Assembly (NCBI RefSeq): GCF_031851795.1
Contig: NZ_CP134696.1
Coordinates: 6,510,001 to 6,574,000 of the forward strand
Length of the DNA: 64,000 nucleotides
Direction: 5' to 3'
Source: Pontibacter sp. G13
GTDB taxonomy: Bacteria > Bacteroidota > Bacteroidia > J057
Shown here: one piece after another, positions 1 through 64,000 of the stretch
How the letters are laid out: every line of letters starts with the position of its first letter
Numbering within the stretch: position 1 is the stretch's first letter
The notes under the pieces: model-generated
What the model was told of the DNA's origin: nothing
What the model saw: only the letters and a program-made list of their open reading frames with translations
Database searches by the model: none
Made by a program: the position numbers and the translations under genes

Positions 1-1605
1 ATCGTAGTACAGTAGCAACACAGGAGCCTGCTCGATCATCCGATTTTCCATCTCGTGATAAAGCCCGTAGCGGGTGGAATCGTCCGTGATGGTGAGTGCC
101 TCTCGGTAGAGGGCGTCAAATCTCGAGTCGGAAAAATGCGTGGTATTGGGGCCGCCTGGGGCAAAATTGTCGGTGTAGAACAAAGACAGGTAATTTTCCC
201 CATCGGGATAATCGGCAATCCATGAAGCCCGCCAGAAATTGACCTTTCCTCCATAAACTTCCTTTCTGAGCGCTCCTCCTTGCAGATTCTGAATGTTGAC
301 ATTCACCCCGATATTCTCGAATGACTTTTGGATGAACTCGGAGATGCCGGCGTACTTGGAGGTTGAATTGAGCACGAGTTCGGGCAGTCCATTGCCCCCA
401 GGATAGCCTGCTTCGACCAATAGCTGCTTGGCTTCCGTGGGATTATAGGAAAACCCTTGTACCGATTGAGGGTCGTATCCGGGCATTCCCTTGGGGATGA
501 ACCCAGCTTCGGCGGGGTATCCCATGCCATTGAGTAGATAGGAGACGAGCTTTTGGCGATCAATGGCGAGGTTCAGGGCTCGTCTCACCCGGACATCCGA
601 GAGCGGATGGTCTTCTGTGATGGGATTGGCGGGATCGAGTTGGAAGCCCAAGTACTCGGTATTGAGTTGTGGCGCGAGTAAAAACTGATATTGGTCGCCG
701 TATTTGGGTTTGATGGAGCCATCGAGGGCCAGCACTTCGTCTTTGTAGGAATTGTCCAGATCCCCGATGAAGTCGAGGTTGCCATTGACGAATTCGATGA
801 AAGCCGATAGGCGGCTTGGGATGAACTTGACGGAGATGGCGTCGAGATGGGGGAGGGTTTGTCCAGCTGGAGAAAGACTGTATTGGGCGTTTTTGTGGAG
901 GACGAGATGTTGGCCTTCATTCCATCGATAAAACTTGAATGGACCTGTGCCAATGGGGTGAGCGCGGAAATCTTCTCCGTAGGCTTCCACCGCTTCCCTT
1001 GGAACGACATACCCGTAAGGCATGGCCAGCAGTCCCAAGAAAGGCGGGAAGGGCTGGGTGAGTTTGATTTCGAAGGTCGAATCGTCGATCACGTGGAATC
1101 CTTCAACGATCGGGGAGGTTCCTTCGGTGAAGGCGTCTAGCCCTTGGATTTTGCCATTGAAAATCCATCGCCCGGTGGAGGCTGTTTGCGGATCACAGAT
1201 TCGGGTGAAGCTGTATGCTACATCCTGGGCAGTAACACGGCGCGTACTGTCGACACCGAAGCATGGGTCCTTGTGAAAAGACACGTCTTTCCGAAGATGG
1301 AAGATATAAGATAGTCCATCGTCGGAAATGTTCCAGCTTTCGGCAATGGAAGGGGTGACCTTGAGTTGGGGGTCCAATTTCACCAACCCATTGAAAATCT
1401 GTGCCGTCATCCAGATGGGGGCTCTAGATCGAGCAAATGCGGGGTCGAGTGTCTGGAGCCCTTCGTCGAGATTCATTCGGAAAACCGTACGATTATCTTC
1501 CTTATCCACAGGGCCTCGGCAACTTATCCACATCGATTGGAAAAAAAGCAGAGTTATGCACAGGCTAATCGGGAATCGGTGGATATTGGAATACTTCAAA
1601 ACCAT
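1..1605 (-). CDS. ABC transporter peptide-binding lipoprotein (family 5), C-terminus cut by window edge
   Basis: Solute-binding protein of the SBP_bac_5 (DppA/OppA-like) family, which presents oligopeptides or similar ligands to an ABC permease at the cytoplasmic membrane. Read on the minus strand, the frame is open from 1605 to the window edge (535 codons). Typical family stretches are visible: FRMNLDEGLQTLDPAFARS near the mature N-terminus, HPIGTGPFKFYRW in the middle, VRRALNLAIDRQ, and EQAPVLLLYYD at the truncated end, so only a few dozen residues are missing. The ATG at 1605 gives a hydrophobic signal sequence ending in WISC, a plausible lipobox. The permease genes are not in view. It is divergent from parA. 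The long N-terminal half and frame are secure; ligand specificity is unknown. Confidence 0.9.
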   Translation of the reverse strand, partial: MVLKYSNIHRFPISLCITLLFFQSMWISCRGPVDKEDNRTVFRMNLDEGLQTLDPAFARSRAPIWMTAQIFNGLVKLDPQLKVTPSIAESWNISDDGLSYIFHLRKDVSFHKDPCFGVDSTRRVTAQDVAYSFTRICDPQTASTGRWIFNGKIQGLDAFTEGTSPIVEGFHVIDDSTFEIKLTQPFPPFLGLLAMPYGYVVPREAVEAYGEDFRAHPIGTGPFKFYRWNEGQHLVLHKNAQYSLSPAGQTLPHLDAISVKFIPSRLSAFIEFVNGNLDFIGDLDNSYKDEVLALDGSIKPKYGDQYQFLLAPQLNTEYLGFQLDPANPITEDHPLSDVRVRRALNLAIDRQKLVSYLLNGMGYPAEAGFIPKGMPGYDPQSVQGFSYNPTEAKQLLVEAGYPGGNGLPELVLNSTSKYAGISEFIQKSFENIGVNVNIQNLQGGALRKEVYGGKVNFWRASWIADYPDGENYLSLFYTDNFAPGGPNTTHFSDSRFDALYREALTITDDSTRYGLYHEMENRMIEQAPVLLLYYD

Positions 1606-1612
1606 ATATTTG
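1586..1612 (+). promoter_or_regulatory. Candidate promoter for parA (TTG, then TATATTTG)
   Basis: TATATTTG at 1605-1612 matches the Bacteroidota -7 consensus TAnnTTTG, with a TTG at 1586-1588, 16 bases upstream (slightly short). It lies over the start codon of the divergent gene and would give parA a leader of about 160 bases. Confidence 0.35.
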
Positions 1613-1762
1613 TAACAATCCAACTGTTCAACATGGCAGGTCAGGATGGGGGAGGATCTGGAAAGGAGATCGCACAGGCGATTCAAGCACCACCCCCCGG
1701 TACGCGGGCCGAAAGATTCTGAAACAAGAAAGAATCCAGCGGGCCTGCAGGACAGTTCCAAA

Positions 1763-1770
1763 CAAATATA
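1763..1770 (-). promoter_or_regulatory. Candidate -7 box for the divergent binding-protein gene
   Basis: CAAATATA on the plus strand reads TATATTTG on the minus strand, a full TAnnTTTG match. No clear -33 TTG is at the right distance. If used, it gives a leader of about 150 bases to the gene starting at 1605. Confidence 0.3.
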
Positions 1771-1776
1771 GACAAC

Positions 1777-2577
1777 ATGGGAAAAATTATTTGTCTGGCG
1801 AACCAAAAAGGAGGGGTGGGAAAAACCACCACTGCCATCAATGTAGCGGCAAGCTTTGCTGCGATGGAGTACAAAACCCTTCTGGTGGACACTGATCCAC
1901 AGGCCAACGCCACATCCGGGGTAGGGATCGATCCTAAGACCGTAGAAGCCAGTATCTACAGCTGCATGATTGGCGAAGTGGAAGACGCAAAGGAGATCAT
2001 CCTCGAAACCGAATTTCCCAACCTTCACTTGATTCCTTCTTCAGATGACCTGATTGGTGCGGAAGTGGAATTGGTAGACATGGCCAATCGGGAAACCCTG
2101 ATGCGTAAGCCATTGGTCCCATTGGCCGATGATTACGACTTCATCATCCTCGACTGTTCACCCTCTTTGGGACTGGTTACCGTCAACGCGCTTGCTGCCG
2201 CTGACTCTGTGATCGTTCCTGTACAGTGTGAATATTTTGCCTTGGAGGGATTGGCGAAGTTGTTGAACACCATCCGAATTGTCCAAAAAGGATTGAACAA
2301 GACCTTGGAAATCGAAGGCATTCTATTGACGATGTATGACAAGCGTCTCAACCTGTCCAATCAGGTGATCGACGAGGTGAAAGGTCACTTTCAGGATTAT
2401 GTGTTCGATACCTTGATTCACCGGAATACCCGCCTTTCCGAGGCTCCTTCCTTTGGGATGCCAGTTTTGGCTTTCGATGCGAAATGCAAGGGAGCGATCA
2501 ACTACCTGAACTTTGCCAAGGAAATCCTCAAGCAGAATCAACTGCCCATTACCAAAGCGCATGCTTTAGTGCAGTAG
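1777..2577 (+). CDS. parA: ParA/Soj-family partitioning ATPase
   Basis: Deviant Walker-A ATPase of the ParA/MinD superfamily, 266 aa, the usual length for chromosomal Soj proteins. The ATP-binding loop KGGVGKTT is at residues 11-18, with the second lysine typical of the family, and the switch region [12 protein letters not shown] follows at 37-48. ParA dimers bind DNA non-specifically and move ParB-bound DNA or protein cargo. No parB lies next to it: the downstream genes are an envelope protein and a peptidase, and a strong terminator follows at once, so it is probably a monocistronic, orphan or second ParA. Cargo is therefore unknown. The fold assignment is certain; a role in chromosome segregation is inference. 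Confidence 0.93.
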
Positions 2578-2605
2578 TCAAAATATTACCTAACGTTGAT
2601 TGAAT

Positions 2606-2637
2606 CGGCCTGCCCATTTTTGGGTGGGCCGTTTTTG
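2606..2637 (+). terminator. Intrinsic terminator after parA
   Basis: Inverted repeat 2606-2616 with 2621-2631 (11 bp including two G.T wobbles, four-base T loop) followed by a T tract. It lies 28 bases after the parA stop. Confidence 0.85.
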
Positions 2638-2788
2638 TTTGCGCATTCTTGCATTGAAATCTGTCAATCTTGCCGAGAAATCACGTGCCGCCTTGGAAGA
2701 TGCAACTTCCAATCTGGCGCATGGTAGTTGCGATTGGTCGAACCGCTCATGCTTGCACCTATTGTATGTTCACGTTCAAGAATCGCAC

Positions 2789-3361
2789 ATGAAACTATGT
2801 TGGTTTGTCTCCTTCGCCTGCCTACTCTTGATGCCAGAGTTGTGTATGTCGCAAGGGAGTACTTGGTCCGTTTCAGGAGGATACTGGGGGGCGTATGGTT
2901 CTCATCCGGGAGGAACCGCACGCATTTCGAGGGTGCTGCACGCCCCCAATTCTCCTTCCGTAGATGTTGGATACCGTTTAGAGGCTTTTGGAAGAATAGG
3001 AGCCTATCATCATTCCCATTCACATACAGGGGCACAGGCCACTGCCGGGTTGAGCTGGCATCATGTCGGTCGAAACCGCGGATTCTGGATGGGCGCTTCC
3101 TTGGAGGCTGGTTATCTCCAGGCCTGGATTCCCGCTACTTATCGGCAAGACGAATCGGGAGTTTGGCAAGAGCCCAAGCCTTCGGCAGTGGGCTATGGGG
3201 TCTGGATGCCCAGTTTGATCTTCGGACAAGATTTGGGGGTGAAACATGGAAGCCCCATTGGCTGGTATATCTCGCCGCAGATGTCTTGGGCCGCTCCTGC
3301 CACTGGTGGGACTTCTGTCAATATCTTTTTCGAGTTGGGCCTCAAATATCGATTCTCATGA
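2789..3361 (+). CDS. Secreted protein, probable small outer-membrane beta-barrel
   Basis: Protein of 190 aa with a clear signal peptide (MKLCWFVSFACLLLMPELCMS). The mature part alternates aromatic and small residues (glycine, tyrosine and tryptophan rich) and ends in YRFS, with the penultimate aromatic common in outer-membrane barrels. I chose the ATG at 2789 because the signal sequence begins there; upstream in-frame codons run through the terminator of parA. The stop overlaps the start of the next gene (ATGA at 3358-3361), so the two are translationally coupled. No specific family is recognised; the barrel call is inferred from composition. Confidence 0.6.
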   Translation: MKLCWFVSFACLLLMPELCMSQGSTWSVSGGYWGAYGSHPGGTARISRVLHAPNSPSVDVGYRLEAFGRIGAYHHSHSHTGAQATAGLSWHHVGRNRGFWMGASLEAGYLQAWIPATYRQDESGVWQEPKPSAVGYGVWMPSLIFGQDLGVKHGSPIGWYISPQMSWAAPATGGTSVNIFFELGLKYRFS

Positions 3362-4407
3362 GATCTTCTTTCATCGCCTTAACGGCCCTGATTTCCATGC
3401 TATTTATGGGTTGCAGTTCTTCGGAAGGACCTGAAGCAATGATTGCAGAGTATTTTCATGTAGAAGTCGAAACGGCGCATTTGCCTGTGCTGGTTCGGGG
3501 AAATATAGGTAGCGACAAGCTACTCATTTACCTGCAAGGAGGCCCGGGGGGATCTGCCCTTGATTTTGCCGAGGTGGATTATCCGTATTGGAAAGAAACG
3601 CTGGAACAGTCCTATGCAATTGCCTACTATGACCAGCGAGGAACTGGGACCAATCAGGGGAAATTGGATCTGGAAACCATCACTATCGAACAGTATATCG
3701 CAGATGTCCGGGCGATTGTAGAAGTGCTGTCGATCCGTTATCCAGATGCTGAGTTGTATCTCATGGGCCATAGCTTCGGGGGGTATCTGGCCATGGAATA
3801 TTTGGCGACCTATACAGGGGATGAGCGCATCAAGGCCACGATGTCTATTGATGGGCCCATTACGAATGATTCTGATCCCGAGCGTTGGGGATTTCGCCAA
3901 GATTATCTGGAAAATCTCGCCATTGACCAATTGCAACAGGGAGGGGACTCTTCGATCTGGGTGGAAGCACTTGGTTGGGTTCAGGCCATCGATACCATCG
4001 ATTCACGCGAAGCCCGTATTCAATGGAATACTTATGTGAGCAACAAATTGGTGGAAACGGAACGCCCCCTTGCCACAAGTGAGATTCTCCGGATGCTGTT
4101 TAATTCTCCCTATGGGGCCATTCCTGCATACATGGATGGGAAAGTCTATGAAACGCTTGTGAAACAGCTATTCGAGGATTGGCGGGATCGGAGGATGATT
4201 GATCGTCTGGACCAGATTCGCGCACCGATTTGGCTGATATCGGGTCGCTACGACGATATTGTGCCGCCAGAAGAGATGGCATTTGCAGCTGCGAACCTCA
4301 TCCATGCTTCGGTGACCCTTGAAATATTTCCCGAATCTGGCCATGAACCGTTTATGGATGCTCCAGCAGATTTTGCCGCAAAGGTTCATGAGATGGTGGA
4401 TGACTGA
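3358..4407 (+). CDS. Alpha/beta-hydrolase lipoprotein, proline iminopeptidase-like (S33)
   Basis: Secreted lipoprotein of 349 aa: signal peptide with lipobox LFMGC followed by a serine-rich linker. The catalytic domain belongs to the S33 alpha/beta hydrolases, which remove N-terminal proline or hydrolyse related amides and esters. Oxyanion-hole motif QGGPGGS and the strand YYDQRGTG are typical of proline iminopeptidases. The triad reads Ser139 (GHSFGG), Asp299 (SGRYDDIVP) and His329 (ESGHEP). It overlaps the upstream envelope-protein gene by 4 bases, so both are likely made together at the cell surface, perhaps in peptide scavenging. Substrate is not determined. Confidence 0.85.
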   Translation: MRSSFIALTALISMLFMGCSSSEGPEAMIAEYFHVEVETAHLPVLVRGNIGSDKLLIYLQGGPGGSALDFAEVDYPYWKETLEQSYAIAYYDQRGTGTNQGKLDLETITIEQYIADVRAIVEVLSIRYPDAELYLMGHSFGGYLAMEYLATYTGDERIKATMSIDGPITNDSDPERWGFRQDYLENLAIDQLQQGGDSSIWVEALGWVQAIDTIDSREARIQWNTYVSNKLVETERPLATSEILRMLFNSPYGAIPAYMDGKVYETLVKQLFEDWRDRRMIDRLDQIRAPIWLISGRYDDIVPPEEMAFAAANLIHASVTLEIFPESGHEPFMDAPADFAAKVHEMVDD

Positions 4408-4448
4408 TCGATCTTTATCCGCTGATCATTTCCAATGAAAAGCATAGA

Positions 4449-4484
4449 CGGGCTGCTCCTGCTCTACTGGTGCAGCCCGTTTTT
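4449..4484. terminator. Terminator between convergent genes
   Basis: Perfect 8-bp inverted repeat cgggctgc (4449-4456) and gcagcccg (4472-4479) followed by TTTTT on the plus strand. It sits between the S33 peptidase stop (4407) and the stop of the minus-strand T9SS cargo gene (4489), so it mainly serves the peptidase transcript. Confidence 0.75.
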
Positions 4485-4488
4485 ACAC

Positions 4489-5742
4489 TTATTGTTTGAC
4501 CATGTGCCAATATAATCCTCCAAGCTGAACGACATAGCGCCCCGGAGCGAGATCTGCCACAGAAAGCCGTATGGAACTGAGCTGCGTTTCCTCTATGCTG
4601 ACAAGCTGTTGTACTTGGCGTCCTAAAGCATCCAATATTTTGAGTGTGCCAACCTGTCCTGCTGGAAATTGAAGCGTAAAGGTATGATCGCACGGATTGG
4701 GAAATCCTGTACCTTGGGAAGGGCTCTCCATAGATTGAACTGCTACAATTGGAGAAAAGCTATAGCTGCCGTCGATATCCACTTGTCTGATTCGATAGTA
4801 GCTGATCCCTGGCGAAGGAGCAAGGTCTTCCGCTTTGAATATTCGACTATGCCCTGAATGGGTGGATTTGATCATGAGATCTAGGAATTCCCATTCGCCA
4901 TACTCCGTCGTGCGCTCGATCAAGTAGAAACTATGGTTTTCTTCCGCCAACACTTCCCATTCGATCAAGACGGATTGCTCAGATGTCCAGACCCCGTTCA
5001 ATGCCCCCCAAACTACCGGGAGGGTAGAGCTTGAAATTTCATCAATCAAATCCGCGGGAATGTCTGGGAAAGTTCCATCATTGGCTTGGTTGCCTCCACC
5101 ATCTTGGGTGGCCCAGTTGGCAGGATCAACCAGTGCGGAGAGGCAAGCTGAGGGCGAGAATCCGCAGTTCGTGGGCCCATAGTACACCAAGATGTCCTCA
5201 TCACCGGAAATTTCCAGTGCGTTGATTCCGGAAGTCAATCCTGTTCCATTGAGGGTACCAAAGCTCGAAGAGAATTGGTCATTGGCAAATGCCGTCAGAA
5301 ACTGCGAAGGGGTCACACTATCAGGCCCCGTGAAGGCATACAGGACTTCATTGGTAGCGTTGAGATTGAGGCTTCCTCTAAGGCTGCCGATACTTGCTCC
5401 ATAGCCCGCGTTGGACTCGTTATTCACTTCTTGAAAGTCCACGACCGTTCCCGCCTCGATCTCGCTATCTCCAGTATGCCAGGTGATTTCCCCCTCGGTG
5501 CTAGAAGTGAATGCGCCTCCTGCTCCGACGTCGCTTCCATTCCACTCATTGTCATTGAAATGGATCAACGTGTTGGCTGGGAGATCCGCGAGTGCTACAA
5601 TGGTAAATCCATCGGTCGTATCGGCATTATATCCGACGAACATCATGTCTCCGGGATTCAATTGGGCATGGGCAGGGACGGCCATTGCCAGTCCTAACAT
5701 GGCGCACGCACAGGTCGCCATGATTGCCGAGCGGTAAGTCAT
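4489..5742 (-). CDS. Secreted protein with T9SS type A C-terminal sorting domain
   Basis: Protein of 417 aa with an N-terminal signal peptide (ends AVPAHA) for Sec export. Residues about 27-240 form an extracellular domain beginning LNPGDMMFVGYNADTTDGF and rich in Asn/Gly, of a type seen in secreted proteins of Bacteroidota and cyanobacteria; no catalytic motif is recognised. Residues about 255-330 (fibronectin-like, ...YYRIRQVDIDGSYSFSP) lead into a type IX secretion C-terminal domain: FPNPC..., LKILDALGRQV, and a final LAPGRYVVQL. Such domains are cleaved when the protein is attached to the outer surface or released. Ligand or substrate unknown. Single gene, convergent with the upstream S33 peptidase. 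Confidence 0.85.
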   Translation of the reverse strand: MTYRSAIMATCACAMLGLAMAVPAHAQLNPGDMMFVGYNADTTDGFTIVALADLPANTLIHFNDNEWNGSDVGAGGAFTSSTEGEITWHTGDSEIEAGTVVDFQEVNNESNAGYGASIGSLRGSLNLNATNEVLYAFTGPDSVTPSQFLTAFANDQFSSSFGTLNGTGLTSGINALEISGDEDILVYYGPTNCGFSPSACLSALVDPANWATQDGGGNQANDGTFPDIPADLIDEISSSTLPVVWGALNGVWTSEQSVLIEWEVLAEENHSFYLIERTTEYGEWEFLDLMIKSTHSGHSRIFKAEDLAPSPGISYYRIRQVDIDGSYSFSPIVAVQSMESPSQGTGFPNPCDHTFTLQFPAGQVGTLKILDALGRQVQQLVSIEETQLSSIRLSVADLAPGRYVVQLGGLYWHMVKQ

Positions 5743-6072
5743 GAGGTTAGGTATTTGTTGGTAGGATTGATGATACTGCCAGTGATTTTAGATAAGCATT
5801 GGAGGAATCTTCAGGAGAAGCTCCTTTCCCAGTACTGTAACCTGAATGCCAGCGAGTATTGATAAAGATTTAAGCCCTGACAATTGGCACCTTCTGGGGC
5901 TGCCAACGGGCTGCTTGTGGATAAAATTAGGAATTCAATATGTGCTTATTGTTGTGTAAATATTTGTATTAGAATGGTTTTGGTTAAACTGATTCAGTTC
6001 TGGCGAATATCTGAACTGTCGGTTATCTGATTGTTAATTTTTCTTGACAATAGGACATGGGATAGTAGTGAG
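5743..6072. other. Intergenic region, mostly featureless
   Basis: AT-rich spacer between two minus-strand genes. The only structure seen is a perfect 6-bp inverted repeat TTGGCA (5884-5889) and TGCCAA (5901-5906), which could be an operator for the T9SS cargo gene. No TAnnTTTG promoter box on the minus strand was found. Confidence 0.4.
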
Positions 6073-6687
6073 TCATCTGCCATTGTGGGCCATTTGGTTG
6101 AAAAACTCGATGGCTTCCTCCACCTGAGGACGTACTTCATGCGCCCCGTCATTGATAATCGTGAAGTCTGCCAATTGCCATTTCCTAGACTCTGGCCATT
6201 GTTTGTCCATTCGTGCCAATACACTGGCTTCGTCGGTCTCATCGCGATTCATCGTTCGGGTCAATCGAAGCGATTTAGGCGCGTAGACAGCCAATACGGC
6301 ATCTGAAAGGTGGTAGGCCCCGGATTCGAACAGGATAGCGGCTTCCTTGAGGACAAAGGCGTGTGGGTAGTCCGAAGGAATTTCGTGGTTTGACCAATGC
6401 TGATAGTCTCGGGCAGTAGCGGGATGGACGACCTGATTCAGGGCTTGGAGCTTGGCAGGATCTTGAAATACGATCCCGCCGATCAATTTGCGGTTGAGGC
6501 TTCCGTCGGGGAAATAGGCTTTCTCTCCGAAGAGTTGCTTGACATCGGCGACGAGTTGGGCGTCGTTGGTCATCAGCATTTTGGCACGAAGATCGGCCTC
6601 ATAGACCACATAGCCACGATCCTTGAACTGGGAGCACACCCAAGACTTGCCGGAGCCGATTCCTCCGGTGATACCTACGTGAAGCAT
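6073..6687 (-). CDS. coaE: Dephospho-CoA kinase
   Basis: Cytoplasmic P-loop kinase of 204 aa that phosphorylates dephospho-CoA at the 3'-hydroxyl, the last step of coenzyme A synthesis. The Walker A loop GGIGSGKS begins at residue 8, the family acidic residue follows in YVVYEADLRAK, and VVHPATARD and the LKEAAILFESG stretch are conserved. Length is normal. The ybbR stop abuts the start codon with no spacing, and the order yajC, ybbR, coaE is a conserved Bacteroidota arrangement, so it is expressed from that operon. Confidence 0.95.
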   Translation of the reverse strand: MLHVGITGGIGSGKSWVCSQFKDRGYVVYEADLRAKMLMTNDAQLVADVKQLFGEKAYFPDGSLNRKLIGGIVFQDPAKLQALNQVVHPATARDYQHWSNHEIPSDYPHAFVLKEAAILFESGAYHLSDAVLAVYAPKSLRLTRTMNRDETDEASVLARMDKQWPESRKWQLADFTIINDGAHEVRPQVEEAIEFFNQMAHNGR

Positions 6688-7653
6688 TTAGCGATTAACT
6701 ATGACGAATGATACATCCAGTGGACGACGACTGGAGACGAAAATGGAGTTGGGAAGATTTAGCCTCGGAATGACCTGTGGGTGAAGTGGATCAAACCCAT
6801 TGAAGTCCAACTGGGCGACAAATTGGTCGGATCGCTCCATCAGGTTTTCATATTGGTCAAATGGAATGAGGCAAGTGACCCTGATCGTCTGGTGATTGAG
6901 CCTGACATGTTTATCCTCAGGAATATTGAGGATCTCAATGGGGATTTCCAGCTTTTTCTCCGTGAATTTCTGCGGGGTAATGAAGACATCGATGCTACTC
7001 GGACTGACCTCTATTCCCTTGAAAGTGTCTACAACAGGCACGGAAATCATCTGCGGACGTGTGATGAGTTCCGTGGGGGTGCGTTCTGTGTGCCACTCCC
7101 AGATGGTGTCGAGGATTTCCCTGGCCCCCAAAATCGTCACTGAGTCTTCGAGGATTTCGGGTGGTCCAGAAAGCTGGTAGGCGGGGTTCATCGTGATCTC
7201 TGTATCGAAAATGATGGGTACCACCTTGTATACTTTGGGGGTGTAGGAGAGGACGATGTTCTCGGGTCGAGTATGCAGAATGTCGATCTGCGAATTGAGA
7301 TTGTCTCGGATTCGCTGCTGATAGATTTCCACGGGTACGGAGGGGTACTCGAAAAACTGTCGATCGAAGGGGAGTCGAAGGGTGTCGGGTTTGAAGTTGA
7401 TGAATTCGCCGAGCAGGTCGATTCCGGTGCCCTTGACATCGAGGCTGAGCTGGTGTGTGACAGGCTCAGTGACTTTGACCGTATCGGGAATGTCGTAGAC
7501 CTTGATGGGGAGGGTGATCCGAGTCTCGTAGGTTTGGTTGAGGGTCACGAGGCCCCAAAGGATCAGGGAAAGGAAAAAGGAAATCAGCACCACTCCGGCC
7601 TTTTTTTGCCGGTCGGGAGAAGAGGAGGAAAGCCAGTTGCTGATTCCAAACAT
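6688..7653 (-). CDS. YbbR-like (CdaR family) membrane-anchored protein
   Basis: Protein of 321 aa with one N-terminal membrane segment (VVLISFFLSLILWGLVTL) followed by an extracytoplasmic region of about 280 residues made of beta-rich YbbR-type repeats. In Firmicutes such proteins regulate the diadenylate cyclase CdaA; in Bacteroidota the role is untested and no cyclase gene is nearby. The ATG at 7653 is preferred: an alternative ATG at 7677 lies inside a terminator-like hairpin stem and adds only MPFFSLPC. Between yajC and coaE, immediately adjacent to coaE. Confidence 0.85.
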   Translation of the reverse strand: MFGISNWLSSSSPDRQKKAGVVLISFFLSLILWGLVTLNQTYETRITLPIKVYDIPDTVKVTEPVTHQLSLDVKGTGIDLLGEFINFKPDTLRLPFDRQFFEYPSVPVEIYQQRIRDNLNSQIDILHTRPENIVLSYTPKVYKVVPIIFDTEITMNPAYQLSGPPEILEDSVTILGAREILDTIWEWHTERTPTELITRPQMISVPVVDTFKGIEVSPSSIDVFITPQKFTEKKLEIPIEILNIPEDKHVRLNHQTIRVTCLIPFDQYENLMERSDQFVAQLDFNGFDPLHPQVIPRLNLPNSIFVSSRRPLDVSFVIVNR

Positions 7654-7659
7654 GCAGGG

Positions 7660-7703
7660 AAGGGAAAAGAAAGGCATCCGTACAGCGTGCTGACAGATGC
7701 CTT
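7660..7703 (-). terminator. Terminator-like hairpin before ybbR
   Basis: On the minus strand an 8-bp stem (7696-7703 with 7671-7678) carrying an inner 4-bp stem is followed by TTTCTTTTCC and then, within about ten bases, the ybbR ATG at 7653. It lies 10 bases after the yajC stop codon. It may attenuate rather than end operon transcription. Confidence 0.55.
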
Positions 7704-7712
7704 AGGTAAGAA

Positions 7713-8063
7713 TTATTCAGTTGCTTGAGGAGCACCGCGGAGGGCCTGCTTGTCGAATCGGAGTTTGGTGTCTCCATCGACTTTGACGAGGACACTTGCC
7801 TCATCTACCTTCTCAACGGTACCGTGGATACCTCCGATGGAAACGACTTTGTCTCCTTTGGAAAGGCCTTCACGGAATTTCTGCTCTTCCTTCTGCTTCT
7901 TTTGCTGAGGACGAATCATGAAGAAGTAGAAAATGATGATCATGGCTACGAGCAGGAACATTGGAGACATGCCTCCTTCTCCCAAGCCAAATAGACCACC
8001 TCCACCTTCAGCTGCTGCTCCGCCTGCATCGGCTTGGAGCAAGATAAACATCAATGGGTTCAT
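7713..8063 (-). CDS. yajC: Preprotein translocase subunit YajC
   Basis: Accessory subunit of the SecDF-YajC complex in the inner membrane, 116 aa. One membrane segment (SPMFLLVAMIIIFYFFMIRP) is followed by the family hallmark RPQQKKQKE and the cytoplasmic domain GDKVVSIGGIHGTVEKVD. A glycine/alanine-rich stretch precedes the membrane segment. The ATG at 8063 (MNPLMFILLQ) is chosen over an upstream in-frame codon at 8102 that falls in the terminator hairpin. Operon with ybbR and coaE downstream. Confidence 0.93.
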   Translation of the reverse strand: MNPLMFILLQADAGGAAAEGGGGLFGLGEGGMSPMFLLVAMIIIFYFFMIRPQQKKQKEEQKFREGLSKGDKVVSIGGIHGTVEKVDEASVLVKVDGDTKLRFDKQALRGAPQATE

Positions 8064-8076
8064 AATATTTCGGGCC

Positions 8077-8120
8077 AAAAAAAACGGATATAAGGCTGTC
8101 AAAACAACGCCTTATATCCG
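8077..8120 (-). terminator. Strong intrinsic terminator between DUF1573 gene and yajC
   Basis: Perfect 12-bp inverted repeat (8109-8120 with 8085-8096, 12-base loop) followed on the minus strand by eight T. It ends only 13 bases before the yajC ATG, leaving no room for a conventional promoter. Confidence 0.85.
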
Positions 8121-8155
8121 TGAAGTTAGGAAAAATTCAATAAGAATCTCAATCC

Positions 8156-8659
8156 CTATTCCGCTGCAGTTACCTCGCCGCTGATCTTCAGGATTTTGTT
8201 GAAGTTCGCGAAGTTACCTGTTACGGTGATGGACTTGTTCTGCATGCCAGACTTGCCAGCAGAGTTGAATTTCACGTCGATGAATCCTTCAGCTCCAGGG
8301 GCAATTTCTTCTTGAGACCACTCAGGAGTAGTACATCCGCAAGAAGGCTTTACCTTGGTCAGTTTCAAAGGCTGGTCGCCAGTGTTCTTGAAGGAAAAAC
8401 GGTGAGCAACTACAGTTCCGGATGGTACCTGTCCGTAGTTGTAAGTTTCCTCATACCATTCTACGGTAGTAGGAGACATTGCTTCAGCCTGCTCTTGATG
8501 AGGTGGCTTTGCCGGTGCTGGAGGCGTATTGGCAGAAGTTGGGGTAGTCGTTGGAGCTGCAACAGCAGGAGCAGCGTCAGCGGAGCCGTTGTCGGATCCA
8601 CAAGAGTACAGGCCCAATCCTACGATCGCTGCCATGCAAAAGGAAAGAATCTTCTTCAT
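8156..8659 (-). CDS. DUF1573 lipoprotein
   Basis: Lipoprotein of 167 aa: signal peptide with lipobox LYSC, then a Pro/Ala/Thr-rich linker (about residues 22-58) and a DUF1573 immunoglobulin-like domain with the signature FSFKNTGDQPLKL and PSCGCTTPEWS. DUF1573 proteins are abundant exported proteins of unknown function in Bacteroidota, often beside yajC. The ATG at 8659 is chosen for the signal peptide; 45 upstream in-frame codons do not look like protein. A terminator separates it from yajC. Confidence 0.9.
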   Translation of the reverse strand: MKKILSFCMAAIVGLGLYSCGSDNGSADAAPAVAAPTTTPTSANTPPAPAKPPHQEQAEAMSPTTVEWYEETYNYGQVPSGTVVAHRFSFKNTGDQPLKLTKVKPSCGCTTPEWSQEEIAPGAEGFIDVKFNSAGKSGMQNKSITVTGNFANFNKILKISGEVTAAE

Positions 8660-8793
8660 GATGGTCAATTGGTTGAACAGAGATATCTGTCTGCTAACTT
8701 CAACTAAGACTTTAGTGCGAATATACAGAAGGATCTCCGATACATCAAAGGGATATGTTGTGGAATATGTGAAAAATGAATCGCTGGATACCA

Positions 8794-9792
8794 CTAAAGG
8801 TTGGCGATCACGTTATCTGCGAATTGTTGGGTGGAATTATTGCCTCCCAAATCACCCGTAGTCTTGGACTGATCGGCGAGCGTCTTGAACAGGGCAGTCT
8901 CTACCTTGTCGGCAGTTTCCATCTGGTTCAGGTGACGCAACATCATGATCGCGGACTGGAGTAGGGCAGTGGGGTTGGCGATTCCCTGACCTGCAATATC
9001 CGGTGCGCTTCCATGTACCGCTTCGAAAATGGCGATCCCATCCCCGATATTGGCACCCGGTACAACGCCCAATCCTCCTACGAGACCTGCTCCCAAATCG
9101 GAAAGGATGTCGCCAAAGAGATTGGTCGCTACAATCACGTCATAGCGATCGGGGTACATGACCATCTGCATGCACATGTTGTCCACGATACGGTCCTGAA
9201 ACTCGATGTCTGGGTATTCCAGAGCCAATTCACGGCCAACTGTCAGGAACAATCCAGAAGCCTGCTTGATGATGTTTGCCTTGTGAACAAGGGTCACGGT
9301 CTTGCGGCCATGCTTGCGTGCGTATTCGAAGGCAGCACGGATAATCCGCTCGGAACCTTTGCGGCTGACACGAGCGATACCATCTGCAATCTGATTGCGC
9401 TCATCGAAAATCTCGAATCCTGAGTACAGTCCTTCCGTGTTTTCTCGGAACAAGACAAAGTCCACTTGGTCGAAGCGGGTCTTGATACCGTCGATCGTCC
9501 GGCAAGGGCGTACGTTCTGGTAGAGGTCGAATTTCTGGCGGAGAGTCACATTGATGCTCCGGAAGCCTTCCCCTACAGGAGTCGTCAATGGGCCTTTGAG
9601 TGCTACCTTGTGGGTTTTGATGGAATCCAAGAGGGATTCTGGGATCAGGTCGCCTTCCTCGCGGAGGGCTGTGAGACCTGCTTGTTGTTCGTCATATTGG
9701 AGGTCTGCGCCAGCAGCATCCAGGATCTTAACAACTGCCTCGGTGATTTCCGGGCCGATGCCGTCCCCAGGGATCAGCGTAATGGTTGCCAT
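8794..9792 (-). CDS. NAD-dependent isocitrate dehydrogenase (IDH3-like)
   Basis: Beta-decarboxylating dehydrogenase, 332 aa, catalysing oxidation of isocitrate to 2-oxoglutarate (or, less likely, isopropylmalate or homoisocitrate). Family signature [19 protein letters not shown] is intact. The substrate region [24 protein letters not shown] and [11 protein letters not shown] resembles eukaryotic-type NAD-IDH rather than LeuB. The ATG at 9792 starts [15 protein letters not shown], the canonical N-terminus; a longer start would overlap nusB. It is inserted between nusB and the DUF1573 gene. No leucine or lysine pathway genes are nearby, which supports a citric-acid-cycle role. Confidence 0.85.
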
Positions 9793-9823
9793 ATTCGGGG
9801 GTTGTGATTCGCGTTTGTGGGTG

Positions 9824-10333
9824 TTATTCAGATTCAACCGGTTGCTGGGCGGAGGAGGTGTCGATCAGACCACGACCCCGCTTTACAATTCTCCCGGTAT
9901 GCTTAAAGTCGTTGTAGAGGCTATCCAAAATTCCGTTGATGAACTTGGAGCTTTTGGGCGTGCTATACGCTTTGGCGAGCTCTAGATATTCATTGATGGT
10001 CACCTTGATAGGAATTTCTTCGAAATTCAGCATCTCGCAAATGGCCATGTGCATCAAGATCCGGTCGATCTTGGCGATCCGGTCCAGTTCCCAGTTCTGG
10101 GCCTTGGATTTGATGAGCTGGTCATAACGAGTCGCATTCTCCATGGAGTCGTAGTAGAGCGTGCTGAGGAGCTTAGTGTCTCCAGACAACTTCTTCTTCT
10201 TCTCCAGTTCTTCCAACTCATCCTTGATTTCTCTCAATAGGAGGTTGAAGACTTCTGCCGGCTGCTGTCCGGAAGTGATACAAGCGTAAACGGCCTGCAT
10301 AACTTTTGCTCTGATTTGTCTTCTGGTAATCAT
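9824..10333 (-). CDS. nusB: Transcription antitermination factor NusB
   Basis: All-helical RNA-binding protein that with NusE(S10) binds boxA and supports rRNA antitermination. 169 aa, starting MITRRQIRAKVMQAVYA, with a conserved C-terminal part KVTINEYLELAKAYSTPKSSKFINGILD. Many Bacteroidota NusB proteins are much longer (about 300 aa); this one has a compact middle with a lysine-rich helix (EELEKKKK). It is first of the minus-strand block leading into isocitrate dehydrogenase and the DUF1573/yajC/ybbR/coaE set. Confidence 0.92.
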   Translation of the reverse strand: MITRRQIRAKVMQAVYACITSGQQPAEVFNLLLREIKDELEELEKKKKLSGDTKLLSTLYYDSMENATRYDQLIKSKAQNWELDRIAKIDRILMHMAICEMLNFEEIPIKVTINEYLELAKAYSTPKSSKFINGILDSLYNDFKHTGRIVKRGRGLIDTSSAQQPVESE

Positions 10334-10390
10334 CTGGAATTTCAGGCTAAATTATATCAATTTGTGCGTGTATGTTCAACACCTTTATGG

Positions 10391-11491
10391 CTATCGGTAC
10401 AACAGATTGTGGCCGATTTCCGCGATCCGCTGCTCCGCCAACTTGAGGGCAGCTTCATGGGTGGTGATATCTGCTTGTCCAGCTAGGTCAAAGACCTTCA
10501 TGGCTGTTTCGTAGATGCGTTCGGTCTTGCGCATAGCCAGATCCCGGTGGTACACCTCTAGCTCCAGACTCACATTGATGATGCCTCCTGCATTCACCAT
10601 GAAATCTGGTGCGTACAAGATCCCCCGATCTTTGAGATCTTGGGCATCGCGGACCTCATCCAACAATTGGTTGTTGGCAGCGCCGCAGACAATCATACAG
10701 TTAAGCTGGGGAATAGTTTCGGGATTCAACGTGCCTCCAAGCGCGCAAGGCGCATATACATCTACCGGAAGGGTATAGACTTCTTCTTCGGAAATAATCG
10801 TAGCACCGGTGCGGGCAGAAACGGCCTCAAGGGTCTGTGGATAGATGTCATAGATGAAAACTTTGGCACCTTCTTCTACGAGATGGTCTACCAGATATCC
10901 ACCGACATGGCCTACCCCTTGAACAAGAACGCGCTTTCCATTGAGGGAGTCGCTGCCTGTAGCCTTTTTCATGGCGGCCTTCATCCCGAGGTAGGTGCCA
11001 TATGCTGTGACGGGTGATGGATCTCCACTTCCTCCACGGATTTGAGAGATACCTGTCACATAAGGGGTCTCGGTGCGGATGATTTCCATATCGTCCTCGG
11101 ACATGCCGACATCTTCTGCGGTATAGTATTTTCCGCCGAGATTGTGGACGAACTTGCCGAATCGACGAAGCATGGCTTCAGTCTTGTCGGTACGTGCATT
11201 GCCGATGATGACAGCTTTGCCGCCTCCCACATTGATTCCAGCTAGGGCATTCTTGAGGGTCATTCCGCGTGAAAGGCGAAGTGCATCCGTCAAGGCTTCT
11301 CCTTCTGTGGCATAAGGCCACATCCGAAGGCCTCCCATTGCGGGACCTAGCGTGGTGTTGTGGACAGCGATGATGGCTTTGAGACCAGTTGCCCGGTCAT
11401 GGCAGTGCACAATCATCTCATGGTCATAGGAAGCCATTTCTGAAAAGACTTCTACTGACCCTTCCTTTTCAAATAACGGTACGTTTGACAT
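10391..11491 (-). CDS. Leucine dehydrogenase (Glu/Leu/Phe/Val dehydrogenase family)
   Basis: NAD-dependent amino-acid dehydrogenase of 366 aa that reversibly deaminates branched-chain amino acids to 2-oxo acids, feeding degradation or branched fatty-acid precursors. The substrate and catalytic region GGLRMWP (53-59), RGMTLKNALAGINVGGGKAVI with Lys80 and Lys92, matches leucine dehydrogenases. The Rossmann motif GVGHVGG is near residue 190, and APDFMVNAGGIINVS is conserved. A well-formed promoter lies just upstream (11517-11548). Substrate preference among Leu, Val and Ile cannot be read from sequence. Confidence 0.92.
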   Translation of the reverse strand: MSNVPLFEKEGSVEVFSEMASYDHEMIVHCHDRATGLKAIIAVHNTTLGPAMGGLRMWPYATEGEALTDALRLSRGMTLKNALAGINVGGGKAVIIGNARTDKTEAMLRRFGKFVHNLGGKYYTAEDVGMSEDDMEIIRTETPYVTGISQIRGGSGDPSPVTAYGTYLGMKAAMKKATGSDSLNGKRVLVQGVGHVGGYLVDHLVEEGAKVFIYDIYPQTLEAVSARTGATIISEEEVYTLPVDVYAPCALGGTLNPETIPQLNCMIVCGAANNQLLDEVRDAQDLKDRGILYAPDFMVNAGGIINVSLELEVYHRDLAMRKTERIYETAMKVFDLAGQADITTHEAALKLAEQRIAEIGHNLLYR

Positions 11492-11516
11492 ACAACAGGG
11501 GCGATTGAAGTAAGCG

Positions 11517-11548
11517 CAAAGGTAGACATGTTTTTGCTAAAAGGACAA
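11517..11548 (-). promoter_or_regulatory. Promoter for leucine dehydrogenase
   Basis: On the minus strand TTG (11548-11546), 21-base spacer, then TACCTTTG (11524-11517) followed by CGC. This fits the Bacteroidota consensus TTG-N19..23-TAnnTTTG and predicts a leader of about 19 bases before the ATG at 11491. Confidence 0.55.
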
Positions 11549-11606
11549 TTATTGACCTTTTTTCACTTTTCTGGGTGGGCTGCCTGAATTATTGTGGTAA
11601 ATCGGC

Positions 11607-11614
11607 TAATTTTG
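11607..11614 (+). promoter_or_regulatory. Candidate -7 box for nuoD
   Basis: TAATTTTG matches TAnnTTTG; no properly spaced -33 TTG is seen. It would give a leader of about 80 bases. Confidence 0.35.
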
Positions 11615-11697
11615 TCATTGAATTCGAATTGTCGTAACTTGATTGATCGAATAAGTGCCCCCTGAATTGGCAGGATGGCAGTTGATTGTTTGTCATT

Positions 11698-13002
11698 ATG
11701 AGTAGTGAAGTTTTTCCCTCCAAGCAAAGTCTCGCTGACCGCGTGAATCCGAGTTTCTTCCCGGAACACCAACGCTCGCTATATAAACGATTGGAGGACA
11801 AGCATACCTTGGTGGAGGTGGAAAACGATCCACTGGGTACCAAGATGGTTATCAACCTCGGACCGCAGCACCCTGCCACCCACGGAGTACTCCGGGTAGC
11901 TTTGGAAGTGGACGGCGAAACCATCATCAAGGCAGTCTCAGATGTCGGATACCTCCACCGAGGCATCGAGAAAATCGCCGAAAACAAGACCTATCAGGAG
12001 TTCATGCCCTACACCGACCGGATGGATTACATGTCCCCGTACTCCAACAATGTCGGTTACTGTCTCGCCATCGAAAAGCTGGTGGGCATCGAGGTGCCTG
12101 AACGTGCTCAATATATCCGTACGATCGCCTGCGAATTGGCGCGTATTTCTGCTCACCTGCTCTGGTTGGGTACCATGGTCATGGATGCCGGTGCGGTTTC
12201 CATGTTTATCTGGACCTTCCGAGAGCGTGAGCATCTGTATTCCATCTTCGACAAACTGGCTGGGGTGCGTTTTACCGTGAGCCACTGCCGGATCGGCGGG
12301 ATTGCCTTTGATGTGTCCGATGAGGTCCTCAATGACATCCGTGAATGGAACAAGAACTTCCGCAAGGAATTGGCTGGATGGCGCAAGCTGCTTGCCAACA
12401 ACGGAATCTGGCTCAACCGAAACAGAGGCGTTGGGGTCATCACCAAGGAGCAGGCTATTGACATGGGCGTAACCGGTCCTGTCCTCCGTGCTTCTGGCGT
12501 ACCTCACGATATTCGTACTTTCGAACCATACTTGGTATATGACCGCCTAGACTTCGACGTGGTGATCCGCGAAGAAGGCGATAGCTTGGCGCGCTACTAT
12601 GTGCGTCTGGACGAAATGGAGCAGAGTGTGCGCATGCTGGATCAGTTGCTTGACCAGCTTCCAGGCGGGGATATCCGTGCTGACAACGCCAAATGGACCT
12701 ACGCTTCCAAAGACGAGGTGTACTACTCCATGGAGGGAATGATTCACGACTTCATGATGACCGACGTAGGCGTGATGCCTCCTGCAGGTGCGGAAGTCTA
12801 TCAAGCCATCGAAGCACCAAAAGGTGAGCTTGGTTACCATATCAAATCCGACGGAACCGGTTCTCCCTGGCGGATCAAAATCAATGCACCGTCATTCTCC
12901 AACCTGCAGATTCTCGAATCTATGATGCAGGGAGCCATGATTGCAGATACCGTGGTACTCATCGGTTCGCTTGATCCGGTCATGGGTGAATGTGATAAAT
13001 AG
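11698..13002 (+). CDS. nuoD: NADH-quinone oxidoreductase subunit D
   Basis: 49-kDa subunit of respiratory complex I, 434 aa, in the peripheral arm close to the quinone site. The family signature NLGPQHPATHGVLR is near residue 58 and includes the quinone-site histidine region; DVGYLHRGIEKI, HLLWLG and the C-terminal FSNLQILESMMQGAMIADTVVLIGSLDPVMGECDK are intact, so it looks functional. The ATG at 11698 is preferred; an upstream in-frame ATG adds four residues. No other nuo gene is adjacent: upstream is the divergent leucine dehydrogenase, downstream a terminator and plsY. An isolated nuoD implies that complex I genes are dispersed in this genome. Confidence 0.95.
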   Translation: MSSEVFPSKQSLADRVNPSFFPEHQRSLYKRLEDKHTLVEVENDPLGTKMVINLGPQHPATHGVLRVALEVDGETIIKAVSDVGYLHRGIEKIAENKTYQEFMPYTDRMDYMSPYSNNVGYCLAIEKLVGIEVPERAQYIRTIACELARISAHLLWLGTMVMDAGAVSMFIWTFREREHLYSIFDKLAGVRFTVSHCRIGGIAFDVSDEVLNDIREWNKNFRKELAGWRKLLANNGIWLNRNRGVGVITKEQAIDMGVTGPVLRASGVPHDIRTFEPYLVYDRLDFDVVIREEGDSLARYYVRLDEMEQSVRMLDQLLDQLPGGDIRADNAKWTYASKDEVYYSMEGMIHDFMMTDVGVMPPAGAEVYQAIEAPKGELGYHIKSDGTGSPWRIKINAPSFSNLQILESMMQGAMIADTVVLIGSLDPVMGECDK

Positions 13003-13046
13003 ACCGACACGGTTATACAAATTAGCGGGACTCTTTCCCGCATTCA

Positions 13047-13078
13047 GGGCAAAAGGTTATACTTTTGCCCTTTTTTTT
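13047..13078 (+). terminator. Intrinsic terminator after nuoD
   Basis: Perfect 9-bp stem gggcaaaag (13047-13055) and cttttgccc (13062-13070) with a six-base loop, then eight T. A second small hairpin (13025-13041) precedes it. Confidence 0.92.
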
Positions 13079-13157
13079 CGGGAAATCGTAACGCTAATGT
13101 TAAGAAGTCGTTAGGGATTTGTAACTTGTAGTAAGTGACCCATATTCCCTTTCGCTT

Positions 13158-13820
13158 ATGGTTTATCTCTATATACTCGGATTGACAATCGTTGCGTACT
13201 TAGTAGGTTCATTGCCAGTAAGTATCTGGCTAGCCAAATGGTACTACGGGATTGATATCCGGGACCATGGCTCTGGCCGCACCACCCACACCAATGTACA
13301 TCGGGTCCTCGGGCTCGGTTCGGGATTGTTGGTACAGGGATTGGATATCGCCAAGGGCTTCCTTGCCGCCAAGCTCGCTTGGGTAATACATTTGAACTCC
13401 GGAGTGACGGTAGATTTAGAATACTTCACGATGATGATGGTATTCGGTCTAGCGGCCATCCTCGGGCATATCTATCCCTTGTTTGCAGGATTTCGTGGAG
13501 GTAAAGGCTTCCATGTCAGCTTGGGCGTGTTGATTGCGGTCAACCCCATTTTTGCAGCAGTCGTCGCGGTAGTATCCTTCGTGATCTATTTGCTCTCTCA
13601 AATTCCTCGCTTGGGATTCATTCTTGGAGCAGTGGCAGTACCCGTATTTGTGGCAGTCACAGGCTCTATCTATGGAGAATTGCGCATCCCGATGATGATT
13701 TTCAGTGTGGCGCTCGCGTTGATGTTGCTCATCAGCCACCGCCAGAATCTTCAGAAAATTATCGAAGGTAAAGAAGCCAAGGTGCCCATCAACTGGCCTA
13801 AGCTTCCCCCAAGATTCTAG
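13158..13820 (+). CDS. plsY: Glycerol-3-phosphate acyltransferase PlsY
   Basis: Integral membrane enzyme of 220 aa that transfers an acyl group from acyl phosphate to glycerol 3-phosphate, the first step of phospholipid synthesis. Expected segments: LVGSLPVSIWLAKWYYGIDIRDHGSG (first cytoplasmic loop), GHIYPLFAGFRGGKGFHVSLG (second loop), and hydrophobic helices between. The usual GSGNxGATN motif after the first helix reads GSGRTTHTN here, so the N-x-G-A part is altered while GSG and the final TN and R are kept. Length is slightly long. Flanked by terminators on both sides, so probably monocistronic. Confidence 0.9.
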   Translation: MVYLYILGLTIVAYLVGSLPVSIWLAKWYYGIDIRDHGSGRTTHTNVHRVLGLGSGLLVQGLDIAKGFLAAKLAWVIHLNSGVTVDLEYFTMMMVFGLAAILGHIYPLFAGFRGGKGFHVSLGVLIAVNPIFAAVVAVVSFVIYLLSQIPRLGFILGAVAVPVFVAVTGSIYGELRIPMMIFSVALALMLLISHRQNLQKIIEGKEAKVPINWPKLPPRF

Positions 13821-13856
13821 GGGGTTCCTTCGATGAACATATATCCATGCTAGTTG

Positions 13857-13888
13857 CAGGCTGCCCAAAAGGGCAGCCTGTTTTGTTT
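13857..13888 (+). terminator. Intrinsic terminator after plsY
   Basis: Perfect 10-bp stem caggctgccc (13857-13866) and gggcagcctg (13871-13880), loop AAAA, followed by TTTTGTTT. Confidence 0.92.
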
Positions 13889-14030
13889 AGAGGATAGTAG
13901 AAGACGCCCATTCGGCATAGACAGGTACTCGCAGACTGGAGATTTTGCCAGTCCTGCTGGACTCACCCAAGTCATTCTCCCCGACATCATCCGGCAATCC
14001 CTACTCATCCAAAGTTCCCTATCTTGCGGC

Positions 14031-15158
14031 ATGGACCTTTCATTTCAAATCGAACGACTGTTAAATTCCTTTTCCATGACTTCGGAGTGGGGATGTATTC
14101 CCCTTCCTTCGAATTGGGACCATGCTAGGTATCTGCCCAACAAATGGAAGGATTATATCGAGGTACTTCCGAATAGTTTGAACGAGCGGTCATATCAAAA
14201 GTGGGTGAATGATCTCCCCGATTTGCGCCCGGAATCATTGCCTACAGATCGCATGGCATGGGAAGCCTGGATGCGGATGCTATCAATGATTGCACACGCT
14301 GGGTTGGTTCGGATTTCGGATTGGAAGGAGCACGGAGTTCCCGCTCGAATCGCCGTTCCATGGTATGCTACAGCCCAGGAATTGAATCGGCCTACGGTCA
14401 TCGGGCATCCTTCCTTGGTGCTGTTCAATGGCAAGCACTTGGCAGATTCCGATGACTATTCCCTTGCGTCTGTCGGCGTGGATGGGCAATTTCTACCAGA
14501 TCCAGACGAGGCTTGGTTTTACCGAATCACCTGGCAGATCGAGCGATTAGGCGCATTCATCCATGTTTCGTTGGCCCAATTGGCTTTGATGAAGGATGCT
14601 GGGGAAGAAGATGCGTTTGTGTCCATATTGGGAGGAATCGACCGTCAGCTTGCGATTGTCATCTCCATGCTCAACCGAATGTACGATGGCTGTGATCCTG
14701 CGGTCTTTTATCACAAGATTCGGCCGTATTTGTCCGGGTTTGAGGGCTTGCAGTTTCGGGGATTGGAAGGGCAACCACGATTAACTTTTGCAGGAGGGAG
14801 TGCGGCACAATCTAGCCTATTGCAGGCGTTGGATGCAGGTCTGGGGGGGGCTTCTCCTGAATCTGGACATCCGTTTTTGAAGGAAATGCGTGCCTACATG
14901 GACCCCGGTCATCGATCTTGGGTAGCTTGGCTCGAAGCTCACCCTTTGGGATCATGCCTTCGGAAGTCCAGCGGTCCCGTTCGGCAAGCTTGGTTGGAAA
15001 CCTTAGAAAGAGTTGTGCAGTTTCGCAATGAACATTTGAAGATGGTGGCTACGTATATTCTACAATTTTCGGAAAAGGCACCCGGAACAGGCGGAACTGC
15101 TCCAGATGTTTTTCTTCGAACAGTCAGAAACCGTACCCGCAAGGTGATGGATCAATAA
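14031..15158 (+). CDS. Indoleamine 2,3-dioxygenase family heme protein
   Basis: Protein of 375 aa whose C-terminal two thirds match the IDO family, heme enzymes that open the indole ring of tryptophan to N-formylkynurenine. Visible landmarks: VFYHKIRPYLSG with Arg231 in the place of the substrate-carboxylate arginine of animal IDO; FAGGSAAQSS; MDPGHRSWV; proximal heme histidine His335 in RNEHLKMV; and the glycine loop PGTGGT near the C-terminus. The start at 14031 follows the plsY terminator; longer in-frame extension runs through that hairpin. Flanking genes (plsY, mrp) have no tryptophan link and no formamidase or kynureninase is in view. Family assignment is strong from motifs; tryptophan as substrate is inference. 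Confidence 0.85.
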   Translation: MDLSFQIERLLNSFSMTSEWGCIPLPSNWDHARYLPNKWKDYIEVLPNSLNERSYQKWVNDLPDLRPESLPTDRMAWEAWMRMLSMIAHAGLVRISDWKEHGVPARIAVPWYATAQELNRPTVIGHPSLVLFNGKHLADSDDYSLASVGVDGQFLPDPDEAWFYRITWQIERLGAFIHVSLAQLALMKDAGEEDAFVSILGGIDRQLAIVISMLNRMYDGCDPAVFYHKIRPYLSGFEGLQFRGLEGQPRLTFAGGSAAQSSLLQALDAGLGGASPESGHPFLKEMRAYMDPGHRSWVAWLEAHPLGSCLRKSSGPVRQAWLETLERVVQFRNEHLKMVATYILQFSEKAPGTGGTAPDVFLRTVRNRTRKVMDQ

Positions 15159-15210
15159 TTAGCATCCTCCGATAGGTGATATTTTGGGGGAAGGATGGTA
15201 AATTTGAAGC

Positions 15211-16329
15211 ATGTTGTTCAAGAACAAGTCAAAAGGCATTACCGAAAAGCAAGTGTTGGCGGCGTTGAGCTACGTCGACGACCCGGATTTGAAGAAGGAT
15301 CTCGTGACCCTCAACATGATCCGGGATATCCAGATCGATGGTAAGAAGGTGAGTTTCAGTGTTGTGCTGACTACCCCTGCCTGCCCGATGAAGGACGCCA
15401 TTCACAATGCGTGTGTGAATGCCATTCACCTCATGGTAGATAAAGAAGCCGAAGTGGTCATCAATATGACTGCGGAGGTTCAGAATAATCAGGCAGATCG
15501 CCAACTGCCCAATATCAAGCATGTCATTGCCATTTCTTCAGGAAAAGGCGGCGTAGGAAAATCTACTGTGGCAGCCAATGTCGCGGTAGCACTCGCCAAA
15601 ACAGGTGCCAAGGTGGCCTTGGTGGATGCGGATATCTATGGCCCGAGCCAGCCCATCCTGTTTGGATTCGAGCAGGCCCGTCCGATGATGGAGACTGTTG
15701 GCGATCGAGATATGCTCGTCCCTTTCGAGCGTCACGGCGTGAAAGTCATGTCTATCGGCGTTTTGGTGCGTCCTGAGCAGGCAGTGGTTTGGAGAGGCCC
15801 GATGGCTTCCAAGGCACTACGTCAGATCATCTTCGATACCAATTGGGGAGAGATCGACTATATGCTCATTGACCTTCCACCTGGAACGGGGGATATTCAC
15901 TTGACCTTGGTGCAGGCATTGCCTGTTAGTGGAGCGGTGGTGATCACAACTCCTCAGAAGGTAGCCGTTGCCGATGCCCGCAAAGGAGCGGAGATGTTCC
16001 GTACCCCGCAGATTCAAGTTCCCTTGTTGGGCGTAATTGAAAATATGGCCTTTTTCGTGCCTTCCGATGCTCCTGACAAGCGCTATCACCTTTTCGGGAA
16101 AGACGGAGGCAAGGCATTGGCTGAAGGCCTGGAGATTCCGGTATTGGGCCAGATTCCCATTCGTGAATCTATTTCCATACGTGGCGATGAGGGGGCTCCG
16201 ATTGCCTTGTTGAATGACGATGTGCTGGCCAAATCTTTCCAAGAGTTGGCTCAGGAAATCGCCCGTCAATTGGCTATCCGAAACGCTACCTTGCCGCCCA
16301 CTAGTCAGGTGCAGATACAAACCCCCTGA
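15211..16329 (+). CDS. mrp: Iron-sulfur cluster carrier ATPase Mrp/ApbC
   Basis: Cytosolic P-loop ATPase of 372 aa that carries and delivers Fe-S clusters. Residues about 12-90 are an MIP18/DUF59 domain with the motif TTPACPM (54-60); the ATPase domain starts near 100 with the deviant Walker A loop GKGGVGKST at 111-119, VDADIYGPSQP, and IDLPPGTGD. Immediately downstream is a NifU-type Fe-S scaffold protein (35 bases apart), so the pair forms an Fe-S maturation unit. Confidence 0.93.
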   Translation: MLFKNKSKGITEKQVLAALSYVDDPDLKKDLVTLNMIRDIQIDGKKVSFSVVLTTPACPMKDAIHNACVNAIHLMVDKEAEVVINMTAEVQNNQADRQLPNIKHVIAISSGKGGVGKSTVAANVAVALAKTGAKVALVDADIYGPSQPILFGFEQARPMMETVGDRDMLVPFERHGVKVMSIGVLVRPEQAVVWRGPMASKALRQIIFDTNWGEIDYMLIDLPPGTGDIHLTLVQALPVSGAVVITTPQKVAVADARKGAEMFRTPQIQVPLLGVIENMAFFVPSDAPDKRYHLFGKDGGKALAEGLEIPVLGQIPIRESISIRGDEGAPIALLNDDVLAKSFQELAQEIARQLAIRNATLPPTSQVQIQTP

Positions 16330-16364
16330 TTGATATTCTGGCAGAGATTGACGTAATTGAAATT

Positions 16365-16616
16365 ATGGTTGTTACAGAAGACTTGCGGTCTAGAATTGAG
16401 AGCGCACTTGACTCCGTTCGGGAGTACCTGAAATCCGACGGAGGTGACGTTGAAGTTCATGAAATCCGGGAAGATGGTGTCGTGGAGGTGAATCTGTTGG
16501 GAAACTGCGGATCCTGCTCGATGAGTAGCATGACCATGAAGGCCGGAATTGAACAAGTGATCCTGAAAGTGGCCCCTGAAGTGACACAAGTAGTCGCTGT
16601 CAACGCCACCAAATAG
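16365..16616 (+). CDS. NifU C-terminal domain Fe-S scaffold protein
   Basis: Small protein of 83 aa consisting only of the NifU C-terminal (Nfu) domain. It carries the cluster-binding pair in LLGNCGSCSMSSMTMKAGIE (CxxC at about residues 49-52) and the typical helix IESALDSVREYLKSDGGDVEV. Nfu domains hold a labile [4Fe-4S] cluster and hand it to target proteins. Next to mrp and followed by a strong terminator, closing the mrp-nfu operon. Confidence 0.93.
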   Translation: MVVTEDLRSRIESALDSVREYLKSDGGDVEVHEIREDGVVEVNLLGNCGSCSMSSMTMKAGIEQVILKVAPEVTQVVAVNATK

Positions 16617-16643
16617 TTTGCTCAGGAGGAAAATTTCCATCCA

Positions 16644-16680
16644 TAGCGGCCATTTCCCGAGGGAGATGGCCGCTACTTTT
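16644..16680 (+). terminator. Intrinsic terminator after the Fe-S operon
   Basis: Perfect 10-bp stem tagcggccat (16644-16653) and atggccgcta (16666-16675) followed by CTTTTT. The following bases up to 16908 show no gene or clear promoter. Confidence 0.9.
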
Positions 16681-16908
16681 TGGAGCTATTTATGGCTAAA
16701 TCCTTGCTTCTGAGGATTCAGTGGCTTTAAGTAGGCGGAGATGGTGCCGAATCGTTATTTCCTGAATCTGGACCTCTCGCACTTTTTTTGCATTTTGCCG
16801 ACTAGGGTATTTTCAGATTCCCGGTAATTCCTTGTACAAATCTCGCATCAAGGTTGGAGACTGGACTGCCCCTGCATCACATACGCAACTATCTTAGCTG
16901 ATCGGACC

Positions 16909-17922
16909 ATGGCGAATATGAATGGAATCCAGCACCTACTATTTGAGGAGATCAAGCATAAAATCCCCAAGCATGCCTCTTTTGTGGACGAAGTAGCCAC
17001 CGTTTTGGAGGTAAGTCCCGATGGAGTATATCGTAGGAGCCGATCGGAGACCATGCTTCGAGTTGATGAGCTGGTGATGCTCTGTAAGCACTTCGATATT
17101 TCGCTGGACAACCTCATGAAGCGCAGTACGGATGAAGTAGTGCTATTTCAACCATTCGGGCTAAATGCTGCGGAATTGGATTTCAGTGAATACCTCCGGA
17201 CCCTCTTGGGATTATTGCGAGGATTTCAGGAGCGGAAAATTCGGCGTGCCATTTTTTCTGCGAAGGACATCCCCGTATTCCATCTCTTCCAGTTTCCAGA
17301 ACTCGCCCGGTTCAAGATGTTCTTTTGGCGAAAGACCATCTTCAATGATCCGAGCTTTGGTCGGTTTGACCTTTCCCTCGAAGACGAGCATGAAGCCTAC
17401 CTCGTATCGCTCTGTCATCAAGTGGCGGAGAAGTACGCCCAAATTCCCACCACCGAAATATGGAATGACGAGACCGCCATCAGTTTCATCAAACAGATTG
17501 AATATTACTACAAGTCGGGATTCTTCAAGCACAAACGAGATGCCGAACATCTGGTGGACTTGATGGAAGAATACTTCAACCACCTCCGAATGCAGGCAGA
17601 GTACGGATGCAAGTTTTTGGGCAAAACACCCCCCAAGCACGGAGTAGAGAACTTTGAACTGTATTACAACAATCTGATCCTGATCGACAATGTGATTCAC
17701 GTCGAGGAGGAAAATGCCCAACATGCCTTTTTGGTCTACCATTCCATCGAATACCTCCAGACCCAAAACCCCCGATTCGCCTCGCAACTCAAGGATTGGC
17801 TCTTGACATTGACCCGCAAATCCGGCAAAATCTCCGCCTCAAATGAGATTGAACGGAACCAATTCTTTATGAAAATTCTGGATCGGTTGGATGTCCTGCG
17901 GGAATCGTTGGTTCGTGGCTAG
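16909..17922 (+). CDS. Bacteroidota-type helix-turn-helix regulator
   Basis: Protein of 337 aa. Residues about 10-70 form an XRE-like helix-turn-helix: IKHKIPKHASFVDEVATVLEVSPDGVYRRSRSETMLRVDELVMLCKHFDISLD is split here as helix IKHKIP..., turn and recognition part VSPDGVYRRSRS, then LRVDELVMLCKHF. The remaining 260 residues are alpha-helical and charged, with no recognised ligand domain, as in a large group of uncharacterised Bacteroidota regulators. It precedes, by about 150 bases on the same strand, the two-component operon starting at 18078, which it may control; no operator is identified. Confidence 0.7.
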   Translation: MANMNGIQHLLFEEIKHKIPKHASFVDEVATVLEVSPDGVYRRSRSETMLRVDELVMLCKHFDISLDNLMKRSTDEVVLFQPFGLNAAELDFSEYLRTLLGLLRGFQERKIRRAIFSAKDIPVFHLFQFPELARFKMFFWRKTIFNDPSFGRFDLSLEDEHEAYLVSLCHQVAEKYAQIPTTEIWNDETAISFIKQIEYYYKSGFFKHKRDAEHLVDLMEEYFNHLRMQAEYGCKFLGKTPPKHGVENFELYYNNLILIDNVIHVEEENAQHAFLVYHSIEYLQTQNPRFASQLKDWLLTLTRKSGKISASNEIERNQFFMKILDRLDVLRESLVRG

Positions 17923-18077
17923 GTCCTTTCTGCCACGTTGCGTCAAGTTATGCTTGGAGACACTGTGTCCCTATCTGGGATGTTATCCCCTATTTCAATT
18001 GGATTCGGAAGTCCATCTGTTCCTAGCCATATTCAGGATAGGCCATACAACGATGTCTGGCGGATTTTCTCGTGAAG

Positions 18078-19364
18078 ATGGATGCTGCTTCCCTCCAAGA
18101 ATCCTACAACCGGCTCAAGAACTTTATCTACGAATGCCCCATCGGTTTGGCAGATACCACGGTGGATGGCAAGATCATCTCGATCAATGCCACCGGGAGC
18201 CAACTGTTGGTGCCGATTGCCCTTTCCCATGGATTGGATGTGGAGAATATTCTGCAGGTAGTGGCCTTCTTCGATGAAGAACTCGCCGAGGATATCGAAG
18301 ACTTCGAAGGGTCATTTGGGGAAGTATGTGCGAGTAGATATGTCAAGGTCTACATGTCCGGCTTGGAGCATCATCCCGACTATCTGGCATTTTCCGTCAA
18401 ACGAATGGATGCCGATACCTTTATGTTTGCTTTTCGGAATGTGACCCAGGTGGTCGAGCAGGAGGAACAGACTCGGAAAGTGTTGCAAGAGCGAGCCCTT
18501 CAAAGCGGGAAGCTGGAAATGGCCACCAATGTCCTCCACGATATCGGCAATGTCATGACGGCCATCGGCGGGCAGTTGGCTTCCATGAAAAGCCATGAAT
18601 CTTGGGAGGAAATCCTCAACATCAAGCGGCTGATCGGTATGTTCGAGCAGCATCAATCAGGACTGGACGACTTGTTTGGTGCCGGCAAAGGAGGCGCAAT
18701 CTTGCATTTTCTGGGAGCGATTTCCCAATCGCTGGATGAGCGTTATCAGCATTCGGAGCAGGCCATGCAGAAGCTCATCAATCACGCCAGCCACGTTCAG
18801 GACATCCTGAATATCCAAAGAAACTATGTCAAAGGGAGCCAAGGTACGAGCCGAAGCTCCATCAACGTCTCGATCCTGTTGGGGGATGCACTTTCTATGC
18901 AATCCAAAGGGATTGAGAAGCGAGATATCAAGGTGACTCAGCAATTGCCCCTTTCCGTGCCTGTCATCGGGGGGGATCCCACCCAAATGATGCAGGTATT
19001 TGTCAATCTGCTCAAGAATGCTTGCGAAGCGTTCGATGAGCGACTGGACCATGAGCAAAAAGTGCTAGAGGTCCTCGTTACCCACGACAGTGAATCTATC
19101 ACCATTCTGGTCCGGGACAATGCTATTGGGCTGCAGGGAAAAGATCCAAGCTATCTGCTTCAGAAAGGCATATCGACCAAGTCCTTCGGTTCGGGGCTTG
19201 GCTTGCACAATTGCCGAAATATCCTCGAGAATCATGGAGGATCATTGCGGCTGTACGATCGAGAAAAGGAAACTGGGCTAGTGGTGGAGGTGGTACTCCC
19301 CATCAAGCCTGACAAAAACCGGGAGCATGAACATGAAATTCAACACGCGAATCCTGATCATTGA
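18078..19364 (+). CDS. Sensor histidine kinase, soluble, PAS-like input
   Basis: Cytosolic kinase of 428 aa with no membrane segment. N-terminal about 125 residues (CPIGLADTTVDGKIISINATGSQLL) resemble a PAS sensor. The phospho-acceptor His154 lies in NVLHDIGNVMTAIGG, a variant H-box unlike the common HELRTP type. The ATPase domain has N-box NLLKNACEAF, a G1 box reading RDNAIGLQ (DNG changed to DNA) and G2 FGSGLGLHNC. The ATG at 18078 is preferred over GTG at 18072. It overlaps the next gene by 38 bases, so the two are co-translated and probably a signalling pair. Confidence 0.85.
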   Translation: MDAASLQESYNRLKNFIYECPIGLADTTVDGKIISINATGSQLLVPIALSHGLDVENILQVVAFFDEELAEDIEDFEGSFGEVCASRYVKVYMSGLEHHPDYLAFSVKRMDADTFMFAFRNVTQVVEQEEQTRKVLQERALQSGKLEMATNVLHDIGNVMTAIGGQLASMKSHESWEEILNIKRLIGMFEQHQSGLDDLFGAGKGGAILHFLGAISQSLDERYQHSEQAMQKLINHASHVQDILNIQRNYVKGSQGTSRSSINVSILLGDALSMQSKGIEKRDIKVTQQLPLSVPVIGGDPTQMMQVFVNLLKNACEAFDERLDHEQKVLEVLVTHDSESITILVRDNAIGLQGKDPSYLLQKGISTKSFGSGLGLHNCRNILENHGGSLRLYDREKETGLVVEVVLPIKPDKNREHEHEIQHANPDH

Positions 19365-20916
19365 CGACGAGGAAGTAGTACGCGACTCCATCCGTGAGAT
19401 TCTGGCCCCCAACAAGCGCGAGAATGTCCAAATGGCAGCAGCAGCGGCGGCCTTGTTTGATGTGCCCGATCCGGTCGTCAAGCCCGTGGGCAGAAGTTCG
19501 GTCATGCCCTTGTTTCAGATTGATGAAGCTCCCAATGGCCGTGAAGGACTGGAGAAGGTCAAGCAATCTCTGCTGGACGGAGATCCATACGCACTGGTAT
19601 TTTGCGATATGCGAATGCCGGGTTGGAATGGATTGGAAACAGCCATGGAGATTCGCAAGGTTGATCCTCGTCTGGAATGGTACTTCGTAACGGCCTATTC
19701 CGATCAATCCGTGGAGGAAATCATGCAGGCAATCGGAGGAAGTACGGGGTATCTCTGCAAACCATTCGCAGCGGAGGAAATCACCCAGATCGCCACCAAG
19801 TGCATCTACGACTGGAACAAACTCCGGAGTCTCGAACAGGTCATGGACCTCATTTCCAATATCAAGGTGAATCAGGTGCAGCTGTCTTCGCTCCTCGACA
19901 ATATTTTTCACCAGATCTCCGACTTCATCCCCAACCAGTATTCGCTGCTACTGAAAGTGGAAGCCGATGGGAGTTACTATGAAATATCCTCCCTAGGTGC
20001 TCTGTCTGCCGAAATCGACATCAAGCGACTCCTGGATACGATGAACTCAGGACAAGCTTCCTCAGCCGGTCGAGTTGTGGATCAGGTCGAAGATGTGCTG
20101 TGTTGTCCCTTGGAGGAATACCTTGTGGTGGTAGTGCCCGCTGAAGGGCAAGCGGTCAATCAGGAACGGCTCTATTTGCTGAATCTATTCCTGTCGAGTG
20201 CCGCCAGTGCCATTCACAATGCCCAGTTACAGGAGATGCTGGTCAAGTCCGAAAAGATGAATGCCATCGGTCAGGCCATTTCCATGGTGATTCATGACCT
20301 CAAGACCCCCGTCAATCAAATCGACCAAGTCACCGAACTGATCCGAATCGAACAGGCGGAAAATCTTGAGACAGCGGAGATGTTAGACATGATCCATCAA
20401 TCCACCGCAGATGCGATGAATATCATCAATGACTTCCGCGACTTCACCCAGAATGCTGAGATTCAGAAAAGAGATCAGGACCTCCGGCCTTTGTTTGACA
20501 AGATTCGAGATCGACTCAGCCAAAAACCCGCTTACGATTCGGTACAAACTCATTGGAACTTGCAGGAGGAAATTCGTTTGGCATGTGATGGCAGAAAGCT
20601 CGGCAGGGTATTCATCAACCTGATCAACAATGCGGTGGAAGCATTGACCATCTCTGGAAGCGATGAGCCCCAAGTGTGGGTAGATGCCCACTTGTCGGAG
20701 GGGAAATGGACCTTTTCGGTCAAGGATAATGGGCCGGGGATCAAACCAGAGATCGCGGCTACGCTATTTGAGCCTTTCGTAACTGCTGGCAAGCCCAAAG
20801 GAACAGGACTTGGACTGGCCATTGTCAAGCAGATCGTAGAGGTGCATCAAGGAACGGTAGAATTTGAAACGAGCCCCGCAGGAACCTCATTTGTCGTCCA
20901 TATTCCACAACAATGA
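19327..20916 (+). CDS. Receiver-GAF-like-histidine kinase hybrid
   Basis: Protein of 529 aa in the order receiver, linker, GAF-like region, kinase. The receiver starts ILIIDDEE, with phospho-acceptor Asp94 in FCDMRMPGWNG and lysine in YLCKPF near 140. Asp94 instead of the usual position near 54 reflects an insertion of about 40 residues between helix 1 and strand 2, including an alanine run (MAAAAAALF). Residues about 190-300 look like a sensor domain. The kinase has His323 in MVIHDLKTPVNQ, N-box NLINNAVEAL, G1 KDNGPGIKPE and G2 GTGLGLAIV, all intact. It overlaps both neighbours, so it likely takes phosphate from the upstream kinase and signals onward; no DNA-binding output domain is present. 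Confidence 0.88.
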   Translation: MNMKFNTRILIIDDEEVVRDSIREILAPNKRENVQMAAAAAALFDVPDPVVKPVGRSSVMPLFQIDEAPNGREGLEKVKQSLLDGDPYALVFCDMRMPGWNGLETAMEIRKVDPRLEWYFVTAYSDQSVEEIMQAIGGSTGYLCKPFAAEEITQIATKCIYDWNKLRSLEQVMDLISNIKVNQVQLSSLLDNIFHQISDFIPNQYSLLLKVEADGSYYEISSLGALSAEIDIKRLLDTMNSGQASSAGRVVDQVEDVLCCPLEEYLVVVVPAEGQAVNQERLYLLNLFLSSAASAIHNAQLQEMLVKSEKMNAIGQAISMVIHDLKTPVNQIDQVTELIRIEQAENLETAEMLDMIHQSTADAMNIINDFRDFTQNAEIQKRDQDLRPLFDKIRDRLSQKPAYDSVQTHWNLQEEIRLACDGRKLGRVFINLINNAVEALTISGSDEPQVWVDAHLSEGKWTFSVKDNGPGIKPEIAATLFEPFVTAGKPKGTGLGLAIVKQIVEVHQGTVEFETSPAGTSFVVHIPQQ

Positions 20917-22112
20917 GTCTGCTCCTCAATCCCCATACGATAGAGCGCATTTTGCATACGGCCTTGATCTCGACCCTCCCAGATCAAGGCCTTGTCAGCT
21001 TGTTCAAGGCGGATGATTGGAAGCGGGAACCTCTGGGCGAGGAAGGTCCATTTTCCCAAGAATGGATTGCCGCAAGTGCCCAGCGAGTTTCGCAGTTGTT
21101 TGGATTGGGAGAGGTCGGAGGAATCTTGCCCTTGGTAGATATGGAGGATTTCTCGGCATGGCTCAAGCTGCTGGGCGAAACTACGGGACATCATGTCGAA
21201 ACGCTCCGGTTCCCTGTAGTCATGAATGACGGAAGTTCCCGATTGTATGGGCTTCGCGGCGCTTTTCTTCGGCATCAATTGCAGGGACTTTGGGAGCGAA
21301 TGCCCGCGCCTAGCCGCGTTTTTCATTTCCGGCAGGGATTCGATTACCTCAAATGCCTGACAGTGTCTCTGGTGGCCTCAGTCAGCAACGCACAGACCAT
21401 GTTGCTGGATGATTTGCCCTTGCATCGTTTGACCCGGATGGTTTTGCCGACAGACTGGGCTGTGCTTCCCCGGTCGATATTCTGGAAAAATAGCCAGAGA
21501 TGGCATGAATTGGCCGAACAGATCCATCTGGTTGTGCTATCGGGTCCGGAGGAATCTCCCATGATGACGGAGTGGCATCATTCACTTCCTCCCCATACAG
21601 AGCTGTATGGGGACAATCGAATGGGCTTAGTGGGCATTCGTCAGCCATACAAAGAAGGATATCGAATCCCTGCTCATGTCACCCGAGGGCAAGGCGACAA
21701 GGATTTTCAGCATTTGCCGGAAACGGGTGGCCTGCCTTGGGAAGTGGATTCTCCCGATGCCTTGAAGTGGGATCGGCCTGATACCTTCCGCGTTGTAGGG
21801 ACCAAGGAGTCTCTCATTACCGTACATGGGCACGAAGTATATCCCGCTCAATTGGCTCAAAAACTCTTGAAGCACCCAGAGATTCGTGCCTGTCTCATCC
21901 ATGCGGGAGGAGGATTGGACCAGACCGCGCTGATATTTCACTTGGTACCCGAAGAGGTCGAATCAGATGTCCCTGCGGAATGGATGCGGGCTATCCGAAT
22001 GTGGACAGGCCGAAATTTGGCCCCACATGAGCGACCTGCCGAGATTCATGTCCATTTGGCGCCGACTGATGAACCCGGATGGCATGTTTGGGATATCGAC
22101 TGGCAAGAATAG
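20913..22112 (+). CDS. Degenerate adenylate-forming-enzyme-like protein (ANL/MenE-like)
   Basis: Protein of 399 aa, start overlapping the previous stop (ATGA). Parts resemble acyl-CoA/O-succinylbenzoate-CoA ligases: SQEWIAASAQRVSQLFGLG and ILPLVDM followed by a long middle, then TELYGDNRMGLVGI in the place of the YGxTE motif, DTFRVVGTKESLITVHGHEVYP in the place of the hinge (GR.DD.IKV.G..V.P), and LLKHPEIRACLIH. The Ser/Thr/Gly-rich ATP loop that normally precedes the SQEW-like segment is absent and the conserved lysine near the C-terminus is not obvious. I infer an ANL-fold protein that has lost adenylation, or an unusual substrate-binding partner of the kinases. This is pattern recognition, not a search result. 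Confidence 0.5.
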   Translation: MSLLLNPHTIERILHTALISTLPDQGLVSLFKADDWKREPLGEEGPFSQEWIAASAQRVSQLFGLGEVGGILPLVDMEDFSAWLKLLGETTGHHVETLRFPVVMNDGSSRLYGLRGAFLRHQLQGLWERMPAPSRVFHFRQGFDYLKCLTVSLVASVSNAQTMLLDDLPLHRLTRMVLPTDWAVLPRSIFWKNSQRWHELAEQIHLVVLSGPEESPMMTEWHHSLPPHTELYGDNRMGLVGIRQPYKEGYRIPAHVTRGQGDKDFQHLPETGGLPWEVDSPDALKWDRPDTFRVVGTKESLITVHGHEVYPAQLAQKLLKHPEIRACLIHAGGGLDQTALIFHLVPEEVESDVPAEWMRAIRMWTGRNLAPHERPAEIHVHLAPTDEPGWHVWDIDWQE

Positions 22113-22208
22113 GCGTTCTGAGGGGTGAATCTTTCCTGCAGCTAATCAATTATGGATGTTGTAGCTGTTGGAGCTTTGTATTAATTTTCCTAGCAAAATG
22201 CCGATTGA

Positions 22209-23201
22209 ATGAAAGCAGTGATTCCCGTAGCAGGGATTGGGACCAAATTGCGTCCTCACACCCATACCCAACCCAAGCCCCTCATCCCCGTCGCGGGTAA
22301 ACCCATTTTGGGACATATCATCGACAATCTCATCGAAGCTGGAATTACCGAATACATCTTCATCATCGGCTATCTGCGTGAGAAGATCCGAGAATACGTC
22401 CAGACCCATTATGCCGACAAGATCTCCATGGAGTTTGTCGTGCAGGCTCCTCGGAAGGGATTGGCGCATGCCCTGTGGATGGCCAAGGAATATCTGGGAG
22501 AGGATGAAATACTCGTAAATCTCGGGGATACCATTTTCGGGGCAGACACAAGTCGGGTAGTCCAGATGCCCGGATCGGTCCTGTGCGTGCAGGAAGTGGA
22601 CAAGCCTCGGGAGTTTGGCATCGCTCAATTGGGCGAGGATGGCCACGTCATCAAGGTGGTCGAGAAGCCCGAAATCCCCACCTCCAATCTGGCCTTGGTG
22701 GGACTTTACAAAATCGACCAGATGTCGGTGCTGATGGAAGCCCTGACGCAGATGTTCTCCGAAGGACTCTTGGAGGAGCATGACTACTCCCTGACTGAAG
22801 CCCTCATGAGCATGATCAATTTGGGGACCAAGTTTCAGGCTTATCATGTGGAAAGCTGGTATGATTGCGGTAGAAAGGCGCAGCTATTGTTGGCGAATCG
22901 GATTTTGCTCAGCGAATTTCAGGAGGATGAGCTACCCCAATTCGAAAATACGGTCATCATCCCGCCCGTCAAGATCGCCGAAGGATGCCAGATCAAGGAC
23001 TCCATCGTCGGTCCCAATGTGGCGATTGCAGAGCATTCGGTCATCAATCACTCCATCTTGAGCAATTCCATCCTGGGAGCTTATACCCAATTGGAATCCA
23101 TCATCCTGAAGAATTCCGTCATCGGCAACGATACCTCCCTCAAAGGGCGATCCAACAGCATCAACATCGGGGACAATACCGAACTCGACTTTGGTTCGTG
23201 A
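22209..23201 (+). CDS. Sugar-1-phosphate nucleotidyltransferase with left-handed beta-helix
   Basis: Protein of 330 aa. Residues 1-235 are a nucleotidyltransferase domain that activates a sugar 1-phosphate with an NTP: MKAVIPVAGIGTKLRPHT carries the signature loop (Lys in GTKLRP where Arg is commoner) and TQPKPLIPVAGKPIL the catalytic lysine. Residues about 245-330 are hexapeptide repeats of a beta-helix (IKDSIVGPNVAIAEHSVINHSILSNSILGAYTQLESIIL). Similar two-domain enzymes make dTDP-, UDP- or GDP-sugars or N-acetyl sugars; substrate undetermined. It follows the kinase operon by 96 bases. Confidence 0.88.
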   Translation: MKAVIPVAGIGTKLRPHTHTQPKPLIPVAGKPILGHIIDNLIEAGITEYIFIIGYLREKIREYVQTHYADKISMEFVVQAPRKGLAHALWMAKEYLGEDEILVNLGDTIFGADTSRVVQMPGSVLCVQEVDKPREFGIAQLGEDGHVIKVVEKPEIPTSNLALVGLYKIDQMSVLMEALTQMFSEGLLEEHDYSLTEALMSMINLGTKFQAYHVESWYDCGRKAQLLLANRILLSEFQEDELPQFENTVIIPPVKIAEGCQIKDSIVGPNVAIAEHSVINHSILSNSILGAYTQLESIILKNSVIGNDTSLKGRSNSINIGDNTELDFGS

Positions 23202-23217
23202 TTTTGGTGTACCTTTG
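23190..23217 (+). promoter_or_regulatory. Promoter for the DUF952 gene
   Basis: TTTG (23190-23193), 16-base spacer, TACCTTTG (23210-23217) followed by CGG. It overlaps the end of the nucleotidyltransferase gene and lies about 60 bases before the ATG at 23278. Confidence 0.5.
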
Positions 23218-23277
23218 CGGACCTTTTATTGAAGCTGTATCATCCTCATTTGGTGCAGCAGTTAAATTTTTTGTCGA

Positions 23278-23604
23278 ATGGCTCTCATCTACCACCTCGT
23301 TAAGCAAGCCGATTGGCTACATGCCCTAGATTCCGGAACGTATGCCCCCCCGTCTCTCAAAGAGGAAGGATTTATCCATTGTTCCACCAAAGAACAGCTC
23401 ATGGATACCATTGCCCGGCACTATGCCGATGAACGCGAATTGGTGGTACTCGAGCTCTCCGAGAAGGTCGTCAAGCCCATTTTGAAATGGGAAACCAACA
23501 AGCATGGCGAGTTTCCCCACCTGTATGGTAAGCTGCGAATTGACTGGGTGGAGAATACCCGGATCTTATTCAAGGACGGAAAAGGCGAGTGGCACTGGGA
23601 TTGA
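23278..23604 (+). CDS. DUF952 domain protein
   Basis: Small cytosolic protein of 108 aa matching DUF952: IYHLVKQADWLHAL at the start, then GFIHCSTKEQL, LVVLELSEKVV and FPHLYGKLRID. The fold is related to ADP-ribosyl-transferase-like small domains, but no activity is established for the family. Single gene with its own probable promoter; no functional link to neighbours is apparent. Confidence 0.9.
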   Translation: MALIYHLVKQADWLHALDSGTYAPPSLKEEGFIHCSTKEQLMDTIARHYADERELVVLELSEKVVKPILKWETNKHGEFPHLYGKLRIDWVENTRILFKDGKGEWHWD

Positions 23605-23699
23605 TCTGGCCAGCGCAAACAATTTGTCGGAATTGAGGCTTCCTTTTAGGCAAATGCGGCATTGGATGCTGCATGCATGCTTAGTTCGATTGACGATAC

Positions 23700-24530
23700 A
23701 TGGAACGCACTTTCTTGATCCCGACCGATTTTTCGGATGAATCCGATCAGGCTATCCGATATGGGCTTCAATTGGCCCAAGTGTTCGATGCCCGAACCAT
23801 CCTCTGCCATGCCTGCAACTTGGCGATGCCGGCCGACCCGATGGAGGCAGACCACACTGCTGCCACGACCTATCAGTCCCATTTGGATGCCATCCAACTG
23901 AAACTCGATGCCCAAGTGGGGAGAGTTTGGGAAGATGAGGAAGAAGCCCCGCCGCAAACCCTGACCAAGATCGGATTCGCAGCAGATGTGATCCTCCATA
24001 CCTCGGAACAGGCATTCACGGATTTGGTGATATTGGCTAGTCACGGCAAGGAACACGGCCAGGTCCAATGGCTGGGCGGGATTTCCTCTAGAGTGGTACA
24101 AGAGTCTCGCGTCCCGATTTTGATTGTCCCGCCGGGCTGTAAATTTCGGCCTTTCCGATCGGTCGCTTGGGCATTGGAAATGGGGCGGCCCTTTCATGCC
24201 AATCCCATGACCGAGAGATTGCAAGAGGTATTTGAACCCGAATGGCTCATGGTGAATGTCTACGGCGATCAGATGCCTTCCTTGGAGCTCCGTGAGCGAA
24301 TGTCCCATCAGATTTCAGGGCAAATTCCCCAATGGCACTATTCCGAATTCCTCTACCAATCTGACCGCGTGGCAAAAGGCCTCTGGGACTTTGTGCGCGA
24401 ATATGAGGCTGATTTGCTGGTGGTCACTCCCCACAAGCGCTCTTGGTGGCAAAGTTGGTTTCATCCCTCTCAGACCCAAAGATTGGCCCGTTTGGTCACC
24501 TGCCCCATGCTCGTATTGCCTGCCATATAA
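23700..24530 (+). CDS. Universal stress protein, tandem UspA domains
   Basis: Cytosolic protein of 276 aa with two UspA-like domains (about 1-145 and 150-276). The first begins TFLIPTDFSDESDQAIRYGLQLA and ends LVILASHGKEHGQVQWLGGISSRVVQESRVPILIVPP; the glycine spacing of the ATP-binding motif is loose, so nucleotide binding is uncertain. The second ends DLLVVTPHKRSWWQSWFHPSQTQRLARLVTCPMLVLP and is more divergent. Such proteins accumulate in stress and stationary phase. Followed on the same strand by a sodium/solute symporter that has its own -7 box. Confidence 0.87.
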   Translation: MERTFLIPTDFSDESDQAIRYGLQLAQVFDARTILCHACNLAMPADPMEADHTAATTYQSHLDAIQLKLDAQVGRVWEDEEEAPPQTLTKIGFAADVILHTSEQAFTDLVILASHGKEHGQVQWLGGISSRVVQESRVPILIVPPGCKFRPFRSVAWALEMGRPFHANPMTERLQEVFEPEWLMVNVYGDQMPSLELRERMSHQISGQIPQWHYSEFLYQSDRVAKGLWDFVREYEADLLVVTPHKRSWWQSWFHPSQTQRLARLVTCPMLVLPAI

Positions 24531-24550
24531 AGGAATCTCCACGAGGTGTG

Positions 24551-24558
24551 TATATTTG
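24551..24558 (+). promoter_or_regulatory. Candidate -7 box for the symporter at 24609
   Basis: TATATTTG is a full TAnnTTTG match 50 bases before the ATG at 24609; no well-spaced TTG is found upstream. Confidence 0.4.
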
Positions 24559-24608
24559 GCGAAAGATCTGTTTTCTCGAAAAGCAGATATTTCTCCTCAC
24601 ACAACTCC

Positions 24609-26309
24609 ATGCATCAATTAGATTGGTTGATTCTGATCGGTTTTCTGGCCTACACCCTGTGGGACGGGATGCGACCGAAAGGGGGAAAGGCCACATTGTC
24701 CCAGCAATTGCTTGCCGATCGGAGCATGAAAGGCTGGGCGGTGGGACTCTCCGTCATGGCCACTCAGGCTTCCGCGATTACATTCATCGGGACCACGGGA
24801 TTGGCCTTCATGCAGGATATGCGCTTTGTCCAGGTGTATCTGGCGGTACCAGTCGCCATGATTATCCTATCCGTGACGTTGGTTCCCCTGTTTCAGCGGT
24901 CCGGCGTTACGACTGCCTATGAGGCGCTTGAAGGCCGGTTTGGATTGTCCACGCGACTGCTGACCAGCTTCATGTTCCTGTTGAGTCGTGGCGCGTCGCT
25001 TGGGATCACCATTGCGGCACCTGCCTATGTACTGGCGATCATTCTCGGGATCAAGCTCTGGGTGACCATCCTGATCATCGGATTCGTTGCGACCGTCTAC
25101 ACGATGTTTGGGGGGATTGCAGGGGTGATCCGGACTGACATCAAACAGATGATCCTGATGTTGTTTGGGCTAGTCTTCTGTTTTGGCTGGATTTGGTGGA
25201 AATTACCTTCGGAGGTATCCACGATAGATGCACTCAAGCTGGCTGGCGTATCGGGAAAGCTTTCCACCATCGACTTTCATTTCGACCTCCGGGACAAGTA
25301 CAATGTCTGGAGCGGCCTCATTGCGGGAACCTTCCTGATGCTTTCCTATTTTGGCGCAGATCAATCGCAAGTGCAGCGCTACCTGAGTGCCAAAACCCTG
25401 ACGGATGCGCGTTCCTCCCTCATGATGTCCGCGATCTTCAAGGTGCCCATGCAGTTTTTCATTCTTCTGCTGGGAGCGTTGATGTTTGTCTTTTTCATAT
25501 TTGAGGACCGCCCGCTCTTGTTTTGGCCCGATGCTTCGATGGAATCCTCTGAAGTATGGAGTGAGGCCTATGAATCCCTACAGGACAATCGGCGATCCGC
25601 CGCCTACGAATACCTCGAAAATCCAGCTGACGCCGCCGCACGCAATGATTTTCTCTCCTCCAATACACAGATCGACCTCCTTCGGAAACAGGAGCTTCAG
25701 CAGATTAGCCAAGATACCGGCAAGCACCGAGACGACACCAACTATGTATTTCCCTGGTTTATCCTCCATCACCTGCCGATCGGGATGGTAGGTTTGATCA
25801 TTGCCGCGATCATGGCCGCGGCATTGTCCAGCATAGATTCCATGTTGAATTCACTGGCGACCTCCTCGGTCATCGATTGGTACCGGAGACTCCACACCCA
25901 TGAGCGTTCCGATACCCATTACCTGCTCGCTACGAGATGGGCAACGGCTTTGTGGGGGATATTTGCGACGGTGGTGGCGATGGCATTTGGAGAGACTGAG
26001 TCCATCGTGGAGTTGGTGAATATCTTGGGCAGCTATTTCTATGGACCGATTCTGGGAGTATTTGCGCTGCTCTGGATTCCACGTGCCAATCAGAAGGGTG
26101 CGCTGTGGGGCCTGATGGTAGGATTGGGGGCGGTAATTCTGGTAGGAGGGATACACGTCGGTTGCGAATCCGGACAGTTTGCCTTCTTCTGGCCGATGAC
26201 ACACGTGCCTCCCTCCTACGAACCCTATATCCAATATCTGTGGCTCAACCCCATTGGGGTGTTGGTGACGATTGTGGTAGGGGCATTATTCGCGCTCCGT
26301 CGGAAATAG
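24609..26309 (+). CDS. Sodium:solute symporter (SSS family)
   Basis: Inner-membrane transporter of 566 aa with about 13-14 hydrophobic helices, coupling Na+ entry to solute uptake. Family features include SVMATQASAITFIGTTG near the N-terminus (sodium-site helix), LSYFGADQSQVQRYLSAKT, and IAAIMAAALSSIDSMLNSLATSSVIDWYRR. A hydrophilic insertion of about 75 residues (around 300-375, charged, low homology) interrupts the membrane core, as in sugar and iodide-like SSS subgroups. The start MHQLDWLIL at 24609 is chosen; the 21 upstream in-frame residues contain the promoter. Substrate unknown. The 3' end overlaps the convergent thioredoxin gene by 24 bases. Confidence 0.9.
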   Translation: MHQLDWLILIGFLAYTLWDGMRPKGGKATLSQQLLADRSMKGWAVGLSVMATQASAITFIGTTGLAFMQDMRFVQVYLAVPVAMIILSVTLVPLFQRSGVTTAYEALEGRFGLSTRLLTSFMFLLSRGASLGITIAAPAYVLAIILGIKLWVTILIIGFVATVYTMFGGIAGVIRTDIKQMILMLFGLVFCFGWIWWKLPSEVSTIDALKLAGVSGKLSTIDFHFDLRDKYNVWSGLIAGTFLMLSYFGADQSQVQRYLSAKTLTDARSSLMMSAIFKVPMQFFILLLGALMFVFFIFEDRPLLFWPDASMESSEVWSEAYESLQDNRRSAAYEYLENPADAAARNDFLSSNTQIDLLRKQELQQISQDTGKHRDDTNYVFPWFILHHLPIGMVGLIIAAIMAAALSSIDSMLNSLATSSVIDWYRRLHTHERSDTHYLLATRWATALWGIFATVVAMAFGETESIVELVNILGSYFYGPILGVFALLWIPRANQKGALWGLMVGLGAVILVGGIHVGCESGQFAFFWPMTHVPPSYEPYIQYLWLNPIGVLVTIVVGALFALRRK

Positions 26310-27179
26310 GGGAGTGGGGTGGATTCGATTCAACTCCAGCTTGATGCGATCTCCAAATTTCTCTGAGGCATCATATCCTTCATGGCGGTACCGTACCACG
26401 CCGGCCGTATCGATCAGCATGAGCGAGGGTACACCTTTGATTGCCCAAGTCCCAGGGTTGAAGTCTGGAGAAATCTCATGGAATGCAGGAAGCTCTGGGT
26501 GATGAACGTCCAGGTACGCCTTGGCTGAAGGGATGGAATCGACCAATGCCGTGGAAGTATACCAAGCGAATTGTACGGTGGTGTCTTGGGACAAATCCGC
26601 ATACAAAGCCGCCATTTCATCCATCTGCTGGTGACATGCCCGGTCTCGGGTAACCCACAGATTGAGAACTACCGTCTTGCCTTTCCAGTCTTCCAAGGAC
26701 ACTTCCTGACCGTGTAGGTCTGTCAAGGACAACTCCGGAGCTGCCTGATTGACGGTTTTGCCCAATAGGTTTTGGAGCATCTCAGGCAAGAGCGAGGCTC
26801 CATACAATCCAAATCCCGCCGATGCAGCCAAAGCTACCCCCAATCTAATCGCCCAAGCTGGCTCCTTCCAGATTTTTCCCGCTAGCAATCCCAAGAGAGA
26901 GCCCCCGTATGCGGCTGCAGGAAGTGCGGCGGCGGCGGGATTGGTACGAATCGTCAGCAGGAAAATCGCAAACCATGAGGAAAGCAGGAGCCATTGAGGG
27001 ATGAGGTTGGCGGGATTGGCGCGTCCACGGAAAAATCCGATGAGGGTCGCGCCGAATAAGGCGATGAGGAAGGCTGTCACGAATCCTGCCTGAACTTGAC
27101 CCGTCAGGGAGGCGATCAACAGCACGAGCCCGAGGGCCACATCTATGAGAATATGTTTGATTTTGGGTTCCAATGCCAT
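26286..27179 (-). CDS. Membrane-anchored TlpA-like thioredoxin with a DxxC active site
   Basis: Protein of 297 aa: four or five hydrophobic helices in the first 135 residues, then a TlpA/AhpC-TSA type thioredoxin domain facing the periplasm (AAPELSLTDLHGQEVSLEDWKGKTVVLNLW, cis-proline motif GVPSLMLID). Where thioredoxins have WCxxC, this sequence reads TRDRAC: Asp179 replaces the first cysteine and only Cys182 remains. It therefore cannot act as a dithiol oxidoreductase in the ordinary way and may be a monothiol reductase or a binding module. The ATG at 27179 is supported by the -7 box at 27199-27206. Convergent with the symporter. Confidence 0.82.
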   Translation of the reverse strand: MALEPKIKHILIDVALGLVLLIASLTGQVQAGFVTAFLIALFGATLIGFFRGRANPANLIPQWLLLSSWFAIFLLTIRTNPAAAALPAAAYGGSLLGLLAGKIWKEPAWAIRLGVALAASAGFGLYGASLLPEMLQNLLGKTVNQAAPELSLTDLHGQEVSLEDWKGKTVVLNLWVTRDRACHQQMDEMAALYADLSQDTTVQFAWYTSTALVDSIPSAKAYLDVHHPELPAFHEISPDFNPGTWAIKGVPSLMLIDTAGVVRYRHEGYDASEKFGDRIKLELNRIHPTPLFPTERE

Positions 27180-27198
27180 GAGGTGAATGATTGTGGCA

Positions 27199-27206
27199 CA
27201 AAGATA
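27199..27206 (-). promoter_or_regulatory. Candidate -7 box for the TlpA-like gene
   Basis: Minus-strand TATCTTTG, a full TAnnTTTG match, predicting a leader of about 14 bases. It supports the start codon at 27179 over an in-frame ATG at 27212. Confidence 0.45.
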
Positions 27207-27212
27207 GGACAT

Positions 27213-27452
27213 CGTCGGATTTCTGCTGGAATTCAGAAAAAAATGACACCCGATTTCGCTTCCGGATTTGGGAATGAATGAGGGTTCGTTGAAATAAATT
27301 CACCCATGAAACCGGTTGCAAACAATTATTTTAAAAATATTCTCCTGAAATTCAATTAGTTATAAAAAAGAACATATATAAATATGTATATGTGTTATTT
27401 TTTTCCCATATTGCATATGTCAAGTAAACAAAGGACCAACAAAAGAGGCATA
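27213..27452. other. AT-rich upstream region of the DUF4212/symporter operon
   Basis: No gene on either strand apart from the 37-codon reading frame listed separately. The segment 27320-27416 is strongly AT-rich with short T and A tracts and is the likely promoter zone for the downstream operon, but no clear TAnnTTTG box is present. Confidence 0.4.
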
Positions 27453-27530
27453 CTACTACCTACTACTACTTTTTCTACTGCCGCTTTTTTTTCGACTACA
27501 CTGCTTTTTTGGTCATCTGTTCTCGCTTAA
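27417..27530 (+). CDS. Candidate 37-aa leader or small membrane peptide
   Basis: ATG at 27417 opens a short frame ending TAA at 27528-27530. The peptide has a basic start (SSKQRTNKRG) and a hydrophobic, Thr/Leu/Phe-rich remainder ending FWSSVLA, like a signal or single-span membrane peptide. Its middle is encoded by CTAC repeats (LLPTTT), and those repeats continue beyond its stop, so the repeats may not be there for coding. It lies 275 bases before the DUF4212 gene. A real peptide is possible but unproven. Confidence 0.25.
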   Translation: MSSKQRTNKRGILLPTTTFSTAAFFSTTLLFWSSVLA

Positions 27531-27764
27531 TCTTTCAGATGGCCGTTTGACTACTTTGCTTTTTAAGACTACTACCTCGGTTCTACTTGCTTGCAGCTTA
27601 TTGACATACTGTTTTCGATAGACTACTGGTGCTCTACTACTCAAACTTAGGGACTACTACACTACTCGCGCCAAGTTATTCGCGATATCGAAGACAGTTT
27701 AGGGATCGATTAACCGTTACGTTTCCATTCCCATCAGACTACTACTCGGGATACACTGGACTAC
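27453..27764 (+). repeat. CTAC/GACTAC repeat-rich 5' region
   Basis: Within 312 bases the tetramer CTAC occurs 20 times and its complement GTAG not at all. Seven copies extend to GACTAC (starting at 27494, 27549, 27567, 27621, 27652, 27737 and 27759), several to GACTACTAC. Two units, at 27494 and 27549, continue similarly as GACTACnnTGCTTTTT. Spacing is irregular, so this is not a simple tandem repeat. The strand bias suggests single-stranded function in the leader RNA of the DUF4212/symporter operon. Confidence 0.8.
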
Positions 27765-27778
27765 TTAGGAAACGTAAC
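27716..27778 (+). promoter_or_regulatory. Long-loop 11-bp inverted repeat in the operon leader
   Basis: gttacgtttcc (27716-27726) is exactly complementary to ggaaacgtaac (27768-27778). The 41-base loop carries two GACTAC motifs. It ends 26 bases before the DUF4212 start codon, so it could be an RNA stem presenting the motifs or a DNA operator. Confidence 0.6.
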
Positions 27779-27804
27779 ATGCGTATCACGCAAACTATTC
27801 GTTC

Positions 27805-28059
27805 ATGATTCGACCATCGAATGCTTATTGGAGAACCAACCTGTTATACATGGTGGTTCTCCTTTTTATTTGGTTCGCGGTGTCTTTGGGTGCCGGCGTC
27901 CTCTTTGTCGACCAACTCGACCAATTCTCCATCGGAGGCTTCAAGCTGGGATTCTGGATGGCTCAGCAAGGCTCAATCTACGTATTCGTAGCCTTGATCT
28001 TCATCTATGTATTCCTCATGAATCGCCTCGACAAGAAACACGGCGTGGATGAATCCTAG
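27805..28059 (+). CDS. DUF4212 small subunit of sodium/solute symporter
   Basis: Membrane protein of 84 aa with two hydrophobic helices (MVVLLFIWFAVSLGAGVLF and GSIYVFVALIFIYVFLMNRL) and the family signature AYWRTN near the start. DUF4212 proteins are encoded directly before large SSS symporters of the acetate/carboxylate type and are thought to be a partner subunit. A nine-codon frame starting at 27779 ends in TGA overlapping this ATG, so coupling with a tiny upstream peptide is possible. The long unusual leader suggests post-transcriptional control. Confidence 0.92.
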   Translation: MIRPSNAYWRTNLLYMVVLLFIWFAVSLGAGVLFVDQLDQFSIGGFKLGFWMAQQGSIYVFVALIFIYVFLMNRLDKKHGVDES

Positions 28060-28103
28060 CCGACCTGCCTTTCGGACCCCTCCCTCCTTTACTCGCTTGC
28101 TTT

Positions 28104-29810
28104 ATGTCTATAGAACTACTCACCTACCTGCTGGTCGGGGCTACCTTCCTATTGTATATCGGGATTGCGATATGGTCCCGCGCCTCCTCGACCAAAGATT
28201 TTTATGTTGCTGGTGGCGGTGTCTCCCCACTCGCCAATGGCATGGCCACTGCCGCAGACTGGATGTCCGCGGCTTCCTTTATTTCCATGGCGGGATTGAT
28301 CTCCGCGGGAGGACGTGATGGCTCCAAATTCCTCATGGGCTGGACAGGCGGATATGTGTTGCTGGCCTTGCTGCTGGCTCCCTACCTCAGAAAATTCGGA
28401 AAATTCACCGTGCCGGACTTCATTGGCGATCGCTACGAAAGCTCCATTGCTAGGGTCGTGGCGGTCATTTGCGCGATATTCGTTTCCTTTACCTATGTCG
28501 CTGGTCAAATGCGTGGGGTAGGGGTGGTGTTTTCTCGATTCCTCGATATCCCCATCGAATACGGCGTGGTCGTAGGCATGATCATCGTCTTCTTCTATGC
28601 AGTTCTGGGCGGTATGAAAGGCATCACTTATACACAGGTCGCCCAATACTGCATCCTCATCTTTGCATTCATGGTACCCGCCATCTATATCTCAATCCTG
28701 ATGACTGGGCAAGTCCTCCCCCAGATTGGATTCGGATCTACCCTCAATGACGGCTCGGGTACATACCTCCTAGACAAGCTCGACGGCCTCCATCAAGAGT
28801 TGGGATTTGCCGCCTACACGGCGGGAACAATGTCCACGCAGGACCTATTCTGTGTGACGGCTGCCCTCATGTTCGGGACCGCCGGACTGCCCCATGTCAT
28901 CGTGCGATTCTTCACGGTCCCCAAAGTACGCGATGCGAGACTCTCGGCTGGTTATGCGCTGGTCTTTATCGCGATCCTGTACACGACAGCTCCTGCGGTG
29001 GCGGCTTTTGCGCGTACCAATCTCATCCAGTCGGTTTCGGGCGTGGAACTGACGGAGTTGCCGGGCTGGGTCAAAAGCTGGGCCTCGACCGGATTGATCT
29101 CCATCGAGGACAAAAACGGCGATGGCAAGGTGGATTTTCTCGCAGATCCTGCCGCCAATGAACTGATCTTCGACAAGGACATCATCACCCTCGCCAATCC
29201 CGAAATCGCCGAATTGCCCAATTGGGTCGTGGCACTCGTCGCGGCAGGAGGATTGGCCGCAGCACTTTCGACCGCAGCAGGACTCCTGTTGGTGATTTCC
29301 ACATCGGTTTCCCATGATCTGCTCAAACGGACGTTTATGCCGGAGATTACCGATCGGCAGGAATTGATGTATGCGCGGATGGCCGCAGCGGTTGCGGTAC
29401 TCGTAGCCGGATATTTCGGGATCAATCCCCCCGATTATGTGGCGGCTGTGGTTGCGCTGGCATTTGGATTGGCAGCAGCCTCCTTTTTTCCGGCGATCTT
29501 CCTCGGAATCTTCACCAAGCGGATCAATACGGCAGGAGCTGTCAGCGGAATGGTTTTCGGGCTGTTGGCGACCATTGCCTATATCCTCGTCTTCAAATTC
29601 GGGGTAGGTTTCGAATCCGTGGAAGCTGCGACCCCTTACCGATTCTGGGGTATCTCGCCGGAGGGATTCGGATTCGTGGCCATGATCCTCAATATGCTCG
29701 TGGCGGTCGTCGTGTCCCGGTTCACCCCACCTCCTTCTCCCGGTGTGCAGGCGATGGTCGAGCATATCCGAGTACCGAAAGGAGCGAGCGCGCCAGCAGA
29801 TATTCACTAG
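28104..29810 (+). CDS. Sodium/solute symporter, ActP/VC_2705-like (carboxylate uptake)
   Basis: Inner-membrane symporter of 568 aa with about 13 helices. The N-terminal part SSTKDFYVAGGGVSPLANGMATAADWMSAASFISMAG is typical of the acetate permease ActP and VC_2705 subgroup; FGTAGLPHVIVRFFTVPKVRDARLSAGYAL and AAALSTAAGLLLVISTSVSHDL are family hallmarks. A hydrophilic insert around 320-370 includes DKNGDGKVDF, an EF-hand-like calcium loop. Co-transcribed with the DUF4212 subunit 44 bases upstream and followed by a terminator. Substrate (acetate or another short carboxylate) is inferred from the subgroup. Confidence 0.92.
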   Translation: MSIELLTYLLVGATFLLYIGIAIWSRASSTKDFYVAGGGVSPLANGMATAADWMSAASFISMAGLISAGGRDGSKFLMGWTGGYVLLALLLAPYLRKFGKFTVPDFIGDRYESSIARVVAVICAIFVSFTYVAGQMRGVGVVFSRFLDIPIEYGVVVGMIIVFFYAVLGGMKGITYTQVAQYCILIFAFMVPAIYISILMTGQVLPQIGFGSTLNDGSGTYLLDKLDGLHQELGFAAYTAGTMSTQDLFCVTAALMFGTAGLPHVIVRFFTVPKVRDARLSAGYALVFIAILYTTAPAVAAFARTNLIQSVSGVELTELPGWVKSWASTGLISIEDKNGDGKVDFLADPAANELIFDKDIITLANPEIAELPNWVVALVAAGGLAAALSTAAGLLLVISTSVSHDLLKRTFMPEITDRQELMYARMAAAVAVLVAGYFGINPPDYVAAVVALAFGLAAASFFPAIFLGIFTKRINTAGAVSGMVFGLLATIAYILVFKFGVGFESVEAATPYRFWGISPEGFGFVAMILNMLVAVVVSRFTPPPSPGVQAMVEHIRVPKGASAPADIH

Positions 29811-29867
29811 CCCGTGGGAATTCGTCTCAGCAAAAAATAACCGTGCATCCATGAGATGCAAACTTCT

Positions 29868-29899
29868 AAAGGCTGTCTCTCCGGAGATGGCCTTTTCCT
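29868..29899 (+). terminator. Intrinsic terminator after the symporter
   Basis: 12-bp stem (29868-29879 with 29884-29895, two G.T pairs, loop TCCG) followed by TTTTCCTTT. Confidence 0.85.
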
Positions 29900-29919
29900 T
29901 TGAGATGGGGAGAATGATC

Positions 29920-30375
29920 AGGGCGTGCCCCCGCGAACTGGAAGAAAGGGATGACGCTCGGCAGGATGGGCGCGGGGTCGTGTGCTGCATGGGTCCGCTG
30001 CGCTCCCGTCCTCGGAATGATGAAATGGCAGGAATCAAGGTTCCAACCAGGCATTCAATGGCTTTGGGAATGGAGGGGACCTTTCCTCGGACCGCGCCTT
30101 GGGGCGCGCCATTACGCCCACTCACGCCACACCATCCAGCCGCACATGGGATGTGGTGAGTGATCTCTCGTGCGGATGGCCCGCGGGGCGTAAGGGGGCT
30201 GGAGTGGCCGCCTTCAGGCGGAGTCCCGGATCTGGGGGTGGCGATCTCTCGCCCCCAGATCCGGGACCGAGCGATCAGCGAGCACGCAAGCGCCCGACCC
30301 CGCAGCAGGCTTGCCAAGCGCGGAACCATGTGCCCAGCACGCGGGGATACGCCCAAATCCGTCCAAGCGAAGAGC
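29920..30375. repeat. GC-rich dispersed repeat island with 14-bp palindrome
   Basis: Non-coding, much richer in G+C than its surroundings. Its core, 30226-30267, is a perfect 14-bp inverted repeat (arms CCCGGATCTGGGGG and complement) around GGCGATCTCTCG. Read on the minus strand, 30150-30370 resembles 61471-61680 on the plus strand: both contain GTGCTCGCTGA..CGCTCGGTC, the palindrome with GCGAGAGATCGCC, GGCCACTCCAG and ATCCGCAC in the same order. A second, partial GGGCGTGCCCC-type segment lies in the opposite orientation at 29922-30015. Long open frames here come from base composition. Probably a REP-like or miniature mobile family. Confidence 0.7.
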
Positions 30376-30473
30376 GCCATTTCGCGCCTTGTGTGGATCT
30401 AGGCACCAGTTCGCGTAGGTATGACGGAATTTCGGTGCTTTGCCCTATCTTTACGGGGCAATCCCACGAGCTT

Positions 30474-30653
30474 ATGAAGCGGAAACGACTATTTGGCATC
30501 GCCATCCTGTTCCTATTCCTGTTCAATGACCCCCTGCTGCGCCTGTTTTGCGGCGATGGGATGGTCATGGGAATTCCTGTGGCGTTTGTCTCGATCTTCC
30601 TGTTGTGGATCGGGTTGATCTCCATGTTGATCTTCTTGACGGAACGCACATGA
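30474..30653 (+). CDS. Small membrane protein upstream of symporter-kinase
   Basis: Protein of 59 aa with two hydrophobic helices (LFGIAILFLFLFNDPLLRLF and PVAFVSIFLLWIGLISMLIFL). Its TGA overlaps the start of the following kinase (ATGA at 30650-30653), indicating translational coupling. The position matches CbrX, the small protein encoded just ahead of cbrA in Pseudomonas, though I cannot show sequence homology. The start ATG at 30474 follows the repeat island; longer in-frame extension would run through the repeat and is not credible. Confidence 0.75.
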   Translation: MKRKRLFGIAILFLFLFNDPLLRLFCGDGMVMGIPVAFVSIFLLWIGLISMLIFLTERT

Positions 30654-33424
30654 ATTTTTGGATCTTGCTATTGGCCGGCATGGCCTATCTGGGCGGACTT
30701 TTTGCCTTGGCGTACTGGGTCGATCGTATGGCCAAGGGCGGCAAGCATTGGATCAACAATCCGTATGTCTATGCGTTGTCGCTGGCCGTGTTTTGCTCGG
30801 CTTGGACCTTTTATGGCGGCATCGGATATGCCCGAACGCATGGGCTGGAGTTTCTGGCGATTTTCATGGGAGTGTCCGTTTCTGCGCCCCTCTGGTATAC
30901 CCTCTTGCGAAAGATGATCGCCATCAGCCGGACGCTTCACATCGCGTCCATCGCGGACTTCCTGTCTTCGAGGTACGGCAAAAATGCATGGCTTGGGGCG
31001 TTGGTGACGATGATTTGCATCATGGGGATGGTTCCGTATATCGCGCTGCAATTGAAGGCCATTGCGGCATCGTTTATGGTGCTGGGTTCCATTCATCCCG
31101 ATCCTGAGCAGATTGCCCTGGCCGACCCTGAATTTCGGGGGACGACCTTGCAGGTGGCGATCATGTTGGCGGTGTTCACGATCCTGTTTGGCGCCCGCAA
31201 AGTGGATACCAGCGAACGTCACGAGGGCCTTGTGGGCGCCATTGCCTTTGAATCTGTCGTCAAGCTGCTGGCCGTGCTGGCCGTGGGGATTTTTGTGGTA
31301 TTCAGGCTGTTTGACAATCCTGCTGCACTGTTTGCGCAAGCCCAGACCCATCCAGATCTGGCGGCCCTCTTCGATCTTGACCCGGATCGTTCATGGACCT
31401 GGTTCTGGCTGATGTTCACTTCTGGATGTACCTTCCTGCTGCTTCCCCGTCAATTTCATATGGCGGTCGTAGAAAACATGAACCCCAAGCATGTCCGCAG
31501 GGCGATCTGGCTCTTTCCGCTCTATCTGCTCCTGATCAATCTCTTTGTCTTTCCGATCGCCTTGGGAGGTGCATTGACACCTGGCCTAGAGGATATGGAC
31601 CCCGATCTTTACATCTTGGGCATTCCGATGATGCATGGCAAGGCTGGGCTACTGTTGCTGGTATTTCTGGGGGGACTTTCCGCCTCCAGCGGGATGGTGA
31701 TCGTGAGTACGATTGCCCTCAGTACGATGATCGGCAACCAGATTGTGATTCCTTTGCTGTTGAGATATTCGATCAAGGACCCCGGAGAGCGACCCGATCT
31801 TTCGGAAGTGCTATTGAAAGTCCGGTGGGTGACGATGATCGTGATTTTGGGCTTGGCCTATGGGTTTTTCCTGATCAGCGGACAAGCCAAGACCTTGATG
31901 TCCATTGGATTGACCTCTTTTCTGGCAATTGCCCAATTGGCGCCTTCTACGTTTGGCGGGATGTTTTGGCGAGATGGGACCCGAAAGGGCGCTTTTGCGG
32001 GATTGATTGGCGGGGTGCTGGTGTGGTTGTACACATTGCCCTTTGCCAATCTCGTGGAGTCTGGCCTATTCGATCCTTCGATTTTGACGGAAGGGCCTTT
32101 CGGAATTTCTTGGCTTCGGCCTTATGCCTTCATGGGCTTGGAGGGGATGGCCCCGATTCCGCATGCCGCTTTTTGGAGCCTTTTTGTCAATGTCTTGCTG
32201 TACGTAGGCGTGAGCTTGATTGCCCGGCCTACCATGTTGGAGTTTAGTCAGGCAGATGTCTTTGTCAATATCGACCGCTACAACCGCGGGTTGGTGGAGC
32301 CTTATCTACGGCCAACGGCCCGTCGAGAGGAAATGCTTCAGCTGCTTCAGCGATTCTTGGGACCCAATCGGACCGAGCAGGTACTCAAAGAATATCGAGC
32401 TTCGGGTAGGGGCGAGGACTTGACCGAGACGATCGCTTCTCCTGAATTGATCCAATGGGTCGAGCGACAATTGACTGGCGCGGTAGGTGCGTCTTCGGCC
32501 CGGCTGTTGATCTCGTCCTTTGTGCAGGAAGAAAATCCCAGTTTGAGGGAAGTGATGGCGGCCTTGGACGAGACCCAGCAGATTTTGGCCTATAGCCGTC
32601 AGATTGAGCGCAAGTCCGAAGAACTCCAGCGAACCAGTGAAAGACTTTCGCAGGCCAACAACCGCCTCCGGGAGATGGATACGCTCAAGAATGAATTTAT
32701 CACGACCGTCACGCACGAATTGCGCACCCCGATCACTTCCATCCGGGCACTTGCGAATATCCTCTACGAAACACCGGGACTTCCTCAAGAAAAAAGCCAT
32801 GAATTCCTCGGCATCATCGTGAGCGAGAGCGAGCGGATTTCCCGATTGATCAATCAGGTGCTAGACCTCGAGAAGATGGAATCGGGATTGGCGGAGCTCC
32901 ATTTGACACAAGTGGATATGGTTCAGGTGGTTCAGAATTCCATCGATGGAATCATCGGAATCTGTGAGGAACGGGATATCGAGCTTGTGGAAAACCTACC
33001 GAGCGAGATGCCGAGATTGCGCGGGGACCGAGATCGAATCCAGCAAGTTGTGGTCAATCTTCTGTCCAATGCCGTCAAGTTCTGTAATGAAGAAAACGGC
33101 AGGATTACTGTGACGCTTGAGGAGCAAGATGGACAGGCGGTCTTGCAGGTGGCCGACAATGGAGCGGGGATGCCCAAGGAGGTACAGACCTATATTTTCG
33201 ATAAGTTTGCCCAATTTACGGATTCGGGACGCGGAGGGCGAAAACATGGTAGTGGACTGGGGCTCAGTATCTCTTGGCGAATTGTCCGGATGCACAAAGG
33301 CCGGATTTATGTGAAAAGCGAGCCCGGCGAGGGAGCTACCTTCTTTGTGCATTTGCCGATCGAGGAAGGGTCTGTGAAGCCTATGGTGACTCCTTCTTAC
33401 AAGCGGATAGAGGAGGAAAATTGA
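30650..33424 (+). CDS. Sodium/solute symporter-histidine kinase fusion (CbrA-like)
   Basis: Protein of 924 aa. Residues about 1-560 are an SSS-type membrane domain with 12-13 helices (SLAVFCSAWTFYGGIGYARTHG, GGLSASSGMVIVSTIALSTMIGNQ). After a linker (VNIDRYNRGLVEPYLRP) and a coiled coil (about 640-680) comes a complete kinase: His689 in THELRTPITS, N-box NLLSNAVKF, G1 ADNGAGMPKE, G2 HGSGLGLSIS. CbrA-type proteins sense carbon or amino-acid supply, and the membrane part may itself carry substrate. Its partner is probably the receiver protein at 33532. Together with the DUF4212/symporter operon it makes an uptake-and-sensing module. Confidence 0.93.
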   Translation: MNFWILLLAGMAYLGGLFALAYWVDRMAKGGKHWINNPYVYALSLAVFCSAWTFYGGIGYARTHGLEFLAIFMGVSVSAPLWYTLLRKMIAISRTLHIASIADFLSSRYGKNAWLGALVTMICIMGMVPYIALQLKAIAASFMVLGSIHPDPEQIALADPEFRGTTLQVAIMLAVFTILFGARKVDTSERHEGLVGAIAFESVVKLLAVLAVGIFVVFRLFDNPAALFAQAQTHPDLAALFDLDPDRSWTWFWLMFTSGCTFLLLPRQFHMAVVENMNPKHVRRAIWLFPLYLLLINLFVFPIALGGALTPGLEDMDPDLYILGIPMMHGKAGLLLLVFLGGLSASSGMVIVSTIALSTMIGNQIVIPLLLRYSIKDPGERPDLSEVLLKVRWVTMIVILGLAYGFFLISGQAKTLMSIGLTSFLAIAQLAPSTFGGMFWRDGTRKGAFAGLIGGVLVWLYTLPFANLVESGLFDPSILTEGPFGISWLRPYAFMGLEGMAPIPHAAFWSLFVNVLLYVGVSLIARPTMLEFSQADVFVNIDRYNRGLVEPYLRPTARREEMLQLLQRFLGPNRTEQVLKEYRASGRGEDLTETIASPELIQWVERQLTGAVGASSARLLISSFVQEENPSLREVMAALDETQQILAYSRQIERKSEELQRTSERLSQANNRLREMDTLKNEFITTVTHELRTPITSIRALANILYETPGLPQEKSHEFLGIIVSESERISRLINQVLDLEKMESGLAELHLTQVDMVQVVQNSIDGIIGICEERDIELVENLPSEMPRLRGDRDRIQQVVVNLLSNAVKFCNEENGRITVTLEEQDGQAVLQVADNGAGMPKEVQTYIFDKFAQFTDSGRGGRKHGSGLGLSISWRIVRMHKGRIYVKSEPGEGATFFVHLPIEEGSVKPMVTPSYKRIEEEN

Positions 33425-33531
33425 TCATAGGGAATTGAAGGGGTGACTAATTTTGGCCGGATTCGTTGAGTATTTGCCAATCATTGGCCACCATGCTTGC
33501 AAGATTGTGCGAGATATCCGAATTTTGATTT

Positions 33532-33924
33532 ATGGATAGACCTGAAGCCAGTCAGTTTAAGGTATTGATTGTGGATGACGAGCCGCATATTCGTGTGGCC
33601 ATCGAATTTCTGATGCAACAGCAAGGATTTCAGACCGCTTCTGTCGCCGATGGGGTGGAAGCACTGGAGATCTTAGGAACCTTTGTGCCAGATGCCATCG
33701 TCCTGGATGTGATGATGCCCAATATGGGGGGATTCGAAGTGGCACATGAAATTCGTAAACTTCCCGAGTTTAGTGAAACCCGCATTCTTTTCCTGACTGC
33801 CAAAGGCGCGGATCAGGACAAACGGGAAGGTTACGGTGCCGGAGGAGATCTTTACCTGACCAAGCCTTTTGAGAATCGCCATTTGGTGGAATCTGTCAAG
33901 GAAATGGTCGGCATCTACGAATAG
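33532..33924 (+). CDS. Single-domain response regulator (CheY-like)
   Basis: Receiver domain of 130 aa with no output domain. The acidic pair is in VLIVDDEPH, phospho-acceptor Asp59 in VLDVMMPNMGG, conserved threonine in LFLTAKG and lysine in YLTKPFEN. It lies 107 bases after the symporter-kinase gene and is the obvious candidate to receive its phosphate. With no DNA-binding domain, it must act through protein contact or as a phosphate relay to another regulator. Confidence 0.92.
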   Translation: MDRPEASQFKVLIVDDEPHIRVAIEFLMQQQGFQTASVADGVEALEILGTFVPDAIVLDVMMPNMGGFEVAHEIRKLPEFSETRILFLTAKGADQDKREGYGAGGDLYLTKPFENRHLVESVKEMVGIYE

Positions 33925-33930
33925 GGATCG

Positions 33931-34122
33931 CTAGGGAAGGTTTTCTACGGACTGTATTCGATTGCGAAAATAAGTCAAACGCTTCGTGATGACGCCCTGT
34001 GTCTGGAGGTTCGGGAACTCAGTCATGAGGTTTCGCACTTCCCCCTCATCCAATTTTCGGCTTTTCCCATTGCGATTATTGTGGACCGCCCAGCAGTCCG
34101 CATTTTTTCTGATGTAGTACAT
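33931..34122 (-). CDS. Conserved-looking hypothetical protein, 63 aa
   Basis: Small protein with balanced composition and a plausible fold: MYYIRKNADCWAVHNNRNGKS is a beta-hairpin-like start, followed by a helix-rich remainder (LDEGEVRNLMTEFPNL). The frame uses codons like neighbouring genes and there is a normal ATG. It is convergent with the response regulator, six bases apart. No family is recognised; no function is proposed. Confidence 0.55.
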   Translation of the reverse strand: MYYIRKNADCWAVHNNRNGKSRKLDEGEVRNLMTEFPNLQTQGVITKRLTYFRNRIQSVENLP

Positions 34123-34584
34123 ATCTCGATGGTTAGGTGTGAGCGAATTAACGTATTATTCGCAAAATAGGTTGTACAATAAATGGACAATCTTTCTTGT
34201 GGATAATTTCCCTATCACCTATAGATGACCATTCGCGCGAGAAAATGTTGCTTGTGGATTTTCCCAACCAAAGGCTTCATTTTCTATTGCCTCGGCCGAT
34301 CAAGGCCATTCCCCCATTCTCCCACTTCATGACCAGATCCTTCGGGTTGATGCTCCTGCGGGGAGTTCTTGCGATGATCTTTCGTTAATCTCGTGCAACG
34401 GAAATTGCCCTAGCAGGGTCAGTATGGCTGATTGCCGAGGGGTTGGCAACCTGCATTCCGAAAGATGATCCGCTGCGGGCTATGTGGATATTTCGGGGGC
34501 TGGCATTACCTTTGCGGATGCATCAGTTCATCCGAATATTGGTATCTTGCGACTACCCGCAAACTATTTGAAAAACTTCTGGCG
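34123..34584. other. Intergenic region with a probable promoter for the TPR gene
   Basis: No convincing gene. One plus-strand frame of 63 codons (34197-34388) lacks protein-like character. TACCTTTG followed by CGG at 34507-34514 fits the Bacteroidota -7 box and lies 70 bases before the TPR gene start. Confidence 0.5.
34507..34514 (+). promoter_or_regulatory. Candidate -7 box for the TPR/beta-barrel operon
   Basis: TACCTTTG, followed by CGG as in the promoters at 23210 and 11524. No well-spaced TTG is seen upstream. Confidence 0.45.
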
Positions 34585-37500
34585 ATGAAACAGCACCTAT
34601 TGATTTTGTGCATGGCAGTGATGCTAGGGGCCACGCCCGTAGCCGCCCAGCTTTCACCGTATCAGACATACTACGACCTCTATGACGAGGGTCGAGAATT
34701 GTTTGAGAAAGAGAAATATGGCGCTGCCGAAAAGAAACTCGCGGCTTGGTTGACCGCAGAGGGAGATTTGCGCTCCCCCCGGAAAAACAACCTGCATGCC
34801 AATGCAAAATTTATGGAGGCGGTTTGCGCCTACAAGCTCGATCGGGGGACGGCTGTAGGGCTGCTGGAAAAATTTGTCAAAAACTACCCCGACAATTCCA
34901 AGGCTTCAGTAGGACGCTATTACCTCGGTAAGGCATACTTCGAGCAGAAGCAATACCTCGAGGCGTCTACTCCGCTTCGTCAGGCATTGGAAAGCAACCA
35001 GTTGAGCAATGAGCCTTATCACGAGACTTTGTTCATGCTGGGCTATTGCTATTTCAGCCAAGACGACAAGCAGGCGGCGTTGACCTACTTCGAGCAGGCA
35101 GGTGCCAAGCCCAACAAATGGCAGGACGATGCCCAATACTACCGAGCTGTCATCCTCTATCAAGATCAGGATTTCGAAGGAGCGTACGATGCGCTCTCTC
35201 AATTGCAGGAATCCGAAGTCTATGGCCGCAAGACCCGTGTCTATCTGGCCAACTGCATGCTCAAGCTCGGCAAGCAAGACGAATTGTATGTACTCGCCGA
35301 ATCCATGATCAACGGTCCTCGGATCAAGGGAGATGAGGCGCAGGTATATTATCTCGTGGCCAACGCCGGATATGAAAGAAGCGATTATCCGAGGGCTACC
35401 GAGTATTTTAAAATCTATCAGGACAACAATGGCCGGATGAATCCGACGGATTTCTTCCGAAATGGATTTGCCCACTACAAGATGGGGGAATACGAATCCG
35501 CCATTCCTCAATTGGAACGAGCAGCATTGGTGGAGGAAGACTCCCTGTCGCAGATTGCTTCCTACTATTTGGGATTCTGCTTCTTGGAAACCAAGCAGAA
35601 CAATGATGCCCAGCTGGCTTTCCAGAAAGCTGCGCTCAACCAGGATCAAGACCATCTGGATGTAGGGGAAGATGCCTTGTACCAATATGCCAAGGTCAGT
35701 TTCGCCACAGGAAACTATGACGAATCTCTCGCTGCATTGAACAAACTGCGTGAGACGTTCCCCAATGCACCTTATGCGCAGGAAGTGCAATCTCTGATCG
35801 GTGAGATTTTCCTCTATCAGCGTAACTATCCGGAGGCGATCAAATACTTCGAATCCATCAATCGTACTTCAGACCGCTCCAAGCGTGCCTATCAATTGGT
35901 TTGCTTCTATCATGGATTGGAGTTGTTTGAGCGTCCACGGTACCAAGGAGCGTTGGTGTTTTTCCGTAAGGCCATCGACAATCCCTACGATTTGGATATG
36001 GCGATGAGCGCCCAATATTGGATGGCGGAGACCCGCTTCCGAATGGGAGATTTCTCAGCCGCCAAGAATGAGTACCAGACCTATCTCAATATGCGCAGCG
36101 TGGACAAGAACGAGTATTTTGCCCGCGCTCACTACGGCATGGGATGGGTGTACTACAAAGAAAAGAAACATAAATCCGCCATTTCTTCCTGGACGACTTT
36201 TACGGAGACTACCGAGAAGAAAAAACGCGATGACCTGCTGGTGGATGCCATGCTGCGAATCGGTGATGCGCATTTCCTTCTCCGTCAATACTCCAAGTCC
36301 AACGAATGGTACCAAAAGGTGCTGGGATATGGATATACCTTCCGCGATTATGCCGCCTACCAGCAGGCAGAGGGATATTACCGCTTGGGGAATTACAGCA
36401 AGTCTGTGGAGACTTTCGGCAAGATGGTTCGCAGTTTCCCCAAATCCGAGCACCGCGATGAGGCTTTGGATCAATCCTCTGAGGTCTATGTGACCTGGTT
36501 GAAGGACTACGAGAATGCGTTGAAATACTCCAAGCAATTGGTTACGGAATACCCACGTAGCCCATTGGCACCGATTGCCTACAACCGAATGGGGCTTGCA
36601 GCCTATAACCTCGGTCGCAAGGATGAAGCCGCCAAGTACTACAAGACCGTGCTGGAGAAATACTACAACGACAAGGAGCAGTCTCGTGTAGCATTGGACA
36701 ACCTCCCTTCCTTGGTGTCCAATCGCGAGTTTGATAAAATCGTGAAGCAATACTCCAAGCAGAATCCAAATATGGATGAAAACTTGGCGCAGGTGATCTT
36801 CAACACTGGTAAGGATCGATTCTTCGACAGTAACTACCAAGGTGCTGTCGATCAATTCTCCATCTACATCTCTGACTACAAAAACGGCCCAGATTATCTG
36901 GAGGCCTTATTGTTGAGAGCGCGTAGCTACATGGAGCTCGGCAAGAACAAGAAGGCGTTGGAGGATTATCGGGGGGTGTATTCCACAACCGCGACCAATT
37001 CCTTTACCGCTGTAGCCCTTCAAGAGGCGGCAGAACTCCAGTTTGCCAATGAAAACTATGTAGAGTCCCTTCAGCTGTACACGACGCTTGGAGAGGTGGC
37101 CAGCGACCTTCCCACGCATGTGGTCGCTTGGTTCGGAACTGCGGAAAGCCACGAGAAACTCGGCAACTACGCTCAAGCTGAGATGGTGCTGAACAATATG
37201 CTGGCCAACGACGAGATCGGCGTTCAGGAACGTACCAAGGCGCGCGTACAGCTTGGATTTGCCCAATACGAAGGGGGGAATCTGGACGGCGCATTGGAGA
37301 CATTCGCAGCGGTCGAGCAAGAATACAAAAACGAATTGGGTGCCAAGTCCAACTTCATGATGACCCAGATCCTGTTTGACCAAGGTGTTGAGCTCAAGCA
37401 GACCGGTCGTGTAGAATTGGCCAAAGGCAAGTTCGAGCAGGTGATGACAGCCACCAAATACCAGAAGAATGCATATCCAACCTTCGACTATTGGAAGGCG

Positions 37501-37719
37501 CGTACCTTCCTCGTGGCGGCAAATGCATCTTACGAAAACGACAACTCCTTCCAGGCCAAGGGAATCCTCAATAGCTTGGTGAAGGAAGAGCGCTACCCTG
37601 ATGTTCAGGCGGCGGCTCGCAAGAGACTGGATGAGATCGAAGCTGCAGAAAATGCTTCTTCCAGAATGGCGCGCCCTGTCGAGGATGAAACTGAAGAATT
37701 CGAGGAGCAGGATCAGTAA
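34585..37719 (+). CDS. Large exported TPR protein, 1044 aa
   Basis: Secreted protein with signal peptide MKQHLLILCMAVMLGATPVAAQ and then about 20 or more tetratricopeptide repeats through nearly the whole length (for example YYLGKAYFEQKQYLEASTPLRQAL, YAKVSFATGNYDESLAALNKL, YRLGNYSKSVETFGKMV). The acidic C-terminus (EDETEEFEEQDQ) has no repeats. TPR solenoids scaffold protein complexes; here most likely in the periplasm or at the inner face of the outer membrane. Co-transcribed with an outer-membrane beta-barrel 42 bases downstream, a pairing that suggests a joint envelope complex. The start at 34585 is set by the signal peptide. Confidence 0.88.
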   Translation: MKQHLLILCMAVMLGATPVAAQLSPYQTYYDLYDEGRELFEKEKYGAAEKKLAAWLTAEGDLRSPRKNNLHANAKFMEAVCAYKLDRGTAVGLLEKFVKNYPDNSKASVGRYYLGKAYFEQKQYLEASTPLRQALESNQLSNEPYHETLFMLGYCYFSQDDKQAALTYFEQAGAKPNKWQDDAQYYRAVILYQDQDFEGAYDALSQLQESEVYGRKTRVYLANCMLKLGKQDELYVLAESMINGPRIKGDEAQVYYLVANAGYERSDYPRATEYFKIYQDNNGRMNPTDFFRNGFAHYKMGEYESAIPQLERAALVEEDSLSQIASYYLGFCFLETKQNNDAQLAFQKAALNQDQDHLDVGEDALYQYAKVSFATGNYDESLAALNKLRETFPNAPYAQEVQSLIGEIFLYQRNYPEAIKYFESINRTSDRSKRAYQLVCFYHGLELFERPRYQGALVFFRKAIDNPYDLDMAMSAQYWMAETRFRMGDFSAAKNEYQTYLNMRSVDKNEYFARAHYGMGWVYYKEKKHKSAISSWTTFTETTEKKKRDDLLVDAMLRIGDAHFLLRQYSKSNEWYQKVLGYGYTFRDYAAYQQAEGYYRLGNYSKSVETFGKMVRSFPKSEHRDEALDQSSEVYVTWLKDYENALKYSKQLVTEYPRSPLAPIAYNRMGLAAYNLGRKDEAAKYYKTVLEKYYNDKEQSRVALDNLPSLVSNREFDKIVKQYSKQNPNMDENLAQVIFNTGKDRFFDSNYQGAVDQFSIYISDYKNGPDYLEALLLRARSYMELGKNKKALEDYRGVYSTTATNSFTAVALQEAAELQFANENYVESLQLYTTLGEVASDLPTHVVAWFGTAESHEKLGNYAQAEMVLNNMLANDEIGVQERTKARVQLGFAQYEGGNLDGALETFAAVEQEYKNELGAKSNFMMTQILFDQGVELKQTGRVELAKGKFEQVMTATKYQKNAYPTFDYWKARTFLVAANASYENDNSFQAKGILNSLVKEERYPDVQAAARKRLDEIEAAENASSRMARPVEDETEEFEEQDQ

Positions 37720-37761
37720 TCAGCCTTCAATTTGTTCGAACTACCATTATTTCAATCGATT

Positions 37762-39429
37762 ATGCGTCGCTTAACATATATCGGAACCCTGCTGACCCTG
37801 ATGGCCCCGCTTGCGATCATGGCACAGAACAACCCTTTGGGTGACCGAGATACGATCATGTTGACCAATGACCGAATCTTGGAGGTCATTGAGAGTGAGA
37901 AGCCCTTCATCAAACCTCCTTATCAGGAAATCAAGAAAGGGAAGATCGAAGAGTTCAATTTCCAGTCGCAGGATTTTCCGGTGGAAACGGATTTTGAGCC
38001 TGCTCCTCCTAAGGTGACCCCTTGGAAACCCGCCAAGAAACTTCCCTACAATGACAATTTTGTCAAGCTGGGAATTGGTCGGTACATCACCCCATTGGCA
38101 CAGTTGTACATCAATAATGGGATCTCCAAGGATCTGGATTACGGAGTGTATTTCTCCCACTTGTCGGCCTATCAGGATCAGGTGGAGCTTCGGAAATTCA
38201 ACAACAATCAGTTGACCGTACAGGGTTCCAAGATCGACAAAGCCTATCGTGCAACAGCGGCGGTGGATTTCTATAATTCTTCCTATTTCAACTATGCCGG
38301 AGATGACACGAGCAGATTTGAGGGAAGTCGCGAGACCATCGAGGATAGCTTGAAAATGCGATATACCCGCTTCGGAATCAATGGCTCTATCGCTTCGAAT
38401 TCCGATCAAGATGAGCAGTATTTCTACGATGCAGGCGTCGGTATCCAATTTTATGGAGATCGCCGTAAAAATCGTGAAACCTACTTCGAATTGACTCCAA
38501 AGGGAGGATTGAATGTAGCGGAAGGCTTCACCTTGAACTTGGACACGAAATTGGCATTCACAGCAGGCCGCATCGACACCACACGCCAGAACCAGAATTT
38601 GGTGGAATTGATGCCGACGGTTCGTTTCCAGAATGATCAACTCCGGGTGATGGGCGGTGTGAAATTCAACTATGCGAATAACTCCATCGACTCCACGGGT
38701 GTAACCAATTTGGCACCGGTAATCGATGTGCGTTATAGCCTGACTCCGGGTGGATTTACGGTATTTGCCGGATACGAAGGAGGGGTTGCATTGAATACCT
38801 ATGCCGATATGATCGGCCAAAATCCGTACTTGGGTACCCAGGCTTATCTGCAACCTTCAGTGGAGAAGTTGAATGTCTATGCGGGGATTGAAGGAAATGT
38901 CGGAGGATCTCTGGACTTCTTGGCCAAGGCCTATCATCGCCGAGTCTCCAACCAATTGATTTTCCAGACTTATGATAGCTTGTACTTTCAACCCGTTTAT
39001 GATTCTCTTACGAAAATCTCTGGGGTGTATGGGGAATTGAATTACGACATGGGAGAAGGTATTCGTGCAGGTGCAGCCTTGAACCTGAACGTATTCAGCA
39101 CTGCCAATCAAGATTCCCTTACGGCTCGCTACTATGGAGCCGCTCCGGTTCGTGTGGATCTTTTTGCGGAATACAACTGGGAGGATAAGCTTCACGCCAA
39201 GCTGACGACCTTCTTGTACGGCGCTACTCCAGTGGCTCAGGATGCAGCTGGTGAGATCGTTTCTCGAAGCTCCTTCATGGATGTGAGCATCGAGGCTGAC
39301 TATCAAATCACCAAGCAGATTTCCGTGTTCGTGCAAGCCAATAACCTCCTGAATGCAGAATTTGAGCGCTGGCAGTACTATCCCGAGCGACGACTGGATT
39401 TTATGGCGGGTCTAACTTTTGGCTTTTAG
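37762..39429 (+). CDS. Outer-membrane beta-barrel (TonB-receptor-like barrel without plug)
   Basis: Protein of 555 aa with signal peptide ending LAIMAQ, a periplasmic N-terminal stretch of about 75 residues rich in Pro and Glu (EKPFIKPPYQEIKKGKIEEF), then alternating aromatic beta-strands to the end. Strand VFVQANNLLNAEFERWQYYPERRLDFMAGLTFGF closes like TonB-dependent receptors, ending with phenylalanine, but no plug domain or TonB box is visible. Paired with the TPR protein upstream and followed by a strong hairpin terminator. Ligand unknown. Confidence 0.85.
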   Translation: MRRLTYIGTLLTLMAPLAIMAQNNPLGDRDTIMLTNDRILEVIESEKPFIKPPYQEIKKGKIEEFNFQSQDFPVETDFEPAPPKVTPWKPAKKLPYNDNFVKLGIGRYITPLAQLYINNGISKDLDYGVYFSHLSAYQDQVELRKFNNNQLTVQGSKIDKAYRATAAVDFYNSSYFNYAGDDTSRFEGSRETIEDSLKMRYTRFGINGSIASNSDQDEQYFYDAGVGIQFYGDRRKNRETYFELTPKGGLNVAEGFTLNLDTKLAFTAGRIDTTRQNQNLVELMPTVRFQNDQLRVMGGVKFNYANNSIDSTGVTNLAPVIDVRYSLTPGGFTVFAGYEGGVALNTYADMIGQNPYLGTQAYLQPSVEKLNVYAGIEGNVGGSLDFLAKAYHRRVSNQLIFQTYDSLYFQPVYDSLTKISGVYGELNYDMGEGIRAGAALNLNVFSTANQDSLTARYYGAAPVRVDLFAEYNWEDKLHAKLTTFLYGATPVAQDAAGEIVSRSSFMDVSIEADYQITKQISVFVQANNLLNAEFERWQYYPERRLDFMAGLTFGF

Positions 39430-39521
39430 CGAAAAAAAGACTTCGGAAGCCGAAAAAAACGTCAAATGCGATGATCTGGGCGATAGTTCGATCGGTCGCG
39501 TCTGAAAATTCACTATATTTA

Positions 39522-39558
39522 ACTTCGGGTCAGGTGTATGTCTGACCCGAAGTTTTTG
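39522..39558 (+). terminator. Strong intrinsic terminator adjoining the SPOR gene start
   Basis: Perfect 12-bp stem (39522-39533 with 39542-39553, eight-base loop) followed by TTTTT. It ends 8 bases before the next ATG at 39566. A near -7 box TATATTTA at 39514-39521 touches its left arm. Confidence 0.88.
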
Positions 39559-39565
39559 TGCTAAT

Positions 39566-40801
39566 ATGACCATTACTGAATATCTCGAATCCGCACTGCT
39601 GGATTTGGAGGCCTTCTCACTCCCTTCCATTGGAACCTTTCGCAAGGTGTACCGCCCTGCCTCAGTCGATGAGGAGGGGGACCGTGTGATGCCGCCTTCT
39701 GTAAAGGTGGAAATAGACCCAATGCCCGATCCCAGCGTATTGATGAGTCGGTATTTGGTCCGAAAAATGGATCTCGATATTCAGAAGGCCCGAGAGGTGC
39801 AAGACCAGATCGTGGATGTGCTGCAAAAATCACTCGAGCAACGAGGGTATTACCTCGTCTCTGGAGTGGGATCCATCGAGCGCATGCAGGGCGGAAGACT
39901 GATTTTCCTCCCAAGTACTAAAAACCATCAGGCTATCTCCGAAGAGTTTTTTGGCCTGAGACCTATATCTCTTTCGCCCCAAACCCAAGACGCCGAAGCT
40001 TGGGAATTGGACCAGCATCCCCCCATCCCCATGTCACAACCTCAACCATCTGCTGTACAGCCCACCCGCTCTGGTACCCAATGGAGAACCTTGGCCGTAT
40101 TGGCTTTGCTTCTGGCTTTGGGATATGCGATTCAAGTTTACATGCCCAAGTCCTACCAACGACTAAGCCTTCAGACAGGACTCAGGATGCCTGAAATCCA
40201 GACGGATTATCACTTGAACCAATTCGCGGAAGCCAAAAAGAAGCGCCAGGCAGAAATGGAAGCCCAATCCGTTGCAAGAGGAATTGCCGAATCGGGGTCC
40301 ATCCCTTCAAATTCTGAAACTGGGAACGGTTCAGCTCGGCCTGCAACTGTGAATACGATCCCCCCACCGCCGAAGAAGAAGGTAAAAGCTCGCCCAAAGG
40401 TGACCTCCTCTGCTCCCCCCGCAGATCAAATCGCCATGAACGATCAGGTTGAACAGTTGCCAACGGACGGACCTATTCTGCCCCCAGATCTAGGAACCCC
40501 TCGCGGAGGAGAAAATCCGGCCAATGGAACTGCCAATGCACGGTTGAAACAAGGCCCTCGGCAGTACCACTTGATTGTCGGTAGTTTCAAGAATCAGGCT
40601 TTGGCTAGAGAACTAATCCGCGAATTGAAAAAAGATGGGTACGATCCGATTATTCTTTACCCGCCAAAAGGCTCTGGATTGATGTATCGGGTGTCGATAT
40701 ACCGAAATGCCAGTAAGCCCAATGTCGAGCAATATGCCGAGCGCCAGAAGAGCATGGGCAAGCAGACAGGGTGGATCTTTGAAGAAATCAGAACAAAATA
40801 A
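39566..40801 (+). CDS. HU-CCDC81/SPOR domain protein
   Basis: Membrane-anchored peptidoglycan-associated protein of 411 aa. Residues 1-150 carry the N-terminal Bacteroidota HU-CCDC81 type domains (MTITEYLESALLDLEAFSLPSIGTFRK; VLQKSLEQRGYYLVSGVGSI). One membrane helix lies near 170-190 (TLAVLALLLALGYAIQVYM), then a Pro-rich linker, and a C-terminal SPOR domain from about 330 (YHLIVGSFKNQALARELIRELKKDG), which binds denuded glycan at the division septum. The next gene encodes three SPOR domains, so the pair probably works at the cell wall. It starts right behind a terminator hairpin. Confidence 0.88.
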   Translation: MTITEYLESALLDLEAFSLPSIGTFRKVYRPASVDEEGDRVMPPSVKVEIDPMPDPSVLMSRYLVRKMDLDIQKAREVQDQIVDVLQKSLEQRGYYLVSGVGSIERMQGGRLIFLPSTKNHQAISEEFFGLRPISLSPQTQDAEAWELDQHPPIPMSQPQPSAVQPTRSGTQWRTLAVLALLLALGYAIQVYMPKSYQRLSLQTGLRMPEIQTDYHLNQFAEAKKKRQAEMEAQSVARGIAESGSIPSNSETGNGSARPATVNTIPPPPKKKVKARPKVTSSAPPADQIAMNDQVEQLPTDGPILPPDLGTPRGGENPANGTANARLKQGPRQYHLIVGSFKNQALARELIRELKKDGYDPIILYPPKGSGLMYRVSIYRNASKPNVEQYAERQKSMGKQTGWIFEEIRTK

Positions 40802-41000
40802 CCAAGGAACTTGGCTCTGGTGAAAATTCAGCCCTGTTGAATACTTGATGCCATGATTCCGTTAGAGAAATTGGGACGACAAAAAGTTCCGAGGTGTAGG
40901 ATGGACAATCGGTCCAGATTGACAAGAAGAATCAGTCATCAGTCATTCAAGAAAGTACCATCCCGCCTACTTTTCAGACCCTAATCCTAATCTGTTTCAG

Positions 41001-41909
41001 ATGAAAAAGCGTCAAATGATCGGTGCAAGAAGGAATGTCATCAAATCTATGGTGGCCATGATGTGTATGATGATGGGGTGGTCCTTGCAGGGACAAGCCC
41101 AATCGGAAGAGCATTTTTTGGTCGCAGGAAGTATGGCGACCTTGGAAAGTGCCCAAGACTTGATCAGCACCCTGAGGTTGAGAAATCCATCTCTAACTCC
41201 CGGCATCCTCAATCCGATGGGCAATAGCCCCAAATATCGCGTGTATGTCTATACCTCCGTTGACAAGCAAGCTGTGCAAAACTTCAAAGGCCAGCTGACA
41301 ATGGGAGGAAAAGATGATTGGTGGATCTTGTCGGTACCTTATGGTTCCCGTGGTGCCGCTCCTGCTGGAGGAGCTACCAGAAGAATGGCAAATCCTACCA
41401 TGGGTACTACGTCCTTTCACTATGTGGTAGGAAGCTTCGATACGAAAGAGCGTGCCGAGTCCGAAATCGAGGAGTTGCGTTCTCAAGGGCTCAAGGAGGC
41501 ATATATCATTCTGCCGAATGGGGGTTCTGCCCAGTACCGGGTCTCTCTGTTCTGGTCCAGCAGCCGCCGCGAAACAGAGTCTTATGCCTCTCTCGCCAAG
41601 AAGCGCGCTAATTTGACCAAAGGCTGGATCTTGACTGCTGACTATGGAATTCAAACCACATTGGGGTCGGCATCCAATGCAAGGTTTCACCTCATTGCTG
41701 GTAGTTTGCGGACCCAGGCACAAGCCAATGAAGCAGCTACCAAGTGGCGTGCAAAAGGATATCAAGTAGTCGTACTTCCTCCCGTAACCGGAAAATACAA
41801 CAACTGGCGTGTCTCCATCTTTCAGGCTCAAACCAAGGCCGATGCGCAATCAGAGCAAACTCGGATTGGAGCATCAGCTAAAAGCTTCTGGATATACGAG
41901 CAGCAATAG
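41001..41909 (+). CDS. Exported protein with three SPOR-like domains
   Basis: Protein of 302 aa with an unusually basic signal peptide (MKKRQMIGARRN..., cleavage near QGQAQS). Three SPOR-like repeats follow: HFLVAGSMATLESAQDLISTL (about 38-110), FHYVVGSFDTKERAESEIEEL (about 138-215) and FHLIAGSLRTQAQANEAATKW (about 228-302), the second and third ending in GWI or FWI before a short tail. Tandem SPOR arrays would bind several septal glycan sites. Follows another SPOR gene and ends at a bidirectional terminator. Confidence 0.85.
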   Translation: MKKRQMIGARRNVIKSMVAMMCMMMGWSLQGQAQSEEHFLVAGSMATLESAQDLISTLRLRNPSLTPGILNPMGNSPKYRVYVYTSVDKQAVQNFKGQLTMGGKDDWWILSVPYGSRGAAPAGGATRRMANPTMGTTSFHYVVGSFDTKERAESEIEELRSQGLKEAYIILPNGGSAQYRVSLFWSSSRRETESYASLAKKRANLTKGWILTADYGIQTTLGSASNARFHLIAGSLRTQAQANEAATKWRAKGYQVVVLPPVTGKYNNWRVSIFQAQTKADAQSEQTRIGASAKSFWIYEQQ

Positions 41910-41934
41910 AGCCTTTGCGAGAACCGATACACAT

Positions 41935-41975
41935 AAAACAGCGGCCCTTTTCAATAGGGCCGCTGTTTTGTTTTC
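41935..41975. terminator. Bidirectional terminator
   Basis: Perfect 14-bp stem (41935-41948 with 41956-41969) with A and T tracts on the two sides. It lies between the triple-SPOR gene and a convergent TPR gene. Confidence 0.92.
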
Positions 41976-41995
41976 TGCATGGAAATTGGAATGAT

Positions 41996-42730
41996 CTACT
42001 GGGAGATTCTATCTAATCGATGGTTGAGGACTTCCTCGATTTTGGCATTCAGTATACGCTCGTGTGGAGGCATCGATTGAAATTCTTGCTCAAGTATGTG
42101 GAGCAATTTCTTAGCGCTCTCTAGCTCCTCCATTTTCTCATAAAACCGCACAAATTCCAGTCTGTGAAGATAATTGGTACATAGGATGTCCATCTCCTTG
42201 AAATGCGCTCTGGCGTCTTCATGGCGTTCGAGATGGAAACAGGACCAAGCGAGGCCAATGCGTTCCACACTATCTTTGAATCCCTTGGAATCTTTGAGAA
42301 GCTCACCGTACTCCACGACTTTCTGGTGATTGCCTTTTAGATGGTGAACGGCCAAAGATTTTTGCAAAAGCGCCTCGTCCTCTGAAAAGATCCCTTCTAG
42401 GCAAGACTCATATAGTTCAAGTGCCCGATCAAACCAGTGGAGTTGTGTGTAGGCATCCGCGAGGGCGGTGCGATTGTACACGGAAGGATTGAAAGCTACC
42501 TGCTGTTCGAGTTCCCGCACATAAGCTTTGGCCTTGCCTGCGGCTCGCATGCCTGCGATCCATCTTGCCGGAGCGGAAATTCTGAAGATGTATTCATACC
42601 AGTAAAGAAGCACCCCCAAGATCGGAAGGAGCACGATCACCCAATACCAAACAGAAGGATTTCGATGTTTCCTGATATGGAGGAGGCAACCGCCGTCGAG
42701 GATCAGGAGCAGGACAAGGTAGGTGTTCAT
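41996..42730 (-). CDS. Membrane-anchored TPR protein
   Basis: Protein of 244 aa. Two hydrophobic helices at the N-terminus (TYLVLLLILDGGCLLHI and VWYWVIVLLPILGVLLYWYEYIF) resemble a PLDc_N-type anchor; the rest is a cytosolic helical TPR-like domain (ALADAYTQLHWFDRALELYESCL; RIGLAWSCFHLERHEDARAHF). It probably recruits partner proteins to the inner membrane. No close family or operon partner is recognised. Confidence 0.75.
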   Translation of the reverse strand: MNTYLVLLLILDGGCLLHIRKHRNPSVWYWVIVLLPILGVLLYWYEYIFRISAPARWIAGMRAAGKAKAYVRELEQQVAFNPSVYNRTALADAYTQLHWFDRALELYESCLEGIFSEDEALLQKSLAVHHLKGNHQKVVEYGELLKDSKGFKDSVERIGLAWSCFHLERHEDARAHFKEMDILCTNYLHRLEFVRFYEKMEELESAKKLLHILEQEFQSMPPHERILNAKIEEVLNHRLDRISQ

Positions 42731-42853
42731 GTATGGAGGGATTTTGAGGCGGTAAGCATTTGAATATACAAAAACATTTCGGGTGGTGCGAATAAATTCC
42801 GTCTGCCGCCTTTGGGTTGCAGCCCCGCTTATTAGACTATTTGGACGAGAAAC

Positions 42854-42875
42854 GAAAAAGGAGCCAATTGGCTCC
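42854..42875 (-). terminator. Minus-strand terminator
   Basis: Palindrome ggagccaattggctcc (42860-42875) followed on the minus strand by TTTTTCG. It serves the exported-protein gene ending at 42899. Confidence 0.8.
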
Positions 42876-42898
42876 TCAACGCTTTGAATTAATTCTGA

Positions 42899-43600
42899 TC
42901 ATCGCAGTTCCACATCTTGGAAGGTCGCTTTGCCATCCAGGATGATGATTTCTGTCAATTCTGGAATTGCTTGGATGATGGTGCTTCCTTTAGACTCCAC
43001 CAGCATCCAATAAGTTCCGTCTGGAAGATTTTCAAATTTATAGTTCTTATCCGTCGTCAAGGGTTGTGAGGTTCTGAGCTGCCGGCCATTGTCAGGCCCG
43101 TAAAGCGATATTTGGAAGATGCTTGCCATGCTGCTCGCCTGCCCGACCACTTTGCCAGAGATGGATCCCATTTGGCTGGTGGTGGCATTTGAAACTGGCG
43201 TTGCTGCTCGCTGATAGGCACAGGAGAAGGTGGTCATGTTGCCCGCTCCAGAGGGATTGGGCGTGCTCACCTCAATCACTGCCTTGAGCTCTTTGCCATT
43301 TGGAAGCAGTTGAATGATGATATGTTTGTCGCCCCATTCGAAGGTTCCTATGTAACTTTGAGGAAAGGAAGGGTTGCTAACCAAAGATTGCACACCCAGA
43401 TCTTGACTGGGTTCTCCTTGGTACCATGCGCGTATGTATGACTGAGCGCCCTCCGTACTGATCTCCAATTGGGGAATCACCGCATGCGTATTATGCCAAA
43501 CTCCGTGATAGGAATTGAGGTGTTCCGCCTGGGTGGATGGAATACAGGAGAACATGCAAGCGAGGGTAGCAATAAAGGAAAACAGCAAAGATTTCATCAT
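42899..43600 (-). CDS. Exported protein with C-terminal carboxypeptidase-regulatory-like domain
   Basis: Protein of 233 aa. The signal sequence MMKSLLFSFIATLACMFSC could be a lipobox or a standard signal ending STQAEH. The first part (SYHGVWHNTHAVIPQLEISTE ... FEWGDKHIIIQLLPNG) is a beta-rich domain of unknown family. Residues about 145-233 (ISGKVVGQASSMASIFQISLYGPDN ... YKFENLPDGTYWMLV) look like a carboxypeptidase-regulatory or prealbumin-like beta-sandwich, often used as a spacer or binding module in surface proteins. The ATG at 43600 is chosen for the signal peptide. Single gene with its own terminator. Confidence 0.65.
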   Translation of the reverse strand: MMKSLLFSFIATLACMFSCIPSTQAEHLNSYHGVWHNTHAVIPQLEISTEGAQSYIRAWYQGEPSQDLGVQSLVSNPSFPQSYIGTFEWGDKHIIIQLLPNGKELKAVIEVSTPNPSGAGNMTTFSCAYQRAATPVSNATTSQMGSISGKVVGQASSMASIFQISLYGPDNGRQLRTSQPLTTDKNYKFENLPDGTYWMLVESKGSTIIQAIPELTEIIILDGKATFQDVELR

Positions 43601-43799
43601 GTTTGGATTACATTCCATTCAAAAGGCTAAGAGCTTGGTGGTGGTGAGGCAATTCTCGTTCCAAACTCAACTACTGGTCGTGAAAAGTATGAAACATAGA
43701 TTGGATAATTCGCTGGAAAGTTTAAGGCAGTGGAATCGTACCAATGCCGAATATTCGTTTATTGCAAAGAATTAGAAAGTCATCAATTTGGGATTGATC

Positions 43800-45152
43800 A
43801 TGGGTGAAAATAATTTTCTTCGAATTATTGGATATACGATTTTTCAGGAGATTGGGTTGCCTGCTGATGCTCAGGTCCTTGCAGCAGTAAGCGGTGGCCC
43901 TGATTCTGTTTGCCTCGCCTGGGTCCTGAAACAACATGGCCTGCTGGCTGGATTGGCACATGTAAATTACCAACTCAGAAGCGAGGATTCCGACTTGGAT
44001 GAAGCTTCTGTTCGGGCATTGGGTGAACAATGGGAGGTTCCTGTTTTTGTCAAAAAAATCCCCAAAGCACATACCAAAGACGAAAAAGGCGCCTCCATCC
44101 AAATGGCTGCGAGGAAGGCGAGATATGAATTCTTTGAAGCATTGATGGAATCGCAAGGATGGGACTATTGTGCTACGGCTCACCATCAGGATGATGAGGT
44201 GGAAACGCTGTTGATGAATCTATTCCGTGGTGATTCACCAGAAATCTTCCAAGGTATTCCCACGATTCGTTTTCCTTTCATTAGGCCATTGTTAGGGGTG
44301 TCTAAAGCGCATATCCTGCAGGTACTCGATTCTGCGGGACTTGATTATCGAACGGATACCTCCAATCAAGGACTGGATTATAGCCGAAATGTATTCCGCA
44401 ATAGGATCATTCCCAGCTTGGAAGAGGTGATTCCGGGAGCTTCCAGTCATTTGCTCAAACGAAAGGATTGGTTTCAACTTCAGGCCTCATTTCTGAAGGA
44501 AATTTGGAAGGAATGGATCCCTCAGATGATTTCCGGAAATGGAGATATCCAGAGATTGGATTGGCAGCCTTTTGTCAGACAGTTCGGAGCGGAATTTTTG
44601 CCGTTGCTTGTCTGGGAGGTGATGACCCAATGGGGAATCATTCCGAATCGGATCAGAGAAATTTTGGGCTTGATTCATAGCGAATCTGGACGTTGGGTGG
44701 AAATTCACGATGGTCGGGTATACCGATGGACCAATGGGCTGGAAAGAATCCCAGAAAGTGATTCGCCAGAGAAATTCCCGAAATGGGATTTTTTGCCTAA
44801 TGCTGGTAGGTGTCTCTTGAAGAATCGGTCTATTATTTGGGAATGGCCCTTCGAAGGAAAGCCTGATTTTGCCAATTCGCAGCACTTTTACCTGGACATC
44901 GAACGATTGGAGTTTCCATTGATCCTACGACGATGGAAGGAAGGGGACAGGATGCAGCCATTTGGATTGTCGTTTGAGCAGAAGCTGAGTGATATTTTCA
45001 TCAATGAAAAATTCTCTCCAAGCCAAAAGCAGGAAGCGATCATCTGGGAGGATCAACAGGGAATTGTGGCGATTTCCGGGTATCGGATTTCTGAGCGGGT
45101 CAAAATCACGAAAAATACCCGCCAAATCCTGAAAATTGTCATGGAGGATTGA
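43800..45152 (+). CDS. tilS: tRNA(Ile)-lysidine synthase
   Basis: ATP-dependent enzyme of 450 aa that modifies C34 of tRNA-Ile(CAU) to lysidine, needed to read AUA. The PP-loop SGGPDS is at residues 31-36, with LAHVNYQLR and TAHHQDDEVETLLMNLFRG conserved; the C-terminal TilS domain follows (ILRRWKEGDRMQPFGLSFEQKLSDIFINEK). The ATG at 43800 is used; an in-frame TTG lies 12 bases upstream. Single-copy housekeeping gene. Confidence 0.95.
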   Translation: MGENNFLRIIGYTIFQEIGLPADAQVLAAVSGGPDSVCLAWVLKQHGLLAGLAHVNYQLRSEDSDLDEASVRALGEQWEVPVFVKKIPKAHTKDEKGASIQMAARKARYEFFEALMESQGWDYCATAHHQDDEVETLLMNLFRGDSPEIFQGIPTIRFPFIRPLLGVSKAHILQVLDSAGLDYRTDTSNQGLDYSRNVFRNRIIPSLEEVIPGASSHLLKRKDWFQLQASFLKEIWKEWIPQMISGNGDIQRLDWQPFVRQFGAEFLPLLVWEVMTQWGIIPNRIREILGLIHSESGRWVEIHDGRVYRWTNGLERIPESDSPEKFPKWDFLPNAGRCLLKNRSIIWEWPFEGKPDFANSQHFYLDIERLEFPLILRRWKEGDRMQPFGLSFEQKLSDIFINEKFSPSQKQEAIIWEDQQGIVAISGYRISERVKITKNTRQILKIVMED

Positions 45153-45159
45153 TTTTGTA

Positions 45160-45191
45160 TTTGAAGACCCTGCCTGCTTCTGTTAATTTTG
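45160..45191 (+). promoter_or_regulatory. Promoter with consensus spacing directly before the TPR lipoprotein
   Basis: TTTG (45160-45163), 20-base spacer, TAATTTTG (45184-45191), an excellent match. Only 4 bases separate it from the ATG at 45196, so the message may be leaderless. Confidence 0.55.
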
Positions 45192-45195
45192 AAGG

Positions 45196-46278
45196 ATGAA
45201 GCATGCAATTCTGTATCTGATATTCGCCTCAATCTGGATCGTAGGTTGTGATTCCTCCGAATCCCCCTCGAATTCCAATTCTGAATCTCCGGAAGCCCAA
45301 ACCCAGGCTACCCCCGCCGACCATATTCAGGCGCTTTCCCTCCAAATCTCAAAAAACCCCAAAGATTACGGACTGCTTGAAGATCGATCCAGATGGTATT
45401 TCGAAGTCGATAGCATGGAAAAGGCCATGAAGGACATCGAAGGGGCCATCGCCCTCCACCCGACTGGCGACCAATTGTATGCATGGAAAGGATTTCTGTA
45501 CTACGCACAGGAAGATACTGCCACTGCGAGGAGCGCCTACATCGAATCCATCAGGCTCGGTTCCAAAGATCCGGAGGTGTTCTATCAACTTGGGCAGCTG
45601 GATTTTTTCCAGAAGCGATACGAGTATGCCAAATCTGGCTATGAAGAGGCGATGAAATTGGATGAGAGCGATCCCCAGTATCCATTTGCCTTGGGATTCA
45701 TGAAGGAAGAGCAGGGGAGCGAGGCCAAAGCCGTTCAATGGTATGTGAAGGCCCTAAAAGTGGATTCGACCTTCGCCAAGCCCCTCATCAGACTTCACGA
45801 TCTGTACCTCAATTTTTATGAAAATGAACAGGTCGCGATGGATTACAATGCGCAATTGCTGCGGTCCACCCCTGATCATGCACTGGGCAATTATCAGAAA
45901 GGCGGGTTTCACCTACGCAAAGCCAAGGAGCTCCTCGGTACGCCAGAAAATCCCAGATTCGGGTTTCACCTCAATGAAGCGGTTACTGCATTCACGATCA
46001 GTGTAAATAGCGACCCTAATTTTGTAGACGCTTGGTATAGCCGCGGTCGGGTGTATTTCTTCGGGCAAACGCGCATCGACGAAGCCGTCTCAGATTTTGA
46101 GCAGACCTTGACCCTGAATCCGAAACATGCTCAGGCGCATTTCATGCTCGGATCGATCTACGAACGAAATGGAGACCTGAAAACGGCCCTTTCCTATTAT
46201 TCGGAAGCGGTTGCGCACAATCCTGACAGCAAAGATTTTCAGCGCGCTGTCAAGGAGGTTACCGCCCAGTTGAAGTAA
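45196..46278 (+). CDS. TPR lipoprotein
   Basis: Lipoprotein of 360 aa: lipobox IVGC at residues 15-18 of the signal peptide, then a Ser/Asn/Pro-rich linker and about eight tetratricopeptide repeats (DQLYAWKGFLYYAQEDTATARSAYIE; EVFYQLGQLDFFQKRYEYAKSGYEEAM; AQAHFMLGSIYERNGDLKTALSYYSEAV). Likely anchored in the periplasmic face of a membrane as a scaffold. Followed 18 bases later by a CoA transferase, possibly in one transcript, though no functional link is evident. Confidence 0.87.
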   Translation: MKHAILYLIFASIWIVGCDSSESPSNSNSESPEAQTQATPADHIQALSLQISKNPKDYGLLEDRSRWYFEVDSMEKAMKDIEGAIALHPTGDQLYAWKGFLYYAQEDTATARSAYIESIRLGSKDPEVFYQLGQLDFFQKRYEYAKSGYEEAMKLDESDPQYPFALGFMKEEQGSEAKAVQWYVKALKVDSTFAKPLIRLHDLYLNFYENEQVAMDYNAQLLRSTPDHALGNYQKGGFHLRKAKELLGTPENPRFGFHLNEAVTAFTISVNSDPNFVDAWYSRGRVYFFGQTRIDEAVSDFEQTLTLNPKHAQAHFMLGSIYERNGDLKTALSYYSEAVAHNPDSKDFQRAVKEVTAQLK

Positions 46279-46296
46279 AGCCCCAACATACTCGCT

Positions 46297-47457
46297 ATGC
46301 TTGAAGATTTATTGGTTGTGGAGCTGGCAAGTGTGCTAGCTGGACCTTCTGTCGGGATGTTTATGGCAGAATTGGGGGCCCGTGTCGTCAAGGTGGAAAA
46401 TCCCGGTAGGGCAGGGGACGTGACCCGAGGATGGCGTCTGCCCGCAGAATCTTCCGATAGTGATATTTCGGCCTATTTCTCCGCAGTCAATTGGGGCAAG
46501 GAAAGTCTTGCCTTGGATTTGCGGCAACCAGAGGGTTTGGCGATCCTTCATACCTTGCTGAAGCAGGCGGATGTCTTGATCACCTCATTTATCCCCGGAT
46601 CGGCGGACAAGTTGGGGATTGGGCCAGAGCTGCTTCAAGCAAAACATCCACACCTCATCATTGCTGAGATCAACGGCTATGGCCCTGATGAAAGGCGGGC
46701 AGCCTTCGATGCGATCATTCAGGCGGAAGCGGGATTTACCTTCATGAATGGCACGCCTGATGGAACCTTCAAGATGCCCGTGGCGCTTATGGATGTGCTA
46801 GCGGCCCACCAGCTGAAGGAAGCTGTTTTGCTGGCGATCATTAAGCGACTCAAGACAGGCGAGGGTAGCCGAGTGTCCGTTTCCTTGCTGCAATCGGGGA
46901 TCAGCGCACTCGTCAATCAAGCCACCAATTACCTGAAGGCAGGATTTGTGCCTCAGCCAGTAGGCTCCGAACATCCCAATATCGTCCCTTACGGAACTTC
47001 CTACCCAACCGCATCTGGGGATCGAATTGTATTGGCCATTGGAAATGATGCGCAGTTCGAATCCTTGTGCCAATATCTGGAAATCGAAGTGCTTCCCGAG
47101 TGGAAATCTAATGCCCAGCGGGTAAAACATCGCACAGCCATCAATCACATGCTGGCTGACAAAATTTTAGCCCTCGATACTTCAGACATTGAACAGGCAT
47201 GCCGAAACCGGAAAATTCCAGCTGGAGTGATCCGAAATATGGAACAGGTTTTTGAACAACCTTTGGCTCAAGAACTCATGCTTCAGTCGGATGACAATCG
47301 CGGAATTAGGGGGTTTGTGGGAATGGGAGATTTGGGACAGTCCACTTCTCTGACTCCTCCTCCTCATCTGGGGGCGCATACCGAATCCATTTTAGGAGAA
47401 CTGGAAATTTCGAAGGAACAGCAGCAGCAACTCCGCAGCAAGGGAATCATCAAATAG
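46297..47457 (+). CDS. CaiB/BaiF (family III) CoA transferase
   Basis: Cytosolic enzyme of 386 aa that moves CoA between carboxylic acids through an enzyme-bound aspartyl thioester. Landmarks: VVELASVLAGPSVGMFMAELGARVVKVENP at the N-terminus and catalytic Asp166 in ALMDVLAAHQLKEA. Substrates range from carnitine to 2-methylacyl and formyl-CoA in this family; context gives no hint here. Slightly shorter than the 400-aa norm. Convergent with the glycosyltransferase gene, 21 bases between stops. Confidence 0.9.
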   Translation: MLEDLLVVELASVLAGPSVGMFMAELGARVVKVENPGRAGDVTRGWRLPAESSDSDISAYFSAVNWGKESLALDLRQPEGLAILHTLLKQADVLITSFIPGSADKLGIGPELLQAKHPHLIIAEINGYGPDERRAAFDAIIQAEAGFTFMNGTPDGTFKMPVALMDVLAAHQLKEAVLLAIIKRLKTGEGSRVSVSLLQSGISALVNQATNYLKAGFVPQPVGSEHPNIVPYGTSYPTASGDRIVLAIGNDAQFESLCQYLEIEVLPEWKSNAQRVKHRTAINHMLADKILALDTSDIEQACRNRKIPAGVIRNMEQVFEQPLAQELMLQSDDNRGIRGFVGMGDLGQSTSLTPPPHLGAHTESILGELEISKEQQQQLRSKGIIK

Positions 47458-47478
47458 CTAATTGACCCCTGTTTTGGC

Positions 47479-48882
47479 TTATTTCCCTCGGCCCTCGATG
47501 ATTACGATCACCGTGTAAAGCAGGATCTTGATGTCTAGTGCCAACGACATATTCTCGAGGTAGAGGATATCGAAATTGAGTCTTTCGACCATTTCGTCTA
47601 CACTTGAAGCATAGCCGTATTTGACCTGTCCCCAAGAGGTGATGCCCGGTCTGACTTTGTGCAAATGCTGATATTGGGGAGCTACCGCTACGATTTGGTC
47701 GATGAAGAACTGCCGCTCAGGTCTTGGACCTACGATGCTCATTTCTCCAATCAAAACATTCCAAAACTGAGGCAACTCATCCAGTCTTAATTTCCGAAGC
47801 CATTTTCCGACTCTTGTGATCCGCGGGTCGTGGTCGGAACTCAATGCAGGGCCAAATTTTTCCGCATCAATGTACATAGAGCGGAACTTGATGATTTTGA
47901 AGGGAATTCCTCCCCTTCCGATTCGTTCCTGCTTGAAGAAGATCGGCCCTTCAGATCCGGTTTTGATTAGAATAGCCAGCACACAGTATAGCGGCGTCAA
48001 CAGGAGCAAGGCAAATCCCGAGGCTAGAATGTCAAACAATCGCTTGGCAAATGCCTCCCATGGACGCATGATTTGAGGATAGACCTCGACCAGAGGCGCT
48101 CCAAGAATATGTGATGATTTTACGCTGCCGACGATGTAGTCATAGACGCGTGGGACCACCTTGATATTCACTTGGTAGGGTTCGCAGCGTTCGATCAATT
48201 CCGGCACCTTTTTCAGTTCCTCGGGTTCGAGCGCCAAGATCACCTCTTCGATTTTGCGGGTACGGATAATTTCTTCGATGCGATTGGTCGTGCCGAAATG
48301 CTTGAGTTTGCCTCTAAATCGATGATCCGCGGATTCTGGCATGGATACAAATCCTTTGAATTGGTAGCCCAGCGACCGCGGATTTTGCTCGAGCTCTTCA
48401 TAGATCTTGTAGGCTTGTTCTCCGCCTCCGACCAATAGGGTAGGGAAGCCGAAAGCGCGTTTCCTGATCCGAACATTGGTGCGGGTTGTGATGATGAATC
48501 GGATGACAGCCACTGCTCCAAATTGCAAACCCATATAGATGGTAAGCAGAGTTCGTTGAAGCGAAGGGTTTTCCGGTGGAATGGGATCATCAAGAAAAAT
48601 GGAGAAAAAGAGGATCAGAACGCCTACGAGGGAGTACTTGAACAATTGGATGATTTCCTCCATGCGAGATCTACGGAAGGGCTTTTTGTAGAGTCCTGCA
48701 ATCGCATACAATCCGATCCAAGCAAGGGAGACAATGGCGGCATTGATGAATTGTTGAGGCTCTAGACGTCCGGCCTGTTCGAGTGTTTCTCGGCGGAAAT
48801 ACACAAAGATTAACCACACCACATATGTGGCGAGGAAATCAAAACTAAGATAGGTCAGGGTCTGTAGGAGCTTCCGATTCAT
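47479..48882 (-). CDS. Exopolysaccharide polyprenyl glycosylphosphotransferase (WcaJ/WbaP-like)
   Basis: Inner-membrane enzyme of 467 aa that places the first sugar phosphate on undecaprenyl phosphate to prime exopolysaccharide or O-antigen units. Four or five N-terminal helices, then a central Rossmann-like CoA-binding-type domain (FPTLLVGGGEQAYKIYEELEQNPRSLGYQFKGFV), and the C-terminal transferase domain with KQERIGRGGIPFKIIKFRSM, RLDELPQFWNVLIGEMSIVGPRPE, the standard catalytic block. The start overlaps the stop of the upstream lipoprotein by one base. No other polysaccharide genes are in view. Confidence 0.93.
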   Translation of the reverse strand: MNRKLLQTLTYLSFDFLATYVVWLIFVYFRRETLEQAGRLEPQQFINAAIVSLAWIGLYAIAGLYKKPFRRSRMEEIIQLFKYSLVGVLILFFSIFLDDPIPPENPSLQRTLLTIYMGLQFGAVAVIRFIITTRTNVRIRKRAFGFPTLLVGGGEQAYKIYEELEQNPRSLGYQFKGFVSMPESADHRFRGKLKHFGTTNRIEEIIRTRKIEEVILALEPEELKKVPELIERCEPYQVNIKVVPRVYDYIVGSVKSSHILGAPLVEVYPQIMRPWEAFAKRLFDILASGFALLLLTPLYCVLAILIKTGSEGPIFFKQERIGRGGIPFKIIKFRSMYIDAEKFGPALSSDHDPRITRVGKWLRKLRLDELPQFWNVLIGEMSIVGPRPERQFFIDQIVAVAPQYQHLHKVRPGITSWGQVKYGYASSVDEMVERLNFDILYLENMSLALDIKILLYTVIVIIEGRGK

Positions 48883-49781
48883 TACTGGTAATGCACAATT
48901 CTGACGTTGTCAAGCAAGAGATTTCCTGTGCTGACCTCCCCGGTAGAAGAATTCTTTCCAGTGGCCTCGAAGTAGATTTTGAAGATAGAACCTTGGGTGA
49001 CAGCACGTACAGCATCATTGATGTGTATGAAAGCCGTATTCCAGGTGCCTTCGGACAGAAAGTAGACATCCGCAGGGATCTGGTTGATCTCTCCGGTATT
49101 GGGGGATACCGACACAATCCCGCAGGTGAACGGAATGGTGTTTTTGTAGCTAAACTCTAGGTAGATATTGTTGCCCCCGCTTTGGGGAAGGGCGAGAAAT
49201 TCGCGGGAGAATACTTCGAATTCGTAGCTGGTAGAGTTGAAATCTACCTTGCCACAGGAGTTTCCGATGAATTGGTCCCGAGAATAATTGAAAATGCTCG
49301 TGGTGTTGTCCCCGGTGGCAACATTGACGAAATCATTCGCAGCACCCTCGAATCCTTCAGAAAAAGGAAACGTGATGATGGTATCTGCCAAGTATCGAAA
49401 TGTGGGGGAGACTTTGACGGTGTCGAGTGGGTCCGCTTCGATATCAAAGGTGATCGGCGCCCAGAAAGGATATTCGGCTCGCTGGGTGGAGAAGCCATTG
49501 TTGAATATCCCGCCAGAGATCGTGACCCGATTGTTTTCGTCTGGGATGACAGGAACGACATTGGGGAGATTGAATACCCCCAGATCTTCCCCATTGTGGT
49601 CGATCCACACATCCTTCAACCCCTGAGTCCGGATGACATTTCCTGCCTCATCGTATGCGATTTTAGCATTGGATAAGTCCAGATAAATAGGAAAACCATC
49701 GGTGGTTTCAGGCGGTTTGCAGCCCGTAAGCGCAATCGCGGCGAACATGATCGCCCACACATATTTCAGAATCCCGGTCAT
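48882..49781 (-). CDS. Lipoprotein with carbohydrate-binding-like beta-sandwich
   Basis: Lipoprotein of 299 aa: signal peptide with lipobox ALTGC, then an extracellular beta-rich domain. Stretches such as FSEGFEGAANDFVNVATGDNTTSIFNYSRDQFIGNSCGKVDF and ending TGNLLLDNVRIVHYQ look like a jelly-roll carbohydrate-binding-type module (a closing L-L-D-N-V is common there); no catalytic residue is seen. Coupled to the sugar transferase (TAATG overlap), so it may bind or export the polysaccharide. The start at 49781 is supported by the promoter at 49799-49829; an upstream ATG at 49829 would lie inside that promoter. Confidence 0.78.
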   Translation of the reverse strand: MTGILKYVWAIMFAAIALTGCKPPETTDGFPIYLDLSNAKIAYDEAGNVIRTQGLKDVWIDHNGEDLGVFNLPNVVPVIPDENNRVTISGGIFNNGFSTQRAEYPFWAPITFDIEADPLDTVKVSPTFRYLADTIITFPFSEGFEGAANDFVNVATGDNTTSIFNYSRDQFIGNSCGKVDFNSTSYEFEVFSREFLALPQSGGNNIYLEFSYKNTIPFTCGIVSVSPNTGEINQIPADVYFLSEGTWNTAFIHINDAVRAVTQGSIFKIYFEATGKNSSTGEVSTGNLLLDNVRIVHYQ

Positions 49782-49798
49782 ACAGCTACGTTTCGTCG

Positions 49799-49829
49799 CA
49801 AATATAAACATCCTACTCCCTTCCCCCAA
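49799..49829 (-). promoter_or_regulatory. Promoter for the lipoprotein-transferase operon
   Basis: Minus strand: TTG (49829-49827), 20-base spacer, TATATTTG (49806-49799). Predicts a leader of about 12 bases before the ATG at 49781. Confidence 0.6.
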
Positions 49830-50193
49830 TTATCCCGAAATCTAGCAGGGCTCGCTTATTCGTATACTTCCTTTCCAAAATCGGAATCAGCATGTAAAAA
49901 GCGCAAATGGGAAACGAAATGGACCAATTCCAAGCCCCAAGTCGTGCTATATAGTTACTAGCCTGATTGAGGGAAATGGAAAAATTTGTATCCAAACGAG
50001 AAATGGATATTACCAAAAATAAACAAATCAAACATCAAGCTCCTAATTGGGTTGTAAAATCTTACAGGCAAATACCCTCCTATTTTGTACTATTTTTTTA
50101 GTGGACTATCCGCAGGTCGTGGAACAGTTCCTCATTTGTCTGCCGGAAAGCTGTGAATCGTCTCCTCTCATGATGTCCTTGCTACGCGCTGCT
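49830..50193. other. Intergenic and leader region before the CocE genes
   Basis: AT-rich, no gene on either strand. No TAnnTTTG box with correct spacing was found for the plus-strand operon. In-frame upstream codons (from 50047) extend the first CocE gene but are not protein-like. Confidence 0.4.
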
Positions 50194-52287
50194 ATGATTG
50201 ATTTTAACCGCTCAAACCGTCGGATTATTCCGCTTTTCTTATGCCTCATGGCTATGGGGCAATGGGGCCTTTTAGGGCAGGCTCCGATGAGATTAAGTGC
50301 TCCCTTTCAGTATGAAGGGTATTCGAAGCCCGAATACAAAGATTATCAAAAGCATACCCAATACGTCAAGATGAGTGATGGCACTGATCTGGCGGTTGAC
50401 ATATACCTCCCTGACAAGGGGCCCGAGCGGGAATCGTTTCCGGTGGTATTCGTTTACACCCCCTATAACCGCTCCTATCTTGTGCCCAAGATGGGCGTTT
50501 TGAGGAGAGTCGGGTCTTGGATTGCGGGGTTTGGCTGGGGACCTACCTTCGAACCACCCGCATTTTCCCGATCCTTTGGAAATCTCTTGGAGCATGGTTA
50601 TGCATTCGTGGTGGCGGATATGCGCGGGACAGGAGCTTCTTTTGGGAGCCAAATGCCCCTGATGCCCACGCTTGGGAGAGACGGAAAAGAGATTATCGAT
50701 TGGATCGATCAACAAGCATGGTGTGATGGCCACGTGGGAATGGTCGGGCCTTCCTACCTTGGCTGGAGCCAATTTGCCACAGCCGGGCACAAACCGGAAG
50801 CGCTCAAATGCATCATGCCGGAGGTTGTTCCTTTCGATACCTATGCAGGCGGAACTCGTCCCGGCGGAATTCCGGCTACGAGATGGTTGGAAGGCTATAG
50901 CGACCGATTGGAGGGCTTTAATCAAAATTACTTCAACTTCAAGGCGAGATTTCTTCCAGCAGTTCCGGTGGTCGATGAAGATGGGGACGGAAAGATTCAG
51001 GACGAATACCCCCTGATGAGTCGGTATGGCTTGATGCGGGGATTTGCGCCAGAATACAAGGATGAGGAAAGTCGTGGAGGAAATCTGTATTACAGAGCTA
51101 CACGGGAACATCTTGACAATGTGCGTGTCCGAGAATTTCTCAAAGAAGGAATCTCCTACTGGGATAGCGAGGCGCCTGTTCCCTACAGCCAGTATTCTTT
51201 CCGTCATACAAGCGCGTCTTATTTCCTTGATGAAATTCGGGAAACCGGTCTTCCGGTCTACCATGTCGGAGGATGGTTTGATGGCTTTACCAGAGGCACC
51301 ACCAAACTCTTCACCACACTCAGCGAAACCAATCCCGTTCATATGAATATTGGGCCGAGAATCCATTTTCAAAAAGTGCCCAAGCCTTTCGCCAAATACC
51401 TCGACTATTCAGACAATTACGAGGAACAGTTGGCCATTGAGCATTTGAGGTTCCTGGATCATTACCTCAAAGGGGTAGACAATGGAATTGACACCGAGTT
51501 GCCAGTCAACATCTACGTCATGCACAAAGGGTGGAAGCAGGCTCAGTCATGGCCCTTGACAGAGGCCGTGCCTACCACGCTGTACTTCGGCAACAGTGCC
51601 AATCTCTCAGAGCAGATGCCTGATGTGTCCAAGGATACCTATGAGGTAGACTTTGAGGCGAGTTCCAGCTACGGTCGCAAAGGCTTCAATCGTTGGTTGA
51701 TGTATGAATCGGGTCCAGACGAATTCATGTTCCGAACGGAAGCCGACGAGCGATGCATGACGTATGAAACGCCTGCTTTTGAGCAAGATATGGAGGTCAC
51801 TGGGCATCCGATTGTCCGTGTTTGGGTAAGTTCAGACCAAGCCGACGGGGATCTGTTTGTATATTTATCTGATGTGGATGAACGTGGAGAGTCAGCGTAT
51901 GTGACTGAAGGTCAGCTTCGACTCAATTGGGCCATGCTTCGCGATGATGACGACCAAGTGGATCGGACCTTCGATGTGCTGCCGGATTTGCCTTGGCATG
52001 GATTCAAGCAAGAGCAAGAGCTCGCTCACCCGCTTGCAGATGGTCGAATCATCGAGGTGGTACTGGATCTTCAGCCCATCGCCTGGAATTTCCGGAAAGG
52101 ACACAAGCTCCGAATCTCGATTGCCGGAGCTGATGAAGGCAACTTCGAATTAAATCCCGATCTGTGTCCCGGAGGCCGTCCTGAGGATTGCCTGGAGACG
52201 CGACTATTCATCCACAAGGGAGGAAGTTTTCCCTCCAGTATTGAACTACCGGTGATTCCGGGTACGCCTAGGACTGCCGAACGATAA
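50194..52287 (+). CDS. CocE/NonD family hydrolase 1 (X-Pro dipeptidyl-peptidase-like)
   Basis: Secreted serine hydrolase of 697 aa: signal peptide (IIPLFLCLMAMGQWGLLGQA), alpha/beta-hydrolase core and C-terminal jelly-roll (HPIVRVWVSSDQADGDLFVYLSDVDERG). The family includes cocaine esterase, glutaryl-acylases and X-prolyl dipeptidyl peptidases. Triad: Ser187 in GPSYLGWSQ, Asp363 in GGWFDGFT, His391 in GPRIHF. The C-terminal NPDLCPGG(RPEDC) hints at a surface disulfide. First of a tandem pair with the gene at 52294 (6 bases apart); both may cut peptides or esters outside the cell. The ATG at 50194 is chosen because the signal peptide starts there. Confidence 0.9.
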   Translation: MIDFNRSNRRIIPLFLCLMAMGQWGLLGQAPMRLSAPFQYEGYSKPEYKDYQKHTQYVKMSDGTDLAVDIYLPDKGPERESFPVVFVYTPYNRSYLVPKMGVLRRVGSWIAGFGWGPTFEPPAFSRSFGNLLEHGYAFVVADMRGTGASFGSQMPLMPTLGRDGKEIIDWIDQQAWCDGHVGMVGPSYLGWSQFATAGHKPEALKCIMPEVVPFDTYAGGTRPGGIPATRWLEGYSDRLEGFNQNYFNFKARFLPAVPVVDEDGDGKIQDEYPLMSRYGLMRGFAPEYKDEESRGGNLYYRATREHLDNVRVREFLKEGISYWDSEAPVPYSQYSFRHTSASYFLDEIRETGLPVYHVGGWFDGFTRGTTKLFTTLSETNPVHMNIGPRIHFQKVPKPFAKYLDYSDNYEEQLAIEHLRFLDHYLKGVDNGIDTELPVNIYVMHKGWKQAQSWPLTEAVPTTLYFGNSANLSEQMPDVSKDTYEVDFEASSSYGRKGFNRWLMYESGPDEFMFRTEADERCMTYETPAFEQDMEVTGHPIVRVWVSSDQADGDLFVYLSDVDERGESAYVTEGQLRLNWAMLRDDDDQVDRTFDVLPDLPWHGFKQEQELAHPLADGRIIEVVLDLQPIAWNFRKGHKLRISIAGADEGNFELNPDLCPGGRPEDCLETRLFIHKGGSFPSSIELPVIPGTPRTAER

Positions 52288-52293
52288 CATCAC

Positions 52294-54408
52294 ATGCCTC
52301 GAACGTTTACTCGCTTTTGGACCTATTGCTGCATTTTGATCATGGGAATGGTCTTTGCCGAACCGCTTTTCGGTCAAACCCAGGTCAGTACATTTTTTCA
52401 ATATAAAGGCTACTCCAAGGCCTCCTACAAATCCTATGATCGGACCTCCGAATACGTTCGACTGTCTGACGGGACTGATATTGCCACGGATGTCTATTTG
52501 CCCCAAAAGGGCCCTGAGCAATCTTCATTTCCCACAGTATTCGTATTTACGCCCTATGGGAGAGCCTATGTATTTCCCAAAATGGGACTCTTCATGCACT
52601 TAGGCTCCTGGATGACAGGGAGAGGATGGGGGCCCGTGTATGATCAGGCCGTTTTTGATCCAACGGTAGAATTGCTCCTCAAGCATGGGTATGCCGTCGT
52701 GGTATCGGATATGCGAGGATCTGGCGCCTCGTTTGGGTCGAATATGCCCTTCATGCCGAGACTGGGACTGGACGGCAAGGAAATGGTCGATTGGATCGCA
52801 GGCCAATCATGGTGCAACGGCCAAGTCGGAATGATGGGGGCGAGTTATCTGGGCTGGGCGCAATACGCAACTGCCGGCTATCGTCCCGAAGCCCTCAAGG
52901 CCATCATGCCGCAAGTGATTCCCATGGATATTTATACAGGTGCTGCAAGGCCTGGAGGAATTGCCGTGATTGGATTGATTGAAGATTACGATGATGTTTT
53001 GACCCGATTCAACCTCAATTTCTTCGATCGCAAAGACTTCAAGCTTCCAAGTCTCCCCGTGGTCGATGAGGATGGAGACGGCAAAATCAAGGATGAATGG
53101 CCCCGGTTAGATTCTACCACCGTCAATACCGCCGATCCTCCATTTTACAAGGACAAGGCCGATCGATTTGATGATTTTTACTACCAGGCGACCCTGCAAC
53201 ATCTTGACAACCTGACGCCCCAATTGGTCCTGGAAGATGAATTGCGATACCGGGATGCTCATGCTCCCATTCCTTATGATTCGGTTACGTTTCCAATGAT
53301 GAGTCCCGGGAACTGGATGGATGAAATCGCCGAATCTGGCATTGCGGTTTATCACGTTGGAGGCTGGTTTGACGCTTTTTCCAAAGGCGCTCCCAAGATG
53401 TTCGCTACTTTGGCCCCAACCAATCCCTCGCATCTATTGATGGGGCCTCGGCCACATTTTCCCATGATTCCCAAGGCGCTAGGTAAACAGATTGATTATC
53501 GGGGCGACTACCGAAAGGATCTTGCCACCGAGCATTTGAGATTTTTTGACCGATACCTCAAAGGAATTCCCAATGGCTGGGAGAATGAGCCTCCTGTCCA
53601 TTATTACCAAGTTCATCAAGGCTGGATGTCTGCGGCAGAATGGCCATTGCGGCAAACGGAGTGGAAGGACCTCTGGGTGGCTGATGAAGGGCGGTTGGCC
53701 CTTTCGCAAGCATCCGCAGTTGCAGATACTTATCAGGTGGATTTTGAGGCGCTTTCCTACCCCAACAAAGAGACCTTTTCGCGCTGGAAAATCACCTCCA
53801 TCGATGGGGATCAATCGCTCGATCGCTCCAAGCTGGATGTGAAATGCCTCGTGTATGAATCTATTCCCCTAGAGGAGGATTGGGCGGTCGTAGGCCATCC
53901 CATGCTAGAATTATTTTTAGAATCCAATCGCCCTGATGGGGACTTGCATGTGTATTTGGAGGAAGTGAACGCCGAAGGAGGTGTGACTTTGGTGTCCGAA
54001 ACACACTTGAGGGCGAGCTTCCATCGCATGCCAGAATCTGAGAATCAGGGATTTTCTGGGGTAACCGTCAAACCGGATCTGCCTTGGCATGGTTATGAAG
54101 TAGAGGACGTTGATACACTTGCTTTGCTAAGCGTTGCGCCAGCCTGTCTGCGAATGGATTTCATGCCTGTTGCGTGGACGTTTAGGCGAGGGAATAGCAT
54201 CAGGATTTCGATCGCTGGAGCTGATGCTTCCATGTTTGAGCTGCATCCTGATCTCTGTCCAGACGGTGTACCCGCATTTTGCTTGCCCACAGAATATCGG
54301 GTCTACAGATCTGCTCCTTTTCTTTCGAAAATTTCACTGCCCATTCTTCCTTCGATCAAGGAAACGGATTCGGCATCTGCCATTGAGCCGGATTCAGAAG
54401 ATAAATAG
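52294..54408 (+). CDS. CocE/NonD family hydrolase 2 (tandem paralogue)
   Basis: Secreted serine hydrolase of 704 aa, clearly a duplicate of the gene just upstream: the two align along their whole length (QYKGYSKASYKSYDRTSEYVRLSDGTD, ADMRG/SDMRG, GASYLGWAQYATAG). Triad residues are conserved (Ser in GASYLGW, Asp in GGWFDAFS, His in GPRPHF). The sequences have diverged strongly in the middle and C-terminal parts, so substrates probably differ. Same operon as copy 1 and the amidohydrolase-like gene 33 bases downstream. Confidence 0.9.
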   Translation: MPRTFTRFWTYCCILIMGMVFAEPLFGQTQVSTFFQYKGYSKASYKSYDRTSEYVRLSDGTDIATDVYLPQKGPEQSSFPTVFVFTPYGRAYVFPKMGLFMHLGSWMTGRGWGPVYDQAVFDPTVELLLKHGYAVVVSDMRGSGASFGSNMPFMPRLGLDGKEMVDWIAGQSWCNGQVGMMGASYLGWAQYATAGYRPEALKAIMPQVIPMDIYTGAARPGGIAVIGLIEDYDDVLTRFNLNFFDRKDFKLPSLPVVDEDGDGKIKDEWPRLDSTTVNTADPPFYKDKADRFDDFYYQATLQHLDNLTPQLVLEDELRYRDAHAPIPYDSVTFPMMSPGNWMDEIAESGIAVYHVGGWFDAFSKGAPKMFATLAPTNPSHLLMGPRPHFPMIPKALGKQIDYRGDYRKDLATEHLRFFDRYLKGIPNGWENEPPVHYYQVHQGWMSAAEWPLRQTEWKDLWVADEGRLALSQASAVADTYQVDFEALSYPNKETFSRWKITSIDGDQSLDRSKLDVKCLVYESIPLEEDWAVVGHPMLELFLESNRPDGDLHVYLEEVNAEGGVTLVSETHLRASFHRMPESENQGFSGVTVKPDLPWHGYEVEDVDTLALLSVAPACLRMDFMPVAWTFRRGNSIRISIAGADASMFELHPDLCPDGVPAFCLPTEYRVYRSAPFLSKISLPILPSIKETDSASAIEPDSEDK

Positions 54409-54441
54409 CCCATGAAAATTGGCCCTTTCCACCAGAATTAG

Positions 54442-56154
54442 ATGGAAATGAAAGGCCTTAAAATTTGGATGATTCTCTGGTGTCTGGGAATCTCCGTCGC
54501 TCAAGCCCAGCCCAAAGCCTGGGTACTTGGCAATGTACAACTCATCGATGTTCGCGCCGATCAGGTGTCCGAGCCCATGTATGTTTGGATTCAGGATGAA
54601 TCCATTCAGGCAGTGGCGAAGAGTCTAGAGGAACTCGGAGCCCCTACTGGTACGCCGATGATCGACGGTGCTGGGAAATACCTGATGCCGGGGATGTGGG
54701 ACATGGAAGTCCGGGATATCGATGATCCCAGATATTTTGCCTTTATGTTGGCTAATGGGGTCACCCAGATCCGATTGGTGGTGGAAGATCCTGCACAGAT
54801 TCGCAAACTCAGACGAGAGGCCGAAGTCAGAGAAGATTATCAGCCCGATTGGGTGATTGATGGACTTCATGTCAAGCCTGCACGTGCGGAAGATCCTTTT
54901 GGATTGGCACTTGGACATTCAGGTGCCTACTACAGGCAATTGGATAGCCTCTTGAAATTGGGAATCACACAGCTGGATATTTCCGGCGAATTTTCCGTGG
55001 GTGAATATGTCGATCTATCAGTGGCAGCGCGAGACTTGGGGCTGCGATTGGGGGGTGAAATCCCAAAAGAAATCTCGACTGCTCAGGCCTTGGCAGCAGG
55101 ACATCGGATCTTCACCAATGGATCTGGATTGACGGCTCAGGACCGCTCAATGGATGCTCGGGCGCTCTTGAAGGAGATGGCAGAGGATTCCGTATGGCTG
55201 ATTCCCAACTTGGCACTTTTGGAAAGCTACCTTCCCACGACTCCGCAGGTAGATAGCCTTCCGCTTTGGTTGAGTCTCACCGAATCCAAAGCGCGCTGGT
55301 TTTTTCAACCCATCAAAATTCAACGGCCCGTATCATTGCCTTCCATCTCCGAGTTGTCGGAATCTTGGTGGGATCAGCAATTGAGCTCCATAGAAACCTT
55401 TGTACGCGCAGGAGGAAAATGTCTGGCGGGAACCATGTCCCCCAACCCACAGATTCCTTCGGGATATTCGATTCACAGAGAATTGGAATTGCTCGTTTCT
55501 GCCGGATTGACGCCTGCTGAAGCCTTGAAGACGGCCATTGCCAATCCCGCTGAATATATGGCGTCAGAAGGACTGTATGGAGCAATTGCCAAAGATCATG
55601 TGGCAAATTTGGTCCTGTTGAGTGGCAATCCGCTGGAAGACATTCACAACACAAGGGAAATCGCCGCGGTGATTCATCATGGAAACTACCTCTCCGCTGA
55701 TTCTCTGGAAATTCAATTGCGAAACCTGATCTACGGACCGGAAAAAGCCTCTATCGAAAAGGAAATGATGGCTGTTTTGCAGCAATCCGGGGTGGAAGCT
55801 GCGATCACATTTTACCAATCCAACAAGGATGAGAAGAACGGAAAGTACCGTTACGAGGAGGAAGCACTCAATCTTATCGGCTATTCGTTGTTGTACAATG
55901 TCCAAGATACCGATGCTGCCATCAAGATCTTCAAGCTCTACACGGACGAATATCCCGGTTCCGCCAATGCCTATGACAGTCTTGGCGAAGCCTATTTGGT
56001 CGGGCAAAAATGGGACGAGGCTGAGGTCAATTACCGGAAATCCTTGCAAATCAATCCCTACAACTCCAACGCAGTTGCCAAATTGAAGGAACTGTCCCGT
56101 TTCCGAGCTCAAATGGAAATGGATAAATCCAATGCTCGCGAAAAGGAAAATTGA
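54442..56154 (+). CDS. Metal-ligand-free amidohydrolase-like protein fused to TPRs
   Basis: Exported protein of 570 aa (signal peptide ending SVAQAQ). Residues about 27-425 have the framework of imidazolonepropionase-type amidohydrolases (IDGAGKYLMPGMWD; RELELLVSAGLTPAEALKTAIANPAEYM; VANLVLLSGNPLEDI). The metal-binding residues are gone: the HxH after PGMWDM reads EVR (Glu89, Arg91), the GTD aspartate is Met331, and GEIPKEI and HRIFTNG stand where the other histidines belong. It is therefore probably not a metallohydrolase. Residues about 450-570 hold TPR repeats. Third gene of the CocE operon; perhaps a binding partner for the hydrolase products. Confidence 0.8.
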   Translation: MEMKGLKIWMILWCLGISVAQAQPKAWVLGNVQLIDVRADQVSEPMYVWIQDESIQAVAKSLEELGAPTGTPMIDGAGKYLMPGMWDMEVRDIDDPRYFAFMLANGVTQIRLVVEDPAQIRKLRREAEVREDYQPDWVIDGLHVKPARAEDPFGLALGHSGAYYRQLDSLLKLGITQLDISGEFSVGEYVDLSVAARDLGLRLGGEIPKEISTAQALAAGHRIFTNGSGLTAQDRSMDARALLKEMAEDSVWLIPNLALLESYLPTTPQVDSLPLWLSLTESKARWFFQPIKIQRPVSLPSISELSESWWDQQLSSIETFVRAGGKCLAGTMSPNPQIPSGYSIHRELELLVSAGLTPAEALKTAIANPAEYMASEGLYGAIAKDHVANLVLLSGNPLEDIHNTREIAAVIHHGNYLSADSLEIQLRNLIYGPEKASIEKEMMAVLQQSGVEAAITFYQSNKDEKNGKYRYEEEALNLIGYSLLYNVQDTDAAIKIFKLYTDEYPGSANAYDSLGEAYLVGQKWDEAEVNYRKSLQINPYNSNAVAKLKELSRFRAQMEMDKSNAREKEN

Positions 56155-56184
56155 TAAACGCTTTTGGGGTCAATTCCCCAATCG

Positions 56185-57549
56185 TTAGGAAGCCATCGCT
56201 GCCGCTGGGGAGGTGAGAATCTTCACTTCCCTGCGGACCAGCAAAAATGAAGCAGTTCCACCCGCCACATACGCCAAAGCCAAAGACCAGAATACGCCTT
56301 GGAGCCCAAACATCTGAGCTCCTGCCCAGGCCATTGGCAAATAGATGCCGAACATCTGGACAATGGTGATACTGGATGCTTGAAGGGGTTTTCCAAGTGT
56401 ATTGAGGATCGTGTTTCCGAGGGCATAGATACATCTTGGCGCGTATCCGATGGGGGCAATCCAAAGATACTGAATGAGAATGTCGATGACTTCGGGATCG
56501 TTCGTGAAAATCGGAGCCACCCATTTGGAAGTCAGAAACAGCAGTCCCATCATCGCGATTCCCCAGATGAGGGAAAAGCGCTGAGCCATGTCGATGCCTT
56601 CTTTGAGGCGCTGGTATTTTCTTGCACCTAAGTTTTGGCCGACAAATGGCCCCATGACCGAAGAAAGTGCAACCACGACCATGATGGCAAATAGGTCAAT
56701 TCGAGATGCCACGCCAATTGCTGCAATAGCTCCTTCCCCGAATTCGGAAACGATTTTGGTGATCAATGCCGTAGTCATGGGCACGACCAGATTGGTGGCG
56801 GATGCTGGTAGGCCGATCTTGAGGATGCTGAGCCAGGACGCCCATGCATCTTTGGCTGAAGGAATGGCCGCAGTGAGCATATTTCGCCGAAACAAGACTA
56901 TCATCCCGAAGATGAGCGAAAAACCACGTGCGATGAGTGTTCCCCAAGCTGCTCCTCGAATCCCCATTTCAGGGAATGGACCGGGACCCAATATGAGCAA
57001 ATAGTCCAGCAGGATATTGAGGCCCACCATGGAGATCATGATGATGGCCGGAGTCAGGGTGTCTCCAGCGGCTCGGATAGCGCTATTGCCTACGAATGGT
57101 ACGATCACGAATATCACCCCCGCATACCAGATTTCCATGTATTCCTTGATCTTGGGCAGGGTCTCCTCATTGGCACCCAAGGCCCTGAACAATGGGTCTA
57201 TCGTGAGTAACCCGACGAATACGAATATCCCGGCCAATACCACTGCCAGAAATAGACTATCCACGGTCAGGCGCTGGACCTTTTTGGGATTTTCCTCCCC
57301 GACTGCTTTGGAGACTACGGCGGCAGCGCCCATGCTCATACCCATCCCAATAGCGCCCAGAATCATGACGACAGGAAGGGTGAAGGACATAGCTGCTTGA
57401 TCCAGAGTGCCAATCATCCCCACGAAGGTGAAATCGGCCAAATTGAAGGCAATCATACTGAACATCCCCAAAATCATGGGGCCTGTCAGGCGTGCCAGGG
57501 TGGGAGCAATAGGACCGGAGGTAAGGGATGACGTGCGCGGGGTGGACAT
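56185..57549 (-). CDS. MATE family efflux transporter
   Basis: Inner-membrane multidrug and toxic-compound exporter of 454 aa with 12 predicted helices, driven by H+ or Na+. The two homologous halves begin APTLARLTGPMILGMFSM and SWLSILKIGLPASATNLVVPMTTALI; MSMGAAAVVSKAVGEENPKKVQRLT is the usual loop. Codes convergently with the amidohydrolase-like gene; a small hairpin (56164-56169 with 56176-56181) lies between the stops. Substrate unknown. Confidence 0.92.
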   Translation of the reverse strand: MSTPRTSSLTSGPIAPTLARLTGPMILGMFSMIAFNLADFTFVGMIGTLDQAAMSFTLPVVMILGAIGMGMSMGAAAVVSKAVGEENPKKVQRLTVDSLFLAVVLAGIFVFVGLLTIDPLFRALGANEETLPKIKEYMEIWYAGVIFVIVPFVGNSAIRAAGDTLTPAIIMISMVGLNILLDYLLILGPGPFPEMGIRGAAWGTLIARGFSLIFGMIVLFRRNMLTAAIPSAKDAWASWLSILKIGLPASATNLVVPMTTALITKIVSEFGEGAIAAIGVASRIDLFAIMVVVALSSVMGPFVGQNLGARKYQRLKEGIDMAQRFSLIWGIAMMGLLFLTSKWVAPIFTNDPEVIDILIQYLWIAPIGYAPRCIYALGNTILNTLGKPLQASSITIVQMFGIYLPMAWAGAQMFGLQGVFWSLALAYVAGGTASFLLVRREVKILTSPAAAMAS

Positions 57550-57770
57550 ACTTGATGTTGTAACAGTGGTTATGGGACAAGCCTACGCGGATGCCTCTTA
57601 GGGGTTGGGCTTTGCTGTAAAATTGGCAACTCCCCATTGACAGTGCTGAACTAGGAGCCAAAAGGTAGGAGAGATCCCCATAGCGAGATGTGGTGATTTC
57701 AACTCATGAATCGCATGGTATCACAAACCAGACGCCCGAGGGGTTGTTGCTAGGAAATCATTCGATTTGA

Positions 57771-57961
57771 GAATATTCCTTTTTTCGGGGCCGAATATGG
57801 GAGTATCCCAGCTGAACACCAAAAGGTCTCGACTGAAACCGGAATGAAATAGGCAGAATTCGAACAGGAATATCCCTGCACATGGGAGATTTGGGGAATT
57901 AGTGGGATATTCGCAGGGATTTAGGTCGGCGGGCAAAACATGCAAGATGTTTGGCTGCCGC
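57771..57961 (+). promoter_or_regulatory. Leader with competing hairpins before dihydroorotase
   Basis: gaatatccc (57868-57876) pairs exactly with gggatattc (57904-57912), and the overlapping atccctgc (57872-57879) pairs exactly with gcagggat (57913-57920), so only one stem can form. A further imperfect hairpin spans 57929-57961. GAATAT also occurs at 57771 and 57793. It lies 65 bases before the dihydroorotase ATG and could be an attenuator or a cluster of operator sites. The rest of 57550-57770 shows nothing. Confidence 0.45.
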
Positions 57962-58025
57962 ATGAATCTCCGGGAGTGCCTATCGCCCCTCCCCCAGAGA
58001 AACCATCTTTCCAAACTAGACCAAC

Positions 58026-59360
58026 ATGTCGACTATACTCATCCGAAATGCCCGAGTCGTCAACGAAGGCAAAACCGTTGAAACCGATGTATTCATCAAG
58101 GATGGCCTGATCCATACCATTGGCAATCAACTCAACCTCATTGCAGATCAGGTGATCGATGGTTCCGGAAAGTACCTGCTTCCGGGCATGATCGACGATC
58201 AAGTGCATTTCCGTGAACCGGGACTGACCCACAAGGGCGAAATCGCCACTGAGTCCCGTGCTGCCGTGGCTGGAGGGATCACTACGTTTATGGAGATGCC
58301 CAATACCAAGCCTCAATCCCTCACGCAGGAATTGCTGGAGGAAAAATACCAACGAGCAGCTCAGGTTTCTCCGGCCAACTACTCCTTCTTCATGGGAGCT
58401 TCCAACGACAATATCGAGGAAGTGCTCAAGACCGATCCCAAGCGTGTCTGCGGGATCAAAGTCTTCATGGGCTCTTCCACCGGAAATATGCTGGTCGATG
58501 ATGAAGCGGTGTTGGACAATATCTTCCGAAATGCTCCGATGTTGGTCGCGACCCACTGCGAAGATGAAGCTACGGTAAGGGCCAATCTCGCCGAATACAA
58601 GGAAAAGTACGGAGACGACATTCCGATCAAATACCACCCCGTTATCCGCTCTGCTGAGGCTTGCTACAAATCCTCCAGCCGTGCGATCCGATTGGCGGAG
58701 AAGCACGATACCCGTTTGCACATCCTCCATATTTCCACCGGGATCGAAACCGAATTATTCCGCAACGATATTCCGTTGGAACAGAAGCGCATTACCGCAG
58801 AGGCTTGTGTACACCACCTCTGGTTCACGGACGAAGACTACGAGGAAAAGCAGACCTTCATCAAATGGAACCCCGCAGTGAAGTCCCGTGAGGATCGTGA
58901 GAAGATTCGTCAGGCGGTGCTGGATGACCGAATTGATATTCTGGCTACCGACCATGCTCCACATACATTGGAGGAAAAGCAGCAACCATACACCAAGGCT
59001 CCTTCCGGTGGCCCGTTGGTACAACACTGGCTCCCGGCCATGTTGGAAATGGTGAAGGATGGGGTATTTACCTTGGAGAAAATTGTGGAAAAGGCGGCTC
59101 ATGCTCCTGCCATCTGCTTCCAGTTGGAGAATCGTGGATTCATCCGCGAAGGATATTTCGCAGATCTGGTCTTGGTCGAAATGAATGATCCGTGGATGGT
59201 TTCCAAGGACAATATCCTCTACAAATGTGGCTGGTCTCCATTCGAAGGAAAAACCTTCAACTCCAAGATTCACACCACCTTCGTCAATGGCCAAATTGCT
59301 TATCAGAATGGGCAGGTCAACGATTCTGTTCGAGGTGAGCGTGTTACCTTCAACCGATAG
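58026..59360 (+). CDS. pyrC: Dihydroorotase
   Basis: Cytosolic enzyme of 444 aa that closes carbamoyl aspartate to dihydroorotate in pyrimidine synthesis. It has the Bacteroidota form of the class I motif, MIDDQVHFREPGLTHKG, where Gln replaces the first metal histidine of HxH, plus GIKVFMGSSTG (carboxylated lysine), LHILHIST and ATDHAPH. A separate SDR gene follows 5 bases downstream and is probably co-transcribed. Confidence 0.93.
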   Translation: MSTILIRNARVVNEGKTVETDVFIKDGLIHTIGNQLNLIADQVIDGSGKYLLPGMIDDQVHFREPGLTHKGEIATESRAAVAGGITTFMEMPNTKPQSLTQELLEEKYQRAAQVSPANYSFFMGASNDNIEEVLKTDPKRVCGIKVFMGSSTGNMLVDDEAVLDNIFRNAPMLVATHCEDEATVRANLAEYKEKYGDDIPIKYHPVIRSAEACYKSSSRAIRLAEKHDTRLHILHISTGIETELFRNDIPLEQKRITAEACVHHLWFTDEDYEEKQTFIKWNPAVKSREDREKIRQAVLDDRIDILATDHAPHTLEEKQQPYTKAPSGGPLVQHWLPAMLEMVKDGVFTLEKIVEKAAHAPAICFQLENRGFIREGYFADLVLVEMNDPWMVSKDNILYKCGWSPFEGKTFNSKIHTTFVNGQIAYQNGQVNDSVRGERVTFNR

Positions 59361-59365
59361 GTTTC

Positions 59366-60130
59366 ATGAATTACTACATCGTTACTGGAGCATCCCGAGG
59401 AATCGGGGCAGCATTGGTGGAGGCCTTGCTAGACCCCAATCATCAGGTGTTCGGCCTTTCCAGAGGCATAGATGAGGAGTTGCTGGCATGGGCAGATGAG
59501 AAGCAGACACCGCTCTCGTGGATGCAGGTAGACCTCGCTGCGGGGATGGATGCCAGCCATGCCATGCAAGTGATTTTGGGAAAAATAGATCCGGAACAGG
59601 CGGACCGAATCACCCTGATTCACAATGCCGGTGTGCTAGACCCGATCGCTGCTGTCGGGAAAGGGATGGATGAGGAATCCATCACTCGGAACATCCAAGT
59701 GAATCTCACCGCTCCAATGGTCATGACCAATCTATTCGTGGAGACCGTCCAGGATTGGGCGTGCGAAAAGCAAGTGCTGTGTATCTCCTCCGGAGCGGGC
59801 AAAAGACCCGTTCATGCATGGAGTGCCTATTGCACGGCTAAGGCGGGATTGGATATGTATTGCCGTTGTCTCGCCGAGGAGCAGGAAAAAGAGGGCCAGC
59901 CTATCAAGGTGCTTTCACTCGCGCCTGGGGTAGTGGACACCGAAATGCAATCCCTGATTCGAAGCCAGTCGGAAGAGGTATTCCACAATGTCCAACGCTT
60001 TTTGGACCTCAAGGCGGAGGAGAAGCTATTCTCCCCCCAACAAGTGGCCGGCGAAATCGTCAAGATGCTGGCTGAGCCGGAGTTCGGAACCCCTGTTCTG
60101 CAGGATATTCGAGACCGGATCACGCAATAG
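59366..60130 (+). CDS. Short-chain dehydrogenase/reductase (sepiapterin-reductase-like)
   Basis: Cytosolic NAD(P)-dependent oxidoreductase of 254 aa. The coenzyme motif TGASRGIG is at residues 7-14, the NAG motif in HNAG near 90, and the active-site pair SAYCTAK with Ser in CISSGAGK. Overall it resembles the sepiapterin or benzil reductase branch. Five bases after pyrC and followed by a terminator, so it is the second gene of that operon; substrate unknown. Confidence 0.88.
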   Translation: MNYYIVTGASRGIGAALVEALLDPNHQVFGLSRGIDEELLAWADEKQTPLSWMQVDLAAGMDASHAMQVILGKIDPEQADRITLIHNAGVLDPIAAVGKGMDEESITRNIQVNLTAPMVMTNLFVETVQDWACEKQVLCISSGAGKRPVHAWSAYCTAKAGLDMYCRCLAEEQEKEGQPIKVLSLAPGVVDTEMQSLIRSQSEEVFHNVQRFLDLKAEEKLFSPQQVAGEIVKMLAEPEFGTPVLQDIRDRITQ

Positions 60131-60149
60131 CTGCAAGATCCAATTATCA

Positions 60150-60180
60150 AAAAGGCTGCTCTTCGGAGTGGCCTTTTACA
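60150..60180 (+). terminator. Intrinsic terminator after the pyrC operon
   Basis: 12-bp stem with a TTCG loop (60150-60161 with 60166-60177, two wobble pairs) flanked by A and T tracts. Confidence 0.85.
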
Positions 60181-60322
60181 TTTCCTCAAACTCGTATTTG
60201 TATGAGGCAGTTAGGCTAATCAAGTTGAATCGTAGGGAAATGAGCAAGGCTGGTCAGGGCGATTTTTGCCAGAGGATGAACGGAGGGCACCTTGATCGGA
60301 CCTCCCCAACTACAGGAATATC

Positions 60323-60364
60323 CCAAAAAGAAGAGGCTTACCCATTTGACATGGACAAGCCTCT
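60323..60364 (-). terminator. Minus-strand terminator of the FecR gene
   Basis: 10-bp perfect stem (60328-60337 with 60355-60364) enclosing a second 4-bp stem, then five T on the minus strand, ending 20 bases past the FecR stop. Confidence 0.82.
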
Positions 60365-60384
60365 TCGGTGTTCGGTGGCGAGGA

Positions 60385-61110
60385 TCAGGGACTTCTCGGT
60401 GTTTGCGAGAATTGCCGTTCCTGAGCAGCGTACGTGACGCGGTAGGTCGGCGTGATCCGCAGTGGCGTCATACCGTCGGCCCCGAGGAATTCGATTTCAC
60501 CGCGTACGACCTCAAAGGCCAGCAGACCGTCGTCGTGGGTGATGGTGAATTGGGCATCATGGGCTTGGAGGGTAGATCCTCCCAACTCCAGATGAATACC
60601 GGTAGGGCTTTCCGGCGAGATTTGAAATTCAGCAGCTCCTTGTAGAGCCATCGGGATGATTTCCGATCCAACGAGATTTTCCCAAGTGAGCATGCCATCG
60701 GGCTTCAACATGACCGTATGGCCACCCGGCAACTCGAAGGATTCGGCCAAAACACCTGCCTCCATGGAGACATAGCGAGGAGCCGCATTTTCGATGATAG
60801 CCTTGATCTTGCCTTCAAAGAGGAAGTACATGGGCACAATCACCAAAAAGATGGACATGATCCGCGCTGCCAACATGAAGTATCCAGAGCGGAATTGGGA
60901 GGGCTGAAAATCGTGTGGGTAATACGTGTCATCGGTCTCGGAGCCCGCAGGTTCCCAAGAAGGCCGTTTGACAATCTGTGCCAATTTCTTGGCGGTACGC
61001 GCATGATCCTTCGAAAATCGCAGCCAGTATTCCACCTGCGAAGCCTGGCGAGGATTCGCTTTCCCCTCCAGGTAGGATATGAGCGGATTTCGAGTCTGGA
61101 CCACTTTCAT
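60385..61110 (-). CDS. FecR-type anti-sigma regulator
   Basis: Inner-membrane protein of 241 aa: cytosolic N-terminal part (LISYLEGKANPRQASQVEYWL), one membrane helix near 80-100, then a periplasmic FecR domain (ESFELPGGHTVMLKPDGMLTWENLVGSE; FQISPESPTGIHLELGGSTLQAHDAQFTI). FecR proteins relay a TonB-receptor signal to an ECF sigma factor. No sigma factor or receptor gene is adjacent in this window, so the partner must be elsewhere or just beyond. Ends at a good terminator. Confidence 0.82.
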   Translation of the reverse strand: MKVVQTRNPLISYLEGKANPRQASQVEYWLRFSKDHARTAKKLAQIVKRPSWEPAGSETDDTYYPHDFQPSQFRSGYFMLAARIMSIFLVIVPMYFLFEGKIKAIIENAAPRYVSMEAGVLAESFELPGGHTVMLKPDGMLTWENLVGSEIIPMALQGAAEFQISPESPTGIHLELGGSTLQAHDAQFTITHDDGLLAFEVVRGEIEFLGADGMTPLRITPTYRVTYAAQERQFSQTPRSP

Positions 61111-61470
61111 GATCGTATGCGTGTAGTAGTGAGTAATAGAGAAGCGTGTGAGTCCTGATTTTGTTATTTCATAATATATAAAAAATTTTCAGTTAATCCC
61201 GTGATATGAAAGGGTTTGCGATTTCGGTTACGTGAATATTCGAGGCGTTTCGTGGAACTATCGCAAATCACTGTTGAGTGATTTGGGGTGATGATTAAAC
61301 AAAATTTCAGCAATGCAGGGTTGGAGCGAGATAGCGGGTTTGTGGATTGGTCAGAGGATTCGGAAAGTTTATGTAAGGATCTGTTCAAATTCTGCGACTG
61401 GAAGGATAAAATCACTCGAATTTCCGATTGCCCAAATCAACAAGTGAGGCTTTAAATCAAGTGTTTGGAT
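61111..61470. other. Upstream region of FecR, AT-rich
   Basis: No promoter box of the TAnnTTTG type is seen on the minus strand for the FecR gene. A 54-codon plus-strand frame is listed separately. Confidence 0.35.
61291..61455 (+). CDS. Possible 54-aa protein
   Basis: ATG-started frame with a protein-like, mixed-charge, amphipathic sequence (MIKQNFSNAGLERDSGFVDW ... three cysteines, ending NQQVRL). It stops right before the GC-rich repeat. No family is recognised and no ribosome site or promoter is clear, so it may be chance. Confidence 0.25.
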   Translation: MIKQNFSNAGLERDSGFVDWSEDSESLCKDLFKFCDWKDKITRISDCPNQQVRL

Positions 61471-61680
61471 AAATTTGGGGGTGCCCCAGCGTGCTTGGCC
61501 GATCTTTCCTATCTGAAAGATTTTTCGCTGGGTCGGCGTCTTCCGTGCTCGCTGACGCTCGGTCTCCAATCTGGGGGCGAGAGATCGCCGCCCCCAGATC
61601 AGAGACTCCTCCCCAAGGTCGGCCACTCCAGATACCTCACCCCGCACCTATCATCCGCACATATCACTAGATTTCCTCAA
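61471..61680 (+). repeat. Second copy of the GC-rich palindromic repeat
   Basis: Contains a perfect 11-bp inverted repeat (arms ATCTGGGGGCG at 61569-61579 and its complement at 61589-61599) around AGAGATCGC, preceded by GTGCTCGCTGACGCTCGGTC and followed by GGCCACTCCAG and ATCCGCAC. The same blocks in the same order occur on the minus strand of 30150-30370. The locus sits between FecR and a minus-strand surface protein, outside genes. Confidence 0.72.
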
Positions 61681-61684
61681 ACGA

Positions 61685-61714
61685 ACAGGGGCCACCTAGA
61701 TAGGCGGCCCCTGT
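61685..61714 (-). terminator. Terminator of the PKD surface-protein gene
   Basis: 9-bp perfect stem acaggggcc (61685-61693) and ggcccctgt (61706-61714); the minus strand continues TTCGTTTG. It lies about 40 bases after the stop at 61753. The T tract is weak. Confidence 0.6.
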
Positions 61715-61752
61715 AAGTATAGGATAGGATATGGTTTCCTGAAGTCAGGAGA

Positions 61753-64000
61753 TTAGCGCAGCAGCGTCAAATCACCTTTGTAGACTTTCTCTCCGATCTT
61801 GACTGCGTAGAAGTATACGCCGGCTTTTTCGGAACTTGGACGCCAGCCTTCTTGTGCGCTCTGGGATACGAACACCTCGCGGCCCCAGCGGTCAAATACG
61901 GCAATGCTCACATCCTCAACTCCATTGTAGGTGATCAGGAACTCGTCATTCACGCCATCTCCGTTTGGCGTAAATACCGTTGGGATCATCACGTCTGGGC
62001 GATAAATGTGGTATGGCTCGTAGGAAACGGTGCTCACACATCCAAATTCGTCCGTGACGGTCAAGGTAACCAGATAGTCGCCTTCCTCCGTGTACGTGTG
62101 CATCGGGCTAGCCTGGTCAGAGACATTGCCATCTCCAAACTCCCAGAACCAAGATACAGCTCCGCTAGAAAGATCAGTGAAGTTGACCACTGGATTAGGC
62201 AGTGGCAAATTCAGATCAGCAGGTGCATCGGAAACGAAGGAAGCCGCTCCGGGCTCACCTACCTGTACGGTCACCTTGGTGATTTCATCGGTACAACCTC
62301 CAGCTCCCGTTACTGTCAGAGATACGTCGTATGATCCGGCCGCTTCGAATACATGAACAGGGTTGGCCTCGTTGGTCATCGGTGATTCATCGTTGAAGTT
62401 CCAACGATAGGCAACGCCATTGTTGGTGTTGTCAAAGAAGCTTACTGTCAATGGCGCACATCCTTCCGCGATAGAGGCAAAGTAATCGGCCTCGACTGGA
62501 GGATTCACGGTCATGGAGATCGATGCAGTATCGGAACACACCCCTTCGCTGACAGTCAGCAAGTAGGTAGTGGAGAATCCAGGGCTGGCAACAGGATCGG
62601 ATACAGAGGCATCACTCAATCCAATTGCAGGGGCCCACGAGAAGTCAGCATTGCCCAATCCACCCGTCGCGATGAACTGAACTTGCTCCCCTGGGCAGAT
62701 CCGAGTGGTGTCTGCGGTGATCGTTGCTTCTACAGCAGGATTCACGGTTACAATGATGGAATCCATGGTCGGGCAGTCTCCAGCCCCGATAGAAGTCTGT
62801 ACTGTGAAGATCGTAGTCCGTGTAGGCGCAACCAAGACTTCTGGCTGATAGACATCGGAAACAATGCTTCCGATCGGCTGCCAGCTGTAGACCACTGGGC
62901 TACCCACTGCGGTATTGAACAAATGGCCCGATTTCAGAGAGATGGTATCTCCAGAACAAATCACGGTGTCAGGAGAGATCGCAAATACCTCTGGCGTAGG
63001 CTTGATGGTCACAAGGACTTCATCAGCATTGGACTCACATCCATATTCGCTGGTGGCAGTCACGGTGTAGGTCGTGGTCGTGGTAGGATTGGCAATTGGA
63101 TTAGCGGCAGTTGGATCATCCAGTCCAATAGTCGGAGTCCAGCTGAAGGTATATCCAGATGCGTTTGGATCTCCATCTACGCCACCTTCCAGTTGTGCGC
63201 CTTCATTGTAGCACACGGTCCAATCGTTACCGGCATCTACAGTTGGGATGGTATTGACCGTAACAGTAACCTGATCTCCTTCACTCACACAACCATTGGA
63301 GGTCACGCTCAAGGTATAGGTAGTGGTTTGGTCTGGAGAAACAATCGGTGTTGGAGACGTTGGGTCATTGATCATACCCGGAAGGGCAGGCGTCCATGAG
63401 AAATCATAGCTCGGTCCTGCATCATATCCATAGCCAAACAACTGGATGGATTCACCGAAGCAGATGATCGTGTCTCGTCCCGCATCGGCCACCGGCATCG
63501 CATTGACAGTGATGGTGACGGTAGAAACTGTGTCCAATGTATTGACATCGGAGGTACATCCGTTAGCTGAAACCCCGATCAGGGTATAGATCGTGGTCGT
63601 ATCAGGACGAGCATAAGGGCTCCAGATGGTATCGGCAGGAATTCCGGTTGAAGGAACCCAGTATGGCTGAATGGGCTGTGGAGCCATGTTATTCGCAGCG
63701 GTTCCTCCCAGCAGGAATGCACCAGGTCCTGTAGAACAGATGGAAGTGTCTCTACCCGCATCCATGATGGGCTTGGCCTTGACGATCACGACTGCGGAGT
63801 CCAAGTTGGATTTACATCCGTTTACGTCCGTCACTTGGTAGTAGTACTTCACGGAATCAGTAGCCACTACGAACTGTGGATTCATGGTTGGGTCCTCGAT
63901 GTTGGCATTGGAAATACCGCCATTTGGATCCACCTCACTCGTCCACTGGTAGAAATATGGCATGGTTCCACCTTCAGTGGTCGCATCAAGTTGTACACCA
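61753..64000 (-). CDS. PKD-repeat surface protein with gliding-motility C-terminal domain (partial)
   Basis: C-terminal 748 residues of a larger protein; the frame is open to the window edge. It consists of repeated Ig-like units of about 85 residues (…VDAGNDWTVCYNEGAQLEGG…YTFSWTPTIGLDDPTAANPIANPTTTTTYTVTA), then two PKD domains (LTVSFFDNTNNGVAYRWNFNDESP; FTDLSSGAVSWFWEFGDGNVSD) and a final type B C-terminal domain (MIPTVFTPNGDGVNDEFLI; DRWGREVFVSQSAQEGW; AGVYFYAVKI), typical of proteins exported by the type IX system in gliding bacteria. An adhesin or scaffold role is likely; cargo and length are unknown. Confidence 0.92.
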   Translation of the reverse strand, partial: GVQLDATTEGGTMPYFYQWTSEVDPNGGISNANIEDPTMNPQFVVATDSVKYYYQVTDVNGCKSNLDSAVVIVKAKPIMDAGRDTSICSTGPGAFLLGGTAANNMAPQPIQPYWVPSTGIPADTIWSPYARPDTTTIYTLIGVSANGCTSDVNTLDTVSTVTITVNAMPVADAGRDTIICFGESIQLFGYGYDAGPSYDFSWTPALPGMINDPTSPTPIVSPDQTTTYTLSVTSNGCVSEGDQVTVTVNTIPTVDAGNDWTVCYNEGAQLEGGVDGDPNASGYTFSWTPTIGLDDPTAANPIANPTTTTTYTVTATSEYGCESNADEVLVTIKPTPEVFAISPDTVICSGDTISLKSGHLFNTAVGSPVVYSWQPIGSIVSDVYQPEVLVAPTRTTIFTVQTSIGAGDCPTMDSIIVTVNPAVEATITADTTRICPGEQVQFIATGGLGNADFSWAPAIGLSDASVSDPVASPGFSTTYLLTVSEGVCSDTASISMTVNPPVEADYFASIAEGCAPLTVSFFDNTNNGVAYRWNFNDESPMTNEANPVHVFEAAGSYDVSLTVTGAGGCTDEITKVTVQVGEPGAASFVSDAPADLNLPLPNPVVNFTDLSSGAVSWFWEFGDGNVSDQASPMHTYTEEGDYLVTLTVTDEFGCVSTVSYEPYHIYRPDVMIPTVFTPNGDGVNDEFLITYNGVEDVSIAVFDRWGREVFVSQSAQEGWRPSSEKAGVYFYAVKIGEKVYKGDLTLLR

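Follow-up and report, generated by a model that had tools for sequence, protein, structure and literature searches.

A dense CTAC array in the leader of a DUF4212/sodium symporter operon as a probable multi-site target of two tRNA-like small RNAs

What is the role of twenty copies of a single tetramer, all on one strand, ahead of a transporter operon? In the 64,000-nucleotide stretch of the Pontibacter sp. G13 genome analyzed here (the window), the segment at 27453..27764 on the plus strand contains 20 CTAC and no GTAG, together with seven GACTAC and seven CTACTAC. A first-pass annotation made from the sequence alone had reported these CTAC, GTAG and GACTAC counts and an irregular spacing, and our recount reproduced both, with gaps of 55, 18, 54, 31, 85 and 22 nt between successive GACTAC motifs. 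In 2000 dinucleotide-shuffled versions of this 312-base segment, the means were 6.7 CTAC (maximum 14) and 0.7 GACTAC (maximum 6), and the densest one-strand CTAC cluster elsewhere in the window held seven copies per 312 bases.

The upstream neighbour of the array segment is a thioredoxin-like minus-strand gene (26286-27212). Downstream of it, on the plus strand, are the genes for an 84-aa DUF4212 protein (27805..28059; PF13937, 7e-34) and a 568-aa sodium:solute symporter of the SSF family (28104..29810; PF00474, 7e-50). The presumed transcribed leader of this operon covers 27420..27804 on the plus strand, with a putative start preceded by an AT-rich region at 27360-27420. A CATATTG box near 27409 resembles the TATATTG box found upstream of DUF4212 in the related genome G009, and the canonical TAnnTTTG was not found upstream of the leader. 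Downstream of the array is a short frame of nine codons, MRITQTIRS (27779..27808, plus strand), with an SD-like AGGAA 8 nt upstream of it; its stop codon overlaps the DUF4212 start as ATGA, which suggests translational coupling. Since no frame spans the array, a coding explanation was rejected, in agreement with the earlier view that coding content is not its cause. Further downstream, at 30548-33424, the window encodes a large sensor histidine kinase (HisKA and HATPase_c at the C-terminus) whose long N-terminal region may resemble SLC5, as in CrbS; it is a possible transcriptional regulator of the symporter operon.

The array was not encountered a second time. Pattern searches of the 7.67-Mb genome, with 57 stretches around matches fetched, yielded at most seven CTAC per 300 bases and no second array, and BLAST and pattern searches detected no paralogous arrays in this genome. 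Among the matches inspected in genomes of the same family, all were either coding or resembled microsatellites, and they were rejected. The first-pass annotation had named conserved arrays upstream of homologous DUF4212 genes in related genomes as support; in our sample of DUF4212 leaders (13 from relatives and the own genome, 80 from GTDB genomes) no other leader carried one (0/92), and the excess of CTAC over GTAG was at most three in all 92. Because of this absence, the array appears lineage-specific as far as can be seen in the searched genomes, which included no other species of the genus. Known classes of leader elements did not account for it either: an Rfam scan of the window gave 0 matches, and neither CsrA/Rsm-type sites (GGA in loops) nor TRAP-type sites (regular GAG/UAG triplets) describe the array, because its enriched motif is CTAC/ACTACT with irregular spacing.

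A candidate partner was reached by following the few intergenic GACTACTAC sites in the genome. Two small RNA genes, here called RNA1 and RNA2, lie in tandem at C1:2762888-2763388 on the minus strand, about 3.8 Mb from the leader. Their promoter boxes, TATATTTG and TACATTTG, are of the TAnnTTTG, sigma-ABfr type that is canonical for Bacteroidota, and each gene has a terminator, as expected of separate genes for trans-encoded small RNAs. Both RNAs have a tRNA-like T-arm (GAGG-TTCAAGT-CCTC and GAAGG-TTCGACT-CCTTC) closed by an acceptor-like stem. This stem comprises 8 bp in RNA2 and its clear relatives and is weaker in RNA1, where about seven pairs including G-U were read from the predicted fold. 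An acceptor stem stacked on a T-arm with a TTCRANY loop, forming an 8+5 bp helix in the clear copies, is a tRNA feature; ARAGORN called no tRNA at RNA1 or RNA2, and no Rfam covariance model matched the tRNA-like RNAs. The 13-bp acceptor/T helix was examined in an alignment that combined six tailed copies with two tail-less relatives and left out RNA1; its rows had been excised from longer RNAs and assembled manually. Five pairs of the helix showed changes in both partners, and 99% of cells were paired. Covariation at these five pairs points to an RNA under selection. The T-arm and acceptor are followed by a tail, CGAGUAGUAGUAG(UAG)UCC (conserved part GUAGUAGUAGUCC; also GAGUAGUAGUAG(UAG)UCC), and then by a unique U-rich stretch before the terminator. 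In the predicted full-length RNAs the tails are partly paired.

The leader complements the shared tail at no fewer than seven sites of 8-11 nt, for instance at the 9-nt site GACTACTAC (27567..27575, plus strand, as are all leader sites below). Beyond these repeats, each RNA has a private match. For RNA1, the segment GGACCAACAAAAGAGG-CAT-ACTACTACCTACTACTACT at 27433..27470 is a contiguous complement of the tail, and the 12-mer GGACCAACAAAA at 27433-27444, beside its CTAC run, is the exact complement of an RNA1-private stretch. For RNA2, the 12-mer GGGATCGATTAA at 27702..27713 is the exact complement of the RNA2-specific UUAAUCGAUCCC and lies upstream of, and in order with, GACTACTACTCG at 27737..27748, a site for the tail of RNA2 (or RNA1); in addition, GGACTACTACACTACTCGCG at 27651..27670 complements RNA2's conserved tail CGCGAGUAGUAGUAGUCC over its full 18 nt, leaving a 2-nt bulge. 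Both private 12-mers occur in the antiparallel order required for pairing. The real leader contains two non-repeat matches of 12 nt or longer, whereas among 1000 shuffled leaders a single one had any; genome-wide, GGACCAACAAAA is limited to six occurrences. The predicted ddG between the RNA1 tail and leader positions 27420-27500 is -29.9 kcal/mol. When 8978 windows of fetched genome DNA were scanned, the leader window was the best non-self match of RNA1 (z -7.4), and for RNA2 the best leader window (z -4.2) does not stand out clearly from the distribution's tail. The private 12-mers with the repeats, the ddG and the rank for RNA1 together exceed the complementarity expected by chance, as should be the case for the target of a trans-encoded small RNA. 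Among the functions initially listed for the array, binding of a small RNA with GUAGUAG thus gained support, in the form of two tandem tRNA-like RNAs with tails complementary both to the array and to the private 12-mers.

Our main reading, to which we assign a probability of about 0.72, is that the array belongs to the 5' leader of the DUF4212/sodium symporter mRNA and is a target with which RNA1 and RNA2 base-pair at multiple sites. Pairing between leader and small RNAs is well supported by the complementarity; we infer that all three are expressed and that pairing takes place in vivo. Four other accounts of the repeats have to be weighed against the same matches. Complementarity to the 790-loop region of 16S rRNA (GGACTAC, as in the 806R primer) was set aside, because such a match leaves the two private 12-mers unexplained. 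Binding of the array by a protein of the RRM, KH or cold-shock type that reads CUAC in loops would suit tetramers that are strand-biased, irregularly spaced and predicted to be single-stranded, but it explains neither the match of two private 12-mers to two RNAs nor the conserved tail of the partner, and we consider it very improbable. For RbpB, the known global RNA-binding protein of Bacteroides, the reported link is with a small RNA motif of 41 nt (PMC11697453). Even less credence is given to a DNA-level operator or origin element, composed of direct-repeat regulator sites or DnaA-trio-like repeats: the uniform orientation of the repeats is one that operator direct repeats can have, but their spacings are irregular and the RNA complementarity would go unexplained. 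Finally, the leader could hold a decayed inverted copy of the small RNA locus without any regulatory role, given that the private 12-mers and CTAC runs follow the order of the reverse complement of the tails and that the array is lineage-specific. This account is improbable as well, although less so than the protein: the tails alone are represented, with no match of 9 nt or longer to the tRNA-like bodies, sites for the two RNAs are interleaved with new inverted repeats, and twenty intact CTACs should not survive decay.

Three further loci in the genome carry related segments. A second SSF gene (C1:2333275, minus strand) has GACTACTAC 8 nt before its candidate ATG and is a possible second target, and a Reg_prop (two-component regulator propeller) gene at C1:3772693, also on the minus strand, has GACTACTACTT immediately before its ATG. 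The 3' UTR of a mandelate-racemase-like gene (C1:292486) contains GTAGTAGTAGTAGTCC just before its terminator in the same sense as the small RNA tails, and may represent a third tail-bearing RNA.

The predicted fold of the leader leaves most CTACs available for pairing, because the array is interleaved with inverted repeats: the mean unpaired probability was 0.81 for CTAC bases versus 0.47 for other leader bases. Four hairpins are predicted. H0 (AAAAG.GGCA / TGCC.CTTTT, 27441..27488) has a 28-nt loop with six CTAC, is followed by a T run and overlaps the RNA1 site; H1 (GGTCATCTG / CAGATGGCC, 27511..27544) is free of CTAC; and H2 (ACTGTTTTCGATA / TATCGAAGACAGT, 27608..27698) pairs 12 of 13 positions around a 65-nt loop with CTAC sites. 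H3 (27716..27778) consists of a perfect 11-bp stem, GTTACGTTTCC / GGAAACGTAAC, formed by 27716-27726 with 27768-27778 around a 41-nt loop that also contains CTAC sites; none of 300 shuffles reached an 11-bp stem. Its 3' arm covers the SD sequence AGGAA before the ATG at 27779, and in the free leader the ribosome site is predicted to be closed, with a probability of about 0.2 of being open.

These features suggest, with low confidence, how pairing might act. In the free leader, H3 would hide the SD sequence. RNA2, by pairing on either side of the left arm of H3 (at 27702-27713 and 27737-27748), might strain or open the hairpin and turn translation on, and the extended duplex with RNA1 near the 5' end might affect early termination at H0 or the stability of the transcript; several sites would allow graded, cooperative control. 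Given pairing, activation by RNA2 is our preferred guess, held tentatively because H3 stayed closed in in silico folding when the RNA2 sites were blocked singly or both, and ribosome-site opening rose from 0.22 to 0.44 only with the whole of 27702-27748 blocked. Close behind in probability, again given pairing, is that the extended RNA1 duplex brings about repression or decay. A different use of the same pairing would be a sponge, in which the tRNA-like RNAs are sequestered by the leader, or by part of it, which thereby controls their other targets without being controlled itself. With at least seven sites, each leader could titrate several RNA molecules, and sponges derived from tRNA spacers and mRNAs are known in E. 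coli (Lalaouna 2015, Miyakoshi 2015, both as summarized in PMC5286369). We nevertheless regard a sponge as quite unlikely, since the sites flank the hairpin that hides the ribosome site of the operon itself, which favours control of its own mRNA, and no convincing set of other targets is known.

The tailed RNAs, unlike the array, extend beyond this lineage. Homologues with the same tail were found in genomes G004 (three copies), G007 (two), G009 and G006, and the segment GAGTAGTAGTAGT within the tail shows no variation among the nine copies, which come from five genera, as expected of a conserved pairing segment. Strong matches of the covariance model R1 (>70 bits) among 395 genomes of the class occurred only in the tailed family, and the weaker matches, where inspected, look like T-arm-plus-terminator sites. 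Strain uniqueness, which had been set down as an argument against a function, therefore holds in part: the array is absent from other genera, and the tail is kept by their small RNA copies. The genomic context is also partly retained. An Ion_trans (voltage-gated channel-like) gene lies directly upstream of the tailed RNA genes on the same strand in G000, G004, G006 and G007, and this adjacency in four genera suggests a conserved channel/small-RNA locus; a gene for an M4 peptidase lies downstream of the RNA locus in G000 and G009. No equivalent target emerged when G004, G006, G007 and G009 were searched with their own tails (298-nt query), which returned the RNA genes only, all other matches having E of at least 0.49. 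A ACTACTACTACTAC site on contig C266 of G007 was rejected as a target, as no gene follows close downstream on that strand and the minus-strand gene upstream would carry the GUAG sense. A conserved target, which would be supporting rather than strictly required, was thus found neither among the DUF4212 leaders nor in these four genera, and the tail must have other targets there or another, older role. The literature search uncovered no report of a comparable tRNA-like small RNA from Bacteroidota, and no function was assigned to the family, with its relatives in other Bacteroidia, in the sources searched.

Tail-less tRNA-like RNAs also occur. Three tandem copies of about 109-117 nt are located in the own genome at C1:5110192-5110562, and similar RNAs are present in most genomes of the family. 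They have an 8-bp acceptor (CTGTAGGG/CCCTACAG), a 5-bp T-arm, a 4-bp D-arm, a 5-bp anticodon-like arm with the loop TGGTCTC and a long variable arm, and gave neither an Rfam match nor an ARAGORN tRNA call. Similar-looking T-arm/acceptor ends were seen at six loci in other families. Elsewhere in the own genome (C1:2932357-2932410), a long inverted repeat, TTTTTTTGTTGGTCCCAGTCTGC...GCAGACTGGGACCAACAAAAAAA, adjoins an apparent tRNA-Ser gene and repeated AAGCTTGCAAAACCT segments. A variant of the pairing model would make the leader a sensor of tRNA-like precursors that pairs only with the unprocessed 3' tail, so that removal of the tail switches the symporter operon. We consider this variant unlikely, albeit less so than the sponge; if true, a many-site, T-box-like, tail-reading leader would link an ion-channel locus to sodium-coupled uptake.

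Under the main reading, in which RNA1 and RNA2 pair with the array as a multi-site target, a tRNA-shaped small RNA family of Bacteroidota absent from Rfam would be coupled to an unusually dense repeated-site target. Hfq was not detected in the genome (PF17209 had no match, with positive controls in E. coli and B. subtilis), so the system does not qualify as an Hfq-dependent one by the presence of an encoded Hfq, and long and multiple pairing may stand in for this chaperone. Such a system would show a route to strong, graded antisense control in a bacterium without detectable Hfq. For a transporter operon beside a sensor kinase, the predictions are concrete as to which bases and which two RNAs are involved.

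Several known systems share parts of this arrangement. In T-box leaders, an mRNA leader pairs with a tRNA-shaped RNA via its anticodon and NCCA end, whereas the leader described here would pair with a 3' tail; Rfam detected no T-box in the window. Bacterial Y RNAs (YrlA) and other tRNA mimics are small RNAs with a tRNA-like T-arm module, as are RNA1 and RNA2. However, Rfam returned no YrlA hit for the tRNA-like RNAs, even with the E threshold relaxed to 5, and the neighbour of RNA1 and RNA2 is an ion channel gene instead of the Ro60 gene that accompanies YrlA. The leuZ 3'ETS of E. coli, a spacer of a tRNA transcript that acts on small RNAs (Lalaouna 2015, cited in PMC5286369), is similar in that the pairing segment is a 3' tail behind a tRNA-shaped body. 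The present RNAs differ in having a body that is no recognised tRNA, their own promoter and terminator, and an mRNA leader array as the partner. GibS and FopS of Bacteroides (multicopy; PMC11697453) are likewise sibling small RNAs of Bacteroidota with sigma-ABfr-type promoters and without Hfq; they are set apart by their description, which is not that of tRNA-like RNAs. In Staphylococcus aureus, RNAIII makes multiple contacts with the sbi, rot and hla leaders and opens a structure that hides the ribosome site in hla (PMC8383071). Here, too, the small RNA is encoded elsewhere and has more than one contact place in its target. In contrast to RNAIII, the present case combines at least seven repeats of one short motif with one private site per sibling RNA, the RNAs are tRNA-like, and Hfq was not found. 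The system lies outside any Rfam family and would work in the manner of known small RNA control of leaders, such as that of RNAIII on hla or sbi.
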